NCBI GenBank assembly: GCA_903925015.1
Contig: CAIYDY010000441.1
Coordinates: 1 to 64,000 of the forward strand
Origin: an uncultured Acidobacteriia bacterium
Lineage (GTDB): Bacteria; Acidobacteriota; Terriglobia; Bryobacterales; Bryobacteraceae
DNA: 64,000 bases
Reading direction: 5' to 3'
A program made the position numbers and the translations under genes. Of this stretch, positions 1 through 64,000 are shown piece by piece. Under the pieces are notes generated by a model that saw only the letters and a list, made by a program, of their open reading frames with translations, ran no database searches and was not told the origin of the DNA. Numbering within the stretch: the first letter of the stretch is position 1; every line of letters begins with the position of its first letter.

Positions 1-1236
1 GGGGTGCGTCCAGACCACTGGACGCCCGCTGGTGACGCTGAAAGCTACGAGATCACCCCGCACCTCAAGCCGCTCGAAGGCCTGAAGAACGATTTCATCC
101 TCCTCGAAAACCTCTGGAACAAAAATACGGTCGGTCGCAACGGCCACTGGCCAAAGGTACCGGCTTGGCTATCGGGCGGCTATGTCGAGCGCACGAGCGG
201 CGACGATCTGGATACCGGTGGCACCACAGTAGACCAATTCGCGGCCCAGCAAATCGGAGACCGCACTCCCCTCCCCACATTTGAACTCGGCTTGGAACCC
301 CTGCGAACCGGCATCGATACGGCCGGGGGTGGTTTTGCGCGCATGTACGGGTCGTTTCTTTCCTGGCGCGATCCCCATACGCCGGTTCCGAAGGAGATCA
401 TCCCCCAGCTGGCATTCGACCGTCTCTTCCGCAACAACCGCAGACCTGTGGTTTCGAGCGTGGATGAAGCACATCCGGTCGTCCTCAGTTCCTTGCAGCG
501 CGACGATACAAGCATTCTGGATGTCGTGATGGAGGACGCGAAGAAAGTTAAGCGCATCGGAAGCATTTCCGATCGGTTGCGGCTGGACGAGTACTTCGAA
601 TCGGTCCGCAATGTGGAACAGCGGATGGAGGCGGCGATGAAGCCGCAGAAGCGCTGGATCAATCAGGGCTGGTTTGAAAAGGGAACGCTGCCGATGGACC
701 GGCCAGTTCCAGGCACGCCCGAGACCCACGCCGAGCATTTGAAGCTCATGTTGGACATCTTCGTGCTCGGGTTTTGGACCGACACGACCCGGATTGGCAC
801 GTTCATGCTGGGTGATGCCCAAAGCCCGGTCGATTACTCCTTCCTACCTGGGGTCAAGGGCAGTTTCCATACGCTGTCGCACCATGCCGACATGCCTGCG
901 ACCCGGGACCAGTACGAGAAGATCATCGACTGGAATGTGGCGCAGGAGGCGTACTTCCTAAATCGGCTCAAGAGTTTGGACGAAGGTGGGACTTCGCTCC
1001 TGGACAACTCCATGATCATGTTCGGGGGCACTCTGAAGGACGGCAACCGACATACGGAGGAGAATCTACCGCTGATTCTGGCTGGTCGGGGCAAGGGAAC
1101 GCTGCGGCCCGGTCGTCGCCTGCGGGCACCGGTGAAGACTCCTTTGTGCAATTTGTATCTCTCGTTGCTGGATCGGATGGGCGTGAAGGCGGAATCGTTC
1201 GGGGACAGCACGGGTCGGTTGGAAGGCCTGTCTTGA
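1..1236 (+). CDS. DUF1552 domain-containing exported protein (5'-truncated by window edge)
   Basis: About 410 residues are visible and the frame is open to the left edge, so the true start and the expected Tat/Sec leader lie outside the window. The visible N-terminus (DHWTPAGDAESYEITPHLKP) matches the usual early part of DUF1552 proteins, and the body keeps the family's pattern up to FGGTLKDGNRHTEENLPLIL near the end, a sulfatase/phosphatase-like C-terminal motif in which an Asn/His-rich segment precedes the last strands. DUF1552 proteins are found next to DUF1592/DUF1588 cytochrome-like proteins in Planctomycetes, Verrucomicrobia and Solibacter-type acidobacteria; the biochemical role is unknown. 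The stop TGA (1234-1236) overlaps the TTG start of the next gene, so the two are almost certainly co-transcribed and translationally coupled. Confidence 0.9.
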   Translation, partial: GVRPDHWTPAGDAESYEITPHLKPLEGLKNDFILLENLWNKNTVGRNGHWPKVPAWLSGGYVERTSGDDLDTGGTTVDQFAAQQIGDRTPLPTFELGLEPLRTGIDTAGGGFARMYGSFLSWRDPHTPVPKEIIPQLAFDRLFRNNRRPVVSSVDEAHPVVLSSLQRDDTSILDVVMEDAKKVKRIGSISDRLRLDEYFESVRNVEQRMEAAMKPQKRWINQGWFEKGTLPMDRPVPGTPETHAEHLKLMLDIFVLGFWTDTTRIGTFMLGDAQSPVDYSFLPGVKGSFHTLSHHADMPATRDQYEKIIDWNVAQEAYFLNRLKSLDEGGTSLLDNSMIMFGGTLKDGNRHTEENLPLILAGRGKGTLRPGRRLRAPVKTPLCNLYLSLLDRMGVKAESFGDSTGRLEGLS

Positions 1237-3470
1237 TCTGGAGGTTTGCTGCCGTTCTCATCTTGGCGTTGCCGATGATGGGGGCGGGGCCGGATGAATT
1301 TGTCCAGTCGATTCGACCCGTTCTGGCGGCGAACTGTTCCCCGTGCCACCAGAAGAATTTTCTGAAGGCGCAGACTGCCAAGGATATGGAGTCGGCACGT
1401 GGCATGTGGCGGAACGTGGCGGCGCAGCTACGGAATCGGACGATGCCTCCGGTCGCAAACAAGCTTTCCGAAGAGGACAGGCTGCGGGTAGCAACGTGGG
1501 TCGATAACGAACTGCGCCGGACGGCCTGCCAAATTGGCGAATACGCCGGTTCGAGCGGAATCCGGCGGCTCAACCGGCGTGAATATCACAACACGGTCCG
1601 GGATATTCTTGGCATCGACTTTGACGTGGCCTTGATTTTTCCCGCCGACGGCTCGGGTGGCGCCGGTTTCGACACCAATGGCGAGACCCTGTATACGCCT
1701 CCGGTTCTGATGGAGCGGTACATGGAGGCCGCACAGCAGATTTTGGATCGGGTGATCGTTTCGACGCCGCTCTCGCGCACCTTTTCCGAAAAGCATTCCT
1801 TGGACAAGGGCGGGGAGTTCACGGTCAACTTCGCGGTCTACCAGAACGGCGATTACGACGTCCGCGCGCTGATGGAAAAGAATGACACTGCGGCCCGGCC
1901 TTCGGTGAAAGTCGACGGGGTGGCAGCGGGGAAGTTGAATGGTCGGCCTGCAGCGGCGGGAAGGCCGCTGATCCTGCGGCAGACTCTCCGGCTGACGCGC
2001 GGGGAGCACACGCTTACCGTGAACGCGGCGGACATGGCGGTGGAGGTGGCGAATTTGACCGTGGACCAGAAAGTGGACACGGCATCGCCCGAGAAGCGCG
2101 CGCTCCACTACCGGCTGCTGGGGATTGAGCCCGGCGAGGAACCGGTTCGTCCACGCGAGGCCGCGTTGCGCACCTTCACCGGGTTCCTTCCCAAGGCGTT
2201 TCGGCGTCCGGTGGAGGCTTCCGACTTGGAGCCGTTCATGAAGTTGTACGACCGGGCTGCGGAGCGGGGCGATCCCTATACGGAAAGGATGAAGCTCGCA
2301 TTGCGCGGGGTGTTGATCCATCCGAGTTTCCTATTCCGAATTGAGAAGCGGGATACCACTCCTGGCATCCATCCTGTCACGCAGTACGAACTGGCCGCGC
2401 GGTTGTCGTATTTCCTTTGGTCGACGGTGCCGGACGAGGAATTGAGCCGGCTGGCGGCAGCCGGGCGGTTGACGGACCGAGCAGTTTTGGCAGCCCAGGT
2501 GGACCGGATGCTGGATGATCCCCGGTCGAGGGCCTTTGCCGATACTTTCGTTGGGCAGTGGCTGGGCACGCAGGATTTGGGTGGTCGGGCGGCACCGCTG
2601 CTGACGGAGTTGCAGGGGTATTACACGCCGGATGTCGCGGCGGACCTTCGGACCGAGCCCATTTTATTGTTCCACCATATTGTGTCCGAGAACAAGAGCC
2701 TGCTGGACTTGCTCAACTCCGATTACAGCTTCTTGAACGAGCGGCTAGTACGGTTTTACCAGCTTGAGGACAAGCTGGCGGACGTGCAGGGTCCGGCGTT
2801 CCGGTTGGTGAAGTGGCCGGATACACGACGGGCGGGCGTAGTCGGAATGGGGTCGGTGTTGGCGTTGACGTCGCATTATTCGCAGACTAGTCCGGTGTTG
2901 AGGGGTGCTTGGGCACTGGAGACACTGCTGGGGACTCCGGTACCTCCACCTCCGCCGGATGTGCCTCCACTTGAGAACGACCGGAAGTCACGCGAGTTGA
3001 CCGTCCGCCAGAAGTTGGAGCGGCATCGGGCGGATCCGACCTGCTCGGCGTGCCACAAGCTAATGGATCCGATTGGGTTCGCGCTGGAGAATTTCGATTG
3101 GATGGGCCGGTGGCGGGAGAAGGAAACGAATGGGCAGCCGCTGGATATTTCAGGCGTCTTTCCGACGGGCGAGAAATTCAGCGGTCCGGTGGAGCTGCGG
3201 GCGGCGCTGATGGGTCGCAAGGACGATTTTCTGCGACATTTGACGGCGAAGACGCTGGGGTATGCGCTGGGCCGGAGTCTGCAGGATGGGGATAGCTGCA
3301 CGGTGGAGCACATGGCGGACGCGCTGCGGCGGGATGGGTTCAAGGCTCGGACGCTGATCCGGGAGGTGGTCCTGAGTACCCCGTTCCGCAATACACAAGG
3401 TGGAATTGTACGGAATGACCCGGCTCCTCCGCCGCCACCGAAGCGCGCGAAGCCCATGGTGACGAAGTAG
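1233..3470 (+). CDS. DUF1587/DUF1595/DUF1592/DUF1588/DUF1585 multidomain c-type-cytochrome-like exported protein
   Basis: A 745-residue protein. I place the start at TTG 1233 because GGAAGG (1221-1226) is correctly spaced and it yields a signal peptide (LIWRFAAVLILALPMMGAG). An N-terminal haem-type motif NCSPCHQ (CxxCH) is followed by the DUF1587 block (RRLNRREYHNTVRDILG), DUF1595 (FLPKAFRRPVEASDL), DUF1592 (ARLSYFLWSTVPDEELSRLA), DUF1588 with a second CxxCH (CSACHKLMDPIGFALENFD) and DUF1585 (LGYALGRSLQDGD) in the canonical order of planctomycete/acidobacterial PSD proteins. Two CxxCH motifs imply covalent haem and an envelope redox role, but no substrate is established for the family. It overlaps the upstream DUF1552 gene by 4 nt, the usual genomic partner. 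A Pro-rich stretch (PVPPPPPDVPP) sits inside DUF1588 and a Pro/Lys-rich tail ends the protein. Confidence 0.92.
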   Translation: MIWRFAAVLILALPMMGAGPDEFVQSIRPVLAANCSPCHQKNFLKAQTAKDMESARGMWRNVAAQLRNRTMPPVANKLSEEDRLRVATWVDNELRRTACQIGEYAGSSGIRRLNRREYHNTVRDILGIDFDVALIFPADGSGGAGFDTNGETLYTPPVLMERYMEAAQQILDRVIVSTPLSRTFSEKHSLDKGGEFTVNFAVYQNGDYDVRALMEKNDTAARPSVKVDGVAAGKLNGRPAAAGRPLILRQTLRLTRGEHTLTVNAADMAVEVANLTVDQKVDTASPEKRALHYRLLGIEPGEEPVRPREAALRTFTGFLPKAFRRPVEASDLEPFMKLYDRAAERGDPYTERMKLALRGVLIHPSFLFRIEKRDTTPGIHPVTQYELAARLSYFLWSTVPDEELSRLAAAGRLTDRAVLAAQVDRMLDDPRSRAFADTFVGQWLGTQDLGGRAAPLLTELQGYYTPDVAADLRTEPILLFHHIVSENKSLLDLLNSDYSFLNERLVRFYQLEDKLADVQGPAFRLVKWPDTRRAGVVGMGSVLALTSHYSQTSPVLRGAWALETLLGTPVPPPPPDVPPLENDRKSRELTVRQKLERHRADPTCSACHKLMDPIGFALENFDWMGRWREKETNGQPLDISGVFPTGEKFSGPVELRAALMGRKDDFLRHLTAKTLGYALGRSLQDGDSCTVEHMADALRRDGFKARTLIREVVLSTPFRNTQGGIVRNDPAPPPPPKRAKPMVTK

Positions 3471-3497
3471 CAACTCGCCGGTCGCTACGATGGGAGG

Positions 3498-3752
3498 GTG
3501 AATGTACTCATCGAACGGCAGGAAGAGTTGGAGAAGCACGAATTCATGATGGGTGTCCCTCGGGGGCGCTTGGCGGTGACGCTGGATGTGTTGACCGATG
3601 CGTTGGTGCTGGTGGGACAGCATGGGGTGTATTGCCAGAGTGCGCGGCAGCCGGGGAAACCTGCGATGGATATCCAGATCATCACCAAGCAGTTGGTGGA
3701 TGCGAAGGATTTGATTTCCAGTGTGATGGCGGAGTTGAAGGCCTCAAAGTAA
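3498..3752 (+). CDS. Small uncharacterised protein, 84 aa
   Basis: Predicted soluble protein with no signal peptide or membrane segment; I do not recognise the family. It looks largely helical, with a leucine-rich middle (LAVTLDVLTDALVLVGQHG) and an amphipathic C-terminus. It begins 27 nt after the DUF1592-type gene and is followed at once by a strong hairpin terminator, which supports it as the last gene of the transcript. The start is uncertain: GTG 3498 has a GGGAGG directly abutting it (spacing too short), whereas ATG 3546 (MMGVPRGR) would give a 68-aa protein. It may be functionally linked to the preceding pair only by transcription. Confidence 0.6.
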   Translation: MNVLIERQEELEKHEFMMGVPRGRLAVTLDVLTDALVLVGQHGVYCQSARQPGKPAMDIQIITKQLVDAKDLISSVMAELKASK

Positions 3753-3781
3753 AAAGGGCGGACCGTAAGGTCCGCCCTTTT
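3752..3781. terminator. Bidirectional intrinsic terminator
   Basis: A 13-bp perfect stem (AAAAGGGCGGACC / GGTCCGCCCTTTT) with a GTAA loop. The plus strand runs into TTTTGTTTTTT and the minus strand into a T run, so it can terminate both the plus-strand small gene ending at 3752 and the minus-strand receptor gene ending at 3797. Confidence 0.9.
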
Positions 3782-3796
3782 GTTTTTTGGGTAGGG

Positions 3797-6700
3797 TTAG
3801 AACTGGAAGCGTACTTGCAGTTCGATCTTCCGGTTGCCGGCAGCGCCGCCGCCGCCAAAACCTGGGCCACCACCACCAGGACCGCCCATGCCGCCGCCGC
3901 CACCCGCCGAAGAGAGCGACTGGCCGAAGAACGGCGAGTTCAGTGTCCCGATCGGGGCGCTGTAGTTCACGTGGTTCAGAGCGTTGCGGGCCGAGATGGT
4001 CGCTGTGAGGTTGTACTTCTTGCCGGTACTGCCACCGCCGAAGCCACCCATCATGCCGCCCATGCCACCGCCGAAACCGCCGCCGCCACCACCGCGTCCG
4101 CCGCCGCCACCACCCATGCCGGGAGGGCCACCGCCGCCGGGACCACGGTCACCGCCGCCCATGCCGCCCGCTTGGGGAACAGCTGCGCTCTTGCGTTCAC
4201 CCCAGCCAAAAGTACGGCTGAGGCGGAGGTTGGTGCTGAACTGGCCGAAGCCGGTGCCGTAGTTGATCGGGATAATGGTTTCGCCAGCCAAGGGAGCCAG
4301 ATTGAACGTGCCGTACTTGGTGGTTTTGACGTTCTTTGGGTTGTCGGCGGAGGTTGCGAAGGACGGACGGTCGTTGATGATGCCGTCGCCGTTGTAATCC
4401 GTTCCGGTGGTAATGTTGAAGGGCGGAGCCGAGCTCATGGTGATGAACGGGGCTGCCGAAATCTTAAAAGGTAGACCAACGGTGCCGCCGATGAAGGCGC
4501 GGTGGCGGACATCGTAGCCAGCGCGGCCGTAGTCGAGCGAGGTGTTGTACTGGTTGCTCGGGAAGCCGTTCACGTTGCTCTCCACCTTGCCCAGCGTGTA
4601 GTAAGCCTGCAACGATAGGTGGCTGTTCAGCCTGTTGTTGCCGTTGATGATTAGCTGGGTTTGGCGGTAGACGCCGGTGGACTGGTAGTCGTACAGGTCG
4701 CCCTGGCCGGTGAAGGGACGGATGCCGCCGGTGCGTGTGATCGGATCGTAGGTGCCCGGCAGGTAAGCGTTGATGTTCACGGTGCGGAAGTCGTGGAAGC
4801 CGCGGGTGTGGACGAAGTTGATCGAGAGCGACGTCCGGGCTGGCAGAGCGCGGTCCACGCTGGCGGCATACTGGATCATCGTGGGGGCCTTGAAGTTCGA
4901 GTCGGTCTTGTAGATGGCTTGGTTTTGCAGGGCCAGCAGGGAGGTCGACGGGACGTTCGGGTATACGGCGAAGGCGGTTGCGGCGTTGGCCGGGTTCTGG
5001 GTCGAGTTGATGTTGTAGTTCAACTGCGAGGTCCCGTTGTAGCGCTGGGTGTTGAGCACGCTATTGACTTGGAACCGGTCGTAGAAGATGCCAGTGCCTG
5101 TGCGGATGACGGTCTTGCCGGGCTTGCCACCCTTGGAACCGGGGGCCCATGCGATGGCGATGCGGGGTGCGACGTCGGAGTGATCCGAAATATTGTTCTG
5201 CGTTTCGTAGCGGAGGCCTGCGCTGACGGTCAGGTTCGGGCGCACGCGCCAGTCGTCCTGGACGAAGAAGCCGAGATCGAACTGGTTGGCGGACTGGAAC
5301 GGGATTCCGCTGTTCAGGGTGAACTGGGTCGGGCCGCAACCTTGGGCGATGATGGTGGCCATCGGGGTGCCCTTGGAGAGGAGCAACTGCGTCTGGCGGT
5401 ACACGTCGAGGGAGGTCGGATTCGCGATGCCGGCGAGGCAAGCGGGGGTCGTATTCAGCGTGTTCGGCGTCGTGAAGGTGTAGGTGCCGTTGAAATTCGA
5501 CGTTGACTGGCTGCCGAGGGTGTCGTAACGGAAGCGCATGCCGAACTTGAGGGCGTGGGCACCTTGGGACATCGTCAGGTTGTTTTGAATTTCGATGCCC
5601 TTGTTGTCGCTGAAGTTCGTCAGCAGGGGTGAGCCGCCCGACGTGAAGGAGCTGGCGACGTTGACGGTTGTGCCGGCGACCCCCGATCCCTTCTGTTCGG
5701 AATGGCTGTCGCGGAACTGGAACCGGGTTTCGTCGACGGCCTTGGTGCCGAGAATGGCGGTTTCCGTGATTTGGACGATGTGGTTCTTGGAGTTGACGTT
5801 CTGGACCTGTGAGGCGAGATTGAAGCCGCCGACGCCGGAAACGTTCGTCGAGTTGAAGAAGTTGTAGCGGACCACCAAGGTGTTGTTGGTGTTGATGGCG
5901 TAGTCAAGGCGCGGACCAATGGAGGTCAACTTCTGGGGCGTGTCGAAGGTCCCGTTTTCGCTAATGGGGTTGAGCGATGCATCCAGGCGCTGGGCATTGA
6001 CAAGGGCCTGTTCGGTGACATCGCGGCGCATGATGTCGAAGTTGAACGAGGCCTTCTTGTTGATGGGGCCACCGATGTTGAAGGAGCCTGTTTTGGAGCT
6101 GTAGGCCGGAGGTGCGGTGGTCAGGAAGGGGTTGCGGGAATCGAAAACCTTGTCGCCGAAGTTGAAGAAGCCGCTGCCGTGGTAGCTGTCGCTGCCGGGG
6201 CGGGTGAAAATTTCGATACGGCCGAAACCGGGGCGGTCAAATTCGGATGAGAACGGGTTGGAGTTGATCCGGATCTCGCGGATAGAGGCCTTGGGCGGGA
6301 GTTGGCCGCCGCTGAAACCGTCGACGAAGAACTGGGCTCCGTTCGGACCTGCGGCTGGACCGGCGAGCGCTTGGAGATCGGACTGGAGATCGTCGGGATC
6401 ATCGGGGAGGGATTCCAAATCCTCAGCATGCAGCACGAGGGCGCCGACGTTGGAGGAGGCATCGGTGCTGACTTGGCCGGCAGCTTGGTCGTTGACCTGC
6501 ACTTCCTGTGCCTGGGCCGCGATCTGCAGCGCGATGTCGAGGGCGTTGCCTTGGCCGGGTGCGACTTCCAGCACCTGCTGGGTAAAGGTCACGAAACCCT
6601 TGGCGTCGGCGCGAACCGAGTACTTGCCGGGGGGAACTGTGATTTGGTAACGGCCTTGGCCGTCGGTTTTGGCTGTGCGGGAGGCGCTGGGGCCGAGGAA

Positions 6701-6844
6701 CTGGACGGTGGCGCCAGGAACGATTGCAGCCGAGGGGTCAGTCACTTGGCCGCGGATAGTTGCTGTATTTTGAGCAAGGGCCATGGTCGCCGACAGCACG
6801 ATCAACAGGGCGCTCAATGACGGGATTGTGAATTTGTTCTTCAT
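3797..6844 (-). CDS. Oar-like TonB-dependent outer-membrane receptor with CarboxypepD_reg-like N-terminus
   Basis: 1015 residues from ATG 6844, chosen because it gives a clean signal peptide (MKNKFTIPSLSALLIVLSAT...ALAQ) and a GAAGAA ribosome site. Residues ~27-110 form a carboxypeptidase-regulatory-like beta-sandwich (IRGQVTDPSAAIVPGATVQF), followed by a plug-like region (AQFFVDGFSGGQLPPKAS; FGRIEIFTRPGSDSYHG) and a long beta-barrel ending in Phe (LQVRFQF), the usual C-terminal signal for outer-membrane insertion. No obvious TonB box. This is the Oar-like class greatly expanded in Solibacter-type acidobacteria, presumed to import or bind polymers. Two extreme glycine-rich tracts (encoded about 4040-4165 and 3845-3905) lie in the last barrel strands or loops; they are unusual for a barrel and resemble tracts in the M14-like protein at 18785-21820. 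Confidence 0.9.
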   Translation of the reverse strand: MKNKFTIPSLSALLIVLSATMALAQNTATIRGQVTDPSAAIVPGATVQFLGPSASRTAKTDGQGRYQITVPPGKYSVRADAKGFVTFTQQVLEVAPGQGNALDIALQIAAQAQEVQVNDQAAGQVSTDASSNVGALVLHAEDLESLPDDPDDLQSDLQALAGPAAGPNGAQFFVDGFSGGQLPPKASIREIRINSNPFSSEFDRPGFGRIEIFTRPGSDSYHGSGFFNFGDKVFDSRNPFLTTAPPAYSSKTGSFNIGGPINKKASFNFDIMRRDVTEQALVNAQRLDASLNPISENGTFDTPQKLTSIGPRLDYAINTNNTLVVRYNFFNSTNVSGVGGFNLASQVQNVNSKNHIVQITETAILGTKAVDETRFQFRDSHSEQKGSGVAGTTVNVASSFTSGGSPLLTNFSDNKGIEIQNNLTMSQGAHALKFGMRFRYDTLGSQSTSNFNGTYTFTTPNTLNTTPACLAGIANPTSLDVYRQTQLLLSKGTPMATIIAQGCGPTQFTLNSGIPFQSANQFDLGFFVQDDWRVRPNLTVSAGLRYETQNNISDHSDVAPRIAIAWAPGSKGGKPGKTVIRTGTGIFYDRFQVNSVLNTQRYNGTSQLNYNINSTQNPANAATAFAVYPNVPSTSLLALQNQAIYKTDSNFKAPTMIQYAASVDRALPARTSLSINFVHTRGFHDFRTVNINAYLPGTYDPITRTGGIRPFTGQGDLYDYQSTGVYRQTQLIINGNNRLNSHLSLQAYYTLGKVESNVNGFPSNQYNTSLDYGRAGYDVRHRAFIGGTVGLPFKISAAPFITMSSAPPFNITTGTDYNGDGIINDRPSFATSADNPKNVKTTKYGTFNLAPLAGETIIPINYGTGFGQFSTNLRLSRTFGWGERKSAAVPQAGGMGGGDRGPGGGGPPGMGGGGGGRGGGGGGFGGGMGGMMGGFGGGSTGKKYNLTATISARNALNHVNYSAPIGTLNSPFFGQSLSSAGGGGGMGGPGGGGPGFGGGGAAGNRKIELQVRFQF

Positions 6845-6991
6845 GTCAATTCTTCGGAGCGGATGTCTGGTGAGACGTCCGCCTACTTCCATTGTTAGTT
6901 GGATGCGGGTAATTTGTCTGTAGATATGTGTAAGGATTGGAAGCTTACAAATCCATACAGATCATTGGTTTACGGCTCCCCAGGGGGAGGG

Positions 6992-8833
6992 CTACTCCCA
7001 TTCGATGGTGCCGGGGGGTTTGTGGGTCAGATCGAGGTAAACGCCGGCAATTTCCGGGATAGCCATCAATCTGGAGGCCATGTCGCGGAGAAGATCCGAG
7101 GGCATGGGGACGGAATCTGCGGTCATACCGTCCACCGAGCGGATGGGACGGAGGACGATGGAGTCTCGCGATTCACCGGCGCCAAGTGGGATCAGGACGA
7201 CGGGGAACTGCCAGACTTCCTTTTCGAAGCCGGATTCGAGGCACATTTCGCGCACGATCGAGTCGGCGGCGCGGAGGAGTTCGAGCCGGCCGTGGGTGAT
7301 AGTTGAGGCGAAGACGCGCTGGTGCGCGAGGGGCTCGCGGCTGGCTACTGTGGCAACCACTCGGTTGAAAGCCGACGGACCCGCGCCACTGCCGCGGTTG
7401 ACAAGTTCCGTGGCTTCCGCTTGGAGGCTGCCGTCCTCGGATGGGAAGGCTTCGAGAGCTAGGACGGGGGCGTAGCTCCTGGAATCCCCAAGGACGCCGA
7501 CCGAACGGATGGGGAGAAGCCATCCGTCGGGCATCTTGGTGGCGACACCTTCGGAATCGGCGCAGAGGCAGCGGATTGCGAGACCGGGACCGGGGAATGG
7601 GTGCCGGTCAAGAAGTTGGGGGCCGAGGCCGAGTTCACGCCCGATAGTGCGGACCTCGTCCTTGTAGAAATCGGCCAGCGGTTCCACGATCAAGCCGGCG
7701 TCGATCAATTTCTGGATGCCAGGGACCCGGTTGTGGTGGGTCTTGATGGTTGCGGCCCGGGCGGTGCCACCGGATTCGATGGTATCGGGGTAGATGGTGC
7801 CCTGGCCGAGAATCCACTTGCCGTTCAGGAGGCCCTGTTGTTCGATGATGCGTTCCTGGACGCGGACAAATTGTTCGCCGATGATGTGGCGCTTGAGCTC
7901 GGGCTCGCGGACGCCTTCGAGGGCGGAGAGGAATTCCTCCTCGCATTCCTCGATGCGGACGAGGCCGAAACCGGCGAAAGTCTCGCGCACGAACTGGGTT
8001 TCGCCTTCGCGCATCAGGCCGGTATCGACGTAGACGCCACGGACGCGCTCGGAGCCGAGGGCGTCGAGGCAGAGCATGAAGGCGACGGTGGAATCGACGC
8101 CACCGGAGACGAAGAAGAAGATCTTGCGGTCGCCCGCGCGTTGGCGGATTTGGTCTTGAACCAAGCTGATCCGCTGGCCAGCATCCCAATCCTTGGCGCA
8201 GCCGCAGATGTCGAAGAGGAAGTTGCGGAGGATGTGCTCACCCTCGACTGTGTGGACGACTTCCGGGTGGAACTGGACGGCGTAGTAGCCGCGCGTGGAG
8301 TCTTCTATCGCGGCCGTGGTGCAGGTGGTGGTGGTTGCGGTGATTTGGAAGCCGGGGGGCGGGGCGACTGTGACATCGCGGTGGGACATCCAAACCTGCT
8401 GATGCGTGGCGATTCCTGCCAGGAGGCGGGAATCCACCTTCTCAAGATCCAAAAGGGCAAGTCCGAATTCGCCCTTGTCACCTTTGCGGACGTCGCCGCC
8501 GAGCAGGTGGGTGAGAAGGTGCTGTCCATAGCAGATCCCGAGGACGGGAACGCCAGCCTCGAGGACCGAGCGGTCCAAAGTTGGGCTTTCGTCATCGTAA
8601 ACGCTGCAAGGGCCACCGGAAATGATGATGCCCTTGACTCCGCGCAACTTTTCAGCCGGGACGTCACTGGGCCAGACTTCCGAGGAAACCCCGGCTTCAC
8701 GGATCTTGCGGGCGATCAGGTGGCAGTACTGACCGCCGGTATCGAGAACGGCAATTTGGGAGGGCGAGACGAACTTTCCTTTCTGGTTACAGCAAAAAAC
8801 AAATGGCGGACTACTTGGCTTGGCGCTCGGCAA
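6992..8833 (-). CDS. guaA: GMP synthase (glutamine-hydrolysing)
   Basis: Converts XMP + glutamine + ATP to GMP, the last step of guanylate synthesis. The order is N-terminal class I glutaminase (IAVLDTGGQYCHLIARKI; nucleophile in GICYGQHLL; HPEVVHT), ATP-pyrophosphatase domain with P-loop FVSGGVDSTVAFM, and the dimerisation domain ending in KPPGTIEWE, the near-universal GuaA C-terminus. It is longer than the ~525-aa enterobacterial enzyme because of extra sequence in the C-terminal half. The start is problematic: homology begins at about 8755-8770, where there is no ATG, GTG or TTG. A good AAAGGAAAG (around 8780) precedes GTC 8770; the nearest canonical in-frame start is TTG 8833, inside the end of the protease gene, and is used here as a placeholder. 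It lies downstream of that gene on the same strand, probably co-transcribed. Confidence 0.93.
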   Translation of the reverse strand: MPSAKPSSPPFVFCCNQKGKFVSPSQIAVLDTGGQYCHLIARKIREAGVSSEVWPSDVPAEKLRGVKGIIISGGPCSVYDDESPTLDRSVLEAGVPVLGICYGQHLLTHLLGGDVRKGDKGEFGLALLDLEKVDSRLLAGIATHQQVWMSHRDVTVAPPPGFQITATTTTCTTAAIEDSTRGYYAVQFHPEVVHTVEGEHILRNFLFDICGCAKDWDAGQRISLVQDQIRQRAGDRKIFFFVSGGVDSTVAFMLCLDALGSERVRGVYVDTGLMREGETQFVRETFAGFGLVRIEECEEEFLSALEGVREPELKRHIIGEQFVRVQERIIEQQGLLNGKWILGQGTIYPDTIESGGTARAATIKTHHNRVPGIQKLIDAGLIVEPLADFYKDEVRTIGRELGLGPQLLDRHPFPGPGLAIRCLCADSEGVATKMPDGWLLPIRSVGVLGDSRSYAPVLALEAFPSEDGSLQAEATELVNRGSGAGPSAFNRVVATVASREPLAHQRVFASTITHGRLELLRAADSIVREMCLESGFEKEVWQFPVVLIPLGAGESRDSIVLRPIRSVDGMTADSVPMPSDLLRDMASRLMAIPEIAGVYLDLTHKPPGTIEWE

Positions 8834-10400
8834 CCATCTTGCGGGCCGTCGAGAGCAAGGCTTGGGCCTTCGGCAGTGCCGCAATGCCAGCTTCCACCTC
8901 GGGATCGGTCATGATTTCGTACTTGGCGGATTCATCGACGCTGAAAGCAGTCTTGTAGATCTCGGACTGCAGACGGCGGCGGACCTTTTCGTGGTCGCGG
9001 GTGAAATCGGCTTCGGTGAATTCGATTTTCTTTTCCAGGAGCCAATTGTGGAAATCGTCCACATTGGCGGTCTGGACGGACCATCCGGTGGGCAACTTTT
9101 CCTTGTGGACCGCGAAGAAGTGCTTGGTGTAGTCCGAAAAGGCGAACTTGACGAGCAACTGGACTTCGAAGGGCGTCAATTTTTCCGGGGTGAACTTCTC
9201 GTCGGGCGAGATGCCGCCGCCGCCGTACACAGTGCGTCCACCGTCGGTCATTTTGACGTCGGCCAAGTTGCGGGCGGCGGTGTTGTTCCGGTAGTAGTAA
9301 TCGTAGAACGAAACGCTGCTGTAATCACGCTGGATGAGGCGTCCGCTGGGTGTGTAGTACTTGGCGGTGGTCAGCGTGAGGCCGGTGTTTTCGATCAACG
9401 GGTAAACGGTCTGGACCAAGCCCTTGCCGAAGGTGTTGTCGCCGAGAATCCAAGCGCGGTCATGGTCCTGCAGGGCACCGGAAACGATCTCGGCGGCACT
9501 GGCGGAATTGCGGTTGACGAGCACCACGATTGGGTACATGCGGCCGCGATTGCCAGTGCGGGCGGTGTAAACACGCTCCGGTGAGTTCCGGCCCTTGTGG
9601 GAAACGATGACATCGCCTTTGCCGATCAGGTGGTCGACGATGGAAACAGCCTCGGTCAAGAGGCCGCCGGGATTGCCGCGGAGGTCGAGGACGAGGCCCT
9701 TGAGATGCTCCTCGTCGAGAGCCTTGAGGCCCTCCTCGAATTCTCGCCCGGTGGTTTCATTGAACTGCTCGACGCGGATGTAGCCGATGTTCTGCTTGAG
9801 GGCGAAGATTTCGGGGACGCTCTTGCGGTTGATTTCGTCGCGGATGATGTCGAAAACGAGGGGCTTTTCGTAGCCTTCGCGGATGACCTTGATCTGTACT
9901 TGGGTTCCCTTCGGTCCCTTGAGCAATTCGGCGACCTTGGTCGAGTCGAGGCCTTCGGTCAGTTTATCGTTGATTTCAGAGATGATGTCGCCAGGACGAA
10001 GACCGGCGCGGTAGGCGGGCGACCCGACGAACGGGGCCATTACGATGGTCTTACCGTTGCGGCCTTGGACAACCATACCGACGCCGTAGTAGCGTCCGCG
10101 CTGGTCTTCGCGGAGGCCATCGAAGTCCTTTGGATCGAAGAAGTTGGAGTGGGGGTCGAGGGTCCGGAGCATGCCGGGGATCGCGCCCTTGTAGATGGCC
10201 TTGTCGGCGCTCACTGGATCGGCGAAATTCTGTTCGACAGTGGAGTAGACGGTCGAGAACGACTTCATGCCCTTCTGTACATCGTCATCCGCCGAGGCAG
10301 CGGAGGCAACCTGCATCTTGGGTCCGAATACTCCGCCGACCAGCGCGCAGAGCAGAACAAACATTGGTAGGTAGATAACAGAACGACGTTTAGAAGCCAT
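8811..10400 (-). CDS. S41-family C-terminal processing peptidase (CtpA/Prc-like)
   Basis: 529 residues with an N-terminal signal/anchor (RSVIYLPMFVLLCALVGGVFG). A PDZ domain follows (YGVGMVV...GSPAYRAGLRPGDIISEIND), then the S41 core with substrate strand LVLDLRGNPGGLL, nucleophile region NRNSASAAEIVSGAL and the general-base lysine in GDNTFGKGLVQT. This is the classical Ser-Lys dyad arrangement of periplasmic tail-specific proteases, which trim or degrade envelope proteins. About 90 residues follow the catalytic core, ending in a Lys/Gln-rich helix. The ATG at 10400 faces the acyltransferase gene across a short divergent region; guaA follows with a possible 23-nt overlap. Confidence 0.93.
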   Translation of the reverse strand: MASKRRSVIYLPMFVLLCALVGGVFGPKMQVASAASADDDVQKGMKSFSTVYSTVEQNFADPVSADKAIYKGAIPGMLRTLDPHSNFFDPKDFDGLREDQRGRYYGVGMVVQGRNGKTIVMAPFVGSPAYRAGLRPGDIISEINDKLTEGLDSTKVAELLKGPKGTQVQIKVIREGYEKPLVFDIIRDEINRKSVPEIFALKQNIGYIRVEQFNETTGREFEEGLKALDEEHLKGLVLDLRGNPGGLLTEAVSIVDHLIGKGDVIVSHKGRNSPERVYTARTGNRGRMYPIVVLVNRNSASAAEIVSGALQDHDRAWILGDNTFGKGLVQTVYPLIENTGLTLTTAKYYTPSGRLIQRDYSSVSFYDYYYRNNTAARNLADVKMTDGGRTVYGGGGISPDEKFTPEKLTPFEVQLLVKFAFSDYTKHFFAVHKEKLPTGWSVQTANVDDFHNWLLEKKIEFTEADFTRDHEKVRRRLQSEIYKTAFSVDESAKYEIMTDPEVEAGIAALPKAQALLSTARKMVAERQAK

Positions 10401-10558
10401 GGCGGGTCGAGACCGTCCTTATTCTATAAAGTATAGCGCCGCCGGGATTCGCTTGTGTGGTATGGGGTGTTTCGGATGCACCGGACTCGCTTCTTGGACG
10501 TTTGAACGGTTGGAATCGTTACGAAACGGTTTCTGCGGCGGGCTGGTGTGGGAAGCTG

Positions 10559-11368
10559 ATGGGTTTGGGAACGAAAACACCACCTATCGTCAGCGACCCG
10601 ATGCTTCGGGCGATGAATCTGCCGGTGCCGGACATGATGCGGCGAGTGCTGGCGCTGGATCGACTGGATGGCTTGTGGGCTCGCGCGAGCGGCTTTTGCG
10701 GGTCGGTCTGGGATCGGCTGGTTGCTGCGATGGGTGTGCAGGTGGAGTGTCCGGCTGGAGATTTGGGTTGGATTCCGGCTACCGGTCCGCTGATCGTGGT
10801 CGCAAACCACCCGCATGGGTTTTTAGATGGAATCGTGGCGGCGCATTTGGTATCCCGGGTCCGGTCCGATGTGAAGATCCTCGGCAACGCCCTGTTGGGG
10901 TGCCTGCCAGAGGTTTGCGAACAGATCCTTACCGTAGATGTGTTTCAGACGGGCAGGGAGAGGACGGAGAACATGAAAGCCCTGCGTGAGACGCTCCGGT
11001 GGCTTGATGCGGGCGGAGTATTGCTTGTTTTTCCGGGGGGCACCGTCTCGCGTTTCGATTGGCGGAAGAGGCTTGTGGAGGATCCGGTATGGAGCCAGCA
11101 TTTCGCCGGCCTTGCAAGACGCAGTGGCGCCCGGGTCCTGCCGATGCACATCTCGGGGGGGAATAGCCTTGTGTTCCATTTGATGTCCCAACTGCATGAG
11201 CGGTTGGGGACGGGAATGCTGGCGAGGGAAATGATGAAGCAGTGCGGCCGTCGGATGGAGATTCGGATTGGGGAGCCCGTTGAGGCCGGGGCGTTGGAGG
11301 TGTACGGGTCGAGGGCGGAGGCCACCGAGTTTCTGCGGTCCCGGGTTGAATCGCTCGGGAGGCGTTAG
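10559..11368 (+). CDS. Lysophospholipid acyltransferase-like protein (hemolysin/PlsC superfamily)
   Basis: 269 residues from ATG 10559 (GGAAG just upstream); an in-frame GTG at 10457 would add 34 poorly conserved residues. The acyltransferase block I reads VVANHPHGFLDG, i.e. the HX5D variant of the hemolysin/lyso-ornithine-lipid type rather than classical HX4D, and block III is FPGGTVSRFDW (Glu of FPEGT replaced by Gly). This indicates an O-acyltransferase acting on a lyso-lipid at the inner-membrane face; the substrate cannot be read from sequence. It is convergent with a more orthodox PlsC, and the two stop codons overlap (11365-11368). Confidence 0.82.
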   Translation: MGLGTKTPPIVSDPMLRAMNLPVPDMMRRVLALDRLDGLWARASGFCGSVWDRLVAAMGVQVECPAGDLGWIPATGPLIVVANHPHGFLDGIVAAHLVSRVRSDVKILGNALLGCLPEVCEQILTVDVFQTGRERTENMKALRETLRWLDAGGVLLVFPGGTVSRFDWRKRLVEDPVWSQHFAGLARRSGARVLPMHISGGNSLVFHLMSQLHERLGTGMLAREMMKQCGRRMEIRIGEPVEAGALEVYGSRAEATEFLRSRVESLGRR

Positions 11369-12099
11369 GCTCGAATGCTTGCCAAGTTGGAGGCCATGCG
11401 GCTGCGCACTTCCTCGGAGAGTTCGGCAGCCGCTTTCGGATTGCGTCCCTCTACCGACACTGGGGGCAGGATCCGGAGGTGGATCGGGCAGCGGTGGCCG
11501 AAAAGGAAGGCGTGCCTAGGCAGGTAGGCACCGGTTCCGTCGAGTATGACCGGGAGTACGGGAACGCCCTCGCGGATTGCGACTTGGAAGGGCGGGTCTG
11601 AAAACGGGAGGAGGTCACCGTCGAGGCTGCGGGTTCCCTCCGGGAAGACCACCACGGAACAGCCCGCGCGCAGGAGTTTGGCGCAATGCATCAGGGCACG
11701 CGCGGCGCTGCGGGTGTCCTTGCGGCTGACGGGGACATCCTTGGACATGCGCATCATCCATCCGATGAGAGGGAGTCGGAAGAGGACATCCTTGCCGAGA
11801 AACTTGGAATCCACCGGGAGGAACGAGATCAAAGGCACGTCGATGGACGACTGGTGGTTCGAGACGACCAGATAGGTCTGTCCGGGGAGGATGTTTTCAA
11901 GACCCGATACGGTGAGGTCTGGAAACTGCGCATGGACGATCATCCTGCCGAGCAAGCGGAAAAAGCGCGATGTGCGGCGGACGAGGGGATCGCGGTCAAA
12001 GAGGCGGACCAGCGCCATGGCGGGGAGCCAGGATGTGATCAGAAGAAATGTTACGCCCCAGACCCAGAGGGAATGCGCCAGTCTGAGGATGCGGGTCAT
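11365..12099 (-). CDS. 1-acyl-sn-glycerol-3-phosphate acyltransferase (PlsC family)
   Basis: 244 residues from ATG 12099 (MTRILRLAHSLWVWGVTFLL), which begins directly with the N-terminal membrane segment expected for PlsC; the open frame extends to 12183 but that part looks non-coding. Block I is NHQSSIDVP (HX4D), block II/III GKDVLFRLPLIGWMMRM and FPEGTRSLDGDLLPF, and the final block PVLPVILDGTG. This is the classical enzyme transferring a second acyl chain to lysophosphatidate in phospholipid synthesis. No clear ribosome-binding site precedes the ATG. The gene ends inside the stop codon of the convergent acyltransferase-like gene. Confidence 0.88.
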   Translation of the reverse strand: MTRILRLAHSLWVWGVTFLLITSWLPAMALVRLFDRDPLVRRTSRFFRLLGRMIVHAQFPDLTVSGLENILPGQTYLVVSNHQSSIDVPLISFLPVDSKFLGKDVLFRLPLIGWMMRMSKDVPVSRKDTRSAARALMHCAKLLRAGCSVVVFPEGTRSLDGDLLPFSDPPFQVAIREGVPVLPVILDGTGAYLPRHAFLFGHRCPIHLRILPPVSVEGRNPKAAAELSEEVRSRMASNLASIRA

Positions 12100-12224
12100 G
12101 GCAGGAAAAAATACTAGGGCTACATGAACTATATCAGCTTGCCCCAGTACCTGAGGAAACAGGTGTTTGGGCGTCAGCGACAAGGCTTCCAGGACGGGAG
12201 CCGGATGGCGCTCCCATCACCCCA

Positions 12225-12254
12225 GTTGACAAACTTCCACTCATATTTCATAAT
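12225..12254 (+). promoter_or_regulatory. sigma70-type dnaK promoter overlapped by a HAIR-like HspR operator
   Basis: TTGACA (12226-12231), a 17-bp spacer and CATAAT (12249-12254) give a near-consensus promoter about 100 bp before dnaK. Superimposed is gTTGAca-N7-ACTCAta (12225-12245), matching 9 of 14 arm positions of the HspR inverted repeat CTTGAGT-N7-ACTCAAG with exactly the right spacing. As hspR is the third gene of this operon, autorepression at this site is a reasonable inference. Confidence 0.7.
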
Positions 12255-12268
12255 CAAAGTGAGCTTAG

Positions 12269-12298
12269 ACAAGCACCGTCCGGATAGGGCGGGCTTGT
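12269..12298 (+). promoter_or_regulatory. Hairpin in the dnaK 5' leader
   Basis: The arms ACAAGC/GCTTGT and CCGTCC/GGGCGG (one G-U) pair around the loop GGATA, with a single bulged A, giving a 12-bp stem that would begin within about 10 nt of the predicted transcript 5' end. The AAGGAGGT ribosome site (12336-12343) is outside the stem. A role in mRNA stability or temperature response is speculative. Confidence 0.5.
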
Positions 12299-12355
12299 GC
12301 GGGCCGCAGGGCGGTTCCGCGGCACGAATTTTCTTAAGGAGGTCTTGGAAGAGAC

Positions 12356-14272
12356 ATGGGAAAGATTATTGGTATCGATCTCGGCACGACGAACTCCGTC
12401 GTCGCCGTAATGGAAGGCGGCCAGCCGACCGTGATTGCCAACCAGGAAGGCGCGCGCACGCCGCCGTCCGTGGTCGCATTCACCAAGTCCGGGGAACGGC
12501 TTGTGGGACAGGTGGCCAAGCGCCAGGCGATCACGAATCCGGAAAACACGATTTTCTCGATTAAGCGCTTCATGGGCCGCCGGTCCGACGAAGTTACCGA
12601 AGAGCAGAAGATGGTTCCGTACAAGGTTGTGCGGGGCGACAACGGCGATGCGCGTGTGGAAGTAATCGGCCAGAAGAATTCGCCGCCTGAGATCTCGGCG
12701 ATGATTTTGACCAAGTTGAAGGAAGCCGCCGAGGCCTATTTGGGTCAAAAGGTGACGGAGGCCGTGATCACGGTTCCCGCATACTTCAATGACGCTCAGC
12801 GGCAGGCGACCAAGGACGCGGGCAAGATCGCAGGCTTGGACGTGAAGCGGATCATCAACGAGCCCACGGCTGCGGCGCTCGCGTACGGTCTGGATAAGAA
12901 GACCAACGAAACGATCGCGGTGTACGATTTCGGCGGCGGTACGTTCGACGTCTCGATCCTGGAAGTTGGAGACGGCGTGGTGGAAGTGAAGTCCACCAAC
13001 GGCGATACCCATCTGGGCGGCGACAACATCGACGACCGGGTGATGGATTGGATCATCACCGAGTTCAAGAAGGAGCAGGGCATCGACCTCTCCAAGGACA
13101 ACATGGCGCGCCAACGCTTGAAGGAAGCGTCGGAAAAAGCCAAGATGGAGCTCTCCACGCTTCTGGAGACCGAAATCAACCTGCCGTTCATCACGGCGGA
13201 CGCCAGTGGTCCGAAGCACTTGATGCAGAAGCTGACGCGGTCGCGCTTCGAGCAGATGTGCGAAGACATCTTCCAGCGCTCGGTCGGTCCTTGCAAGCAG
13301 GCGATGGCGGATGCCGGCGTGACGCCGGACAAGATCAACGAAGTGGTGCTGGTGGGCGGTTCGACCCGTATCCCGCGCATCCAGGCGATCGTCAAGCAGT
13401 TGTTCAACAAGGAACCGAACAAGACGGTAAATCCGGACGAAGTCGTGGCGTTGGGTGCCGCGGTCCAGGGTGGCGTTTTGGGCGGCGAAGTGAAGGACGT
13501 TCTGCTGCTCGACGTGACCCCGCTATCGCTCGGCATTGAAACGCTGGGCGGTGTGTTCACCAAGCTGATCGACCGCAACACCACCATCCCGACCCGCAAG
13601 AGCGAGACCTTCTCGACGGCCGCCGACAACCAGACGTCGGTCGAAATCAAGGTTTTCCAAGGCGAGCGGCAGATGGCGGTCCACAACCGGCTGTTGGGTG
13701 TGTTCCAGTTGGTCGGCATCATGCCCGCCCCGCGCGGCGTGCCGCAGGTGGAAGTCACGTTTGACATCGATGCGAACGGCATCCTGAACGTGATGGCGAA
13801 GGATAAGGCCACCAACATCGAGCAGAAGATCACCATTACCTCTTCTTCGGGCCTGTCGAAGGACGAAGTCGAGAAGATGGCGCGGGATGCCGAGACGAAC
13901 GCTGCCGACGACCGCAAGGAAAAGGACAACATCGAAGCCCGCAACCGCGCGGATGCGATGGTGTACAACGTCGAGAAGACGCTGAAGGAGCACCGCGACA
14001 AGATCGGTGATGCGGATGCGCAGGCAATCGAGGTGTCCATTGCGGACGTCAAGAGCGCGATGAACGCCAGCGATCCCGAAAAGCTGAATGCGGCGACCGA
14101 CAAGCTGACCCAGGCGAGCCACAAGCTGGCCGAGGCGATGTACAAGGCGTCGTCAACGCCTCCCGGCGGCGCTCCGGGCGCGGGTCCACAGGGTGCTCCG
14201 CCGAACAGCGGAAGCAAGCCGAAGGACGACGTGGTTGACGCTGAGTTCGTCGACATGGACGATAAGAAGTAG
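12356..14272 (+). CDS. dnaK: Hsp70 molecular chaperone DnaK
   Basis: 638 residues, the standard DnaK length. It starts [20 protein letters not shown] (phosphate-1 loop) and contains [20 protein letters not shown], the Hsp70 signature [30 protein letters not shown], the linker [18 protein letters not shown] and a substrate-binding domain, ending in the acidic tail [16 protein letters not shown] 12356 is preceded by AAGGAGGT. It folds nascent and stress-damaged proteins with DnaJ; the nucleotide exchange factor grpE is not in the operon or elsewhere in the window. It is first in dnaK-dnaJ-hspR, an arrangement (apart from the missing grpE) like that of actinobacteria under HspR control. Confidence 0.98.
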
Positions 14273-14311
14273 GCGCGAAGAAGTAGACGGTAAGAAGTAA
14301 AGTAAGGCAAT

Positions 14312-14342
14312 GGGGCTGGCGTTCCGATGGGCCGCCAGCCCC
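14312..14342 (+). promoter_or_regulatory. Intercistronic hairpin between dnaK and dnaJ
   Basis: GGGGCTGGCG (14312-14321) and CGCCAGCCCC (14333-14342) form a perfect 10-bp GC-rich stem with an 11-nt loop. No T run follows, so it is not a typical terminator. It ends 8 nt before ATG 14351 of dnaJ and holds the alternative ATG 14327 in its loop, so it could affect dnaJ initiation or protect dnaK mRNA. Confidence 0.6.
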
Positions 14343-14350
14343 CCAATCCC

Positions 14351-15559
14351 ATGGCATCCACTCCCAAACACGACTACTACGAAACGCTGGATGTTCCCAG
14401 AAACGCCTCGGAGGATGAACTCCGAAAGGCCTACCGGAAGCTCGCCCGCAAACACCATCCGGATTTGAATCCGGGGGACAAGGCGTCCGAGGACCGGTTC
14501 AAGAACGTCCAAGAGGCCTACGATGTGCTGAGCGACGCCAAGAAGCGCAGCATGTACGACCAGGTCGGGTTCTATTCGGACAACGGTTTTGCGGCGGGTG
14601 GGGCTGGCGGTGGCGGTCGGCCGAACCATCCCAACATGGATTTCGGGGGGTTTGACTTTTCCGAAGTATTCAACCGCACCCAGGCGGAATCGGATGCACG
14701 GCGCGGCAGCGCGGGTCCGGGAGCAGGTGCAGGTGGCGGTTTCAAGGACATTTTCAGCCAGTTCTTCCGCGGTGGTGCCTCCGGCGGACAGGCCGAGGTG
14801 GAGGCGGAAAAAGGTGCCGACCTCGAATATGGACTGAATATCAGTTTCTGGCAGGCAATTAAAGGTACCCAGGCGAAGATCGATATTACCCGCTTCGAGA
14901 CCTGCGTCCCGTGCAACGGGACTGGTGGCAACGAGGCTGGGTCCGTGGGTTGTCCGCAGTGCGGCGGTACCGGAAACGTCAGCCAGATGGCTGGCAACAT
15001 GAAATTCAACCTGACGTGCCCGAAGTGTTCGGGGCGCGGTCGATTGAAGAACTCCTGCCCCGTTTGCCATGGCGACGGGCGGCTTTCGCATTCCGAACAG
15101 GTGGAGGTACGGATTCCCGCTGGGGCCCAGAATGGCTCGCGGCTCAGGGTTGCGGGCAAGGGCAACGCGGGAACGATGGGCGCGCCTTCGGGAGACCTCT
15201 ACATTACGACCAACGTGGCGCAGGACGAATTGTTCCACCGCGATGGCGACAACATCCACATCAAGGTGCCGGTCACCATTCCCGAAGCCGGGTTGGGGGC
15301 CAAGATCGAGGTGCCGACCATCGATGGCAAGACCCTGTTAAAGATTCCGCCGGGTACCCAGAGTGGCCAAAAGTTCCGGCTCCGGGAGCGTGGGGTGGCA
15401 AATGCCCGCAAGGGTACTCGGGGCGACCAAATCGTGCAAGTGCATTTGGCCATGCCGGATGTGCGGGATGAGAAGACGAAGGAGTTGCTGCGGCAGTTGG
15501 CTGGCTGCTATCCAGACGATCCTCGGGCGGAACTGTTCCCGGCTTCAGACGACGAGTAG
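14351..15559 (+). CDS. dnaJ: Hsp40 co-chaperone DnaJ
   Basis: 402 residues. The J domain ([20 protein letters not shown]) contains the HPD tripeptide ([10 protein letters not shown]) that triggers DnaK ATPase. A Gly/Phe-rich linker follows (residues ~75-135), then four zinc-finger repeats ([32 protein letters not shown]) and the two C-terminal beta domains ([39 protein letters not shown]). This is a type I DnaJ. ATG 14351 gives [13 protein letters not shown]; an in-frame ATG at 14327 would add eight residues and lies in the loop of the intercistronic hairpin. Neither has a convincing ribosome site. Confidence 0.97.
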
Positions 15560-15570
15560 GTTGAAACACA

Positions 15571-15960
15571 ATGCGCGCGAAATCCAAGGCCGCTTACATG
15601 ATCTCTTCGGTCGCCGAGCAGTACGGCGTCCATCCGCAAACCCTCCGATTGTATGAGCGCGAAGGCTTGTTGAAGCCAAGCCGGAGTGACGGAAATACGC
15701 GGTTGTATACCGATGAAGACCTCGAGCGCTTGGAGGTCATCCTGCATTTGACGCGGGACTTGGGCGTGAATCTGGCCGGGGTGGAGATCATCCTGAACAT
15801 GCGCGCCAAGATGGAAGCGATGCAGCAGCAGATTGAGGAGTTTGTGCAGCACCTGAATCTGGAACTGGCGAACAGGCCTGTGCCTCACACGACCACGGAC
15901 AAGAATTCGTTGATTCCCGTGGCCCGGACTGTGGCCGTTACGGTCAAGAAAAAGGGCTAG
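15571..15960 (+). CDS. hspR: MerR-family heat-shock repressor, HspR-like
   Basis: 129 residues with an N-terminal MerR winged helix (ISSVAEQYGVHPQTLRLYER; EGLLKPSRSDGNTRLYTDED) and a coiled-coil dimerisation helix (MRAKMEAMQQQIEEFVQHL). It lacks the effector-binding cysteines of metal-sensing MerR proteins. Its place 11 nt after dnaJ in a dnaK-dnaJ operon is diagnostic of HspR, which in actinobacteria uses DnaK as co-repressor and binds HAIR sequences. A degenerate HAIR overlaps the dnaK promoter at 12225-12245. The gene symbol is assigned by context plus domain. Confidence 0.87.
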   Translation: MRAKSKAAYMISSVAEQYGVHPQTLRLYEREGLLKPSRSDGNTRLYTDEDLERLEVILHLTRDLGVNLAGVEIILNMRAKMEAMQQQIEEFVQHLNLELANRPVPHTTTDKNSLIPVARTVAVTVKKKG

Positions 15961-15993
15961 GCAGGCAGGGCATCGGGAGGCGACTAGAGAAAA

Positions 15994-16017
15994 GGGCCCG
16001 CCCGAGGGGACGGGCCC
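15994..16017 (-). terminator. Probable terminator of the minus-strand exported-protein gene
   Basis: GGGCCCG / CGGGCCC stem with a 10-nt loop; on the minus strand the stem is followed by TTTTC, whereas the plus strand has no T run. It fits termination of the frameshifted gene ending at 16034. Confidence 0.55.
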
Positions 16018-16033
16018 GGATCCGCGAACGGTA

Positions 16034-17387
16034 CTACTTGCCGAGTCGGATCGTGACGTTGTTGGTCGCGGTCTGGCCGTACCCGTTCGTCACGGTCAGG
16101 GTTGCGATGTAGTCTCCTGGGGGCCCGTCGATCAGTACGGGCGTCGAGGGAGAGTTTGCCTGCAGGAACGCCAAGCCGGGCGCGCTCGTACTCCACTGGT
16201 AGGTGGTGAAGGGGCCGCCGGTCGACGCCGCGCTGTTGATGGTGAGGTTGATCAGACGGGTGTTGACGGAGATCAGCGGGGCGCCGCTGATGGCGACGGA
16301 GGCGGTGAGGAAGTTCAGCGTGCCGATCGCGTGAGCGTCGAAGCTGGTGGCGATGCCCGCGGAGATCGTAACCGATGTCGCGGATCACAGCGGGGTTGTC
16401 GGTGGTGAAGCCGAACCCGAGCGCATAGCCCGAGTCGTCCGGAATGCCGTAAAGGTTCGCGCCGTCCAAGGCCACGCCCGTTAGGAAGGCGCTGGGACGC
16501 CGTGAGCAACTCAGGTACACATTGGTGATGTAACTGACCAAATAGCCGAACCGCGTGCCAACGATGTCGATGCTTGACGGAGTCGGGAACGCCGTGCCAA
16601 CGGGAACTGTGTACAGATCGGTTACCAGGATCTTGGTCGCGTTGTCGTAGGTTAGGCGCTCGCGGATCCAAGCTTGGCCTGAGAAGCTGACCGGATGCTC
16701 GAACTGGAAGCTGGAGAAGCCTGGGGCCGGGGTGGAGCAGGTGGCGTTGACGTTGGCAGTGGTGTTCAGGGTCAGGATGCTGTGAACCGGGATGTCCACG
16801 CCGGTGTCATACTCGCCGGTGTTGGAAAAGTCCGCGTTGTACAAACCCTGGCTCTCGCCGGAATCTATGCCGCCGAAGTAGACGGTATTGCCTTGCGCAT
16901 TCCATAGGGCGGAGACGCCAGCGGCGTTGAAGTTGAGAACAACTTTCTGGCCAAAAGAGGCGGGGGTGGTGGTAACGGTGCCCCAAGCCGTGAGGGTGGC
17001 CGGGTTGATATCGGCAAAAGCCTGCGGCTGGGAAGTCATCCCGTAAATCGTGATGCTGAACGAGCCGCCGTAGCGGTTGGGATTGGGTAGCGTAAGCGTG
17101 GCCGAAGTCAACGGGCTATCGAGTTGCGGGACCTGGAACGCAAACCAATTGCGGAAAACGCCGAAATCGGAGGGGTGCCCGCTGGCCGGATCGGAACGGG
17201 CGGCACCGGCGAAATAGCTGGCGAGGGGGCTGTGGTCGGGATTTGCCGCCGCCACGCCGCCTCCATAGAGATTGCAAGGAGTGTGGACGATATCGCAGAG
17301 CCAGCCGCGGGCGGATGCGTCGAGGCTGGTGACGCTGGCTTGCAGAGTGGGAGCCGTTCCGAGGGCGCAAAGGGCTAGAAGCCCCAA
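16034..17387 (-). pseudogene. Exported beta-rich protein with a +1 frameshift near 16376
   Basis: The N-terminal ~335 residues (signal-like GLLALCALGTAPTLQA, then SYFAGAARSD and NWFAFQVPQLDSPLTSATLT) resemble secreted beta-sandwich domains common in PEP-CTERM-type and acidobacterial exported proteins. After AVIRD the frame turns into Arg/His-rich nonsense to 15984. Skipping one base at 16376 restores a sensible sequence (SVTISAGIATSFDAHAIG) through an Ig/PKD-like end (FTTYQWSTSAPGLAF; GDYIATLTVTNGYGQ) to a stop at 16034-16036, just before a terminator. Either the gene is recently inactivated or this base is a sequencing error. The 5' end is also unclear: TTG 17387 gives a leader without positive charges, and the frame extends to about 17440 with RRLLRNG but no ATG/GTG/TTG there. 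Function unknown. Confidence 0.8.
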
Positions 17388-17610
17388 GCCATTTCGGAGA
17401 AGGCGTCGGAAGTCATTTCTGGTGAAATACAGCCAGGGATAGAGTCATGTTCTGGTGCTTTATCCTTGTTGGGTTCGAGGGCGTATCCTAAGGGGCAGCC
17501 GCTCGATCAACGATATTATTACACGGGACTAAACGAATTTCTCTCATGGTGAACGTGCCGTAATATCGCCGGTATTCAACGAGGACTTTCTTCGCCTTGG
17601 CTTGTGGGGG

Positions 17611-18606
17611 TTAAGACGCAACGGCGCAGTAGGTGAGGAGCGAGACATAGACGGCAGGCAGGATGCGGGAGCAGAGCCAGTCGAAGCGCATTGAGGCGTC
17701 CTCCCGACCTTGGTACGAAAGTTGGACCGAGCAGATGGTGCCCAGGATGGAAGTGGCGACATAGGTCATTGCACCCATGATCAACCTGTCGGCCATCGTG
17801 ATGCTTGCGCTTTCGGGGAGCATGCCGTTGATGGAAAACGATGTTGCAGCCACGGCAAAAATCGCCCCCGTGCCCAAGCCAACCCTCGGGCTCAAATCCC
17901 TGGGACGCACGAAGAACGCCAAGTAGGCGACCAGCACGGATACGAACAGGCCCAGAAAGAGTTTCACAAACCGTCCGTAACCCGGTCTTGCGATGAACGT
18001 GGAATAGACGTAGCGCGAAAACAGGGCTTGGGTACTTTGCTCTTCGGGTGATGTTGTGTCGGGCTGGACGCGGACCTTGTAGCGGTGGGCGGTGATGCTG
18101 GGTGCGGTGCGGGAGATCGTCCAGCCCGGAACTCGGACATCCTCGGCGGCTCCAATATAGGCGCTGTCCGGCTGGTAGACCAGTGACTTTGAATCTGCGA
18201 TGCCATCCTCCAACTCGATTGTCAGCTCGTGCTTGTCCAGCGGGAAGCGTTCCATGTTCCCAAATTTGGTGATGGTTGCGGCTATGCGGGCGGAGGCGAC
18301 GTTGAGGTCGCCAACCCTTTTCACAGTGATTGCTGATTTTGAATTGATGCGGCCGTTGACCAATTGGAGCGAATCCAGTGGGTGGAGCGAATCGTCCGTC
18401 CAGCGGCACCACACGTAGAAATCGACATTGAAGGAGTTGTTCTTGAGGTCGACTCCGTAGATTTGGTTCACGAAGGTTCCCACTGTGACGACCGCGGGTT
18501 TGGGCGTTGCGTGGCCTGGAGTTTGCAGTGCCGGAATGAGGCACAGAGCCAAAATTAGGCTAAAGTATTGCGAGACAAGTGCCGATAAGAAGGTTGGAGG
18601 CAACAT
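17611..18606 (-). CDS. Pentameric ligand-gated ion channel homologue (prokaryotic Cys-loop-type)
   Basis: 331 residues, close to GLIC/ELIC size. A signal peptide (to about residue 33) precedes a beta-sandwich ectodomain with the family's early motif NNSFNVDFYVWCRWTDD and a Pro-loop FPLDKHELTIELED (no flanking cysteines, as in bacterial members). Four hydrophobic segments follow: KLFLGLFVSVLVAYLAFFV (M1), VGLGTGAIFAVAATSFSI (M2, pore), RLIMGAMTYVATSILGTI (M3) and SRILPAVYVSLLTYCAVA (M4). The M2-M3 stretch NGMLPESASITMADRLIMGA aligns with the conserved LP....T..D pattern of ELIC/GLIC. The ligand and ion selectivity cannot be read. ATG 18606 overlaps, on the opposite strand, the ATG of the 56-aa gene at 18605. 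Function inferred from pattern matching by eye. Confidence 0.82.
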   Translation of the reverse strand: MLPPTFLSALVSQYFSLILALCLIPALQTPGHATPKPAVVTVGTFVNQIYGVDLKNNSFNVDFYVWCRWTDDSLHPLDSLQLVNGRINSKSAITVKRVGDLNVASARIAATITKFGNMERFPLDKHELTIELEDGIADSKSLVYQPDSAYIGAAEDVRVPGWTISRTAPSITAHRYKVRVQPDTTSPEEQSTQALFSRYVYSTFIARPGYGRFVKLFLGLFVSVLVAYLAFFVRPRDLSPRVGLGTGAIFAVAATSFSINGMLPESASITMADRLIMGAMTYVATSILGTICSVQLSYQGREDASMRFDWLCSRILPAVYVSLLTYCAVAS

Positions 18607-18775
18607 GCAGATTTCACCAGTATCGAACGTTGCGGCAATTCAGGGCACAGGTGCACCTTTGGCATCGGTAGCAAAGGCACCTGCGGCCGCACCCGGAGAC
18701 AGCGTTCATTTGAGCGGTGCGGCCCGGGCCCAAATCGCCGCCGGGGATGCCGACGGCGATGGGGATGGACATTAG
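18605..18775 (+). CDS. 56-aa peptide with acidic DxDG tail, divergent from the channel gene
   Basis: ATG 18605 is preceded by GGAGG (18596-18600) at ideal spacing, the main evidence that it is real. The product begins MQISPVSNVAAIQGTG, has an Ala/Pro-rich middle, a GDSVHLSGAARAQIAA segment and ends in DADGDGDGH, an Asp/Gly run like an EF-hand loop. There is no signal peptide or membrane helix. The DSVxLSxxA segment recalls short motifs of flagellar/axial proteins but I cannot assign a family. Its start codon shares CATG with the channel gene, so the ribosome site lies within the channel's coding DNA and the promoter must as well. Confidence 0.6.
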   Translation: MQISPVSNVAAIQGTGAPLASVAKAPAAAPGDSVHLSGAARAQIAAGDADGDGDGH

Positions 18776-18784
18776 GCCCGTAGG

Positions 18785-21700
18785 CTACTTTCCGGCATCC
18801 AGGTGGTCCCAATTCAGAATCGCGTTGAACGCAAGGAAGTAGGTTCCCTGCGTCTGCCAGCGCCAGAAGGGACGGAGGGCGAAAAGTACGATATGGCCCT
18901 TACCGAGGGTGACATCGACGGCGAGTGCGCGATTCGAAAGCGCTTCGCCGCCGGTCAGGGTACCGGAAAGGAGCATGTCGTTGGCGTTGGTTGGGAAGCG
19001 CATGATGACGCGGGGACGGTCGACCGGCACCATAGATGGGCCGTTGAAGGCTCCGCCGCGACCTCCTGCTGCCGCGGTGTCCGGGTTCGGAGTCGCGCCG
19101 GGAGCTCCTGTGGCTGCACCACCGCGACCGCCACCCCTACCGCCACGTCCACCGCCGCCCGCCGGAGCTGCGTCGGCGGGGGAAACGGGGCCCGCACCAC
19201 CAAGGATCGGGGTTGGGACCGACGCTCCGATCCCTTCAAAGGTGGAAATATGGATGCCGTTGGCGTTTGGTGTCACATTCTGGCCCTCTGCTGCTCCAAC
19301 TGCACCGCCACGTCCACCACCGCCCGCCGCTGTTGGAACGTTGAAGACGGGGTCTTGGTTGAAGTAAATCGGGAGGTCGCCCGCAGGGTAGCCGTAAGCG
19401 ATGGGGCTCTTGGTGTCCGCGAAGGTGCCGCGCATTACGGAGCCTCGGGCGAAAAGGTTCGCCGGGTGCTCGACGGTGACGCCGGAACTCATGTGGAATT
19501 CGGCCATCAGGGTGGACGTGGAACCCTCAGTGATCAAGGTGCCGCCGTCCTGTACAAATTTGGCCAGTTCCATCAGACCGTCCAAGCCAAGGCCACCGCG
19601 GATGTCATCGCTCTGGTCGAGTTGGCCCAAGTGAGGGGTGATGTCGGACTTTTTGTACGGAATGGGATCCTTGCCGGACATGGGGATGCCGGTGATCATG
19701 GATTGCGACGTGCCGCCGGTATGGGGGAAGATGATGACGTCGTACTTGGAGCGAAGATTGCCTTCGCGCAGTTTCTGGTCGGCGAAGTAGGTGTACGGGA
19801 CGCCGTAGGTATCTAGGGCGGCGCGAACCCATCCTTCGTCCTGGGTGCGAGTCCAAGAGTGGACGTAACCGATACGGGGGAGCTTGATTTCGTGTGTTTT
19901 GACAGTGGGTAGGGCCGGTGCGGCCACTCCGGAGAGGCCGAACTCTTTCAGCGACGCGTCGAGGCGGCCACCGCCTTCGGGCACGATGAATGCGCCGGCG
20001 CGGAACTTCCTGCCTGCGACTTCGAAATCGTCCTCGGCTGCCAGCATTTTCACGTCCCTGTTCTTGTACCGGAAGGACATGAGGGCGTTGTCGGTAGTGT
20101 GTTCGATCACTAGGACACCTCCGTTGCCGGATACGCCGCCAGCGGGTTTGGCATCCGAAGTGAGAAGCGTCATGCGCTGGTCGAGAACGGCTTTGCTGGT
20201 GACCGGCGTCACCTTCACGTTGCGCATGTACTGCATGGTCCAGCCGGTGTCGTCATAGGGACGGGGGTTTTGCGGAGGGTAGTTCTGGATGCTGAAGTAC
20301 ATGTCGGCCATGGTGCGGTAGGGTTGGTCGCCGCGGACGATGTAGTCGCCGGTATCCACCTTGAGATCGCCGGCTTGGAAAGCGGAATCCACTTTGTGGA
20401 CTTCGAGACCTTGGTGGCGGAGGTCGTTCAGCATATCCGTGGCATCGACGCCGCGCTTCTGGCCTGCCGGGACGTGCCATGCATAAACAGGGCCGTCCTT
20501 GCCCTTGTCGATGGACCGTTTATTTTTGAGCCAGTAGTTTTCCAGGTAGAGTTCGCGGTCGACGCCCACCTTGTGGATGGCGATGAGCAAGGCCGATTCC
20601 TGGATGTTGGTATTGTTGCGGGGACCCCACTTGATGGAAGCCAGCGGGGGATTCGGGCGGTACCATTCACGGCTGGTGGCGCTGGGCTGGAGTTGGAGGT
20701 TGTCGACGATGTCCGGTCCGTAGCTCTGCACTTCATAGAACCGGCCGAAGGAGTTGTGGGTGGTGGCGATCCAGAGCAGGTAGTTGGGGACCCAGCCATC
20801 GTAGAAGCCGTAGGTCCAGACGCCGGGGACGCTGCGTTTGGCCATTTCCATGACTTCGGTTTCGGCCAGCATCCACCATTCGTCCACTGAGATGGGATCG
20901 AGGGAATTGTTGTAGGGGCCGGTACCGGTGGAAACGTAGAGATACGACTGGGCCTCGTGGAGGTCGTGGCCAACGGTGGGGTGCCAATCGACCAGAGCTT
21001 GGGTGATGTGCTTGGTGAGTTTGAGGTATTGGCCCATGCCGTCGCGATTGTTGTCGTGCTGGACGTACTTGCCCCAGTACATGAGCGGCGGGCGGGGCTT
21101 GCCGGTCTTCTTGCCGTAGTAGTAGGTGTCGACGGCCTTTTCCCGGCCATCGACTTCGATCACGGGGGTTAGAAAAGTGATGACATTGTTCCGGATGGAC
21201 TGGATGAAGGGTGTTTCCTCGACAATGAGGCGGTAGGCGAGCTCGATCAGCATCTCCGGGCCGCCGGTTTCGGGCGAGTGGATGCCGGAAAGGGCCCAAT
21301 AGAGGGGCTTGGCTGTGTGGATCAGCTCTTTGGCCTGCGCCTCTGTGATTTTGCGGGGGTCGCCGAGCTTGGCGAGCATGTCCTTGTACTTGTCGAGGTC
21401 CTTGATGGTGGCCTCGTCGGCGATCGCGAGGACGACGAGGTCACGGCCTTCCTCGGTCTGGCCGAGCTTCCAGAACTTGGCGCGCGGGGAGGCCTTGCCG
21501 AGCGCTTCGTAGTAGCGGTTGATATCGGCGGCATAGGTGAGCTCACCGGGGGTGCCGGGGATGCGGCCGAAGAATTTCAGGGGCGAGGGGACCGTGTCGG
21601 ACACCGGCATGTGGTCGACGAGCTCGGTCGTGATGCGGGGATCCTGGAGGTATTGCTTGATGAGTTTGCCGTATTCCTCATCCTGCTTCTGGGGAGCTGG

Positions 21701-21820
21701 GGTTGTCGGAGCAGTTGCAGCGGCGGGTTTGGCTTTTCGATTCTGGGCTGGTGCGCTTGCAAGGATCAGGCAGGCAAGGGTGATGAGCGTGGCGACGCGT
21801 GTCTTCATCGTACTTGGCAT
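18785..21820 (-). CDS. Exported M14-family zinc carboxypeptidase-like protein with C-terminal amidotransferase-like domain
   Basis: 1011 residues; a signal peptide (TRVATLITLACLILASAPAQ) follows either ATG 21820 or ATG 21808. The M14 domain has the zinc motif HxxE in SGIHSPETGGPEM and a downstream zinc-ligand region in VGHDLHEAQSYLY. Beyond about residue 600 there is a class I amidotransferase/ThuA-like fold (YDVIIFPHTGGTS; MELAKFVQDGGTLITEGSTS), a known combination in large exported M14 proteins. Two Gly/Arg/Ala-rich tracts (encoded around 19020-19170 and 19280-19330) interrupt the C-terminal part. It probably degrades peptides or peptidoglycan-derived peptides in the periplasm or outside. 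No clear operon partner. Confidence 0.85.
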   Translation of the reverse strand: MPSTMKTRVATLITLACLILASAPAQNRKAKPAAATAPTTPAPQKQDEEYGKLIKQYLQDPRITTELVDHMPVSDTVPSPLKFFGRIPGTPGELTYAADINRYYEALGKASPRAKFWKLGQTEEGRDLVVLAIADEATIKDLDKYKDMLAKLGDPRKITEAQAKELIHTAKPLYWALSGIHSPETGGPEMLIELAYRLIVEETPFIQSIRNNVITFLTPVIEVDGREKAVDTYYYGKKTGKPRPPLMYWGKYVQHDNNRDGMGQYLKLTKHITQALVDWHPTVGHDLHEAQSYLYVSTGTGPYNNSLDPISVDEWWMLAETEVMEMAKRSVPGVWTYGFYDGWVPNYLLWIATTHNSFGRFYEVQSYGPDIVDNLQLQPSATSREWYRPNPPLASIKWGPRNNTNIQESALLIAIHKVGVDRELYLENYWLKNKRSIDKGKDGPVYAWHVPAGQKRGVDATDMLNDLRHQGLEVHKVDSAFQAGDLKVDTGDYIVRGDQPYRTMADMYFSIQNYPPQNPRPYDDTGWTMQYMRNVKVTPVTSKAVLDQRMTLLTSDAKPAGGVSGNGGVLVIEHTTDNALMSFRYKNRDVKMLAAEDDFEVAGRKFRAGAFIVPEGGGRLDASLKEFGLSGVAAPALPTVKTHEIKLPRIGYVHSWTRTQDEGWVRAALDTYGVPYTYFADQKLREGNLRSKYDVIIFPHTGGTSQSMITGIPMSGKDPIPYKKSDITPHLGQLDQSDDIRGGLGLDGLMELAKFVQDGGTLITEGSTSTLMAEFHMSSGVTVEHPANLFARGSVMRGTFADTKSPIAYGYPAGDLPIYFNQDPVFNVPTAAGGGGRGGAVGAAEGQNVTPNANGIHISTFEGIGASVPTPILGGAGPVSPADAAPAGGGGRGGRGGGRGGAATGAPGATPNPDTAAAGGRGGAFNGPSMVPVDRPRVIMRFPTNANDMLLSGTLTGGEALSNRALAVDVTLGKGHIVLFALRPFWRWQTQGTYFLAFNAILNWDHLDAGK

Positions 21821-21920
21821 CGTAACATCTCACGACCAATGCCGATCACGCAAAACAGGCAGAGCCCTAACTGCAATGAACAATTATTTTATGGGAGTTT
21901 GCGGAGAACCCGCATTGGAT

Positions 21921-21997
<77 letters not shown>

Positions 21998-22066
21998 AAA
22001 CCATCATAGCGCAGGGTCATCGAATCGTCAAATTCTAGACGCACTTTCTTGAGAAATTCCTTCCGG

Positions 22067-23056
22067 TCAGCGGACGGACGCGCCGACGGAGCGCAGTTTC
22101 ACGGCGAATTCGAGCGCGCGGATCAAGCTGACGGTGGACGCAACCCCCTTACCTGCGATGTCGAAGGCTGTGCCGTGGTCGACCGAAGTGCGGATGATCG
22201 GGAGTCCCAACGCCACGTTGACGCCGTTTTCGAAGTCGAGGAGTTTGAGGGGCACGTGGCCTTGGTCGTGGTACATGCAGACGATGACGTCGAATTTCTT
22301 CTTGCGCACGGCCATGTGGAAGACGGTGTCGGGGGGGAAGGGGCCATCGACAGGCATGCCCTGGGCCTGGGCCCATTCCACGGCGGGTCGAATTTCCTGG
22401 ATCTCCTCCAAGCCGAAGAGGCCATTTTCGCCGGCGTGCGGGTTCAAGCCGGCGACTGCGATGCGGGGATTCGACATCAGGCGCGAAACCGCCTCCCACG
22501 TGAGGCGGAGGATCGTCTGGATGCGCTCCCTCTTGGCCGCATGGATGGCATTCTGGAGCGACATGTGGGTGCTGACGTGGGTGACGATGAGTTGGTCGGA
22601 GGCCAACATGATGGTGACATCGTCGGAACCACAGAGTTCGCCGATGAGTTCGGTGTGGCCGGTGAATACGGGGTCGGTGAGTTGGGTGGCCTCCTTATTC
22701 ATGGGGAGGGTTACCATGGCGGCGATCTCACCTGCGAGCGCCGCGTGGGTGGCGGAAACGACGTAGGCTCGGGCGGCGGCACCGGAAGCCGCGCTGAGTT
22801 CCCCGGGCCGGATGCCGTCGGGGGTTAGCAGGCGGTGGTCGATGACGTTGAGGACGCCGGGGGCGTGTTCCAGCGGCGAAACGACGGACCGGATTTCAAC
22901 GCCATAGCCGAGGGCGCGGTTGTAGTGGTCGAGGGCGGCGGTATCGCCATAGACGACGACCGGGTGGTGGATCTCGCCGTTGGCCCAAGCTTTCAGGAGA
23001 ATTTCGGGTCCGACTCCGCTCGAATCGCCAATCGTAATGCCGTAGATATCCGCCAT
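22067..23056 (-). CDS. pdxA: 4-hydroxythreonine-4-phosphate dehydrogenase
   Basis: 329 residues, the family length. It carries the N-terminal GITIGDSSGVGPEI, and the three metal-binding histidines are visible in FTGHTELIGELCG, GLNPHAGENGLFG and SVDHGTAFDIAGKG; MYHDQGHVPLKLL is the conserved phosphate/NAD region. The enzyme oxidises and decarboxylates 4-phosphohydroxy-threonine in DXP-dependent vitamin B6 synthesis. ATG 23056 leaves a 56-bp divergent gap to the helix-hairpin-helix gene. No other pdx gene is in the window. Confidence 0.96.
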   Translation of the reverse strand: MADIYGITIGDSSGVGPEILLKAWANGEIHHPVVVYGDTAALDHYNRALGYGVEIRSVVSPLEHAPGVLNVIDHRLLTPDGIRPGELSAASGAAARAYVVSATHAALAGEIAAMVTLPMNKEATQLTDPVFTGHTELIGELCGSDDVTIMLASDQLIVTHVSTHMSLQNAIHAAKRERIQTILRLTWEAVSRLMSNPRIAVAGLNPHAGENGLFGLEEIQEIRPAVEWAQAQGMPVDGPFPPDTVFHMAVRKKKFDVIVCMYHDQGHVPLKLLDFENGVNVALGLPIIRTSVDHGTAFDIAGKGVASTVSLIRALEFAVKLRSVGASVR

Positions 23057-23112
23057 TCCTCCAGTTTGACAGGGTGCCGTGAACTGGTAAGCTCGGAAGG
23101 AAACGAGTCCCT

Positions 23113-23445
23113 ATGCGAACAATCACCCGAATCCTCCTCATTGCATTCGCGGCATTCACACTAGCTGCCGCACCACAAGCCGATTCCAAGAAAGCAGCAC
23201 CCAAGGCCGCACCGAAAACGGAAACCAAGGCAGACGCGAAAGCTGCGCCCAAGGCAGCCCTGCTCGACCTGAACTCGGCGACCGCCGCCGAGTTGGATGC
23301 ACTGCCAGGTATCGGAAAGGCTTATAGCGCCAAGATCATCGCGGGCCGTCCCTACCGCGCCAAGAACGAACTGGTGGACAAGAAGATCATTCCTGCGGCG
23401 ACGTACGCGAAGATCAAGGACTTGGTGATCGCGAAGCAAAAGTAG
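23113..23445 (+). CDS. Exported helix-hairpin-helix protein (ComEA-like)
   Basis: 110 residues: a signal peptide ([18 protein letters not shown]), a Lys/Ala/Pro-rich linker (~residues 22-48), then a ComEA-type HhH domain ([40 protein letters not shown]). ComEA proteins bind DNA non-specifically in the periplasm during natural transformation. The positively charged linker would add DNA affinity. A GGAAGG ribosome site precedes ATG 23113. No other competence genes are adjacent, so a role in DNA uptake is an inference from the domain. Confidence 0.88.
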
Positions 23446-23483
23446 ACTAGTGTCCCGGTGGGCGGGGTTATATACTGGCGCTC

Positions 23484-24986
23484 ATGTCCCCAACCCCTTC
23501 CCGCCGGGAATTCCTTGGTTCCGCCGCTGCTGCGATGGCCGGGGCTGGATCTCTCGCCGCGCAGAAGACGAAACGTCCGAACATCCTATTCACCATCCAC
23601 GATGACTGGAGCCACGGCCACGCGGGAGCCTACGGCTGCACTTGGGTCAAAACGCCTGTGTTCGACCGAGTGGCTCGGGAGGGTGTATTGTTTGCCAATG
23701 CCTTCACGTCGAATCCAAAATGCAGCCCCTGCCGGGCGACCATCCTGACGGGTCGGAACTCGTGGCAACTCAAAGAGGCAATCAACCACTACAGCATTTT
23801 TCCGAACGAGTTTGCGGTGTATCCAGCCCAGTTGGAACAAGCAGGTTACCACGTGGGCTTAACCGGCAAGGGGTGGGGTCCGGGCGATTTCAAGTCCACC
23901 GGTTTCGACCACAATCCTGCGGGCAAGGAATACCAGCAGCACAAACTCAAGCCGCCGACAGACTCGATTGCGCCCAACGACTACGCGAAGAATTTTGAAG
24001 CGTTCCTGGCCGAAAAGCCCGCCGACAAGCCCTTCTGCTTCTGGATGGGCGGGCAGGAACCTCATCGCCCGTATGAACCCGGTTCGGGATTGCGGGCCGG
24101 GAAGAAATTGGCCGAAATCACGGTGCCGAAGTATCTGCCCGACAACCGCGTGACGCGCAGCGACCTAGCCGATTATGCGTTGGAGGTGGAGTGGTTCGAC
24201 ACGCAGGTGGGCAAGGCGCTGAAGCATTTGGAGGACATCGGCGAACTGGACAACACCTTGGTGGTGATGACGAGCGACCATGGGATGCCTTTTCCACGGG
24301 TCAAAGGACAGATCTACGAGGAAGGCTTCCATATTCCGCTAGCGGTGAGGTGGGGCAAGAACCTCGGGACCGGTCGGACGGTTGAGGATTTCATCAGCAC
24401 GCGCGATTTTGCTCCGACCTTCATGGAACTGGCCGGACTGCCCGCCGCTGGCACCATGACTGGCAAGAGCTTCCTGGATGTTCTCAAGAGCGGTAAATCC
24501 GGGATCGTGGATACCTCGCGGAACACCATGCTAATCGCCAAGGAACGCCACGATTTGGGGCGGCCGAATGATGCGGGGTATCCCGTCCGGGCCCTGCGCG
24601 ACCGGAAGTTCCTGTATGTGCGGAACTATGAACCCGACCGATGGCCGGCGGGTGATCCCGAGACAGGGTACCGGAATGTGGACGATGGCCCGACGAAGAC
24701 CGACATGATATCCCGCTTCGACAAGTACTACCAAATGTCGTTCGGCAAGCGTCCGGCGGAGGAGTTGTACATGGTCGACAAAGACCCCGATTGCATGGAC
24801 GACCTGGCCACCAACTTGGAGTACGCGGCGATCAAGCGGCAGATGCGCGAACGGATGGAGGAAACGCTGCGGGGCGAGGGCGATCCGAGAATGCTGGGAC
24901 GGGCGGATTTCTTCGATACGATTCTGTACACCGGTCCGCGCAACCATTCCTACGAAAACTGGCTGAAGTTCAGCAAGGCGAAATAG
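23484..24986 (+). CDS. Exported sulfatase (alkaline phosphatase superfamily)
   Basis: 500 residues. The twin-arginine-like leader SRREFLGSAAAAMAGAGSLA precedes the sulfatase core NILFTIHDDWSHGHAGAYGC with metal-binding Asp pair, and the CxPxR sulfatase signature is CSPCRATILTGRN, whose first Cys would be converted to formylglycine. DHGMPFPRVKGQIYEEGFHI is the second metal-binding block. It likely removes sulfate esters from polysaccharides or glycolipids after export. A TATACT box (23471-23476) lies 7 bp before ATG 23484 and there is no ribosome-binding site, so the message may be leaderless. A second sulfatase lies at 39553-41073. Confidence 0.93.
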   Translation: MSPTPSRREFLGSAAAAMAGAGSLAAQKTKRPNILFTIHDDWSHGHAGAYGCTWVKTPVFDRVAREGVLFANAFTSNPKCSPCRATILTGRNSWQLKEAINHYSIFPNEFAVYPAQLEQAGYHVGLTGKGWGPGDFKSTGFDHNPAGKEYQQHKLKPPTDSIAPNDYAKNFEAFLAEKPADKPFCFWMGGQEPHRPYEPGSGLRAGKKLAEITVPKYLPDNRVTRSDLADYALEVEWFDTQVGKALKHLEDIGELDNTLVVMTSDHGMPFPRVKGQIYEEGFHIPLAVRWGKNLGTGRTVEDFISTRDFAPTFMELAGLPAAGTMTGKSFLDVLKSGKSGIVDTSRNTMLIAKERHDLGRPNDAGYPVRALRDRKFLYVRNYEPDRWPAGDPETGYRNVDDGPTKTDMISRFDKYYQMSFGKRPAEELYMVDKDPDCMDDLATNLEYAAIKRQMRERMEETLRGEGDPRMLGRADFFDTILYTGPRNHSYENWLKFSKAK

Positions 24987-24999
24987 ATCGGGAACCGGG

Positions 25000-25755
25000 C
25001 TAGGGGCGGGGGTGCCAGTCCGGAACTTCATCGGGTCCTGCGGGCCAGTCGAGGACTTCAGCCGGACGGTAGCGCGATTTGTAGCTCAGGGATTGGCAAC
25101 CGTCCACCCAGTAGCCGAAGTAGGCATAGTCCATGCCCGCATCCTTGGCGTAGGACAACTGGTTCAGGATGGCGAAGGTGCCGGGTGAGCGGGGTCGCCA
25201 AGCGGGATCGTAGTAGCAATACACCAGCGAAATGGCACCGGGGGAGCCGGGGAGACGGACTTCGTCCATGATGGATACGCCGAGGAGCCGGTCGTCTTGG
25301 AAGTAGAGCCACTGGAGGGCGAAAGCGTCGGAATCGGTGTGGAAGGGATCGACGACAAAATCGTCGATGTACTCGGCCGCAGCAGTGTTCTTGTGGCGCC
25401 AGCCGCGGAAATCGGCCATGAAGTCGTGGTACTGGTTGAAGATCCGCAAATGCTCAATGGTTGCGTAGGCGGGGTGCAGCTCGGCGCGGACATTGGAGTT
25501 GGCGCGCATCACACGGCGATGTGAGGCGGAGAGTTCGAAATCCTGTACGGGAATTCGGAGGCTGCGGCATTCGCGGCAGGTGCCGCAGACCGGGCGAAAG
25601 ATGTAGCGGCCGAAGCGGCGGTACCCGCGCACCAAGAGGTCTGCGTACTCGGCTGCGGTGACGTTGGCGACGATTTGGTATTCCAGCGATGAAAGCTGGT
25701 CGGGCAGGTAGGAGCATGTGCGTGGATTTTCCACGACGCGGAACAGTTCGGTCAT
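25000..25755 (-). CDS. bpt: Aspartate/glutamate leucyltransferase (Bpt, L/F-transferase-type N-end rule enzyme)
   Basis: 251 residues from ATG 25755; upstream in-frame sequence is the antisense shadow of the TetR gene. N-terminal CSYLPDQLSSLEYQIV and the Cys-rich block FRPVCGTCRECRSLRIPVQD are family signatures, followed by the GNAT-like ATE C-domain (YYDPAWRPRSPGTFAILNQL; YFGYWVDGCQSLSYKSRYRP). It adds Leu to N-terminal Asp/Glu of proteins, marking them for ClpS/ClpAP. Its ATG overlaps the TetR stop (ATGA, 25752-25755), so it is translationally coupled to the regulator. Confidence 0.92.
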   Translation of the reverse strand: MTELFRVVENPRTCSYLPDQLSSLEYQIVANVTAAEYADLLVRGYRRFGRYIFRPVCGTCRECRSLRIPVQDFELSASHRRVMRANSNVRAELHPAYATIEHLRIFNQYHDFMADFRGWRHKNTAAAEYIDDFVVDPFHTDSDAFALQWLYFQDDRLLGVSIMDEVRLPGSPGAISLVYCYYDPAWRPRSPGTFAILNQLSYAKDAGMDYAYFGYWVDGCQSLSYKSRYRPAEVLDWPAGPDEVPDWHPRP

Positions 25756-26354
25756 CGGATGGCGATTCCCTCGCGGAGGGACCGGGTGGCTAGTTCGATT
25801 ACGCGGTCCTCGAGTGCCAGATGGCCGTCCATGGTGAGCATGGCGACGCCGTGGACGGAAGCCCAAAGGACGCGCGCCATGCCAAGCGGATCGCCTGGAA
25901 TCACCCGACCGTCGGCCTGGGAGAGGACCACCGCATTCAGCAGGACCTGAAACGCCTGGCCTCCATCGGCCATCAACTCGGGGTAGCTGCACCAGTCCGC
26001 CGCGATGCGACCAAACATGGCACGGTAGTAGCCTTGGTTGGCCAAGGCGAACCGGACATAAGCATGGCCCAGGGCGGCGATGGGATCGGGATTGGCCTCC
26101 GGGTTTTTGAGCGCGTCGTTCCAAGTGTCTTGCAAGGTTGTCCGCAAGAGGCGGAAACCCTCAGAGGCGACGCGGGCCATCAACGCCGCTTTGTCAGAGA
26201 AATGGCGGTAGAGTGCAGTTCGGGAAACACCCACCTTGGCACCGACGGCGCGAAGGGTCAGAGCGTCCACACCCTCGATCCGAATCGTTTCCAAGGCCGA
26301 TTCGAGGAGTGCTGCTTCCAGATTTCCGTGGTGGTACCTTTTTGCGGCCAACAA
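25752..26354 (-). CDS. TetR/AcrR-family transcriptional regulator
   Basis: 200 residues from TTG 26354 (or 26351), chosen because AGGTGG sits upstream and the product then begins LLAAKRYHHGNLEAALLESA, the standard TetR N-terminus; the longer open frame to 26417 would read through the operator. Helix-turn-helix is VGAKVGVSRTALYRHFSDKA. The C-terminal ligand domain resembles the TetR_C_33/WHG type (AHG...YYRAMFGRI). It is coupled to bpt by a 4-nt overlap and faces the membrane-protein gene; the perfect palindrome at 26378-26394 in the gap probably mediates autorepression and control of that gene. Confidence 0.88.
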   Translation of the reverse strand: MLAAKRYHHGNLEAALLESALETIRIEGVDALTLRAVGAKVGVSRTALYRHFSDKAALMARVASEGFRLLRTTLQDTWNDALKNPEANPDPIAALGHAYVRFALANQGYYRAMFGRIAADWCSYPELMADGGQAFQVLLNAVVLSQADGRVIPGDPLGMARVLWASVHGVAMLTMDGHLALEDRVIELATRSLREGIAIR

Positions 26355-26377
26355 CTTATCGTACCCCCACCTGTTTA

Positions 26378-26394
26378 TGTTGACACAGTCAACA
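26378..26394. promoter_or_regulatory. Palindromic operator between TetR gene and membrane-protein gene
   Basis: TGTTGAC-ACA-GTCAACA is a perfect 7-bp inverted repeat with a 3-bp spacer. A related GTTGACA follows at 26401-26407, spaced about two helical turns from the first half-site. TTGACA within the palindrome could also be a -35 element for the plus-strand gene, so binding would block transcription. Confidence 0.75.
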
Positions 26395-26415
26395 CCGAAA
26401 GTTGACAATGACAAC

Positions 26416-27240
26416 ATGCTGCAGCAGATCTACAACAACGACCCCGCCATGACAACGCTCGCATTCGTGCTGCTGGCGTTGTGTGTTCCGTGCGTTGCGG
26501 GCATATTCCTGGATACGCGACAGCTCAACGGCGCACCGGTTTGGATGAAGCCTGGGAAGTTTGCTGTATCGATAGCAATCTATCTGTTGTCAATTGCCTT
26601 CATGCGCGGCTATTTGAGGATCTGGCCGGAGTGGGTCGCGGTGGCGTCCGGGGCGACGACGTGGATGCTACTGCTGGAATGGGTGCTGATCGCGGTGCAA
26701 GCCGGGCGCGGGAAGGCGAGCCACTTCAATGTGGGAAAGCCTTTGGACGCGGCGATTCTTTCGGCGATGGCGGGGGGAATTGCAATTGTTTGGGTGGCGT
26801 CGGTCTTCTACGCCGTGGCCTTGTTTCGGCAGCCGTTCCTCGATCCTGTTCTGGGAACTGCACTCCGATTGGGAATGGTCCTGACAGTCTTGGGCTCGGC
26901 TTCCGGCAGGGCAATGATCGGGCCAACGCCTCTCCAACTGGAAGAAGCGAGCGTCACGGGGCGCTTGGCAGTGGCGGGGGCCCACACGGTCGGGGCTCCC
27001 GACGGTGGGCCTGGCCTGCCGGTTACGAACTGGAGCACCCAGCATGGCGACCTCCGCGTGCCCCACTTTCTGGGGCTGCACGCGATGCAGTTCCTGCTGT
27101 TGGTTGGATGGTGGGCCGGGCGCGCGTTTGCAGCACCGATTGCGGTGCTCCTCTTGGAAGCCTTGGCCGGGGCTTACCTGCTGTTGTTCCTTTCCCTGTT
27201 TCGGCAGGCCCGGCGGGGGATTCCGGTTTGGCGAAGGTAG
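26416..27240 (+). CDS. Uncharacterised polytopic membrane protein, 274 aa
   Basis: About seven hydrophobic segments, e.g. TTLAFVLLALCVPCVAGIFL, FAVSIAIYLLSIAFM, WMLLLEWVLIAVQA, IAIVWVASVFYAVALF and FLLLVGWWAGRAFAAPIAVL. Between the last pairs of helices lie conserved-looking polar motifs (GAHTVGAPDGGPGLPVTNWS; HGDLRVPHFLGLHAMQ) rich in His, suggesting metal or redox chemistry near the membrane surface. I know no assigned function. ATG 26416 has no ribosome-binding site; ATG 26449 is the alternative. The divergent TetR regulator and the palindrome between them suggest that it is inducible. Confidence 0.78.
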   Translation: MLQQIYNNDPAMTTLAFVLLALCVPCVAGIFLDTRQLNGAPVWMKPGKFAVSIAIYLLSIAFMRGYLRIWPEWVAVASGATTWMLLLEWVLIAVQAGRGKASHFNVGKPLDAAILSAMAGGIAIVWVASVFYAVALFRQPFLDPVLGTALRLGMVLTVLGSASGRAMIGPTPLQLEEASVTGRLAVAGAHTVGAPDGGPGLPVTNWSTQHGDLRVPHFLGLHAMQFLLLVGWWAGRAFAAPIAVLLLEALAGAYLLLFLSLFRQARRGIPVWRR

Positions 27241-27243
27241 CCC

Positions 27244-28251
27244 CTACTTGGTGAAGTAGTCGTAAGTCAGCGTCCAGGTAGTTGTCTTGCCGGGATCAAC
27301 CTTAATTTCCAGATAAGGCTCGATGGACATCACGGTGCGGATGGACCAAAGCATGGATCGGCTAACAGGTCGGTCGGCGGTCACGTGGAATCCGGTCCCG
27401 TCGGCCTTGTCGACTCGGAAATCGAAGTCCTTGGTGTCGCTGGAATAGCCTTGGAGGAGCGTGAAGACCCGGTCCTTGCCCTCGACCGGCTTCTTGTAGA
27501 TGAGGTTTTTGGCCTCGATTACCGCTAGATCGTTCTCCAACGGCGCAGGTGTTCCCAGGTTGAAGGCAGCGGTCACCTTGTCACCCGGCTGTGGACCCTT
27601 GCCGTCGACCACCAGGAAATTGTGGTTGTAGCCATTGGCATCAATGGCCTGGGTGCCGATGTTCTTCAAACTGTGCTCCAGCGTCATGCGGGGGGAACCC
27701 TTTGCGAGGCGTACGGTCTTGGTGTAGATGTAGGCATAGCCACCGGGGCCGTGAATCTCCTGGATGAACTGGACGTTGTCCGCATGTTTCCTGATGGTCC
27801 ACTTGCCAGGATCCAGCACCTCGTAGGGCGTGTAGTGGTTGTAGGGTTTGTCGTCCGGTCGCTTGAGCACACCAACGCCGAGCTTGATAAACGTGCCACC
27901 GGGCTTGGCCTGCTCGAATCCGAGCGCCGTGGTGCCTGTGAAATATTCCTCAACGGGGCCGGGTATGGAACTGGCAGCGCCGGTGACGACGTTGGGACCC
28001 TCGTAAATGAAATCGGTGACGGACGGGCGGCTTTCCTGATACCAGGGGCCGTAGAAGTCATGGCCCTTGTACGTAAGGCTGTGGACTACGCCGGACCAGT
28101 CGAAGCGGGTGCCCCGGTAGTATCCAATCTTGGCGTCAGGCAGGTAGATTTTGGCCGTCACCAGGCCATTGGAGATCGTCGCTTCGGGCGGTGTAGCCGC
28201 GTGAACCAAGGCCGCCAAAGCCAAGCCGGATGCAAGAGCATGCCGGAGCAT
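27244..28251 (-). CDS. Exported galactose-mutarotase-like protein
   Basis: 335 residues from ATG 28251, giving a signal peptide (RHALASGLALAALVHA). The rest is beta-rich with the look of an aldose-1-epimerase/galactose-mutarotase-like fold: a repeated Gly/Tyr/Trp pattern (KIGYYRGTRFDWSGVVHSLT; GHDFYGPWYQESRP), a central NGYNHNFLVVDG with conserved-looking His, and a C-terminal PYLEIKVDPGKTTTWTLTYD. The substrate is unknown; a polysaccharide or sugar is likely. It starts 2 nt after the DUF2007 gene stop (TAGGATG), so translational coupling is probable. The fold assignment is by pattern only. Confidence 0.7.
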   Translation of the reverse strand: MLRHALASGLALAALVHAATPPEATISNGLVTAKIYLPDAKIGYYRGTRFDWSGVVHSLTYKGHDFYGPWYQESRPSVTDFIYEGPNVVTGAASSIPGPVEEYFTGTTALGFEQAKPGGTFIKLGVGVLKRPDDKPYNHYTPYEVLDPGKWTIRKHADNVQFIQEIHGPGGYAYIYTKTVRLAKGSPRMTLEHSLKNIGTQAIDANGYNHNFLVVDGKGPQPGDKVTAAFNLGTPAPLENDLAVIEAKNLIYKKPVEGKDRVFTLLQGYSSDTKDFDFRVDKADGTGFHVTADRPVSRSMLWSIRTVMSIEPYLEIKVDPGKTTTWTLTYDYFTK

Positions 28252-28252
28252 C

Positions 28253-28780
28253 CTAGCGATCCTCGCCTTCCGGGTCCTCGTCGGAATCGTCATCCACTGG
28301 ACTGTCTGTAAAGCCGGCCGCCTCGGCTTGGGCGGCAAGTTCCTCTTCGGAAATATCGTCGGCGAGAATTTCCAACGCCGCATCTACTTGGTCGGCCGGT
28401 ACCAGAAGATGGAGAGCTCCGAGCGCGGTTTGCTCGTTGACAAGAAAGGACGGAATTCCGGCAACTTCCAGGAGTCCACGTGCGAGGCGGGCCTCGTCCG
28501 GGTGGGTGTAGGACGCGATGGAGACGACCGCTCCCCGTTCGGATTCACTGGCGGCCGCCGACCCGGCTGCCGTTTCGTCGGATTGAACCTCGGCAGCTTC
28601 CTGCCATGCGGGCTCCGGGCCCGGATCGGCAACTAGACCCGCATCGGGTCGACGCTTGGCAACCTCCTCGTCAAGGCACTGGCGGGCCTCCTCAATCAGG
28701 TCGTTCCGATTGGTGGCGAGGAGGGCCTCGTCTGACAAGAGTGCAAAATGGTGCCGGACGTCTTCGAGATCGATTTTCAC
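28253..28780 (-). CDS. DUF2007-type small acidic protein
   Basis: 175 residues, no signal peptide. The N-terminus (LSDEALLATNRNDLIEEARQ) is helical; the middle is a low-complexity Ala/Glu/Ser linker; residues ~85-140 match the DUF2007 'putative signal-transducing' fold (SYTHPDEARLARGLLEVAGI; ALGALHLLVPADQVDAALEI); the tail is very acidic (DDDSDEDPEGEDR). DUF2007 domains resemble the PII/ACT-type ferredoxin fold, with unknown role. It precedes the mutarotase-like gene in a two-gene transcript. Confidence 0.78.
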   Translation of the reverse strand: MKIDLEDVRHHFALLSDEALLATNRNDLIEEARQCLDEEVAKRRPDAGLVADPGPEPAWQEAAEVQSDETAAGSAAASESERGAVVSIASYTHPDEARLARGLLEVAGIPSFLVNEQTALGALHLLVPADQVDAALEILADDISEEELAAQAEAAGFTDSPVDDDSDEDPEGEDR

Positions 28781-28874
28781 TGGAACCTCCGAGTGGGCTT
28801 AGGTGCTGCCGGATTCAGGGTATCAAACCAGTGCGGATGCGGGGAGGCAGGTGACAGACAGCTTGAAATAGTTC

Positions 28875-28901
28875 GGCCCGGCGAAAAAAATCCGCCGGGC
28901 C
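28875..28901. terminator. GC-rich hairpin downstream of the fasciclin gene
   Basis: GGCCCGGCG and CGCCGGGCC pair perfectly (9 bp) around an A-rich loop. There is no T run after the stem on either strand, so intrinsic termination is uncertain, but its position in the gap between the fasciclin stop (28922) and the DUF2007 start (28780) fits a boundary element. Confidence 0.5.
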
Positions 28902-28921
28902 AGCAATCTGCCTACGAGATA

Positions 28922-29392
28922 TTACTTCTTGGCGGGCGGGAGGATTACCGCGTCGATGACGTGGATGACTCCGTTGTCACAAACGATGTCGGTCTTGACG
29001 ACAGTGGCGCCGTCAACCTTCACGGTGCTGCCCTTGACGGAGATCTTGACGGACTGGCCTTGGACAGTCTTGGCAGTCTTCAGCTTTACAACATCCGCGG
29101 CCATTACCTTGCCGGCAACGACGTGGTAGGTGAGGATGCCCTTGAGCTTCTCGGTGTCCTTGAGGAGAGCTTCGATAGTACCGGCGGGGAGCTTGGCGAA
29201 AGCTTCGTCCGTGGGAGCGAAGACGGTGAACGGGCCGGTGCTCTTGAGGGTATCGACGAGGCCAGCGGCCTTCACGGCGGTGACGAGCGTTTTGAAGTTA
29301 CCCGCCGCCACGGCAGTGTCGACGATGTCGGCAGCCGAAGCGAAGAAGGTGGAAGAAAGCGCGAGGGCAATGAGGGACAGGGTACGTTTCAT
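28922..29392 (-). CDS. Exported fasciclin (FAS1) domain protein
   Basis: 156 residues from ATG 29392, with AAGGAAAC just upstream. The signal peptide [20 protein letters not shown] is followed by one complete FAS1 domain: [21 protein letters not shown]1 motif [17 protein letters not shown], the YH motif in [15 protein letters not shown], and H2 [16 protein letters not shown]. Single-FAS1 secreted proteins are related to MPT70 and mediate adhesion or matrix contacts. It is divergent from hpnA across a 124-bp gap. Confidence 0.94.
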
Positions 29393-29516
29393 GTTTCCTT
29401 GAGTTAGAGAGGTATCTCTATCACGGCAGATGCCGGGATTTCGGGGGGGATCTATATTTATCGCGGGCCAGCGACAACGGGAATCCGCGGGCAGCGCGGT
29501 AAACTGGAGGGAGTCG

Positions 29517-30482
29517 ATGAAGCCCACACTTGTCACAGGCGCCTCGGGCTTTGTCGGTTGGCACGTCGCGAGGTTGTTGCTGGAGCGCGGTCACAAGGTG
29601 CGGGCGCTGGTGCGAACTGCGTCGGCGGTGCCCGGGTTGGAAGTGGAGAAGGTCACCGGCGACTTGCGGGATGCCGACTCTCTGCGGCGGGCGGCTACCG
29701 GCTGCGGCGTTGTTTACCACGTTGCTGCGGACTACCGGCTGTGGTCCAAGAACCCAAAAGACCTGTACGATTCGAATGTGGAAGGGACGCGCAATCTGCT
29801 GGGTGCAGCCCGCAGTGCGGGTGTCGACCGGGTGGTCTATACGAGTACGGTCGGTTGCATCGGGCTCCCCAAGGACGGTTTGGGCGACGAGGACCAGCCG
29901 GTATCCATAGATTCCATGTCGGGAGACTACAAGAGGTCGAAATTTTTGGCCGAGCAGGTGGCTCTGGGGTATGCGCGAACTGGGTTTCCGGTCGTAATCG
30001 TGAATCCGACGGCACCGATGGGCGACCACGATTTCAAACCCACCCCGACTGGGCAAATAGTGAAGGACTTCCTAGCCGGGGCAATGCCAGCATACATCGA
30101 CACTGGATTGAACGTCGTCAACGTCAGGGATGTGGCGATGGGGCATTTGCTGGCTTGCGAGCGGGGCTTGGTCGGAGAAAGATATATCCTGGGTTCGGAA
30201 AACATGACGCTCGGGGGTATCCTACTGGAATTGGCTGCTCAAACTGGCCGGAAGGCTCCCGGCGTCCGATTGCCCTACTTTGTGGCGTGGACGGCGGGTG
30301 TCGTGACGACTGGCTTGGCGCATCTGACTGGCATTCCACCGAGGGCGCCGATGGAAGCAGTCCGCATGGCGAAGAAGAAAATGTGGGTCACGCATGCGAA
30401 GGCGGCGCGGGAACTTGGGTATGAGCCCGGTCCAGCCAATGCCGCATTGACGGACGCCATCGGCTGGTTCCAGACCCGATGA
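29517..30482 (+). CDS. hpnA: Hopanoid-associated sugar epimerase-like SDR
   Basis: 321 residues from ATG 29517 (GGAGGG upstream). Rossmann motif [20 protein letters not shown], conserved [24 protein letters not shown], and the catalytic YxxxK in [13 protein letters not shown] followed by [18 protein letters not shown], which is typical of HpnA. HpnA is an extended SDR found in hopanoid loci with an unresolved substrate. It starts the operon; its stop overlaps the next start (ATGA, 30479-30482). Confidence 0.9.
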
Positions 30483-31162
30483 AACCGTTGTTGTTTCTTG
30501 CGGCGGATCCGCGCGAGTGCACGCAGTTCCTCCAACATTGGGCAAAGGTGGAGCCGGTGAATCTGCCAGTCCACTGGGCCCGGCGCGGCATATGGAAATC
30601 CCGTGCGGTTATCGCGATTGCCAACGGGGCGGGTCCGGAGCGGGCGCGGATGGCGGTGGAAGCCGCTGCGGGTGCGTTCGGCTTGAGCGGTGTGTGCAAT
30701 ATCGGCTTCTGTGGGGCCTTGGATACCGCGTTGGGAATTGGCGATATCTTTGTGGCGACGGACGTCAATGGTTTGCCGACGCTGTTGCCGGGAAGCTATC
30801 CGCAATCAAAGTCCGGGGCCCTCGCCTCCATTCCCCGGATTGCGCAGACCGCTCGCGAGAAAGCCAAATTGCGGTCGACAGGTGCTTGGGTCGTGGAAAT
30901 GGAAGCTGCCGGGGCATTGCGTGCGGCGGTCGAATTGGGTATGGGATTCTACTGTATTCGGGCTGTGAGCGACCTTGCCGAAGAGGATTTCTCGATAGAT
31001 TTTAACCATTTCCTTATGCCGGACGGACAGTTCGACATTTTCCGCATGGTGTGCACCTCCTTGACGCAGCCAAAGTGCTTTCGGGAGCTGATTCGTCTAT
31101 CCAAACGGACACGGGCTGCATCAATAAACCTTGGAGAGTTTCTTGACCACTGCGATTTCTGA
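30479..31162 (+). CDS. hpnG: Hopanoid-associated phosphorylase HpnG (adenosylhopane nucleoside phosphorylase)
   Basis: 227 residues of the nucleoside-phosphorylase/MTA-SAH nucleosidase fold: an N-terminal GAGPERARMAVEAA, NIGFCGALDTALGIGDIFVA, the purine-binding VVEMEAAGALRAA and the catalytic Asp region CIRAVSDLAEEDFS. In characterised systems HpnG removes adenine from adenosylhopane to give a ribosyl-type hopane on the way to bacteriohopanetetrol. It is coupled to hpnA by a 4-nt overlap and to the following dehydrogenase by about 20 nt. hpnH, which supplies adenosylhopane, is not in the window. Confidence 0.88.
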   Translation: MKPLLFLAADPRECTQFLQHWAKVEPVNLPVHWARRGIWKSRAVIAIANGAGPERARMAVEAAAGAFGLSGVCNIGFCGALDTALGIGDIFVATDVNGLPTLLPGSYPQSKSGALASIPRIAQTAREKAKLRSTGAWVVEMEAAGALRAAVELGMGFYCIRAVSDLAEEDFSIDFNHFLMPDGQFDIFRMVCTSLTQPKCFRELIRLSKRTRAASINLGEFLDHCDF

Positions 31163-32249
31163 ATCCCTGCCCGACGTGATGCGGGCCGCCGTCTATCGTG
31201 GATCGAGCGTTGTCTCGGTCGACGAGGTCCCGACGCCGGAGATCGGGGCCGGGGAAATCCTAATCCGCGTGGAGGCGTGCGGCGTCTGCCACACGGACCT
31301 CAAGAAGATCGAATACGACCTGCTGCCTCCGCCCCGAATCTACGGGCATGAAACTGCCGGAATTGTGGCCAAGGTGGGCAGCGCGGTTACGAAGTACGTA
31401 CCCGGTGACAGGGTCATCGTTTTCCACCACATCCCCTGCGGCAGCTGTTTTTATTGCCAGCGGACGCTCTACGCACAATGCCCGGTCTATAAGAAGGTCG
31501 GCGTCACGGCGGGCTTCGAGCCGGCTGGCGGTGGCTTCGCGCAGTATGTGCGGGTGATGGATTGGATCGTGGAGCGCGGAATTGAGAAGATCCCGGCAGG
31601 GGTATCGTTTGACACGGCCGCCTTCGTGGAGCCTGTAAACACGTGCCTCAAAGCGGTGAAGCAGTGCGATCCGCAGCCGGACGATGTGGTGTTGGTCCAA
31701 GGCCAAGGGCCGATCGGTCTGATTTTCACGATGCTCTTGAAGTTGCGGGGTTGCACAATTGTCACCACGGACACGATAGCCACGAGGCTCGAATTATCGC
31801 GGGAGGCAGGTGCCCATTTCGCGCTGGATCCGCGGACCACGGACGTTGGTGCCAAGCTGAAAGAGCTTACGGAGGGCCGCGGCGCGGACATGGTGTTCGT
31901 GGCTACGGCTGTAAAGGGTCTGGTGGAGGAGGCTGTCCGCTCGACGCGGCCGGGCGCTAAGATCATGTTGTTCGCGCAAACTTCCGACAAGGAACGGATC
32001 GAACTTTCGGGTGCCAGCATTTGCGTCGGCGAACGAATGCTGCTGGGATCCTACAGCGCGTCAGTTGATATCCAGGCTGAGGGAGCGGAATTGGTGTTCA
32101 GCGGGAACTTGCCGGTGCACCTGCTCGTCTCACATCGCGTACCACTTGATAAGATCGAGCTTGCGTTTCGTCTCGCGACCCATCCAGGTGATTTTCCGGA
32201 AGAGAGCCCATTGAAGGTGATCGTATACCCGCAGGAGCGCCAGGCGTGA
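31143..32249 (+). CDS. Zinc-dependent medium-chain dehydrogenase 1 in the hopanoid operon
   Basis: 368 residues. TTG 31143 is favoured because GGAGAG is 7 nt upstream; TTG 31131 and ATG 31179 are alternatives. Catalytic zinc ligands are in EACGVCHTDLKK and YGHETAGIV, structural zinc cysteines in CGSCFYCQRTLYAQC, and the cofactor fold around VVLVQGQGPIGLIFTMLLK. This is a complete alcohol/polyol-type MDR. It is not a standard hpn family member, but overlaps hpnG and the next gene (GTGA), so it is firmly inside the operon. Reduction of the ribosyl/aldehyde hopane side chain is one possible role. Confidence 0.86.
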   Translation: MTTAISESLPDVMRAAVYRGSSVVSVDEVPTPEIGAGEILIRVEACGVCHTDLKKIEYDLLPPPRIYGHETAGIVAKVGSAVTKYVPGDRVIVFHHIPCGSCFYCQRTLYAQCPVYKKVGVTAGFEPAGGGFAQYVRVMDWIVERGIEKIPAGVSFDTAAFVEPVNTCLKAVKQCDPQPDDVVLVQGQGPIGLIFTMLLKLRGCTIVTTDTIATRLELSREAGAHFALDPRTTDVGAKLKELTEGRGADMVFVATAVKGLVEEAVRSTRPGAKIMLFAQTSDKERIELSGASICVGERMLLGSYSASVDIQAEGAELVFSGNLPVHLLVSHRVPLDKIELAFRLATHPGDFPEESPLKVIVYPQERQA

Positions 32250-33325
32250 GCCTCAAGGACAACACGCTCGCCACGTCGATGTTGGCAAACGACACGATGC
32301 TTGCCGCCGTGCTCTACGGCAAAGAGCATGTCGTGGTGGAGCGTGTGCCGGTTCCCGATGTGGGTCCGGACGACATGCTGGTGCGGGTGCGGGCGGCTCT
32401 CACGTGCGGGACCGACCTGAAGGTATTCCTGCGCGGCTACCACGCGCGGATGATCATGCCGCCGGCGCTGTTCGGACACGAACTCGCTGGTGACGTGGTT
32501 GCGGTTGGGAGCCGGGTCAAAGGTTTTGAAATCGGGCAGAGGATCGTTGCAGCGAATTCCGCGCCCTGCCTTCGGTGCTTCTACTGTCGGCGCGGTCGGG
32601 TCAATCTTTGCGAAGACTTGCTGTTCAACAACGGCGCGTACGCGGAGTATATTCGGATCCCGTCCCGAATCGTCCGTCTGAACACATACATCATCCCCCC
32701 GCATCTGGATTATAGGGATGCCGCGCTGGCCGAACCGTTGGCATGTGTGGTGAAGGGGATTGAGGACACCGAATTGCGACCGGGCGACACGGTTGCGGTG
32801 ATCGGCGTGGGTCCGATTGGATCGATGTTCATCCGCTTGGCGAAATTGCGGGGGGCGCGGGTCATCGCGGTTGGCCGCCGTCGTTCCAAGGTGGAACAGG
32901 CGATGAAGCTGGGGGCGGACCGCTGCGTGGCGACCGAGGAAGTTGGCAATCCGGTGGCTGCGGTGCGCGAGTTGACCGGCGGGCATGGTGCCGATATTGT
33001 GATTGAGGCTGTGGGCAAGCCCGAGACTTGGAACTGGTCCGTTGAAATGCTGCGGCGCGGTGGCACTGTCAATTTCTTTGGCGGTCCTCCGAGCGGTACG
33101 CGGGTTGAGCTGGACACAAACCTGCTGCACTATTCGGAAATTACCTGCAAGGCGAGCTTCCACCACACTCCGGCGACGATGCGGGAGGCGTTGGACATCA
33201 TCGCGAGTGGCGGAATTTCCGCCCGCGATTTTGTGGATGCCGAGGACTCCCTCGAAAACCTGTCTTCCGTTCTCTTCCGTTTGGCGGAAGGCGCGGGCAC
33301 GCTGAAGACGGCGATCATTCCCTAA
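32246..33325 (+). CDS. Zinc-dependent medium-chain dehydrogenase 2 in the hopanoid operon
   Basis: 359 residues from GTG 32246, which overlaps the previous stop. Catalytic zinc: TCGTDLK and FGHELAGDV; structural zinc: CLRCFYCRRGRVNLC; cofactor fold AVIGVGPIGSMFIRLAKLRG with GRRRSK after the second strand, suggesting preference for a phosphorylated cofactor, although this is only a guess. It resembles sorbitol/threonine-dehydrogenase-type MDRs. Its sequence is clearly diverged from the preceding dehydrogenase, so they are neither recent duplicates nor likely to be redundant. hpnC begins 4 nt downstream. Confidence 0.86.
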   Translation: MSLKDNTLATSMLANDTMLAAVLYGKEHVVVERVPVPDVGPDDMLVRVRAALTCGTDLKVFLRGYHARMIMPPALFGHELAGDVVAVGSRVKGFEIGQRIVAANSAPCLRCFYCRRGRVNLCEDLLFNNGAYAEYIRIPSRIVRLNTYIIPPHLDYRDAALAEPLACVVKGIEDTELRPGDTVAVIGVGPIGSMFIRLAKLRGARVIAVGRRRSKVEQAMKLGADRCVATEEVGNPVAAVRELTGGHGADIVIEAVGKPETWNWSVEMLRRGGTVNFFGGPPSGTRVELDTNLLHYSEITCKASFHHTPATMREALDIIASGGISARDFVDAEDSLENLSSVLFRLAEGAGTLKTAIIP

Positions 33326-33329
33326 ACGC

Positions 33330-34235
33330 ATGCATTTGAGTCCCCGCGATTTCGTCGGCAGCCGTGAGGCGATGTCGCGTACTTGGACTTTTCGAGAGTC
33401 CGAAGCGTACACGAAATGGGTGGCTACGGGGCACTACGAAAATTTTCACGTGGTGAGCTTCCTGCTGCCGCCGCGGCTGCACCAGGACTTCTTCAACGTC
33501 TACGCATACTGCCGCTGGGCGGACGACTTGGGTGATGAAATAGGGGATCCTGTCCAGAGCTTGCGCCTCCTGAACTGGTGGTCGACTGAGTTGGACCAGA
33601 TGTATGCGGGCGAGGCGTCCCATCCGGTATTCATCGCGCTGCGTGCCACGGTAGCGAAGTACGGGATGCCCAAACAGCCGTTCGCCGACCTGATCAGCGC
33701 GTTTATCCAGGACCAGACTCTGACACGCTACGCCGATTGGGATGGCGTTCTGAATTATTGCGTGCGATCGGCCAATCCGGTAGGCCGCTTGGTGTTGTAT
33801 CTGTGCGGCTACACGGACGCCGAGCGGCAACGGCTGTCGGACGCAACTTGTACCGGCTTGCAGTTGGCCAATTTCTGGCAGGATGTGACGGTTGACCAGG
33901 AAAAAGACCGTGTCTACCTGCCCTTGGACTTGCTGGCACGTCATGGCTACACGGTCGAAGACCTTTTTGCGCGGAGATTTGACGAGCGGTTCCGGGGTGT
34001 AATGCGGGATGCGGTGGAGAAGGCACGGGGATTCTTCGAGACCGGCCTGCCACTGCCGCGCATGGTGGACCGTCGGCTGGCTGTCGATTTGGAATTGTTC
34101 AGCCGGGGCGGCATGAAGGTTTTGGAGAAAATTGAAAGCCTGGGCTACGACGTACTTTCGCAGCGCCCGAAGGTTACGAAGGTGGAACGGGCCGGACTCT
34201 TGCTCTCCACCTTGGCCAGGGTGGCGTTCCGGTGA
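33330..34235 (+). CDS. hpnC: Hydroxysqualene synthase HpnC
   Basis: 301 residues of the trans-isoprenyl diphosphate synthase fold. The family's ENFHVVSFLLPPRLHQDF precedes the first Asp-rich motif YAYCRWADDLGDE, and the second is LANFWQDVTVDQEKDR. In the HpnCDE route HpnC converts presqualene diphosphate to hydroxysqualene. The start at ATG 33330 is 4 nt after the dehydrogenase stop; ATG 33372 (MSRTW) is an alternative. It is coupled to hpnD by GTGA. Confidence 0.93.
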   Translation: MHLSPRDFVGSREAMSRTWTFRESEAYTKWVATGHYENFHVVSFLLPPRLHQDFFNVYAYCRWADDLGDEIGDPVQSLRLLNWWSTELDQMYAGEASHPVFIALRATVAKYGMPKQPFADLISAFIQDQTLTRYADWDGVLNYCVRSANPVGRLVLYLCGYTDAERQRLSDATCTGLQLANFWQDVTVDQEKDRVYLPLDLLARHGYTVEDLFARRFDERFRGVMRDAVEKARGFFETGLPLPRMVDRRLAVDLELFSRGGMKVLEKIESLGYDVLSQRPKVTKVERAGLLLSTLARVAFR

Positions 34236-35074
34236 CCGATTTAGCCGCAAGCTACGCCCATTGCCGGGCTGTGGCGAAATCGCGTGCAAAGAATTTCTAC
34301 TACTCCTTTGTGCTGCTGGATGACGACCGGCGCAACGCCATGTGCGCCATATATGCGTTCATGCGCTACTGCGACGATCTGAGCGACGAGCCGGGCGCGA
34401 CACGCACCGCGATGGAACGCTGGCGGGCCGAGCTTTCCGAAGCGCTGGCGGGACGATCAGGCAACAGTCCGGTGTGGCCCGGGTTCCTGGACGCCGTGCG
34501 ACGCTACGGCATTCCCCACCAGTACTTCCACGACATGATCGACGGTGTTACCTCGGACTTGGAACCACAAGTTGTGGCAACCTTCGATGAATTGTACCGG
34601 TATTGCTACCGGGTCGCGTCCGTGGTGGGGCTGACAACGGTGCACATCTTCGGCTTCACGTCGCCCGATGCGTTGGTTTTGGCTGAGAAATGCGGGATTG
34701 CATTCCAGCTGACCAATATCCTTCGGGATGTGCGGGAGGATTGCGAGCTGGGTCGGCAATACTTGCCCACGGAGGATCTGAAGAGGTTCGGTCTAACGGC
34801 GTCGGAGTTGGTGGTAGGTGGTCGCAGCGAGAAGTTTGCGGCTCTGATGGAGTTTGAGTTGGAGCGGGCGAAGGGGTATTACGATGAGTCGGCTCCGCTG
34901 CTGGGGATGATCGTGCCTGAATCGCGGGCGTCGTTGTGGGCCCTGATCACGATTTATTCGAGCCTGCGGGACAAGATCGCGGAGTCGCCCACCGATGTGC
35001 TGGGCGGGCGGGTTACGTTATCCACGATGGAGAAGATCCTCATCGTGCTGCGGGCGTTTTCCGGGTTGATGTAG
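34232..35074 (+). CDS. hpnD: Presqualene diphosphate synthase HpnD
   Basis: 280 residues from GTG 34232, overlapping the hpnC stop by 4 nt. Motifs: KNFYYSFVLLDDDRRNAM, first Asp-rich YAFMRYCDDLSDE, second QLTNILRDVREDCELGR, both intact. It condenses two farnesyl diphosphates to presqualene diphosphate, the substrate of HpnC. HpnE (hydroxysqualene to squalene) and squalene-hopene cyclase, which often follow, are absent: the next gene is on the opposite strand. The two remaining steps must be encoded elsewhere in the genome. Confidence 0.93.
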   Translation: MTDLAASYAHCRAVAKSRAKNFYYSFVLLDDDRRNAMCAIYAFMRYCDDLSDEPGATRTAMERWRAELSEALAGRSGNSPVWPGFLDAVRRYGIPHQYFHDMIDGVTSDLEPQVVATFDELYRYCYRVASVVGLTTVHIFGFTSPDALVLAEKCGIAFQLTNILRDVREDCELGRQYLPTEDLKRFGLTASELVVGGRSEKFAALMEFELERAKGYYDESAPLLGMIVPESRASLWALITIYSSLRDKIAESPTDVLGGRVTLSTMEKILIVLRAFSGLM

Positions 35075-35082
35075 CCGCTGAA

Positions 35083-36078
35083 CTAGTTCTCGGTCGGGGT
35101 CTTTTCGATGTGGTCGACCATGATGGTTTCGACCGCGTCCTTGCGGGATTCCAACTTGAGACCCATCGACTGCAGCGCAGTGAAGATGGAGCCGCCGTTG
35201 CCGGGGTCTGACGCTGCATCACCGGGGTTGGCAGACGCGCCGCCTGCACCTCCCGGCATGGCACCAGCAGGAATGTTCACGCCTTGCGCGCGAGCGACGC
35301 GCATCAGGTCGGCCATGGAGAGCTCCAGGGAAACCTGGTAATTGCCCGTCAGCTCGGTCTTATCCAGAACAGGCTTGTCCACGAAGCGCGCTACCATTTC
35401 GGCAAACTGCGTCATGGTCGCCCTGGACATCTCCATATGCATGTTTCCATCCGCGCCCATGGTGGTCTTGATTGTGGAACCGCCAGGCACCTTGACGGTG
35501 GCTCCGCGCCCATCGCCACTCGCTTTGATGCTCATGGCGCCTTCATTGGTGGCAATCGTCGCGGTGCCCTTTTCCGGGGCGGCTGGAGGGGCATCCGGCT
35601 GGACCGTCGGTTCCGGAACGGCGTCCTTCAGCTTCGGGCCACCTTTGGCGACCACAAGCGCGTACATGGAGTGGTCCTTGGTCTCCTTGTGGAGAGTCAG
35701 CTTGAACCGGTCCGCGAGAAGGGCTTTCATCATCTCCGGCAGGTCGTCCTTGGTGGCCCCTTCCGGCAGCTTGGCGAGAATGTCGAACCGCTCATTCTTG
35801 AGCCAATCCGGACCGCTCAGCTGGTACAGCTTGATCTTGTAGGCCAGGCAGATCATGTCGGAGAGCGAGGTGTAGCCGATATCGACGCGGCCCGCATCGA
35901 ACTTGGTTCCCACGTGCATCTTGCCGCCCTGGGCGACCATCATCGGGTTGATCGGAGGCGCCGACTTGATCGTGGCCACTTCAAACGTCTTCGGCGCGGC
36001 AACGGGGGCCTGCGCACTCAACAAAACCGAAGAAACAAGACCCGCAACCAACAGTTTTCCGACGAATCCGCTGTACAT
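35083..36078 (-). CDS. TIGR03435-type exported protein (Solibacter family)
   Basis: 331 residues from ATG 36078, which follows GGGAGAGG and gives a signal peptide (KLLVAGLVSSVLLSAQ). Family hallmarks: KTFEVATIKSAPPINP, GYTSLSDMICLAYKIKLYQL, FDILAKLPEGATKDDLPEMM, LLADRFKLTLHKETKDHSMY and AEMVARFVDKPVLDKTELTG. TIGR03435 proteins are greatly expanded in Solibacter-type acidobacteria and are of unknown function. An acidic/Gly-Ala linker interrupts the C-terminal part. The stop is 9 nt from the convergent hpnD stop. Confidence 0.9.
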   Translation of the reverse strand: MYSGFVGKLLVAGLVSSVLLSAQAPVAAPKTFEVATIKSAPPINPMMVAQGGKMHVGTKFDAGRVDIGYTSLSDMICLAYKIKLYQLSGPDWLKNERFDILAKLPEGATKDDLPEMMKALLADRFKLTLHKETKDHSMYALVVAKGGPKLKDAVPEPTVQPDAPPAAPEKGTATIATNEGAMSIKASGDGRGATVKVPGGSTIKTTMGADGNMHMEMSRATMTQFAEMVARFVDKPVLDKTELTGNYQVSLELSMADLMRVARAQGVNIPAGAMPGGAGGASANPGDAASDPGNGGSIFTALQSMGLKLESRKDAVETIMVDHIEKTPTEN

Positions 36079-36116
36079 GCAACCTCTCCCTGAATTATGA
36101 CACGTCTCGCGAAGGC

Positions 36117-36626
36117 CTAATCGACCACATGTTCGTTCAGGAACCATGCTTGGAGTTCACCCGTGGCGATCACATCCCCGACCAGCATGTCGTTCGTGGC
36201 GTCGTCGCCGGATTGGGCTGCGGCCGCCGCGAATTCATGGGATTCCTTGAGGATGACTTCGTGGGCTTCCAGCAGCCGGGCAATCTGCGTGCGCCAGTCC
36301 TCACGGTCCTTCGGAGCGCGCGGAATACTAGTCAACTCGGCTACATCCGCAGCCATCGCGACCGCGACGCCTCCCAACAGCTGAACGCGTTCGGCCAAGG
36401 CGTCCACCAATTCGGACTGCTCGCCGAAGTGCTTGTCGAAGAGCAGGTGGAGTTGCTGGAAGTGGGGTCCAGACACCTGCCAGTGGTGCTTCTTGTAGAG
36501 GTCGCGCATGGTGAGGGTGTCCGCGAGTACTTGGTTCAAGTTGGTGGCACTCGCGAGCCGGACCTCCTCGGAAAGGCCGATATAGAGAGACTTCCGCACC
36601 GTCCCATACTGTTGGGTGGAATTCAT
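36117..36626 (-). CDS. dps: Dps-like ferritin, DNA-protecting mini-ferritin
   Basis: 169 residues from ATG 36626. The four-helix ferritin-like fold has the Dps ferroxidase residues in YKKHHWQVSGPHFQQLHLLF and DKHFGEQSELVDALAERVQL, followed by the long C-terminal helix region. It oxidises and stores iron using hydrogen peroxide, protecting DNA. An Asn/Ser/Gln-rich N-terminal tail lacks the lysine cluster of E. coli Dps, so DNA binding is less certain. It is divergent from glnA across about 110 bp. Confidence 0.92.
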   Translation of the reverse strand: MNSTQQYGTVRKSLYIGLSEEVRLASATNLNQVLADTLTMRDLYKKHHWQVSGPHFQQLHLLFDKHFGEQSELVDALAERVQLLGGVAVAMAADVAELTSIPRAPKDREDWRTQIARLLEAHEVILKESHEFAAAAAQSGDDATNDMLVGDVIATGELQAWFLNEHVVD

Positions 36627-36734
36627 TTTTAGACTCACGTCCAAATGGATGCCAAATATCAACCGCCGGATTCGCGGATCATGCCGAACGGCGCTACACT
36701 GGATTTTCAGTCCCTACGGGGGAGATCTCAAACA

Positions 36735-38144
36735 ATGACAGCCAGCGAAGCACTACAGTACGCCAAGGAGAACGGGGCCAAGCAGATCGATGTCCGCTTC
36801 GTCGACATCCCCGGACTCCAACACCACATCTCGTACCCGATCGGGGAGTTTACGGAATCCTCGTTTGTGGACGGATTCGGCATCGACGGGTCAAGCATCC
36901 GTGGGTGGGCGGCGATCAATGAGAGCGACATGCTCTTGATCCCGGACCCTGCTACGGCGTTCATGGATCCGTTCATGGAGACTCCGACGCTGGTGATGAT
37001 CGGCGACGTGCGCGATCCACTGACCCGTCAGAACTATGAGCGCGACCCCCGCTGGATTGCGCGCAAGGCCGAGCTGTACCTCAACAACGTCGGTGTTGGC
37101 GACACAGCGTTCTTTGGGGCGGAGGCGGAGTTTTTCATTTTCGACAACATCCGTTTTGATCAAAACGCACATTCGGGTTTCTATTTCATCGACGCCGAGG
37201 AAGGCCGTTGGAATTCGAGCCGAGTCGAGAACAACCTCGGCTACCGGCCCCGATACAAGGAGGGCTACTTCCCGGTGCCCCCGACCGACCACTACCAGGA
37301 CCTGAGGTCCGAAATGGTCAATGTGATGGAACGTTGCGGGTTGGTGATCGAATGCCACCACCACGAAGTGGCGACGGCGGGCCAATGCGAGATCGACCAG
37401 CGCTTCAATACTCTGGTGAAGTCCGCGGACAACATGATGACGTACAAGTACATCGTCCGCAACGTGGCCCAGCAGTACGGCAAGACCGTGACGTTCATGC
37501 CCAAGCCGATCTTCGGCGACAACGGCAGCGGGATGCACGTGCACCAATCAATTTGGCGGGATGGGCGGCCACTGTTTTCGGGTGACGGATATGCCGGGCT
37601 CAGCACGATGGCGCTGCACTACATCGGCGGGTTGCTGAAGCATGCGCGGGCGCTTTCCGCCATCATTGCTCCCACCACGAACAGCTACAAGCGCCTGGTG
37701 CCGGGCTATGAGGCTCCGGTGAATCTGGCGTATTCGCGGCGGAACCGGTCGGCGGCGTGCCGGATTCCCATGTACTCGACCAGCCCGAAGGCGAAGCGGG
37801 TCGAGTTCCGTCCACCGGATCCGTCCGCAAATCCGTATCTGGCCTTTGCCGCGATGCTGATGGCCGGGTTGGATGGCGTGCTGAACCGGATCGAGCCCGG
37901 CGAGCCGTTGGACAAGGACATTTACGACCTTTCGCCGGAGGAAATGAAATCGGTGCCGTCGATGCCTTCGTCGTTGGAAGAGGCATTGGTTTGTCTCGAA
38001 GACGACCATCAATTTCTCCTAAAGGGCGACGTGTTTACCGAGGAGTTACTGGAAACGTTCATCGACTACAAGCGGCGGCATGAGGCGGATGCGATCCGGC
38101 AACGGCCGCACCCCTACGAATTCTCCCTGTACTACGACATTTAG
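36735..38144 (+). CDS. glnA: Glutamine synthetase type I
   Basis: 469 residues from ATG 36735 (GGGGGAG upstream). GS-I motifs: [69 protein letters not shown] and NRSAACRIP. The [10 protein letters not shown] sequence keeps the tyrosine that is adenylylated in GSI-beta enzymes, so activity is probably controlled by GlnE. It makes glutamine from glutamate, ammonia and ATP. No PII or amt gene is adjacent. TACACT at about 36692 is a possible -10 element. Confidence 0.97.
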
Positions 38145-38157
38145 GATATTGCACATG

Positions 38158-38185
38158 GCGCGCCGGGGGAACACTTTCGGCGCGC
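38158..38185 (+). terminator. Hairpin after glnA
   Basis: GCGCGCCG / CGGCGCGC, 8 perfect base pairs with a 12-nt loop, starting 14 nt after the glnA stop. No T run follows, so it may be a stabilising or Rho-assisted 3' end rather than a classical terminator. Confidence 0.5.
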
Positions 38186-38300
38186 ATACATCCAATCGAA
38201 AAAATCTATTTCCGTAAGCACCACTCCAATTCGTACACTGGGTCTTTCCACCCCAGTACCGGACATCACGTTGGTGTCCACAAATCGAAACAGGAGAATT

Positions 38301-39473
38301 ATGCGGAAATCACTAATCGTTCTTGCCTTCACGGCAACGGCTTTTGCGGCGGGTTTGGATAATCCCCGCACGGAAGTGGCGCAGCCCGACGAGCAAGCAC
38401 AGGCCCCGGCACCGGCAGCACCGGACGCTGCCAAGCCCGCCGATCCGCCCCCGCCGCCCCCGAAATTCGGTGGTTGGGCGTTCAACCTGATGGGCGACGT
38501 GTACACGACCCACAACGGAAACGGCCCGACGCAAGACGTCAACCAGCTCCAGAACTTCAATCTCCACCAAGGCGCACCGCGCTTCTCACTGGGCAAGCTG
38601 ACAATCGACAAGTCCGACGGTCTTGTGGGTCTTCACGTTGACGTTGGCGTCGGCGAAACCATGCGCCTGATCCACGCAGCCGATCCGGCTGCGGCCCAGC
38701 ACAAGGGCCTCCGCTACTTCGAGCAAATGTACATGATCTTCAAGCCGAAGAACACGAAAGGCACCGAAATCGACTTCGGCCAGTTTGTGACTTCGGCGGG
38801 CGCAGAAGTGATCGAGAGCACTTCCAATTGGAATTACACCCGTTCGTTGCTGTTCGCCTATGCAATCCCCTACTATCACTTTGGCCTGAAGACCTCCACT
38901 CCGGTCACCAAGGAAACCACGGTCAGCTTCCAGGTTGTGAACGCTTGGAACAATGTCTGGGGGAACCACACCTTCCAAAACGTCGGCTTCGCGGTCGCAA
39001 CCGTGAAGGACAAGAAATACGGCTACGCCCTCGACTACTACGGCGGCAAGAGCGATCTGGGCAACAGCGTCGGGATGCGCCACCTGCTCGACGGCACTTT
39101 CACTTACTGCCCGAACTGCAACCTGCAGGTCTACGTCAACGGTTCCTGGGGTCGCAACAACCGGTTCGGCGGCGGCTACGACCAATGGTATGGAATTGCC
39201 AGCGCCGCCCGCTACCAGATGGGCAAGATCTTCGCCGCCGCTGGCCGCGTGGAATTCTTCAACGATCCGGGTGGTTTCGCAACCGGCCAGAAGCAGATGC
39301 TGAAGGAAGCGACTCTGACGGGTGAAGCGAAGTTGAACGATCACTTCGTGACGCGCTTGGAATATCGGCATGACTCCTCCGACCACGCATTTTTCGACCA
39401 CGGCAAGTCGCCGGCGGTCAAGGGCATGGATACTCTGACCCTGGGTATCGTGACGCTCTGGGGTTGGAAGTAG
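38301..39473 (+). CDS. Outer-membrane beta-barrel porin-like protein (BBP2/Porin_4 type)
   Basis: 390 residues from ATG 38301 with AGGAG upstream. The signal peptide (MRKSLIVLAFTATAFA) is followed by an Ala/Pro-rich linker, then amphipathic strands typical of the acidobacterial BBP2 barrels (GGWAFNLMGDVYTTHNGNGP; SWGRNNRFGGGYDQWYGIAS; GEAKLNDHFVTRLEYRHDSS) and a terminal aromatic (LGIVTLWGWK). Such barrels follow glnA/amt genes in several bacteria. It probably passes small solutes. A strong tetraloop terminator ends the gene. Confidence 0.87.
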   Translation: MRKSLIVLAFTATAFAAGLDNPRTEVAQPDEQAQAPAPAAPDAAKPADPPPPPPKFGGWAFNLMGDVYTTHNGNGPTQDVNQLQNFNLHQGAPRFSLGKLTIDKSDGLVGLHVDVGVGETMRLIHAADPAAAQHKGLRYFEQMYMIFKPKNTKGTEIDFGQFVTSAGAEVIESTSNWNYTRSLLFAYAIPYYHFGLKTSTPVTKETTVSFQVVNAWNNVWGNHTFQNVGFAVATVKDKKYGYALDYYGGKSDLGNSVGMRHLLDGTFTYCPNCNLQVYVNGSWGRNNRFGGGYDQWYGIASAARYQMGKIFAAAGRVEFFNDPGGFATGQKQMLKEATLTGEAKLNDHFVTRLEYRHDSSDHAFFDHGKSPAVKGMDTLTLGIVTLWGWK

Positions 39474-39497
39474 TCTTTCCCACACAGCGCGGAATCA

Positions 39498-39528
39498 GGG
39501 CGCGGGGCTTCGGCTCCGCGCCCTTTTT
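39498..39528 (+). terminator. Intrinsic terminator with TTCG loop
   Basis: GGGCGCGGGGC-TTCG-GCTCCGCGCCC (one G-T pair) followed by TTTTT, 24 nt after the porin stop. A textbook Rho-independent terminator. Confidence 0.93.
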
Positions 39529-39552
39529 ACGTGTACGTGAGAAGATGGCCGA

Positions 39553-41073
39553 ATGAACCGCCGGGCTTTCCTTCGATACACCGGTGCCGCAATTAGCACC
39601 GGATCCCTTGTCCTCGCGCAGGAGAGCCGACCCAACATTCTCCTTCTGATGTCGGACCAGCATCGGGCCGATTGCATCGGTGCCGCCGGGAACCCCGATA
39701 TCCATACGCCAAACTTGGACCGTCTGGCCAAGGACGGAATCCTGTTCCGCAATGCCTGGTCCACAACGCCCACATGTACTCCTGCCCGGGCGGCCCTGTT
39801 GACTGGCATGAACCCGTGGAACCATGGCCTGTTGGGTTACGGCGTGGTCGCGGAACACTATCCAGTGGAGATGCCCCGGCTGCTGCACGATGCGGGATAT
39901 TTCACCACTGGCATCGGGAAGATGCACTGGCATCCGCAGCGCGCGCTCCACGGGTTTGACCAGACAATCCTGGATGAATCCGGCCGTGTGGAATCGATCG
40001 ATTTCCGCAGCGATTACCGTTCGTGGTTTTGGTCCGAGGCACCTGGGGCCAATCCCGAAGAAAGCGGCATCGACTGGAACGGGTTTGCTGCCAAACCATA
40101 CCCGCTCCCGGAACGGCTACATCCCACCACTTGGGTGGCGGAGACGGCGGTCCGCTTCCTGAGGGACTATCGGAAGTCCCAGCCGTTCTTCCTGAAGGTG
40201 TCGTTTGAGCGTCCGCACAGTCCATATGATCCACCTCAACGGTGGTGGGATTTCTACGGCAAGCCGCTGCCGGAGGCGCAATCCGGCCAATGGGCAGACC
40301 ACAACAAACCTCGGAGTGGGACTGATGCGGCTCCTTGGCATGGGGATTTGGGACCTGCTGCAGTCCAGAATGCCCGGCGCGGCTACTATGGCGCTGTCAG
40401 TTTCGTCGATGAGCAGATCGGCCGGATTCTCGACACGTTGGAGCAGCGCGGTTGGCTGAAGAATACCTTGGTCGTCTTTCTGGCGGACCATGGCGACATG
40501 TTGGGCGATCAGCATCTGTGGCGCAAGAGCTATGCGTACGAGGGGTCGGTGCGCATTCCCATGATCCTGCGATGGCCGGAGGGATTCGCCGCGTCGAATC
40601 GGGGACGGGTGTTGCAGAATCCCGTCGAAATCCGCGATGTGCTGCCGACGCTGCTGGATGCTGCTGGAATCAAGGCACCGCAGCCCCTCGACGGAACCAG
40701 CCTGCTCCAGCTGGCGCGCGACCCGAAGGCCGAGTGGCGGCAGTGGATCGACTTGGAGCACGACGTTTGCTACGCCGCCTCCAACCACTGGAACGCGTTG
40801 ACGGACGGCAGACGGAAATACATCTTCCACGCCATGACCGGTACCGAGCAGTATTTCAATTTAGAGGCCGACCCGCATGAGTTGCGGGATCTGGGGACGG
40901 ATCCGGCCGCAGCCGCGGAAATTGCTATTTGGCGGAATCGGTTGGTGGAGTTTCTTGCTGTTCGGGGTCCGGTCTGGGTCCGGGACGGAAAATTGCAGGT
41001 CCGTCCCAAGAGCCAGTTGTATTCGCCGAACTATCCGAAAGCGGGTAGTGCTACCAGTTCAAAGCCAAATTGA
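39553..41073 (+). CDS. Exported sulfatase
   Basis: 506 residues. The Tat-like leader NRRAFLRYTGAAISTGSLVLA precedes NILLLMSDQHRADCIGAAGN (metal-binding Asp), the CxPxR motif in CTPARAALLTGMNPWNHGLL and VVFLADHGDMLGDQHLWRK (second metal site), all intact; the Cys of CTPAR would become formylglycine. It is closer to choline-sulfatase/heparan-type arylsulfatases than to the sulfatase at 23484. The final ~20 nt overlap the 3' end of pepA on the opposite strand. Confidence 0.93.
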   Translation: MNRRAFLRYTGAAISTGSLVLAQESRPNILLLMSDQHRADCIGAAGNPDIHTPNLDRLAKDGILFRNAWSTTPTCTPARAALLTGMNPWNHGLLGYGVVAEHYPVEMPRLLHDAGYFTTGIGKMHWHPQRALHGFDQTILDESGRVESIDFRSDYRSWFWSEAPGANPEESGIDWNGFAAKPYPLPERLHPTTWVAETAVRFLRDYRKSQPFFLKVSFERPHSPYDPPQRWWDFYGKPLPEAQSGQWADHNKPRSGTDAAPWHGDLGPAAVQNARRGYYGAVSFVDEQIGRILDTLEQRGWLKNTLVVFLADHGDMLGDQHLWRKSYAYEGSVRIPMILRWPEGFAASNRGRVLQNPVEIRDVLPTLLDAAGIKAPQPLDGTSLLQLARDPKAEWRQWIDLEHDVCYAASNHWNALTDGRRKYIFHAMTGTEQYFNLEADPHELRDLGTDPAAAAEIAIWRNRLVEFLAVRGPVWVRDGKLQVRPKSQLYSPNYPKAGSATSSKPN

Positions 41074-42499
41074 CGAACGTCGCGAGCGGAATGCCGACCG
41101 GACCCTTCGCCAGATGTGGTTTGGCATCGTCGATCCAGGCGGTTCCAGCGCAATCGACGTGCACCCACGGCGTATCGCCCACGAACTCCTTGAGGAATGC
41201 CGCGGCGGTGCAGGCACCACCCCAACGGGAGCCGGCGATGTTTTGGATGTCCGCATAAACGCATTTCAGCTGCTCGCTGTAATCGTCGTCGAGCGGCATG
41301 GGCCACATTTTCTCGTTGGAAACCTTCGAGGCGGCGAGGAACTTGGACTGGAACCCGTCGTTGTTGGTGAAAACGCCGGAACTGACGAATCCGAGTGCCA
41401 CCACGATGGCGCCGGTGAGTGTAGCGGCATCCACCAAGTGGGTGCAGCCCAGTTGCTTGGCGTATTCGATGGCGTCCACCAGGATCAGGCGGCCTTCCGC
41501 ATCCGTATTGAGAACCTCAATGGTCTTGCCGGAGTAGGATTTGACGATGTCGCTGGGGCGCTGGGCGTTGGAGCCCGGCATATTTTCCACGGAGGGAACG
41601 AAGGCTGTCACCGCAACGGGGGGTTGCAAGCGGGCGATGGCCTGCATGGCTCCGATCACTGCCGCGCCGCCGCACATGTCGTACTTCATCTTCTCCATGC
41701 CTTCGGAAGGCTTGATGGAGATGCCGCCGGTGTCGAACGTGACCGCCTTGCCGACGAGTCCCAAATGGTCCTGACTTGGAACCTCCGGGGTGTAGCGGAT
41801 GACGATCATGACTGGAGGCTGGTCGCTGCCTTGGGCGACACCCAGAAGAGCACCCATCCCGAGCTGGGTCATACGATCGCGGTCGAGGATCTCAACCGAC
41901 AAGCCCTCGGCTTCCGCAATTGCGCGGGCCCGGTCGGCCAGGACGAGCGGCGTGAGGAGATTCGGGGGTTCCACGGCAATGTCGCGGGAAACGTTGATGG
42001 CTTCACCAATGACTTTGCCCTTTTCGAAGGCCGAGGAGATTTCGGCGGTCACATCCGGGACCACGATGGAGATGGACTCCACGGCCTTATCGGAAGCCCT
42101 TGTGGTCTTGTGGACGTCGGGTTCCCAAATTCCGCCGAGGATGCCGCGTGCCGCGGCTTCGACGAATGCGGCTCCGCCCAACGATCCATCCAGGGAGATC
42201 GCAATGGATCGGACGCCTTTGCCTTTGATGTGGCGGACTGCTGCACCGGCGAGCCTTTGGACTGCGGCCGGATCCAGCTTTTCAGCCTTGCCTCCACCCA
42301 CAAGCAATACCCGGTGTGCGGAAATGCCCGGCACCGAGTGCAGGAGTGTAAATTCCAACAACTTGCCGGATATCTCGCCGGACTCGTAGAGGTGGCCGTA
42401 TGCCGCCAATTCGGGTCTGCGTCCGCCTTCAGTCTCGATCAAGACGACGGCATCCGTTTCAAGTAAGGCCGGGTTGGCCGATACCAGCTTCAATTCCAT
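41051..42499 (-). CDS. pepA: Leucyl aminopeptidase (M17)
   Basis: 482 residues. The M17 catalytic domain has KAVTFDTGGISIKPSEGMEK, KYDMCGGAAVIGAMQAIARL and the signature NTDAEGRLILVDAIEYAKQL, keeping the Lys, Asp and Glu ligands for two metal ions. It removes N-terminal residues from peptides in the cytoplasm; some PepA proteins also bind DNA at recombination sites. ATG 42499 is 29 nt downstream of the smpB stop on the same strand. Its 3' end overlaps the convergent sulfatase by 23 nt. Confidence 0.95.
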   Translation of the reverse strand: MELKLVSANPALLETDAVVLIETEGGRRPELAAYGHLYESGEISGKLLEFTLLHSVPGISAHRVLLVGGGKAEKLDPAAVQRLAGAAVRHIKGKGVRSIAISLDGSLGGAAFVEAAARGILGGIWEPDVHKTTRASDKAVESISIVVPDVTAEISSAFEKGKVIGEAINVSRDIAVEPPNLLTPLVLADRARAIAEAEGLSVEILDRDRMTQLGMGALLGVAQGSDQPPVMIVIRYTPEVPSQDHLGLVGKAVTFDTGGISIKPSEGMEKMKYDMCGGAAVIGAMQAIARLQPPVAVTAFVPSVENMPGSNAQRPSDIVKSYSGKTIEVLNTDAEGRLILVDAIEYAKQLGCTHLVDAATLTGAIVVALGFVSSGVFTNNDGFQSKFLAASKVSNEKMWPMPLDDDYSEQLKCVYADIQNIAGSRWGGACTAAAFLKEFVGDTPWVHVDCAGTAWIDDAKPHLAKGPVGIPLATFVNLALNW

Positions 42500-42528
42500 T
42501 TACGATTCCCTTCCTCAACAAAACGGGA

Positions 42529-43017
42529 TTACCCGCGCATCTTGCTTTCACGGACTGCGGTGCGGGCCTCCGCCTCTGCGGTTTTGGCGCGCTCCGTCTC
42601 GCGCTTGTCGTGGAGTTTCTTACCCTTGGCCACGGCAATTTCACATTTTATCCTGCCGTTTTTCAGGTAGAGGCGGACGGGCACAATGGACAAGCCCTTC
42701 TCTTTGATGGCGACCCTGAGTTTGTCGATTTCGCGCCGGTGCAGCAGGAGCTTCCGGGCCCGAACAGCAGGGTGGTTGAACTGGTTACCGTGGCTGTATT
42801 CGCTGATGTGGGCCTGCATCAGCCACGCCTCGTTGTCCTCAACCGAGGCATAGGCCTCCCGCAGTTGGACCTTTCCAGCTTTCGCCGCTTTGACCTCGGT
42901 GCCGGATAGAACGACGCCAGCCTCGTAACGGTCCAAGAGGAAATAATGGTGGCCAGCCTGGCGGTTGTCGCTGAGGACTTTGCCTTCTTCCCTGCCCTTG
43001 TTTGCTGCCGCTGCCAA
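42529..43017 (-). CDS. smpB: SsrA-binding protein SmpB
   Basis: 162 residues from TTG 43017 (AAAGGAA at good spacing). Motifs: [60 protein letters not shown], and a basic C-terminal tail ([15 protein letters not shown]). SmpB delivers tmRNA to stalled ribosomes; the tmRNA gene itself is not in this window. pepA follows in the same transcript. Confidence 0.96.
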
Positions 43018-43163
43018 TTCGATTTCCTTTGGATGCCAGTGTGACGGCGCTATGCCCAGCCCCGAATGGCTTGAACGCCTTGGGGGTGCCGCGCGTCAGA
43101 CATTACGATGATAACCCGTTCTTTGGGGCACCATCAAAACCGGGTCCTACTGGCAGATTCGCA

Positions 43164-45692
43164 ATGAACCGTTTCCAACGCATTACAGCAGTGCTCCTGA
43201 GGTTAGCGCGCAAGTCAACGCCGCCCGCCGCGTCTGGACGGGGGTGTCCCAAACGCTTGGCGACGCGCCCGGCGGCTCTTGCGCTGATAGTGCTCATCCT
43301 GGCGCAATCGCAGGGTGAGCTGATCGCACGGACCCGCAAGGGTGACAAGCTACGGGCGGAAGCCCGGGCTGAAGAGTTGAAGGGGAATCTCGACCACGCA
43401 CTTGAGCTGGCTGAGGCGGCGATGGGCGAGGACGCCTCCGATCCCTCCTACATCCTCTTGGTACGGCGAGTCCGCTTCGAGTGCGGCGCGGCCCACGTGA
43501 AGAATGGGCAGAAGGTGCGCGCGTCGGGCAAGCTGGATGAGGCTCTGGCCGAATTCGAGAAGGCTGCGGTAGTCGACCCAGCCTCCGATATTGCGGCGCA
43601 GGAAATCCGCCGCACCAGGGACATGATCGAGCGCAACAAGAGTGGGGCCGCCGCCCCGGGAACCGCCTCGATGACGCCCGCCGACGTCTCGAAACAGGAA
43701 ACCCAGGAGCGTACTGACTTATTGCAAGCGGTGCCGGAACTCCGTCCATTCAACAGCGACTTGATCAACCTCAAGATGACCAACAAGCCGCGGGTGCTCT
43801 TTGAAACCGTGTGCAAGGTTGCCGGCATCAACGTCATCTTCGATCCCGAATACGCGCAGCAGCAGCAGATTCAACAGGTTCAGATAGATCTCTCCCGGAC
43901 CACTCTGGAGGAAGCGCTCGACCAGCTTTCGCTCACCACGAAATCCTTTTGGAAGCCGCTTTCTCCGAACACAATCTTCGTGACCGTCGACAATGCAACC
44001 AAACGCCGGGAGAATGCCGAACAGGTGTTGAAGGTGTTTTACCTCTCCAACATTACCGGTCCGCAGGAAATGCAGGAATTGCTGACGGTGTTGCGTACCG
44101 TAGTCGACGTTCAGAAGGTTTTCAACTACACGGCTCAGAACGTTCTGGTGGTCCGGGCTGAGGCCGACACGATGGCCTTGGTGGAAAAGCTGATTGCGGA
44201 TTTGGACAAGCCGAAGTCTGAAGTGATTGTGGATGTTCTGGTGATGCAGGTGAGCAGCACCTATATGCGCAGCCTGACCACGGCCATTGCGCCGACCGGT
44301 ATCAATACAAGCGCCAATTTCACTCCACGGTCGTCGATTACCGGTACCGCAGCCTCGACCTCAACCACAACAACCACCACGACCGCGAATACCGCTGTGC
44401 CCCTGTCCAACCTTGGACGCCTTTCAACCCACGACTACTCGTTAACGTCGATTCCCGGGGCCCAGTTCGAGGCCGTCCTGAATAATTCCGGCACCCGCGT
44501 CATGCAGGCACCCCAGATCCGGGCCACGGACAAGATCAAGGCGTCCATCAAGATCGGCGACAAGGTCCCGACTGCGACCGGCAGCTTCCAACCCGGTGTG
44601 GCGGGCGTTGGCGTCAATTCCCTAGTCAATACGCAGTTTACTTTCCTGGATGTCGGCGTCAATGTGGAAATCACGCCCTACGTCCACGATGCGAACTCGG
44701 TCTCGCTCCACGTGGATCTGGACGTCTCGCAGGTGAAGGACCGCATCGACCTCGGCGGTGTTTCTGAGCCGGAAATCAGCCAGAACAAGGCCTTGGTCGA
44801 TATCCGGATGCACGACGGCGAGGTCAACCTGATCGGCGGCATCATCCAGCAGACGGACAGCAAGGCGAACACCGGGATACCCGGGTTGGGGCAGATTCCG
44901 GTTCTCGGTCGCCTGTTCAGTGGGGAAACCATACAGAAGGACCGGACGGAGCTCGTGATCGCGCTGATTCCGCACATCCTGCGCTCGCCCGACATCAGCG
45001 CCAGCAATCTGAAGGGCGTGGCGGCGGGCAACGCGCAGCAGATCAAGGTTAGCTATGCGCCCCGGCGCGCAGCGACCGCGAAAGATTCCAAAGATCCCTC
45101 GGCCGTGGACGCGGTTCCGTCGGCAGTGCCGCCGCCGGCGACAGCACCTCCAACCCCGAGTGCCGGTGCCGCGATCGAAACCCAGCCAGTCCAGACGGCA
45201 CCGCCGCCACCGCCTACTCCGCAGATTGTTCCCGGCATGCCGGATGGCCCCCCACCCCCACGCACGGGTATCCCAGGTTTGGCCCGGATCAGCTTCCTGC
45301 CGCCGAACGCGCTGGAAATGAACCGTGGGCAGATTTCGACGATCACGATTCAGGCTGACAATATCCGCGATGTGACGCAGTTTTCGGCAGCCCTCCAGTA
45401 CGACCCGAAGATCATCCAAGTAATGAACATGTCACCCGGAGATCTGCTTCAACGAGCAGGGCGGACGGAGTTGACGAAGAATATTCTCAACGCCTCGGGA
45501 ATCGCCCAAGCGGGCGTAGGTGGTGGTCCGGACGCCAACCCGATCTCGGGTACGGGTGGCCTTCTCCAGATCACACTTCAGGCAATCGGCCAGGGCGAAA
45601 CCTTGCTGACACCGGTGTCAATCACACTCTCCTCATTGAACGGGCCAGTGCCTTCCACACGTCCGACGGCGTTGGTGGTCAACGTTAAATAA
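43164..45692 (+). CDS. Type II secretion/type IV pilus secretin (GspD/PilQ-like) with C-terminal cohesin-like domain
   Basis: 842 residues from ATG 43164. After an N-terminal hydrophobic region (AALALIVLILAQSQG), TPR-like repeats (GKLDEALAEFEKAAVVDP) precede an STN/N0-like domain (GINVIFDPEYAQQQQIQQVQ), N1-N3 modules (VLVVRAEADTMALVEKLI) and the secretin core (STHDYSLTSIPGAQFEAVL; VGVNVEITPYVHDANSV; GGIIQQTDSKANTGIPGLG; KDRTELVIALIPHIL). Beyond a Pro-rich linker, residues ~710-842 look like a cohesin fold (FSAALQYDPKIIQVMNMSPG; GGLLQITLQAIGQGETLLTP). A secretin-cohesin fusion is unusual: the added module may bind exported partners. Two pseudopilins and three secreted proteins follow. Confidence 0.88.
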   Translation: MNRFQRITAVLLRLARKSTPPAASGRGCPKRLATRPAALALIVLILAQSQGELIARTRKGDKLRAEARAEELKGNLDHALELAEAAMGEDASDPSYILLVRRVRFECGAAHVKNGQKVRASGKLDEALAEFEKAAVVDPASDIAAQEIRRTRDMIERNKSGAAAPGTASMTPADVSKQETQERTDLLQAVPELRPFNSDLINLKMTNKPRVLFETVCKVAGINVIFDPEYAQQQQIQQVQIDLSRTTLEEALDQLSLTTKSFWKPLSPNTIFVTVDNATKRRENAEQVLKVFYLSNITGPQEMQELLTVLRTVVDVQKVFNYTAQNVLVVRAEADTMALVEKLIADLDKPKSEVIVDVLVMQVSSTYMRSLTTAIAPTGINTSANFTPRSSITGTAASTSTTTTTTTANTAVPLSNLGRLSTHDYSLTSIPGAQFEAVLNNSGTRVMQAPQIRATDKIKASIKIGDKVPTATGSFQPGVAGVGVNSLVNTQFTFLDVGVNVEITPYVHDANSVSLHVDLDVSQVKDRIDLGGVSEPEISQNKALVDIRMHDGEVNLIGGIIQQTDSKANTGIPGLGQIPVLGRLFSGETIQKDRTELVIALIPHILRSPDISASNLKGVAAGNAQQIKVSYAPRRAATAKDSKDPSAVDAVPSAVPPPATAPPTPSAGAAIETQPVQTAPPPPPTPQIVPGMPDGPPPPRTGIPGLARISFLPPNALEMNRGQISTITIQADNIRDVTQFSAALQYDPKIIQVMNMSPGDLLQRAGRTELTKNILNASGIAQAGVGGGPDANPISGTGGLLQITLQAIGQGETLLTPVSITLSSLNGPVPSTRPTALVVNVK

Positions 45693-45696
45693 AGCC

Positions 45697-46188
45697 ATGG
45701 AAGGCAATACCAAGAGGGGGCCGTTGGGAAACCGGCGGGGCATGTCGTTGGTGGAACTGATTGTCGGTTTCACCATCCTGCTGGTTCTCACCGCCATGGC
45801 GGTCCCGATGGCCCGTGGCAATGTGCGGCGGATCAAGGAGCGGGAACTGTCCAGGTCCCTGCGCGAACTCCGCGAGGCGATCGACAAGTATAAGGATATG
45901 GCCGACGCCGGAAAGCTCGGTCCGGCGGATGGCGTGGATACCTTCAACTATCCGAAAACCTTGGAGGCGCTGGTGGAGGGTGTGAAGGGTGCGGGCCAGG
46001 GTGCCGACACCAAGATCAAGTTCTTGCGCCGGATTCCCCTCGATCCAATGACAAGGACGCGCGAGTGGGGTATCCGCAGCATGCAGGACGATCCGAAGAG
46101 CCAAGGCTGGGGCGGGCAAAATGTTTTCGACGTATACACAAAGAGCACGGAGAAGGCTGCCGATGGAACGCCATATTCGGAGTGGTAG
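45697..46188 (+). CDS. Type II secretion pseudopilin (GspG-like), first copy
   Basis: 163 residues, 4 nt after the secretin stop. Prepilin peptidase site RRG-MSLVEL with the +5 Glu, followed by the hydrophobic helix VGFTILLVLTAMAVPMA and a GspG-like globular domain (LSRSLRELREAIDKYKDMAD; RRIPLDPMTRTREW). It ends GTPYSEW. Its last 26 nt overlap the next pseudopilin gene, whose ATG is at 46163. Together with the upstream secretin it marks a type II secretion or type IV filament system, although no ATPase, inner-membrane platform or prepilin peptidase is in the window. Confidence 0.88.
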   Translation: MEGNTKRGPLGNRRGMSLVELIVGFTILLVLTAMAVPMARGNVRRIKERELSRSLRELREAIDKYKDMADAGKLGPADGVDTFNYPKTLEALVEGVKGAGQGADTKIKFLRRIPLDPMTRTREWGIRSMQDDPKSQGWGGQNVFDVYTKSTEKAADGTPYSEW

Positions 46189-46579
46189 GAACCAGACCCG
46201 GATCGGTTTCAGCCTGATCGAGCTCATGATCGTGATGGCGATCATGCTGACACTGCTCTCGGTGGCGATCCCGTTCTACCAGAAGTCGATCCAGCGCGCG
46301 AAGGAGACCGTGCTCCACAGCAACCTGACAGCGATTCGAAGCATGATCGACGAGTACGCCTACGACAAGCAGAAAGCTCCGCAGAGTCTACGCGATTTGG
46401 TGACGGACGGTTACCTGCGCGAAGTTCCCAAGGATCCCATCACCGGCAGCAGCGAAACTTGGAAAATCATCCAGGAGGATGCAGGTCAGGCTGTTAGTAC
46501 GGCGGAGCCCGGGATCTACGATATTCGGAGCGGATCCAGTGCCAAGAGCCTCGAAGGCACGCCATATTCGGAGTGGTGA
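46163..46579 (+). CDS. Type II secretion pseudopilin (GspG-like), second copy
   Basis: 138 residues from ATG 46163 (MERHIRSGRNQTRIG-FSLIEL), where RIG|FSLIEL is the prepilin peptidase cleavage site and Glu is at +5; the helix is MIVMAIMLTLLSVAIPFYQK. The globular part is GspG-like (TAIRSMIDEYAYDKQKAPQS; REVPKDPITGSSETWKI). It ends in the same GTPYSEW as the previous copy, encoded by the same 19-nt sequence. It overlaps the upstream gene by 26 nt in another frame, so the duplicated tail of copy 1 also encodes the start of copy 2. Confidence 0.9.
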   Translation: MERHIRSGRNQTRIGFSLIELMIVMAIMLTLLSVAIPFYQKSIQRAKETVLHSNLTAIRSMIDEYAYDKQKAPQSLRDLVTDGYLREVPKDPITGSSETWKIIQEDAGQAVSTAEPGIYDIRSGSSAKSLEGTPYSEW

Positions 46580-46650
46580 AACATTTTTGGGGACTTTTGT
46601 AATCCAAGGTGCTTCCAGCGCCCGCGCGGTCGGGGTAGAATCGTAGTGTT

Positions 46651-48765
46651 ATGATCCAACTCCGCTCCTGCCAAGTGCTGCCGCTTCTGTTGTTTGGGAT
46701 TGTGTCGGCGGGGTATGGACAGGTGACCTGTTCGCCGAACATTACGCCAACCACGGTGCATGCCGAAGGGTTCTCGGAACGGATCGGCGACATTGTCGTG
46801 AACTGCAGTGGCGGCACGGCGGGCGCGACGCTGACCCCTACCTTCTTTTTCACGCTCAATACGAACATCACGAACAAGCAGGATTCGAACGGGTCCCCCC
46901 TAAACCTTGCCTTTTCCGCATCTCAACCAGGCATCCAGGCTTCCTTCTTTGGACAGACAGCCCCGAACACGATAAAAGTACTGCTCAACTACTTGGTACC
47001 CGCTGGCGGGGCGGCTGTTTCGTTCACGATTCAAGGCGTGCGGGCAGCACCGGCAGTCCTCGGCAATGGCACCGGCTCGCCACTGGTCACGGTCTCGGTG
47101 GTGGCGGTTGGGGTCACCTTTCCTGCGGCAAACGTCCCTGTAGCTGCGGCCTTCGGTCTCCCGACGCTCCTTTCATCCAACATCAACTTCGGAGTACCCT
47201 GTGGCGGCTCGCCGCTTCCGGATACCAAGGATTTCCAGACTTTCGCAACTTCCACCACCTTTTCGACGATCCGTGTATCGGAAGCGTCCCTTGCCAGCTT
47301 TACGCCGAAAGAGACGGGAGGCGACACCGGAGTGCGCATCCAAGTGCGGCTTTCCGGATACGGCTCCAATGCCCGTATCTTCGTTCCCGATGCAATCGTG
47401 GGTATCAACGGAACGGCGCAAACCTCCGCTGGCGGCTATACGACCACGGTGAACGGCGGAACATATACACCGGGTGGGTCGCAACTCCTTCTGGCGCGCG
47501 TCATCGGTGCCGATGCCAACGGCGCGGGCGGTACTTTGTCGTTCACCACTCCGGTCGCAGTAACCTCTTTCACTACGGTAAGCGAGGTCACCCTCACCGG
47601 TGGAGCAGCCACCATCGTCTATGAAGTTTTGGACGCAAATCCAAACATCAAGGAAGTTGCCCAGGTTCCACTGTTTCTGGTGGTTCCGCAAGTTACCTGC
47701 AGCGGTCCGATCGCGCCTCCCACTTACACTGTCGCCCTTGCGCCGCTCTCCACCGTCTCGGTAGCAACCGCCACAGATCCTGTCCCCCGCTTCATCTCCA
47801 CCACGATCGGCACCGATTGCACACAGGCGGGCGATTGTTCGGCATCCTATTTCCCAACGCTGACGCTGGATCCGACGCCGGTCCAAATCTCAGCTTCCTC
47901 GCAAGGCGGCACCCGTAACGGTTCCGTCCAAGTAACGAACAGCGGTGGAGGCGTTATGCCTTTCACCGTCTCAATTTCCTACCAGTCCGGCACGAATTGG
48001 CTAGGAGTCACACCCACATCCGGCCAGAACAGCACCGGTCTTCTGTTGACCGCCGACCCCTCGGCTCTTGCACCCGGTACTTACAACGCCACCGTCACCG
48101 TTGATGCCGGCGCGGCAGGGAAAGCCTCCGTTCCGGTTGTTTTCACCGTGGGCCTGCCGGGAATTAAGATTACCGGGGTCGTCAATGCAGCTTCCTTCAA
48201 AAGCGGGTTGGTGGCACCCGGATCTTTCGCGGCGGTTTTCGGGACCAACATGGGTGGCAAGAATGTGTCGGTCACCTTCAACGGCTTTGCGGCAACCATA
48301 CTGTATGCCAGCGCGACACAGATCAATGTGATCGTCCCGGCCGCATTGGGATTTGCCCCCGCCGCCGATGTGGTGGTCATCGCCGATGCCATCAAGAGCG
48401 ATTCGGTCAAGGTGACCGTCCAACCCAACGCTCCCGGCATCTTCAATCCCGGTGTGGTGAACTTTGCCGACGGGAGCATCAATGATTTCACGCATCCGGC
48501 GAAGCGCGGCGACATCATTTTGGTATTCGCGACCGGTTTGGCCATTCCGCTTACCGGTCCAGTGACGCTCACGATTGGAAACCAGACCAACGTGGTTCCG
48601 GCGTACGCGGGTGCACAGGGCAGCTTCCCGGCCCTCGACCAGATCAACGTAGTGGTCCCGCCGATCCTGCCGGCGAACCCGAATCCGGTTCCGCTGTCTG
48701 TCTGTGTGGCGGATTCTTTGGGGACGCCCGTTTGCTCGAACGCGGTGAACCTGTACATCAAATAG
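46651..48765 (+). CDS. Large secreted protein with BACON-like and TIGR03437 C-terminal domains
   Basis: 704 residues. Signal peptide (QVLPLLLFGIVSAGYGQ), an N-terminal ~380-residue beta-rich module shared with the protein at 53252 (see findings), a BACON/Ig-like domain (GGGVMPFTVSISYQSGTNWL), and the Solibacter TIGR03437 domain (GVVNAASFKSGLVAPGSFAA; ATQINVIVPAALGFAPA; ALDQINVVVPPILPANPNP). TIGR03437 domains are found at the C-termini of many acidobacterial exported proteins and have no assigned function. TAGAAT at 46636-46641 with TTCCAG 17 bp upstream is a weak promoter candidate. Probably a surface or extracellular protein and a candidate client of the adjacent secretion genes. Confidence 0.85.
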   Translation: MIQLRSCQVLPLLLFGIVSAGYGQVTCSPNITPTTVHAEGFSERIGDIVVNCSGGTAGATLTPTFFFTLNTNITNKQDSNGSPLNLAFSASQPGIQASFFGQTAPNTIKVLLNYLVPAGGAAVSFTIQGVRAAPAVLGNGTGSPLVTVSVVAVGVTFPAANVPVAAAFGLPTLLSSNINFGVPCGGSPLPDTKDFQTFATSTTFSTIRVSEASLASFTPKETGGDTGVRIQVRLSGYGSNARIFVPDAIVGINGTAQTSAGGYTTTVNGGTYTPGGSQLLLARVIGADANGAGGTLSFTTPVAVTSFTTVSEVTLTGGAATIVYEVLDANPNIKEVAQVPLFLVVPQVTCSGPIAPPTYTVALAPLSTVSVATATDPVPRFISTTIGTDCTQAGDCSASYFPTLTLDPTPVQISASSQGGTRNGSVQVTNSGGGVMPFTVSISYQSGTNWLGVTPTSGQNSTGLLLTADPSALAPGTYNATVTVDAGAAGKASVPVVFTVGLPGIKITGVVNAASFKSGLVAPGSFAAVFGTNMGGKNVSVTFNGFAATILYASATQINVIVPAALGFAPAADVVVIADAIKSDSVKVTVQPNAPGIFNPGVVNFADGSINDFTHPAKRGDIILVFATGLAIPLTGPVTLTIGNQTNVVPAYAGAQGSFPALDQINVVVPPILPANPNPVPLSVCVADSLGTPVCSNAVNLYIK

Positions 48766-48848
48766 CGCGGGTGCAACCGTGAGGGTGCGGTCGGCGTCTG
48801 TCGGGTGCAGGGCTGGTTGGTGTTTCCATCAGCCCCGTAATACCATAT

Positions 48849-51800
48849 ATGTTCCGACCTATGCGCCGACCCGTCTTCATTGCCCCGAGTCTTTGCCTGG
48901 CAGCGCTGCTTGCGGTGCCGATTGGCCTCCATGCGGCGAGCGTGGGTAGCGGCGCGCCGAGCATTGCGATCCAAAGCGCCTTCATCACCGCCTACGGCCG
49001 GGGATCGTTCTTCCAACTTGTGTACACGCCGCCGTCGGGTGTGGTTGCCTTCGGGACAACAGGCTTGGCCCAATTGTTCCCTTCCCAAGTATTCGGCATT
49101 CCCCCATGGGCACCGCGCACCTACTACGGTGTCGGCGCGACTATTCTAGACCCTGCCCACCACATTCAAACAGCCCAAGGAGATGGGGGCACGTCCGGTT
49201 CCATCATGCCACAGTTTAATGACAACGGGGGCCTGACCCCGGTCGATATCCCCAACACATTCAGCTCGGGAACCGTCGTTTGGAAGGACGGTGGCCTTGC
49301 GTCTATCAACTACGCCCTAATCCTACCCGACACGGCAGCCCTGGACGACCCGCCTTTGGTCTGGCAGGTCTGGGGCAACATGTACTCCTATTTCACGTCA
49401 ATCGGGGTTGGAGTCACGGGGTATCCAACGATGGATACCGCGTCCTGCCCCACTAACACTTTCGGGACTTGTACATACCAGACGTTCGCCTCCAACTATG
49501 CACTCTTCGTGTACCAATCACTTGCCACCAATTTCACGCTGAAGGGCAATACCTACACTTCCTGGAACAATGCAGGCGGCATCACAACCATGGGTGCACC
49601 CGTCAGCGCAGCGGCCAGCGTCACCTCAATCAGCGGCGTCGTCGGCAGCCAGCAATTCTTTGGAAACGGCTTTATCGCTGCATATCCGTCCTCCTCGACT
49701 ACGGCTCCGGCCTACGCGGTCACCGGCGACCTATACACTGCCTACCTTCAGGCCGGTGCCTCCGCAGCACTAGGGTTTCCAACCGCCGCTCCGGTAACGC
49801 TGAACGCTGCCGGCACGGTCCGCCAAACGTTTGAAAACGGTCGGATTGAGCAAACACCGGGTAGCGCCCCAGTGGTTCTGTTCACCGTCAAATCGCTGGC
49901 AATCTCCGCCCCGACGGCTACCTTGAACATGCAACCCGGCGACACGGTGTCGATCAAAGCCGTTACCCTGGACACTCGCGGCTTGCCGGTAACAGGCCGG
50001 GCCCTCTCATGGACCAGCACCAACGGGGCAGTCGCCTCCATCCAAGGGATGGGCGATACCGCAATCGTCAAGGCAGTGGGCGGCGGGGCTGCAAATGTCT
50101 ATGTAACGGGCGAGGGCCTAACCAGCGTTCCACTCAGCATCCGGGTTGCGGGCGTTTGCTGCGCCGTGGGCGAAGGCGCTCCCAGTGCTGCCTCCCAACA
50201 GGCATTCCAGGCCGCCGTCTCCAGAAACTCCATAACCGTAACACTTCCGGCGACCTCCCCGGCCACCAGAACCGGCGCCGGCTACGCCCAGACCCTGACC
50301 GCCGCCGACGGCTCCGGCAAAATCTACGTCATCGCCCAGCCCGACAACTCCACCACCGCCTGGCTCCTGACCGGCGACCTCTACACCGCCTACCTGGCCA
50401 ACGGTGGCTTCACCGGTTCCTTGGGCTACCCGGCGTCAGATCCCCTTCCGGGCGGCGTCCAAAAATTTACCAGCGGGGCGGCGTTGGCCCCCACACCCGT
50501 GGGTGGTTCACCCGTTGTCGTGGTTTCGGCTGCCATCGCGCCGAAGTGGTTTGCACTGGGCGGAATCGCCGGAGCGCCGGGAGCGCCCTCCGGTCCCGCC
50601 GTGCCGTTTACCTCGTTTGGCGGACGGTCCGGCAGCACGCAGTTTTTCGCGCGCGGCACCATCTACGCCGTCACTTCCGGCGGCGCTGCCGGGACATATT
50701 TCTCCACCGGCTTGATCCTGGCCCGCTACGACGCCCTTTCGGCGACATTGGGGGCTCTCGGCGCACCCACATCCGATATCGTTCCATCAGCCACTGGAGT
50801 CCAGACCCAGACCTTTGAAGGCGGCAGCATCGACCTCCAACCGGGAGCGGCCGCAGCCGTCGAACACCTGAATCCCCGTCGGCCGACCCTGACAGCCACG
50901 CCCGCGACGGTCGTACCTGGTGGACGCGTCCGAATCGCCGCCACCGGTTTCGCACCGGGTGCCAACTTGGCGTTCACCGTCACCGGCCAACCGAACTTCT
51001 CCACCGCTACCCCGTCCGGCGCCTTCCAGTGGGATATTGTCGTCCCCACCAGCGCGAAGCCGACCACCGTCCAAGTCGCGGTTGCGGCGCAGACTGGCAG
51101 CGACAAGGCCGCGGCATCCTATTCCATTGCGTCCGCCGCCGCCGCCCTGCCCAAGCTGACGCTGGTCGGTGGCGACCGGCAGACCGCGCAACCTGGCAGC
51201 ACCCTGCCCGCTCCCGTCGTCGCCTTGCTGCAGGACTCCACTGGCGCGCCTCTTGCAGGGGTGCCTGTTGGGGTTACCGCTTCTCCCGGCGCTATCATCC
51301 AAGCGCCCAATACGACCGATGAGAACGGTACGGTGCGGATTCTATTCCGTCTCCCGCCCACCGCTGGGGTAGCGGTCGGTTCCATCAGCTCGGGTGGCAA
51401 GACGGTTGATTTCAGTGCCTTGGCAGCAGCTGCCACCATCCCGAACTTCCCCCAATTCACCCAAACAGACCCCCAGAGTGCCTTGGCCACCACACTTGCC
51501 GAGCTGATCCGATTCAGCCAAAACGCCGGAACGATTGGAACTCCGAACGGATTGGCAACAGCCGCGAACATCGCCGCGTGGCTGACCAGCTCCAATGGCT
51601 ACGACCAGTCGGACTCCAAGACCAATATCACCAATCCGTGGGTCGCGGCCCAATTCGCCAAGGCCTCCATCGCACTGGAGGATCCCGGCTTGGACCACAT
51701 CCGCGACCTGATCAATTCCGGCACCCCCGTGGGACTGGTGCTGAACCTAACTGCCGACGGCCAGCCCGCGGGAGGCACAGCCGTGGCGGCTACCGGAATT

Positions 51801-52856
51801 GCGCCGGATGGCTCCATCCTCATTGCGGATACCAACCCCGCACTTGCAAGGACTTCGCTTTCCGACTATTTGGCGGGATTCAGCACATCCCAAGCAATCC
51901 AGGCAACGGTTGGCGGGGCATTCCGTATCGCCACAAGTCCAAACGGAACGCCTTTCGTGCTCGCCGCGCCGCGTTCGGCCAGCGCCAGCGTTTCATCCGC
52001 CGCCGGAACTTGTCGAAATCTGGATATTGCCGATCCGTTCGGTACGGCACCAGCCCCGAATCCCTCGGGAGTGAGGTTCTCCGCATGTGACGGTACGCAG
52101 TCTGCCTACGAGGCCGATTTTTCCGTGCAGACCGGTGGCCGACTGATTGACCTCGCTGGAGGCGCGCCAGTCGTTGTTGCCGCCAGCTCGGGGGCTTCCC
52201 TCCAAATCACGAGGAACCCGGCTCTCCAGGCCAGCCCCTTGACCGGTGCGATTACGGCGGTGTTGGATTCCGCTGGATACGGAACGTCGTTGGCACCGGG
52301 CAGCTTGGTGACGATCTTCGGCACAGGATTCCAATCAACGGTTACCATAGGCGGGGCTTCCGCCAAAGTACTGGCGGCATTCCCCTTCCAGATCAATGCC
52401 GCGATCCCGGACACGGCTGTTCCTGGCAACACAACTCTCACCGTGGCCACCGCGACCGGGCCCGTGTCCCGTACCATCGCCCTTACCGCCACCGCTCCCG
52501 GCATTTTCGTGGTGGGGGCCAACGCAGGCCGCGCAGTTGGCGCAATTGTCAACGCTGACGGCAGCCTCAACAGTCCCGCCGCTCCGGCACAACGGGGACA
52601 GGCCGTCTCCGTGTACTGCGCGGGCTTGGGAGCTACCGTGCAGTCGGGCAACTTCCGCACCGTTACCAATGCGCTCACCGTCCAGATCGACAACACGACC
52701 GTCACGCCGTCTTTCGCTGGCCTGTTGCCGGGTTTCGTCGGCCTATACCAAATCAATCTCACGATTCCGACGACCTTGGCACCAACGGCGACCGCGGCCT
52801 TGGCGCTGAAACAGGGCGGAAAGACGAGCAATCCAGTCCCGATGGCGTTCCAGTAG
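48849..52856 (+). CDS. Giant secreted protein with LGFP repeats, Ig-like, degenerate C39-like and TIGR03437 domains
   Basis: 1335 residues with signal peptide (VFIAPSLCLAALLAVPIGLH). At least three LGFP-type repeats are visible (ASAALGFPTAAPVTLNAAG; FTGSLGYPASDPLPGGVQK; TLGALGAPTSDIVPSATGVQ), interspersed with BIG2/Ig-like segments (ISAPTATLNMQPGDTVSIKA). Residues ~865-1010 (NFPQFTQTDPQSALATTLAE; GTAVAATGIAPDGSILIADT) look like a C39-type papain-fold domain in which the catalytic Cys position appears replaced. The end is TIGR03437 (SLAPGSLVTIFGTGFQSTVT; VGLYQINLTIPTTL). LGFP repeats bind cell-wall glycans in actinobacteria; here a surface or polysaccharide-binding role is inferred. Confidence 0.83.
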   Translation: MFRPMRRPVFIAPSLCLAALLAVPIGLHAASVGSGAPSIAIQSAFITAYGRGSFFQLVYTPPSGVVAFGTTGLAQLFPSQVFGIPPWAPRTYYGVGATILDPAHHIQTAQGDGGTSGSIMPQFNDNGGLTPVDIPNTFSSGTVVWKDGGLASINYALILPDTAALDDPPLVWQVWGNMYSYFTSIGVGVTGYPTMDTASCPTNTFGTCTYQTFASNYALFVYQSLATNFTLKGNTYTSWNNAGGITTMGAPVSAAASVTSISGVVGSQQFFGNGFIAAYPSSSTTAPAYAVTGDLYTAYLQAGASAALGFPTAAPVTLNAAGTVRQTFENGRIEQTPGSAPVVLFTVKSLAISAPTATLNMQPGDTVSIKAVTLDTRGLPVTGRALSWTSTNGAVASIQGMGDTAIVKAVGGGAANVYVTGEGLTSVPLSIRVAGVCCAVGEGAPSAASQQAFQAAVSRNSITVTLPATSPATRTGAGYAQTLTAADGSGKIYVIAQPDNSTTAWLLTGDLYTAYLANGGFTGSLGYPASDPLPGGVQKFTSGAALAPTPVGGSPVVVVSAAIAPKWFALGGIAGAPGAPSGPAVPFTSFGGRSGSTQFFARGTIYAVTSGGAAGTYFSTGLILARYDALSATLGALGAPTSDIVPSATGVQTQTFEGGSIDLQPGAAAAVEHLNPRRPTLTATPATVVPGGRVRIAATGFAPGANLAFTVTGQPNFSTATPSGAFQWDIVVPTSAKPTTVQVAVAAQTGSDKAAASYSIASAAAALPKLTLVGGDRQTAQPGSTLPAPVVALLQDSTGAPLAGVPVGVTASPGAIIQAPNTTDENGTVRILFRLPPTAGVAVGSISSGGKTVDFSALAAAATIPNFPQFTQTDPQSALATTLAELIRFSQNAGTIGTPNGLATAANIAAWLTSSNGYDQSDSKTNITNPWVAAQFAKASIALEDPGLDHIRDLINSGTPVGLVLNLTADGQPAGGTAVAATGIAPDGSILIADTNPALARTSLSDYLAGFSTSQAIQATVGGAFRIATSPNGTPFVLAAPRSASASVSSAAGTCRNLDIADPFGTAPAPNPSGVRFSACDGTQSAYEADFSVQTGGRLIDLAGGAPVVVAASSGASLQITRNPALQASPLTGAITAVLDSAGYGTSLAPGSLVTIFGTGFQSTVTIGGASAKVLAAFPFQINAAIPDTAVPGNTTLTVATATGPVSRTIALTATAPGIFVVGANAGRAVGAIVNADGSLNSPAAPAQRGQAVSVYCAGLGATVQSGNFRTVTNALTVQIDNTTVTPSFAGLLPGFVGLYQINLTIPTTLAPTATAALALKQGGKTSNPVPMAFQ

Positions 52857-53251
52857 ATGAAATTTCCATCATCTTCAAACTTGCCGCTTGCATCCGGCAT
52901 CCCGGCACGGTATAGTGCCTACATGGGGTTCGCCCCAGAGTTGGCAGTACCCCAGCACCAACCAAGATATCTCTGCTTGACACAGGCGGGGGACTTGGTG
53001 TAAAACAGATTTTGGTATAAAAATTTCAGTTCGGGTAGTAGGCGAAAGCACTTATAAAAAGCCCACACCCATCAAGATGTACCGCTTCGCTGACCGCTTC
53101 AGGAAAGCAGGCATGCCACACCCTCCGCCCGACACGGAGAAGTTCTCAGGGTAGTACAGTTGCACACGTTGTAGTTGAGGCTCAGGTAGAGAGAACTTTC
53201 CGATTCACGAAGCATCCGCTTCACAGCAGTACAAAATTCACAGGAGAACAA
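52857..53251 (+). promoter_or_regulatory. Promoter and long leader of the surface-protein gene (395-bp gene-free stretch)
   Basis: TTGACA (52977-52982) and TAAAAC (53001-53006) at 18-bp spacing form a promoter; TATAAA at 53016-53021 is a second A/T box. Transcription from here leaves about a 235-nt leader ending in AGGAG before ATG 53252. A small TGGGG-TTCG-CCCCA hairpin (52924-52937) precedes the promoter and could end the upstream transcript. A GGCATGCC palindrome lies at 53110-53117. I recognise no known riboswitch. Confidence 0.55.
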
Positions 53252-54994
53252 ATGAAAAGCTTTAGCATCAAACTATTCGGCATCGCTGGCGCTGCGCTGA
53301 TGTTCAGCAGCATGGCATTCGGCCAGGCCGTCAACGCCGGCTGCGACGTAATCCAGGCACCGGAAGTGAACTTCATCCGCGCGGAAGGCCAGACGGAAGT
53401 GGTTCCGTCGTTCAACATCCGCTGCGCCACGGTTTCCACCCTCGTCAGCAACACCACCATCCAGTTGTTCCTGTCGCCGACCGTCACGGTAACCACCCCC
53501 TTGATCGCCGGTTCCAGCACCAACGTGAACGTCTCGGTCACCGGCGCAACCGGCACCCCGACTGTCACCGTTTCGGGCAGCACCATCACCCTCTCGGGCG
53601 TTGTGATTCCGGTCGGCGGCACCACGCTGACGGTTAGCAATGTTCGCGTCAATGCGACCGCCATCCCGTCCACCTCCGGTGGCGCACCGAGCAACCTGTC
53701 CATCCAGGGCTTCTTGTCCGGTTCCAACACCACTCCTGGTTCGCTCGCTGCCGTCCCGGTTGCCTATGTGACCAACGGTCTCGCGGCCTCCAGCATCGGT
53801 GCTGATTCCGCCTTCGCTTCCACCAACAAGATTTACACCACCGCCGCCAACCTCGCTGCCGCCAGCACCACCAGCGCCTTCGGCGTTTGCGGTTCGCTCA
53901 ACAACTCCACCACGACTGCTGGCTTTGCCAACTTCTACGTGAAGGTTGCTGAGAACTTCGTCAGCGCATTCAAGACCCAAGGCGAAGAACTCTTGGGCGC
54001 AGCTTCCGGTACGCGCTTCAAGGTCACCGTCACCAACATCCCGACGGGCTTGAATTTGTACATGCCGGTGGTTGTCAACCAACGCACCGTCACCGCGGTT
54101 GGTCCCGTTGTCGTGGGCGTTACCGCCTCCGCACAGGCCCAGATCAGTGAATCGGCTGCCACCAACGGTACTGCCAACCAGCAGGTTGCGGTCACCACCC
54201 CGGCGCAGTTCACCCCGGGCAGCGGCTTCTTCACCAACTTCTCCACCACCGATGGCACCACGCTTGGTGCAACCAGCAACAGCGCCACGGGTGGTCTGTT
54301 CCAGGTTCCCGTTTCCAACAACACCGCGACTGCGATCTACGAAATCACTGCCGACGCGCAGGGTTCCATCGATACCTTCGTGATCCCGGTTTACCTGCAA
54401 ACGGGCACCAACGCCCTGCCCAGCCAGTCCACCAGCATGTCCGTGGCCGTCAGCTTCGCCCCTGTCACCGGTGCCAGCACGATCCCGAGCTTCGCTGTTG
54501 GTACATCCACCACCACCACGGCGATGTTGAGCTTCACGGGTTGCACCACCACCCTCCTCTTCCCCTTCGTCAGCAACGCGTCCGGGTTTGAAACGGGTAT
54601 TGCAATCTCCAACACCACCATCAAGACCACCCCGACCGGTTTCGTCAATGCCGTGACCACCACGGTTGAGTCCGGCACCTGCAACCTCGCCTTCTTCGGC
54701 ACCGGTGGCACGAACCCCGCAACGGTTCAGGCTCCGAACCCGAACGAAGGTGGCACTGCCCCCTACGCCACGCAGGAAACGTATGCGTTCACCCTCAGCC
54801 AAGCGCTGGCGGTCAACTCTGCCAATCCCGCAACGTTCACCGGCTTCATCCTCGCCCAGTGCAACTTCCGGTATGCGCACGGCTTCGCCTACATCACCTA
54901 CGGTGGTCTCGGCACGCCGAACGCGGTTGCCATGGGTTACCTCGCCGAACTTCTCGCTCGCGGCGGCGCCTCTGCCGACACGGTCACGTTCTAA
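53252..54994 (+). CDS. Secreted Ser/Thr/Ala-rich surface protein
   Basis: 580 residues with signal peptide (KLFGIAGAALMFSSMAFGQ) and a consensus AGGAG ribosome site. The mature protein is strongly Thr/Ser/Ala/Val-rich, beta-predicted, with a few cysteines (e.g. AGCDVIQAPEVNFIRAEGQ, SFNIRCATV). The first ~400 residues share a module with the protein at 46651; the C-terminal part (TTLLFPFVSNASGFETGIAI; FRYAHGFAYITYGGLG) is the segment seen in other Solibacter-type exported proteins. The own strong promoter, long leader, consensus ribosome site and perfect terminator suggest high expression, as for a surface layer or fibre protein. Confidence 0.83.
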   Translation: MKSFSIKLFGIAGAALMFSSMAFGQAVNAGCDVIQAPEVNFIRAEGQTEVVPSFNIRCATVSTLVSNTTIQLFLSPTVTVTTPLIAGSSTNVNVSVTGATGTPTVTVSGSTITLSGVVIPVGGTTLTVSNVRVNATAIPSTSGGAPSNLSIQGFLSGSNTTPGSLAAVPVAYVTNGLAASSIGADSAFASTNKIYTTAANLAAASTTSAFGVCGSLNNSTTTAGFANFYVKVAENFVSAFKTQGEELLGAASGTRFKVTVTNIPTGLNLYMPVVVNQRTVTAVGPVVVGVTASAQAQISESAATNGTANQQVAVTTPAQFTPGSGFFTNFSTTDGTTLGATSNSATGGLFQVPVSNNTATAIYEITADAQGSIDTFVIPVYLQTGTNALPSQSTSMSVAVSFAPVTGASTIPSFAVGTSTTTTAMLSFTGCTTTLLFPFVSNASGFETGIAISNTTIKTTPTGFVNAVTTTVESGTCNLAFFGTGGTNPATVQAPNPNEGGTAPYATQETYAFTLSQALAVNSANPATFTGFILAQCNFRYAHGFAYITYGGLGTPNAVAMGYLAELLARGGASADTVTF

Positions 54995-55014
54995 GCGATC
55001 CTTCAACACAACTC

Positions 55015-55048
55015 AAAAAGGGGAAGAGCTTCGGCTCTTCCCCTTTTT
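55015..55048 (+). terminator. Strong intrinsic terminator with TTCG loop
   Basis: A perfect 15-bp stem AAAAAGGGGAAGAGC / GCTCTTCCCCTTTTT around TTCG, 20 nt after the surface-protein stop, with T runs on both strands. It isolates the surface-protein transcript from the dimethylargininase-like gene starting at 55074. Confidence 0.95.
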
Positions 55049-55073
55049 GTATTTCTACCCGGAATTTCAAGAC

Positions 55074-55826
55074 ATGATCGCCATCACCCGCGCTGTCAGC
55101 CCTTCCATTGCCAACTGCGAACTGACTTGGCTCCCGCGCGAGCCCATCGACGCGGTCCTCGCCCAACACCAGCACCACGCCTACGAGCTCTGCTTGGCTG
55201 ATCTCGGGGCTACTGTGGTTTCGCTGTCCGCCCTTCCCGATCATCCGGATGCCGTTTTCGTCGAGGACCCGGCCTTGGTGTTGGACGAGGTTGCGGTTAT
55301 CACGTCCATGGGTTGCGAAAGCCGCCGGGGTGAGCGCCGGTCTTTGGCCGATGGCATTGCCCGCTACCGCCCGGTGATCCACATGCAGGGTCCGGGGATG
55401 CTGGAGGGCGGAGATGTTCTAAGGATTGGACGCCAGCTGTTCGTCGGCCTCTCGAATCGCAGCGACCAAGCCGGCATCAATGAATTGGGTTTGATTTTGC
55501 GGCCTTACGGGTCCACGGTACAGCCTATGGAGTTGCGCAACTGTTTGCATCTGAAATCCGCTGTATCGTGGATCGGCGATGGAACGCTGCTGATCAATCG
55601 GGATTGGGTTGATGAGTCGGCTTTCGTGGGTTGGCAGTTGATCGATGTTCAGGAGCCTGCGGCAGGCAATGCGCTGAGAGTCGCGCACACCGTCATCATG
55701 CCCTCCGCATTTCCACAAACCGCAGCCCGCTTGCGTGCCCATGGCTTCCAGGTACGGGAACTCGACCTCTCGGAATTGCTCAAGGCCGAAAGCGGCGTCA
55801 CCTGCTCGAGTCTGATTTTCGACTAG
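55074..55826 (+). CDS. Dimethylarginine dimethylaminohydrolase-like protein (amidinotransferase superfamily)
   Basis: 250 residues from ATG 55074; the frame extends upstream through the terminator and is not coding there. The fivefold alpha-beta propeller motifs of DDAH are present: HHAYELCLADLGATVVSL, VFVEDPALVLDEVAVITSMG, MLEGGDVLRIGRQLFVGLSN, the His in LKSAVSWIGDGTLLINRDW region (NCLHLKSAVS) and the C-terminal catalytic Cys in SGVTCSSLIF. DDAH converts methylated arginine to citrulline; related enzymes act on arginine or ornithine. The 3' end overlaps the convergent ThiF-like gene by 4 nt. Confidence 0.87.
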   Translation: MIAITRAVSPSIANCELTWLPREPIDAVLAQHQHHAYELCLADLGATVVSLSALPDHPDAVFVEDPALVLDEVAVITSMGCESRRGERRSLADGIARYRPVIHMQGPGMLEGGDVLRIGRQLFVGLSNRSDQAGINELGLILRPYGSTVQPMELRNCLHLKSAVSWIGDGTLLINRDWVDESAFVGWQLIDVQEPAAGNALRVAHTVIMPSAFPQTAARLRAHGFQVRELDLSELLKAESGVTCSSLIFD

Positions 55827-56839
55827 TTCCCGACGTAGCGGGAATACAGGCTGCGGGCCACTCCCACATCCTGCGTACCCTTGATGATCGCCCGCCCATC
55901 GGCGAAGACCGTAATCTCGTACTCACCGTCCACCAACCGCAGCGCAAATTCGTTGACGCGCACCTTGCCGACAAGCTCAAGCTGACGTGCCAGTGCGGCC
56001 AAGTCGACCGGTCTGCGACGCTCATGGATCTGGACCGCATTTCGACCGCACAGGCTTACCGGGGCTCGCCGCAAACCCTCCAAGTAGGGGAACTCCCGAC
56101 GTCCGCAAGCGGGGCAATCGGCATCCCGCCCCGGCATCGAGACCTCGCGGACCGGCCCATTCCACAAATTGGCCGTAAAGATCTTACGCCGGACCTGGTC
56201 CGCCTTCCCGGCAAGGATCTTCAACGCCTCCATGGCTTGTATGGAAGCAATCAGGCTGGTGACGGGACCCATCACCCCCGATGTCTCGCAGGTTGGCTGT
56301 GCGCCTGAAGGAGGTTCCGGGTAAATGCATCGAAAACACGCGGACAACCCCGGAAGAATCGGCATTGCAATCCCGTAGGCCCCCACGGCCGCGCCGTAAA
56401 TCCACGGGATGCCATCGCGCACGCAGAAATCATTGATCAGTAGGCGTGTCTCGAAGTTATCGGTAGCGTCCAAAACAACATCTACTCCACCGAGCAATTC
56501 CTCGACGTTTGCAGGGTTTAGGTCGGATACAAAGGCTTCGATCACGACGCCGGAGTTCGCTTCCAACAGGTGTCGCCGCGCAGCCTCGGCCTTCGGAAGT
56601 CCCGCCTCGGCATCGGACTCGGTATAAAGAACCTGGCGCTGTAGATTGCTCTCCTCCACGTAGTCGCGGTCGATCAACCGCAACGTTCCGATTCCCGCGC
56701 GCGCCAACAAACCCGCCTGAACGGTTCCTAGGGCACCGCATCCCACGATGGTGGCGGACGAGGCGGCCAACCGTGCCTGACCCTCAGGCCCGAATGGGGT
56801 GAAACGAGTCTGACGGCTGTAACGTTCCTGAATTGACAT
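55823..56839 (-). CDS. ThiF/MoeB/HesA-family E1-like adenylyltransferase
   Basis: 338 residues from ATG 56839. Nucleotide-binding motif ATIVGCGALGTVQAGLLARA, RYSRQTRFTPFGPEGQARLA at the start, LIDRDYVEESNLQRQVLYTE, and the catalytic Cys region PTCETSGVMGPVTSL. Zinc cysteines are in FRCIYPEPP and DCPACGRRE. Such enzymes adenylate the C-terminus of small sulfur carriers (ThiS or MoaD). The last ~70 residues (VRVNEFALRLVDGEYEITVF) form an added beta domain resembling a ThiS-like fold. ThiS, ThiG and MoaD genes are not adjacent, so thiamine or molybdopterin use is undecided. Confidence 0.9.
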   Translation of the reverse strand: MSIQERYSRQTRFTPFGPEGQARLAASSATIVGCGALGTVQAGLLARAGIGTLRLIDRDYVEESNLQRQVLYTESDAEAGLPKAEAARRHLLEANSGVVIEAFVSDLNPANVEELLGGVDVVLDATDNFETRLLINDFCVRDGIPWIYGAAVGAYGIAMPILPGLSACFRCIYPEPPSGAQPTCETSGVMGPVTSLIASIQAMEALKILAGKADQVRRKIFTANLWNGPVREVSMPGRDADCPACGRREFPYLEGLRRAPVSLCGRNAVQIHERRRPVDLAALARQLELVGKVRVNEFALRLVDGEYEITVFADGRAIIKGTQDVGVARSLYSRYVGN

Positions 56840-56879
56840 GCTCCGCCGACATGGTAACAGACAGCGGATTCTTGATACC

Positions 56880-59852
56880 ATGAAGCAGTTGCGGCACCGC
56901 TACGTATTCGGCGCTTTCGCCGTCTTCATGCCATTGGCCATGGCAATGGCGCAGGACCAGCCGCCAAAAGCCGCGGTCGGTCTGGACGGGCGGAAGATCG
57001 CGTCCATCACATTCGACCCGCCACGGCAGCCGCTCGAACTGAGCGAGATCCGCGAAATCCTACCCCTGAAGGCAGATCAACCGTACAGCGCGGGGACCCT
57101 GCGGCAAGCGATTGAGCGCCTGTATGCGACGGGCCGCTACCGTGATATCCAAGTCGATGCCACTAATTTGGGGGAAGGTGTCGCCCTCCGGTTCCTGACG
57201 CTGAACAGTTGGTTTATCGGCAAAGTTTCGGTAGAGGGAGATTTTTCGGAACCTCCGTCCCATGATCAGCTCGCGGGTGCCGCCGGGTTGGAGTTGGGCT
57301 CGCCCTTCGACCCCGTCCAGCTTGCTGCCGGAGAAGAAAACATCCGGAAGATGCTCCTCGCGAACGGATTTTTCAGCGCCACCGTGACCCATCGTGAGGA
57401 GCAGGACGATGTGTGGCAGCAAGTCCGGGTTATCTACATGGTTTCACCGGGCAAGCGTGTCAAATACCGCACCCCACAGTATCAAGGGGATATGTCCGTC
57501 GTGTCCGCCAGCGACGCAACCCGCGCCACAGGCTGGCCAAAGTTCATTGTGCCTGGATATCGCGGCATCACCCAGACCAGGACGCGGGCGGGGGTGGACA
57601 ACATCCGTTCGAAATTCCAGAATTCCAACCGCCTGCAAGCGACCGTAACACTCGACGGCATCAAGCCCGATGGCACGCCGATGCTTACCATTCAACCCGG
57701 TTCCATCGTGGAAGTGCGTGCCGAGGGTGCGAAGGTCTCCCGATCCACCTTGAAACAGCACGTTCCCATCTTCGAGGAGCGAACGGTGGATGCCGATTTG
57801 ATTGCCGAGGGTGCGAATAACCTCCGGGACTATTTCCAGGCCCGAGGATACTTCGAGGCCAATGTCGAGGCCGATGACCCTCAAACCGTGGTCGGGAAGA
57901 CCAAGATCACGTATCAGATTGATACCGGTCCCCGCCATAGGCTCGCCCACGTGGAGGTCCTGGGAAACCGATATTTCAGTTCCGACACCATCCGGGAGCG
58001 CCTGTTTGTGGTGCCGGCATCATTCGACCTCCGCTTGGGCCGTTACAGCGAGGCATTGCGCCGCCGGGACGAGCAGGCCATCACAGATCTCTACCGTTCG
58101 AACGGCTTCAGCGATGTGAAGGTGACTTCGAGGACCGAAGACGATTACAAGGGTAAAAACGGCGACGTAGCGGCCTTCTTTGTGATCGACGAAGGCCCGC
58201 AGCAGCGTGTGGCCATGTTGCGCATCGAGGGAGCGAGCAAGCTGGACCTGTCGCGCACTTTGGCCACGCTGAGTTCCCAGACGGGACAGGTCTTCAGCGA
58301 ATTCAACATAGCGGCGGACCGCGAAACGATCATCCAGGAGTACGGAGCGGCCGGCTTTGCGGGCGTCACGTTCGAATGGGAGAGCACGCCGGGGACACAG
58401 CCCAATACGGTGGACCTAAAATTTGTGGTTGGCGAGGGGGAGCGCCAGACGGTCCGGGACGTCGCGGTCACGGGGTATACGACGACGCGGGCCAAGTTGG
58501 TCCAGAAACAGATCGGGCTCAAGGCGGGTGATCCGCTATCCCCGTCGGCGATGGCGGACACGCAACGGCGTCTGTATGACCTCGGTATCTTTGCGCGGGT
58601 CAACATGGCGGTGCAGAATCCAGATGGCGACGAGCGCACGCGAACGGTGCTGTATGACTTGGATGAAGCCAGCCGCTACTCACTGACCGGGGGCTTCGGC
58701 GCGGAATTTGCGCGCATCGGCGGCAGCAATGCGGTTTCCGATCTCTCCGATCCCGGTGGCTCGGCAGGATTCAGCCCACGGGTTTCGCTCGACTTGGCAC
58801 GTTTGAACTTCCTGGGCCGCGGCCAGACAATCAGTTTCCAGAGCCGCCTCTCCACCCTGCAACGCCGCGCCGCCATCAGCTACTTCGTGCCACGTGTCCT
58901 GGGACTACCGAAATTTGACGCCAACCTATCCATCTTTTACGACGACACCCACGACGTGAAGACGTTCCAATCCAAACGGGAGGAATTTTCAGCCCAGTTT
59001 GTCCAGCACGAATCGAAGTCGATTACCATGTTCTACCGGTTCAACTACCGGAACGTTGGCGTTTCCAATCTCCAGATCGACCCGTTGCTGTTGCCACGAC
59101 TGGCGCAATCGGTGCGTGTGGGTGTCGCCGCTTTCAACTTGGTGCAGGACCGGCGCGACGATCCCACCGATCCACACAAGGGCGTCTACAACACGATTGA
59201 CGTGGGGTTGGCGGCGCGAGCGTTCGGTTCCCAGACCAGCTTTGTCCGGATCCTAGCGAGGAACGCAACGTACCACCGCATCACGGACAAGTTGATTTTC
59301 GCGCGGGAGACCCAATTCGGGATCCAGCCAGCATTCAGCAACTCCAATGCGGGCGACAGTTCGGACCCAATTCCACTTCCGGAGCGCTATTACGGTGGAG
59401 GCGGCAGTGGCCTGCGGGCGTTCCCCGAGAACCAGGCCGGTCCGCGCGACCTGCTCACTGGCTTCCCGCTCGGCGGCTCGGCGCTATTCTTCAACAATTC
59501 GGAGCTGCGATTCCCACTCTACGGTTCCAACATCAACGGGGTACTGTTCGAGGATGCGGGCAACATCTATTCCAGCCTGGGAAAGATGTCGCTGCGGACC
59601 GAACAGAAAAATCTGGCGGATTTCAACTACATGGTGCATGCCGCTGGATTCGGACTCCGGTACCGGACTCCGGTGGGTCCGCTGCGCTTCGATTTGGCTT
59701 ACAGCATCAATCCACCGAAGTACAACGGCTTCCCCGGCAGCTATGTCCAGTTGGTGGCGTGCTCCGCCGTAGGTGCTGTGACGCCTTGCCAGGCGGCGGT
59801 ACAGCAGATTAGCCACTTCCAATTCTTTTTCTCGATCGGCCAGGCATTCTGA
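56880..59852 (+). CDS. BamA/TamA-family outer-membrane assembly protein
   Basis: 990 residues from ATG 56880 with a signal peptide (YVFGAFAVFMPLAMAMAQ). Several POTRA domains follow (IASITFDPPRQPLELSEIRE; FSEPPSHDQLAGAAGLELGS; HRLAHVEVLGNRYFSSDTIR; RQTVRDVAVTGYTTTRAKLV), then a surface-antigen barrel from about residue 610 (YSLTGGFGAEFARIGGSNAV) ending FQFFFSIGQAF with a terminal Phe. In the barrel YYGGGGSGLRAFPENQ and GPLRFDLAYSINPP carry the family's conserved turns. The downstream TamB-like gene suggests a TamA role rather than BamA itself; the POTRA number by eye is at least five. Confidence 0.9.
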   Translation: MKQLRHRYVFGAFAVFMPLAMAMAQDQPPKAAVGLDGRKIASITFDPPRQPLELSEIREILPLKADQPYSAGTLRQAIERLYATGRYRDIQVDATNLGEGVALRFLTLNSWFIGKVSVEGDFSEPPSHDQLAGAAGLELGSPFDPVQLAAGEENIRKMLLANGFFSATVTHREEQDDVWQQVRVIYMVSPGKRVKYRTPQYQGDMSVVSASDATRATGWPKFIVPGYRGITQTRTRAGVDNIRSKFQNSNRLQATVTLDGIKPDGTPMLTIQPGSIVEVRAEGAKVSRSTLKQHVPIFEERTVDADLIAEGANNLRDYFQARGYFEANVEADDPQTVVGKTKITYQIDTGPRHRLAHVEVLGNRYFSSDTIRERLFVVPASFDLRLGRYSEALRRRDEQAITDLYRSNGFSDVKVTSRTEDDYKGKNGDVAAFFVIDEGPQQRVAMLRIEGASKLDLSRTLATLSSQTGQVFSEFNIAADRETIIQEYGAAGFAGVTFEWESTPGTQPNTVDLKFVVGEGERQTVRDVAVTGYTTTRAKLVQKQIGLKAGDPLSPSAMADTQRRLYDLGIFARVNMAVQNPDGDERTRTVLYDLDEASRYSLTGGFGAEFARIGGSNAVSDLSDPGGSAGFSPRVSLDLARLNFLGRGQTISFQSRLSTLQRRAAISYFVPRVLGLPKFDANLSIFYDDTHDVKTFQSKREEFSAQFVQHESKSITMFYRFNYRNVGVSNLQIDPLLLPRLAQSVRVGVAAFNLVQDRRDDPTDPHKGVYNTIDVGLAARAFGSQTSFVRILARNATYHRITDKLIFARETQFGIQPAFSNSNAGDSSDPIPLPERYYGGGGSGLRAFPENQAGPRDLLTGFPLGGSALFFNNSELRFPLYGSNINGVLFEDAGNIYSSLGKMSLRTEQKNLADFNYMVHAAGFGLRYRTPVGPLRFDLAYSINPPKYNGFPGSYVQLVACSAVGAVTPCQAAVQQISHFQFFFSIGQAF

Positions 59853-60463
59853 TGCGGGTTCTGGCTGGTTTTGTTTTGTTCGCGGGACTTCTGGCCGGGG
59901 AAATTGTGGATCGGGTTGCGGTTTCCTGCGGAAAGCGCGCCATCACCGACAGCGCCATTTCGCTACGGCTCCGACTGACTGCGTTTCAAAATGGGACCCC
60001 GGTGCCCTCAGGAGAGGCCGCGCGGAGGGATGCGGCCCACTTGTTGATTGACCAGGCTCTAGTTGAGGAGGAAATGGGAATCGGCCATTACCGCCGGATC
60101 ACTCCCGAGCGCCGCCAACAACTCCTCAGCAGCTGGAACAAGGAGAACGGCAATCTCGACAAACTGACCGAGTATGGTCTGACACCGGAAGATCTGGAAC
60201 TGGACTTGGCCCGACAAGAGGATCTTCTCAACTTCCTCAACATTCGCTTCCGCCCCGCAGTCCAAGTCCACGAGGAGGAAATCCAGCGGTACTTTGACCT
60301 CAAAATCCGTCCGAACGCGGGTCCCGATGCAACGGTGGCAGACTACCGTGCGAGAATTGAGCAACTCTTGGTCGAAGCCCGCGCGGATGTCGAACTTGAG
60401 GCTTGGCTGAGGGACCAACGCAAGCGGACGCGCATCGACTTTGTCGAAAAGGAACTCCAGTGA
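59852..60463 (+). CDS. Periplasmic SurA-N-like chaperone without a PPIase domain
   Basis: 203 residues overlapping the barrel gene stop by 1 nt (TGATG). Signal peptide (VLAGFVLFAGLLAGEIV), then VDRVAVSCGKRAITDSAISL and a helical core (DAAHLLIDQALVEEEMGIGH; KLTEYGLTPEDLELDLARQE) typical of the SurA N-terminal peptide-binding domain. It ends in basic helices (AWLRDQRKRTRIDFVEKELQ) without any parvulin module. It likely holds unfolded outer-membrane proteins for the flanking assembly factors. Its stop overlaps the GTG of the next gene. Confidence 0.83.
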   Translation: MRVLAGFVLFAGLLAGEIVDRVAVSCGKRAITDSAISLRLRLTAFQNGTPVPSGEAARRDAAHLLIDQALVEEEMGIGHYRRITPERRQQLLSSWNKENGNLDKLTEYGLTPEDLELDLARQEDLLNFLNIRFRPAVQVHEEEIQRYFDLKIRPNAGPDATVADYRARIEQLLVEARADVELEAWLRDQRKRTRIDFVEKELQ

Positions 60464-63400
60464 GTCGGACACTGCGATGGGGCGGAGTAGTCGCCGCAAT
60501 CCTTGGGATGATCGGCCTGACATCGGTCTTGGTCCTGCGGAGCGACTGGCTAAGGGTGCGAATCCTCGCCACCATCATCGACGAAACGGAGCGTGTCACT
60601 GGTGGGAGGGTAGAGCTTGGTGGGTACCGCTTCGATTGGCCAAGTCGGATTGTGGAGATCACGCGCTTCACCCTGCATGGCTCGGAGACCTCCGGACCAC
60701 CACTATTGACCGTCGAACGGGCCACCATCGAGCTGCGGATCGTATCCCTGTTTACGCGCGATGTGCGGCTCGGGAAGATTTCAGCAACCAATCCACATGC
60801 CCATCTGATCATTGGCGAGAATGGCACCACCAATCTGCCGCGGCCGAAGGGTCCAAAGTCCGGGAAACGCGTGGCGGACATCATTGTGGATCTCAAGATA
60901 GCCGGTCTGGACACTACCGGCGGCACCTTGTTGCTGGAAGTCGCCAAGCAGGGTGCGCGTGCGGTCCCGTGGGATGCGCATGCCTTGGATGTGGGGGCGA
61001 AGGTTTCGTACGACCCGCTAGCGGACCGGTATGCCGGGGATGTCGCTGTCGGGAGGGCAAAAGTCTCCCTGTTGGGCAGAACCGTGGACGCTAGCATTGA
61101 GGCCAGCGCATCCATGGAGCGGAACCGGATCGGTGCCAGTCGGGTGAAGGTGACCTCGGCGACATCCGAGATCCTGCTAACGGAGGCTGGCTTGGAGAAT
61201 TTCGCCGCGCCGGTAACCCATGGCCATTTCGTCGCCCGGCTCGGCTTGGCCGAGATCGACAAACGTACTGCGGGGACCATCCAAGCCACCGGCGAGGCGC
61301 GATGGGTTTCGCTGGATGACTACAGGGTTACGGGGCACGCCGAAGGCTCCGATGTATCCGTACCACGGGTACGCCATGTCCAGCTAGCCGCGAACCTTGA
61401 GCTGACGCCGCAAAAACTAATGTTCCATCAGGCCAAGCTGGCGGCGAACGGTGGAAGGCTGGTGGCTGACGGAAGCTTGGAGAATTGGACCAACCTCCGC
61501 GCCACGGGAAAATTGGAAGCCTTCGATATCGCCCGTGCGGCGTCATTGGCCGGTATACCCACCCCTCCCTATGGGGGTGCAGTTTCCGGTCCGTTTGAAG
61601 TTCGTGCCAATGCTTCCCGGCAGTTTGCATTAGCCAAACTGGCAGTCACACCGGCTGCCACCGGAACGCCAATGAGGGGACAGGTGGAGTTCCAGTATGA
61701 CTCCGCCGCCAGTCGCGTCGAGTTGGGGCACAGCTGGATCGAACTGCCCGCAACTCGGGTGGACGTATCGGGAACGCTTGGAGAGCGGCTGGAGGTAAGG
61801 GCCTCTTCCCGCAATCCCGCCGAAGTGCTTGGACCCCTGGGTGATCGGGCCCCGAAGATTGGATATGCCTTCGCATCCTTTGACGGCAGCGTCGTCGGGC
61901 CACTGGGTGATCCGGTCGTGGAGGGACAGGTGTCTGCCACGGCAATCGTCTTCGACGGAAAGCGCATGGATTCACTATCCGGCGAAGTAGAGGCACGGGC
62001 GGGGCGGGTGTCCTCCAACAGCATGATCGCTGCCGTGAATGGCATGCGAATTACGGGAAAAGGCTCGGCCCCGCTCGCGGATTGGGCGCTAACCGCACAG
62101 ACGCCCATCGACGCCACCGGCGCGATCGAAGCTCTTGATCTAACAACCCTCCCGGAAATTCAGAAGCTGAAGCTCGGTATCGCGGGCCTTCTCTCTGCCA
62201 AGGCCGCAGTCTCGGGCACGGTGGGAGCTCCGGTTGTAGCTGCGGACGTCATCCTCGGCCGCGGAACCATTGAGGGACAGCCTTTCGATTCCATATCGGG
62301 AAAGGCCCAATGGGCAAACCGCGATTTGCAGAGCTTCGCCGGTATCTTTGTTTCGGGATCCAAGCGCGTCAATATTACGGCGGCGCTTGGACGCGGCACG
62401 GATCTGGAGTTCAATTTCACCAGCAATACGATGGCGCTCAATGAGATCGCCCTCGTGCGGGCCCGACAACCCGATATCCAAGGTTTCGGCAAATTCCATG
62501 CCGATGGCTTGGTAAAGATCACAACTGACTCCAAGGGAGACTCGCGCGCTGACTTAGCTCGCGTTCGGGCCGACGCCTCCGCCAACGGGCTGGAGCTTTT
62601 TGGGCGCAATCTGGGAGACGCCCGATTCACCGCACAAACGAACAACGGCATCGTCTCCACCCATTTCGAATCGAATGCCGCGAAGGCCTCCATCCGGGGT
62701 GACGGTACCGTGCGGTTGGGCGGCGAATATGTGGCCAACGCCAAAATCCAATTCATGGAGTCGGCGTTGAATCCGCTGGTGGCGCTGATCCTCAAGTCCG
62801 AGGACGCCAAGTCGTTGAATTTCGACGGAACGCTCGAAGCGACGTTGGCGGTTACTGGACCCCTCCTCAGGCCGGAGGACATCACGGCGGTGTTCGACAT
62901 CCCCAAGGTTGAGGTACATCCCTTGGCTGGCACACCCGTAGCCAAACTCCTGCCCGGATATTCGGTGGTGAACGATGGGCCGATCCGGGTTTCCATGGCG
63001 AAGTCGGTGGCCAAGGTCGAGAGCGCGCATCTCAAAGCGCCCCAGACGGACGTGTCGGTGACAGGTACGGTCTCGCCCTTTGCACCCAATACGGCCTTGG
63101 ATTTGAAGGTTCGCGGCGACTTGAACCTCGCATTGCTACACACGCTAAGTCCCGATTTGACGTCCTCCGGGGTGCTGACTCTGGATGCAATCGTGCGCGG
63201 GGGATTTACCGCGCCGGAACTCTCGGGCCGCGCAGTTCTGCGGAACGGGGACTTCCACTACAGCGAGTTCTCGAACGGCCTTTCATCCGCGAACGGGGAA
63301 ATCACGTTTACCGGATCGAGGGCGAACATACAATCGCTCAGCGCGGAATCGGGCGGTGGACGGGTGCAAGCGACGGGTTTCGCATCGTGGAGTGGCGATC

Positions 63401-64000
63401 AAATCGCCTTCCGTGTTGAAGCGAAGGGAACCGAGGTGCGCGTGCGCTATCCCGAAGGTGTGAGTTCCGTTTCCGATGCCGCGATCACGCTCTCCGGAAC
63501 CCAACAGAGGAGCCAGGTATCGGGAACCGTGACTGTACATCGAATTGCGGTCAACCCAAAATCGGATGCCGCTACGATCCTGCAGCTATCGGCGCAGCCT
63601 CTGAAGGTCGCCCCTCAAGGCGGCCTGCTGGCCAACATGAATCTGGATGTCCAGGTGGCAACGGCACCGGACGTTGCGATCCAGACCAGCGTGACAAAGA
63701 GCGTCAGCGCGGATGCGAATCTGCGGCTGCGCGGGACGGCCACCAATCCGGCAATATTGGGACGCGTGAACATCACGCAGGGCGAGGTTGTGTTCTTCGG
63801 CAACAAGTACGACATCAACCAGGGCACAATCTCATTCTTCAACCCGACAAAGATTGAGCCGGTCCTGAATCTGGACTTGGAAACGAAGGCTCGCGGGGTG
63901 GATGTGATCCTGACCGTGGCCGGTCCCATGAGCAAGCTCAACGTCAGCTACCGGTCCGATCCACCGCTGCAGTTTTCGGATATCGTGGCGCTGTTGGCGA
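60460..64000 (+). CDS. TamB-family (DUF490) translocation and assembly protein, 3'-truncated by window edge
   Basis: An open frame of at least 1180 codons from GTG 60460 (overlapping the previous TGA) to the right edge, with no stop. It starts with a membrane anchor (GVVAAILGMIGLTSVLVL), followed by AsmA/TamB-like beta repeats throughout and, near the edge, the DUF490 C-terminal pattern (NKYDINQGTISFFNPTKIEP, then LDLETKARGVDVILTVAGP and SDPPLQFSDIVALLA). TamB is a long periplasm-spanning beta-taco protein that works with TamA in outer-membrane assembly and lipid transport. Perhaps only tens to a few hundred residues are missing. Confidence 0.93.
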   Translation, partial: MSRTLRWGGVVAAILGMIGLTSVLVLRSDWLRVRILATIIDETERVTGGRVELGGYRFDWPSRIVEITRFTLHGSETSGPPLLTVERATIELRIVSLFTRDVRLGKISATNPHAHLIIGENGTTNLPRPKGPKSGKRVADIIVDLKIAGLDTTGGTLLLEVAKQGARAVPWDAHALDVGAKVSYDPLADRYAGDVAVGRAKVSLLGRTVDASIEASASMERNRIGASRVKVTSATSEILLTEAGLENFAAPVTHGHFVARLGLAEIDKRTAGTIQATGEARWVSLDDYRVTGHAEGSDVSVPRVRHVQLAANLELTPQKLMFHQAKLAANGGRLVADGSLENWTNLRATGKLEAFDIARAASLAGIPTPPYGGAVSGPFEVRANASRQFALAKLAVTPAATGTPMRGQVEFQYDSAASRVELGHSWIELPATRVDVSGTLGERLEVRASSRNPAEVLGPLGDRAPKIGYAFASFDGSVVGPLGDPVVEGQVSATAIVFDGKRMDSLSGEVEARAGRVSSNSMIAAVNGMRITGKGSAPLADWALTAQTPIDATGAIEALDLTTLPEIQKLKLGIAGLLSAKAAVSGTVGAPVVAADVILGRGTIEGQPFDSISGKAQWANRDLQSFAGIFVSGSKRVNITAALGRGTDLEFNFTSNTMALNEIALVRARQPDIQGFGKFHADGLVKITTDSKGDSRADLARVRADASANGLELFGRNLGDARFTAQTNNGIVSTHFESNAAKASIRGDGTVRLGGEYVANAKIQFMESALNPLVALILKSEDAKSLNFDGTLEATLAVTGPLLRPEDITAVFDIPKVEVHPLAGTPVAKLLPGYSVVNDGPIRVSMAKSVAKVESAHLKAPQTDVSVTGTVSPFAPNTALDLKVRGDLNLALLHTLSPDLTSSGVLTLDAIVRGGFTAPELSGRAVLRNGDFHYSEFSNGLSSANGEITFTGSRANIQSLSAESGGGRVQATGFASWSGDQIAFRVEAKGTEVRVRYPEGVSSVSDAAITLSGTQQRSQVSGTVTVHRIAVNPKSDAATILQLSAQPLKVAPQGGLLANMNLDVQVATAPDVAIQTSVTKSVSADANLRLRGTATNPAILGRVNITQGEVVFFGNKYDINQGTISFFNPTKIEPVLNLDLETKARGVDVILTVAGPMSKLNVSYRSDPPLQFSDIVALLA

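Follow-up and report, generated by a model that had tools for sequence, protein, structure and literature searches.

The gene at positions 17611-18606 on the minus strand of the window (the whole 64,000-nt stretch of DNA that was analysed) is, to judge from profile comparisons and substitution rates, a genuine homologue of the pentameric ligand-gated ion channels (pLGICs) that is maintained by selection. A soil acidobacterium carries in it a bacterial cousin of the neurotransmitter receptors of nerve cells. By the same comparisons, the encoded protein of 331 amino acids is not a standard subunit of the GLIC/ELIC type. In its outer sensing domain, one of the ligand-holding loops, loop A, is missing, so that the signal is probably sensed in a modified way. 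Ligand recognition in the receptor family as a whole is described in terms of six loops, and loop A is one of them. A natural and conserved group of proteins without this loop would reveal which parts of the pocket and of the gating path are dispensable, and the compact form would serve as a reduced template for structural work.

The assignment to the pLGICs, which had been proposed in a preliminary description of this DNA, was well supported. A phmmer search of the PDB with the 331-aa protein returned only pLGICs as sequence matches, with a chimeric GABA-A receptor at the top (E 1.3e-11), followed by a GLIC-GlyR chimera, DeCLIC, ELIC and GLIC. A family profile of the protein and its relatives matched the pLGICs of the PDB with an E-value of 4.2e-25, and hhalign of this profile against canonical acidobacterial pLGICs gave a full-length alignment of 281 columns (E 5.7e-33). 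In these sequence and profile comparisons, the homology to solved pLGICs spans the ectodomain as well as the pore domain. The NCBIfam models LIC (1.5e-11) and LGIC_1 (4e-10) also match the protein, both under their cut-offs, and Pfam Neur_chan_LBD covers residues 29-74 only, with a score of 24.3 bits slightly under the curated cut-off of 26. The source genome was silent in a search with PF02931, but the control genomes were silent as well. AlphaFold models computed from one or two sequences, too few as input, reached a mean pLDDT of 39.6 and 37.5, respectively.

A channel with 83% identity to the window protein is present in a congener (L001/L003, an uncultured Acidobacteriia MAG). Comparison of the two genes (NG86) yielded a dN of 0.097 and a dS of 0.684, which corresponds to a dN/dS of approximately 0.14 overall, and a value of 0.09 was obtained for the ectodomain. 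By these ratios, the channel gene is under purifying selection.

The features of the locus are compiled in Table 1. According to the superfamily survey by Jaiteh et al. (PMC4795631), the most conserved residues are the F/Y-P-x-D motif of the Pro-loop, whose proline is the sole absolutely conserved one of the pLGIC superfamily, an aromatic residue in beta-9, the pre-M1 arginine and the M2-M3 proline. The window protein possesses all of them (F121-P122-D124, W162, R207 and P264). The proline at the 14' position of M1 is replaced by G219, a minor alternative listed in the same survey, where proline accounts for 77% and glycine for 5% of the superfamily, so that the proline is not universal.

Table 1. 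Coordinates of the features in and around the channel gene
Feature	Position	Strand	Basis or remark
Compact pLGIC subunit gene, 331 aa	17611..18606	-	ORF, PDB matches, dN/dS, profile alignment
N-terminal hydrophobic segment, putative signal peptide, residues 1-33	18508..18606	-	hydropathy 2.13 over residues 6-24
Beta-1/beta-2 strands, residues 39-70, F63 and W66 conserved in the compact set	18397..18492	-	strand limits by alignment
Shortened beta-2 to loop-A stretch, residues 70-84	18355..18399	-	beta-3 and loop-A W-x-P missing
Pro-loop FPLDKHEL, residues 121-128	18223..18246	-	
Loop B Glu133-Asp134	18205..18210	-	invariant in 13/13 compact sequences; E133 aligned with ELIC Glu131
Loop C region, residues 174-197, with D183	18016..18087	-	consensus of the relatives H-x-Y-x-T-x-x-G-D
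Pre-M1 Arg207, partner of Pro-loop Asp124	17986..17988	-	salt bridge known from PMC4795631
M1 helix, residues 210-233, Gly219 where Pro is usual	17908..17979	-	
M2 pore helix, residues 240-262: S-2' P-1' R0' G2' G6' F9' A13' F16'	17821..17889	-	
M2-M3 loop LPESASITMAD, residues 263-273	17788..17820	-	
M3 helix, residues 274-297	17716..17787	-	
M4 helix, residues 302-330	17617..17703	-	
56-aa small peptide gene	18605..18775	+	adjacent by position only; predates the channel or is independent of it
GGAGG ribosome-binding site of the small gene	18596..18600	+	within the sequence antisense to the first channel codons
M14 zinc carboxypeptidase gene	18785..21820	-	on the strand of the channel and 178 nt upstream of it

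Most of the sequence motifs named earlier were recovered. The strand NVDFYVWCRW corresponds to N60-W69, and the Pro-loop with F121-P122-L123-D124 is free of cysteine, with none of the disulfide cysteines of the animal Cys-loop nearby. Of the four membrane segments, M1, M3 and M4 form hydropathy peaks, as does the N-terminal segment, and M2 (about 240-262) follows from the alignment. The M2-M3 pattern LP....T..D is present with L263-P264, T270 and D273, but five residues and not four separate LP from T. The suggested signal peptide agrees with the hydrophobic N-terminal segment, but there is no Lys or Arg before K36, so that the early positive charge is missing, unlike in the congener, whose N-terminus contains R13 and R16. 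Only about 35 residues lie ahead of the ectodomain, and there is no Cache domain.

The expectation of an ectodomain like that of GLIC or ELIC did not hold, since the stretch between beta-2 and loop A is about 20 residues shorter throughout a group of related proteins. This compact set comprises 13 full-length sequences from Acidobacteriota, from Azospirillum megaplasmids and from one Streptomyces plasmid. The distance from the beta-2 tryptophan (W69) to the loop-A asparagine (N84) is 13-14 residues in ten compact sequences versus 26-41 in ten canonical acidobacterial pLGICs. From the same tryptophan to the phenylalanine of the Pro-loop, we counted 51-52 residues in the compact and 65-80 in the canonical acidobacterial proteins, and HMMER alignments gave 71 for a GLIC chimera and 75 for an ELIC chimera. 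About 20 residues of GLIC and ELIC are absent, including the beta-3/loop-A stretch with its W-x-P motif, which none of the compact sequences possesses, in contrast to the canonical acidobacterial pLGICs. Three sequences (L069-L071) that were found after the signature had been defined show the same gap.

Among solved structures, the compact ectodomain is matched best by GLIC, the proton-gated channel of Gloeobacter violaceus (top entry at E 5.6e-14), and both are Cys-less Pro-loop receptors with a short M3-M4 loop. However, residues 53-75 of GLIC, which comprise beta-3 and the beginning of loop A including W-x-P, are unmatched: the profile aligns up to residue 52 and resumes at 76. In addition, the window protein differs from GLIC by the Phe at 9'. 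The amine-gated ELIC from Erwinia/Dickeya is matched with an E-value of 8e-10, and the window protein is about 24 residues shorter than ELIC between the beta-2 tryptophan and the Pro-loop. DeCLIC and sTeLIC are among the best matches of the transmembrane part (3e-11 with 6fl9 and 1.4e-9 with 6v4a), but neither aligns across the shortened stretch, and DeCLIC has two extra N-terminal domains and a Leu at 9' (PMC9897478).

Beyond the deletion, the 13 compact sequences have F63, E133-D134, R0' and F9' in common, and G43, W66, D147 and D183 are also fixed in all ten core members. Canonical relatives are variable at both positions that correspond to E133 and D134. When closely related core members are compared pairwise, the ectodomain is at least as well conserved as the transmembrane part (identities of 92% vs 78%, 90% vs 77% and 96% vs 94%), whereas four canonical pairs show the reverse trend. 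The distant pair P0001-L004 breaks the pattern of the core, with 28% identity in the ectodomain and 37% in the pore. A further deviation concerns the branch of the genus g326 (L069-L071), where D147 and mostly also D183 are lost, and where the Asp of the Pro-loop and the pre-M1 Arg are both located one residue later (FPFSD / PRG), a double shift that, as far as the alignment indicates, might keep the Asp-Arg salt bridge. These losses, together with the displaced Asp-Arg pair, indicate that the proposed acidic pocket is not uniform across the compact set.

The relatives were searched in samples of genomes, mainly of Acidobacteriota, and the distribution of the compact set beyond this phylum is therefore known from plasmids only. 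The viral contigs and phages scanned contained no further relatives, and the scan of genome contigs yielded the 83% congener alone. Two candidates (G190/L006 and G404/L011) were discarded as proteins of a different membrane protein family whose N-terminal membrane segments matched weakly, and a third (G623/L035) turned out to be a sugar-transferase-like protein. The compact group is apparently small and uncharacterised. The parts consulted of two superfamily surveys and the open-access papers searched contain no mention of the loop-A deletion. The compact set points to unstudied sensory channels of soil bacteria, including the plant-associated Azospirillum. One of its members, encoded on plasmid pAB510b of Azospirillum sp. 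B510 (L015), is annotated as hypothetical protein. Its neighbours are annotated as alanine racemase, peptide ABC transporter substrate-binding protein and another ABC substrate-binding protein, an arrangement reminiscent of the PBP-II neighbourhoods reported in 2004.

In a tree of 26 sequences, the compact proteins are found on one side of a branch with a support of only 48/0, and the canonical and the Cache-fused proteins each form a group, with 94/86 and 100/100, respectively. Because of the low support of the first branch, the term compact set is used here, which is not meant to imply an established clade. The window protein shares 44% identity with a channel from another acidobacterial family and 38% with that of Azospirillum, more than the 32-33% that it shares with the channel of an acidobacterium from its own family. 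Only two genomes of the genus gave a match to the channel. Horizontal transfer or repeated loss of the compact channel is likely.

Prokaryotic pLGICs fused to a Cache domain were described in 2004 by Tasneem et al. (PMC549065). We found six such acidobacterial proteins of approximately 690-770 aa (L028:3-2063:+, L029:133-2436:+, L030:1213-3429:-, L033:1135-3264:-, L034:4-2208:+ and L036:328-2397:+), in which an N-terminal Cache-type sensor (tested with Pfam for L028, L029 and L036) is followed by a pLGIC-like ectodomain and the membrane helices. With the compact set, these relatives have in common a stretch of 14-15 residues at the shortened site, W66, D147 and a related loop-C motif T-N-F-G. 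They differ in that they are mostly without R0' and possess His or Gln instead of the M2-M3 proline, and the window protein has no Cache domain. One could speculate that the compact and the Cache-fused forms constitute a distinct class of pLGICs, which never had or has lost loop A and which would bind its ligand in a pocket of a loop-B Glu-Asp and a loop-C Asp and gate at F9'; such a class may even preserve a simpler ectodomain, ancestral to the animal form with loop A. We consider this doubtful at present. A different fusion is suggested by a pLGIC-like ORF of 788 aa (L073, genome G897), whose long N-terminal part looks like a periplasmic binding protein and which resembles the PBP-I fusions of Tasneem et al.

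The best explanation for the window protein, and in our opinion a probable one given its sequence, is that of a compact homopentameric pLGIC with a periplasmic ligand and a modified interface pocket. What we infer about the pentamer, its channel activity, its pocket and its gate is the following. Five identical subunits would be located in the inner membrane with their beta-sandwiches in the periplasm. A small ligand would bind at the subunit interface, in a pocket that is built without loop A and mainly consists of loop B (Glu133-Asp134), loop C (Asp183) and the aromatic beta-2/loop-D strand. Binding would move the Pro-loop, with Asp124 salt-bridged to the pre-M1 Arg207, against the M2-M3 loop around Pro264, and this movement would open a hydrophobic gate at Phe 9'.

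For the ligand, a cation, either a small amine or a divalent ion, is our leading guess, albeit a tentative one. It is suggested by the conserved acidic residues and by the alignment of E133 with Glu131 of ELIC, a contact of amine agonists, which falls into a HMMER alignment that is free of gaps from the Pro-loop to loop B. In ELIC, amine agonists are close to Glu77 in loop A and Glu131 in loop B, and the alanine mutant of either residue is unresponsive (PMC3119659). The loop that carries Glu77, and with it Ile79, is deleted in the window protein.

It is conceivable, but rather unlikely, that the interface pocket is vestigial and that gating depends on protons or on the presence or withdrawal of divalent ions, in the manner of GLIC or DeCLIC. 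The conserved acidic residues would then bind protons or calcium instead of belonging to a ligand pocket. The missing loop A normally contributes to the principal side of the pocket, the proton-gated GLIC is the closest solved structure to the compact ectodomain, and the calcium site of DeCLIC, located at the subunit interface, is built from acidic residues (PMC9897478). However, this calcium site is formed by the beta1-beta2 loop and loop F and not by loops B and C (PMC9897478), and the core members have kept a specific conserved pattern in loops B and C, which suggests a specific ligand.

Even less probable is a membrane receptor derived from pLGICs that does not conduct ions but signals through or sequesters a partner protein. 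Such a loss of conduction would be in line with the unusual pore lining (G2', G6', F9' and F16'), the loss of the M1 proline in 12 of the 13 compact sequences and the fact that R0' and the M2-M3 proline are mostly lost in the more distant Cache-fused relatives. On the other hand, the compact set itself keeps R0', F9' and mostly also the M2-M3 proline, Phe at 9' is a known alternative within the superfamily (13%), and a conserved partner gene was not seen.

Assuming a conducting pentamer, the sequence gives few hints on ion selectivity. Cation-selective pLGICs follow the rule of an E-[R/K] directly ahead of M2, as stated in PMC549065. The window protein has S-2' P-1' R0' instead, with a Pro at the -1' position where ELIC possesses Glu, which is not proof of anion selectivity, and some compact members exhibit an Asp at -2'. 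The transmembrane profile of the compact set ranks GluCl, GlyR and GABA-A receptors above the animal cation channels. Anion selectivity was nevertheless dismissed as a conclusion from this likeness, since a control with four canonical acidobacterial pLGICs ranks them likewise and the likeness therefore says nothing specific.

The channel gene and the neighbouring 56-aa ORF are divergent with overlapping start codons (CATG), and the small gene's leader with its ribosome-binding site lies antisense to the first nine channel codons. The preliminary description had taken the two genes as a pair, but this pairing proved to be positional. That the peptide is a ligand or regulator of the channel is very improbable and disfavoured by its distribution: despite the overlap and the conservation of the arrangement in both channel-bearing species, nine congeneric genomes that lack the channel contain homologues of the peptide gene (E <= 0.01), as do the two that have it, and a search around L004 and L007, two acidobacterial homologues of the channel, revealed none. 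In one of the channel-less genomes (G019), the 56-aa gene comes directly after DnaJ-MerR; its leader and ribosome-binding site are the same, and the antisense of this leader reads MLPPMVLSAV, like the first codons of the channel. Most simply, the channel gene either came to lie next to a small gene that is independent of it, or disappeared from there. The 56-aa family has the C-terminal sequence GDADGDGDGH, no match in Pfam or NCBIfam, and several genomic contexts across the genus (e.g. L059:4804-4977).

No terminator-like site was found between the M14 gene and the channel, and a co-transcription of both genes appears possible from their arrangement. We do not count this adjacency as evidence for an operon, since the two species share one inherited locus, and inspection by eye revealed no conserved neighbours of the channel in other genera. 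In the congener, MerR directly follows the channel, whereas the window contains a 467-codon ORF in between (15984-17387, minus strand). This ORF has no Pfam match and is missing from the locus of the congener; its last part is rich in arginine and looks out of frame, so that a frameshift is possible.
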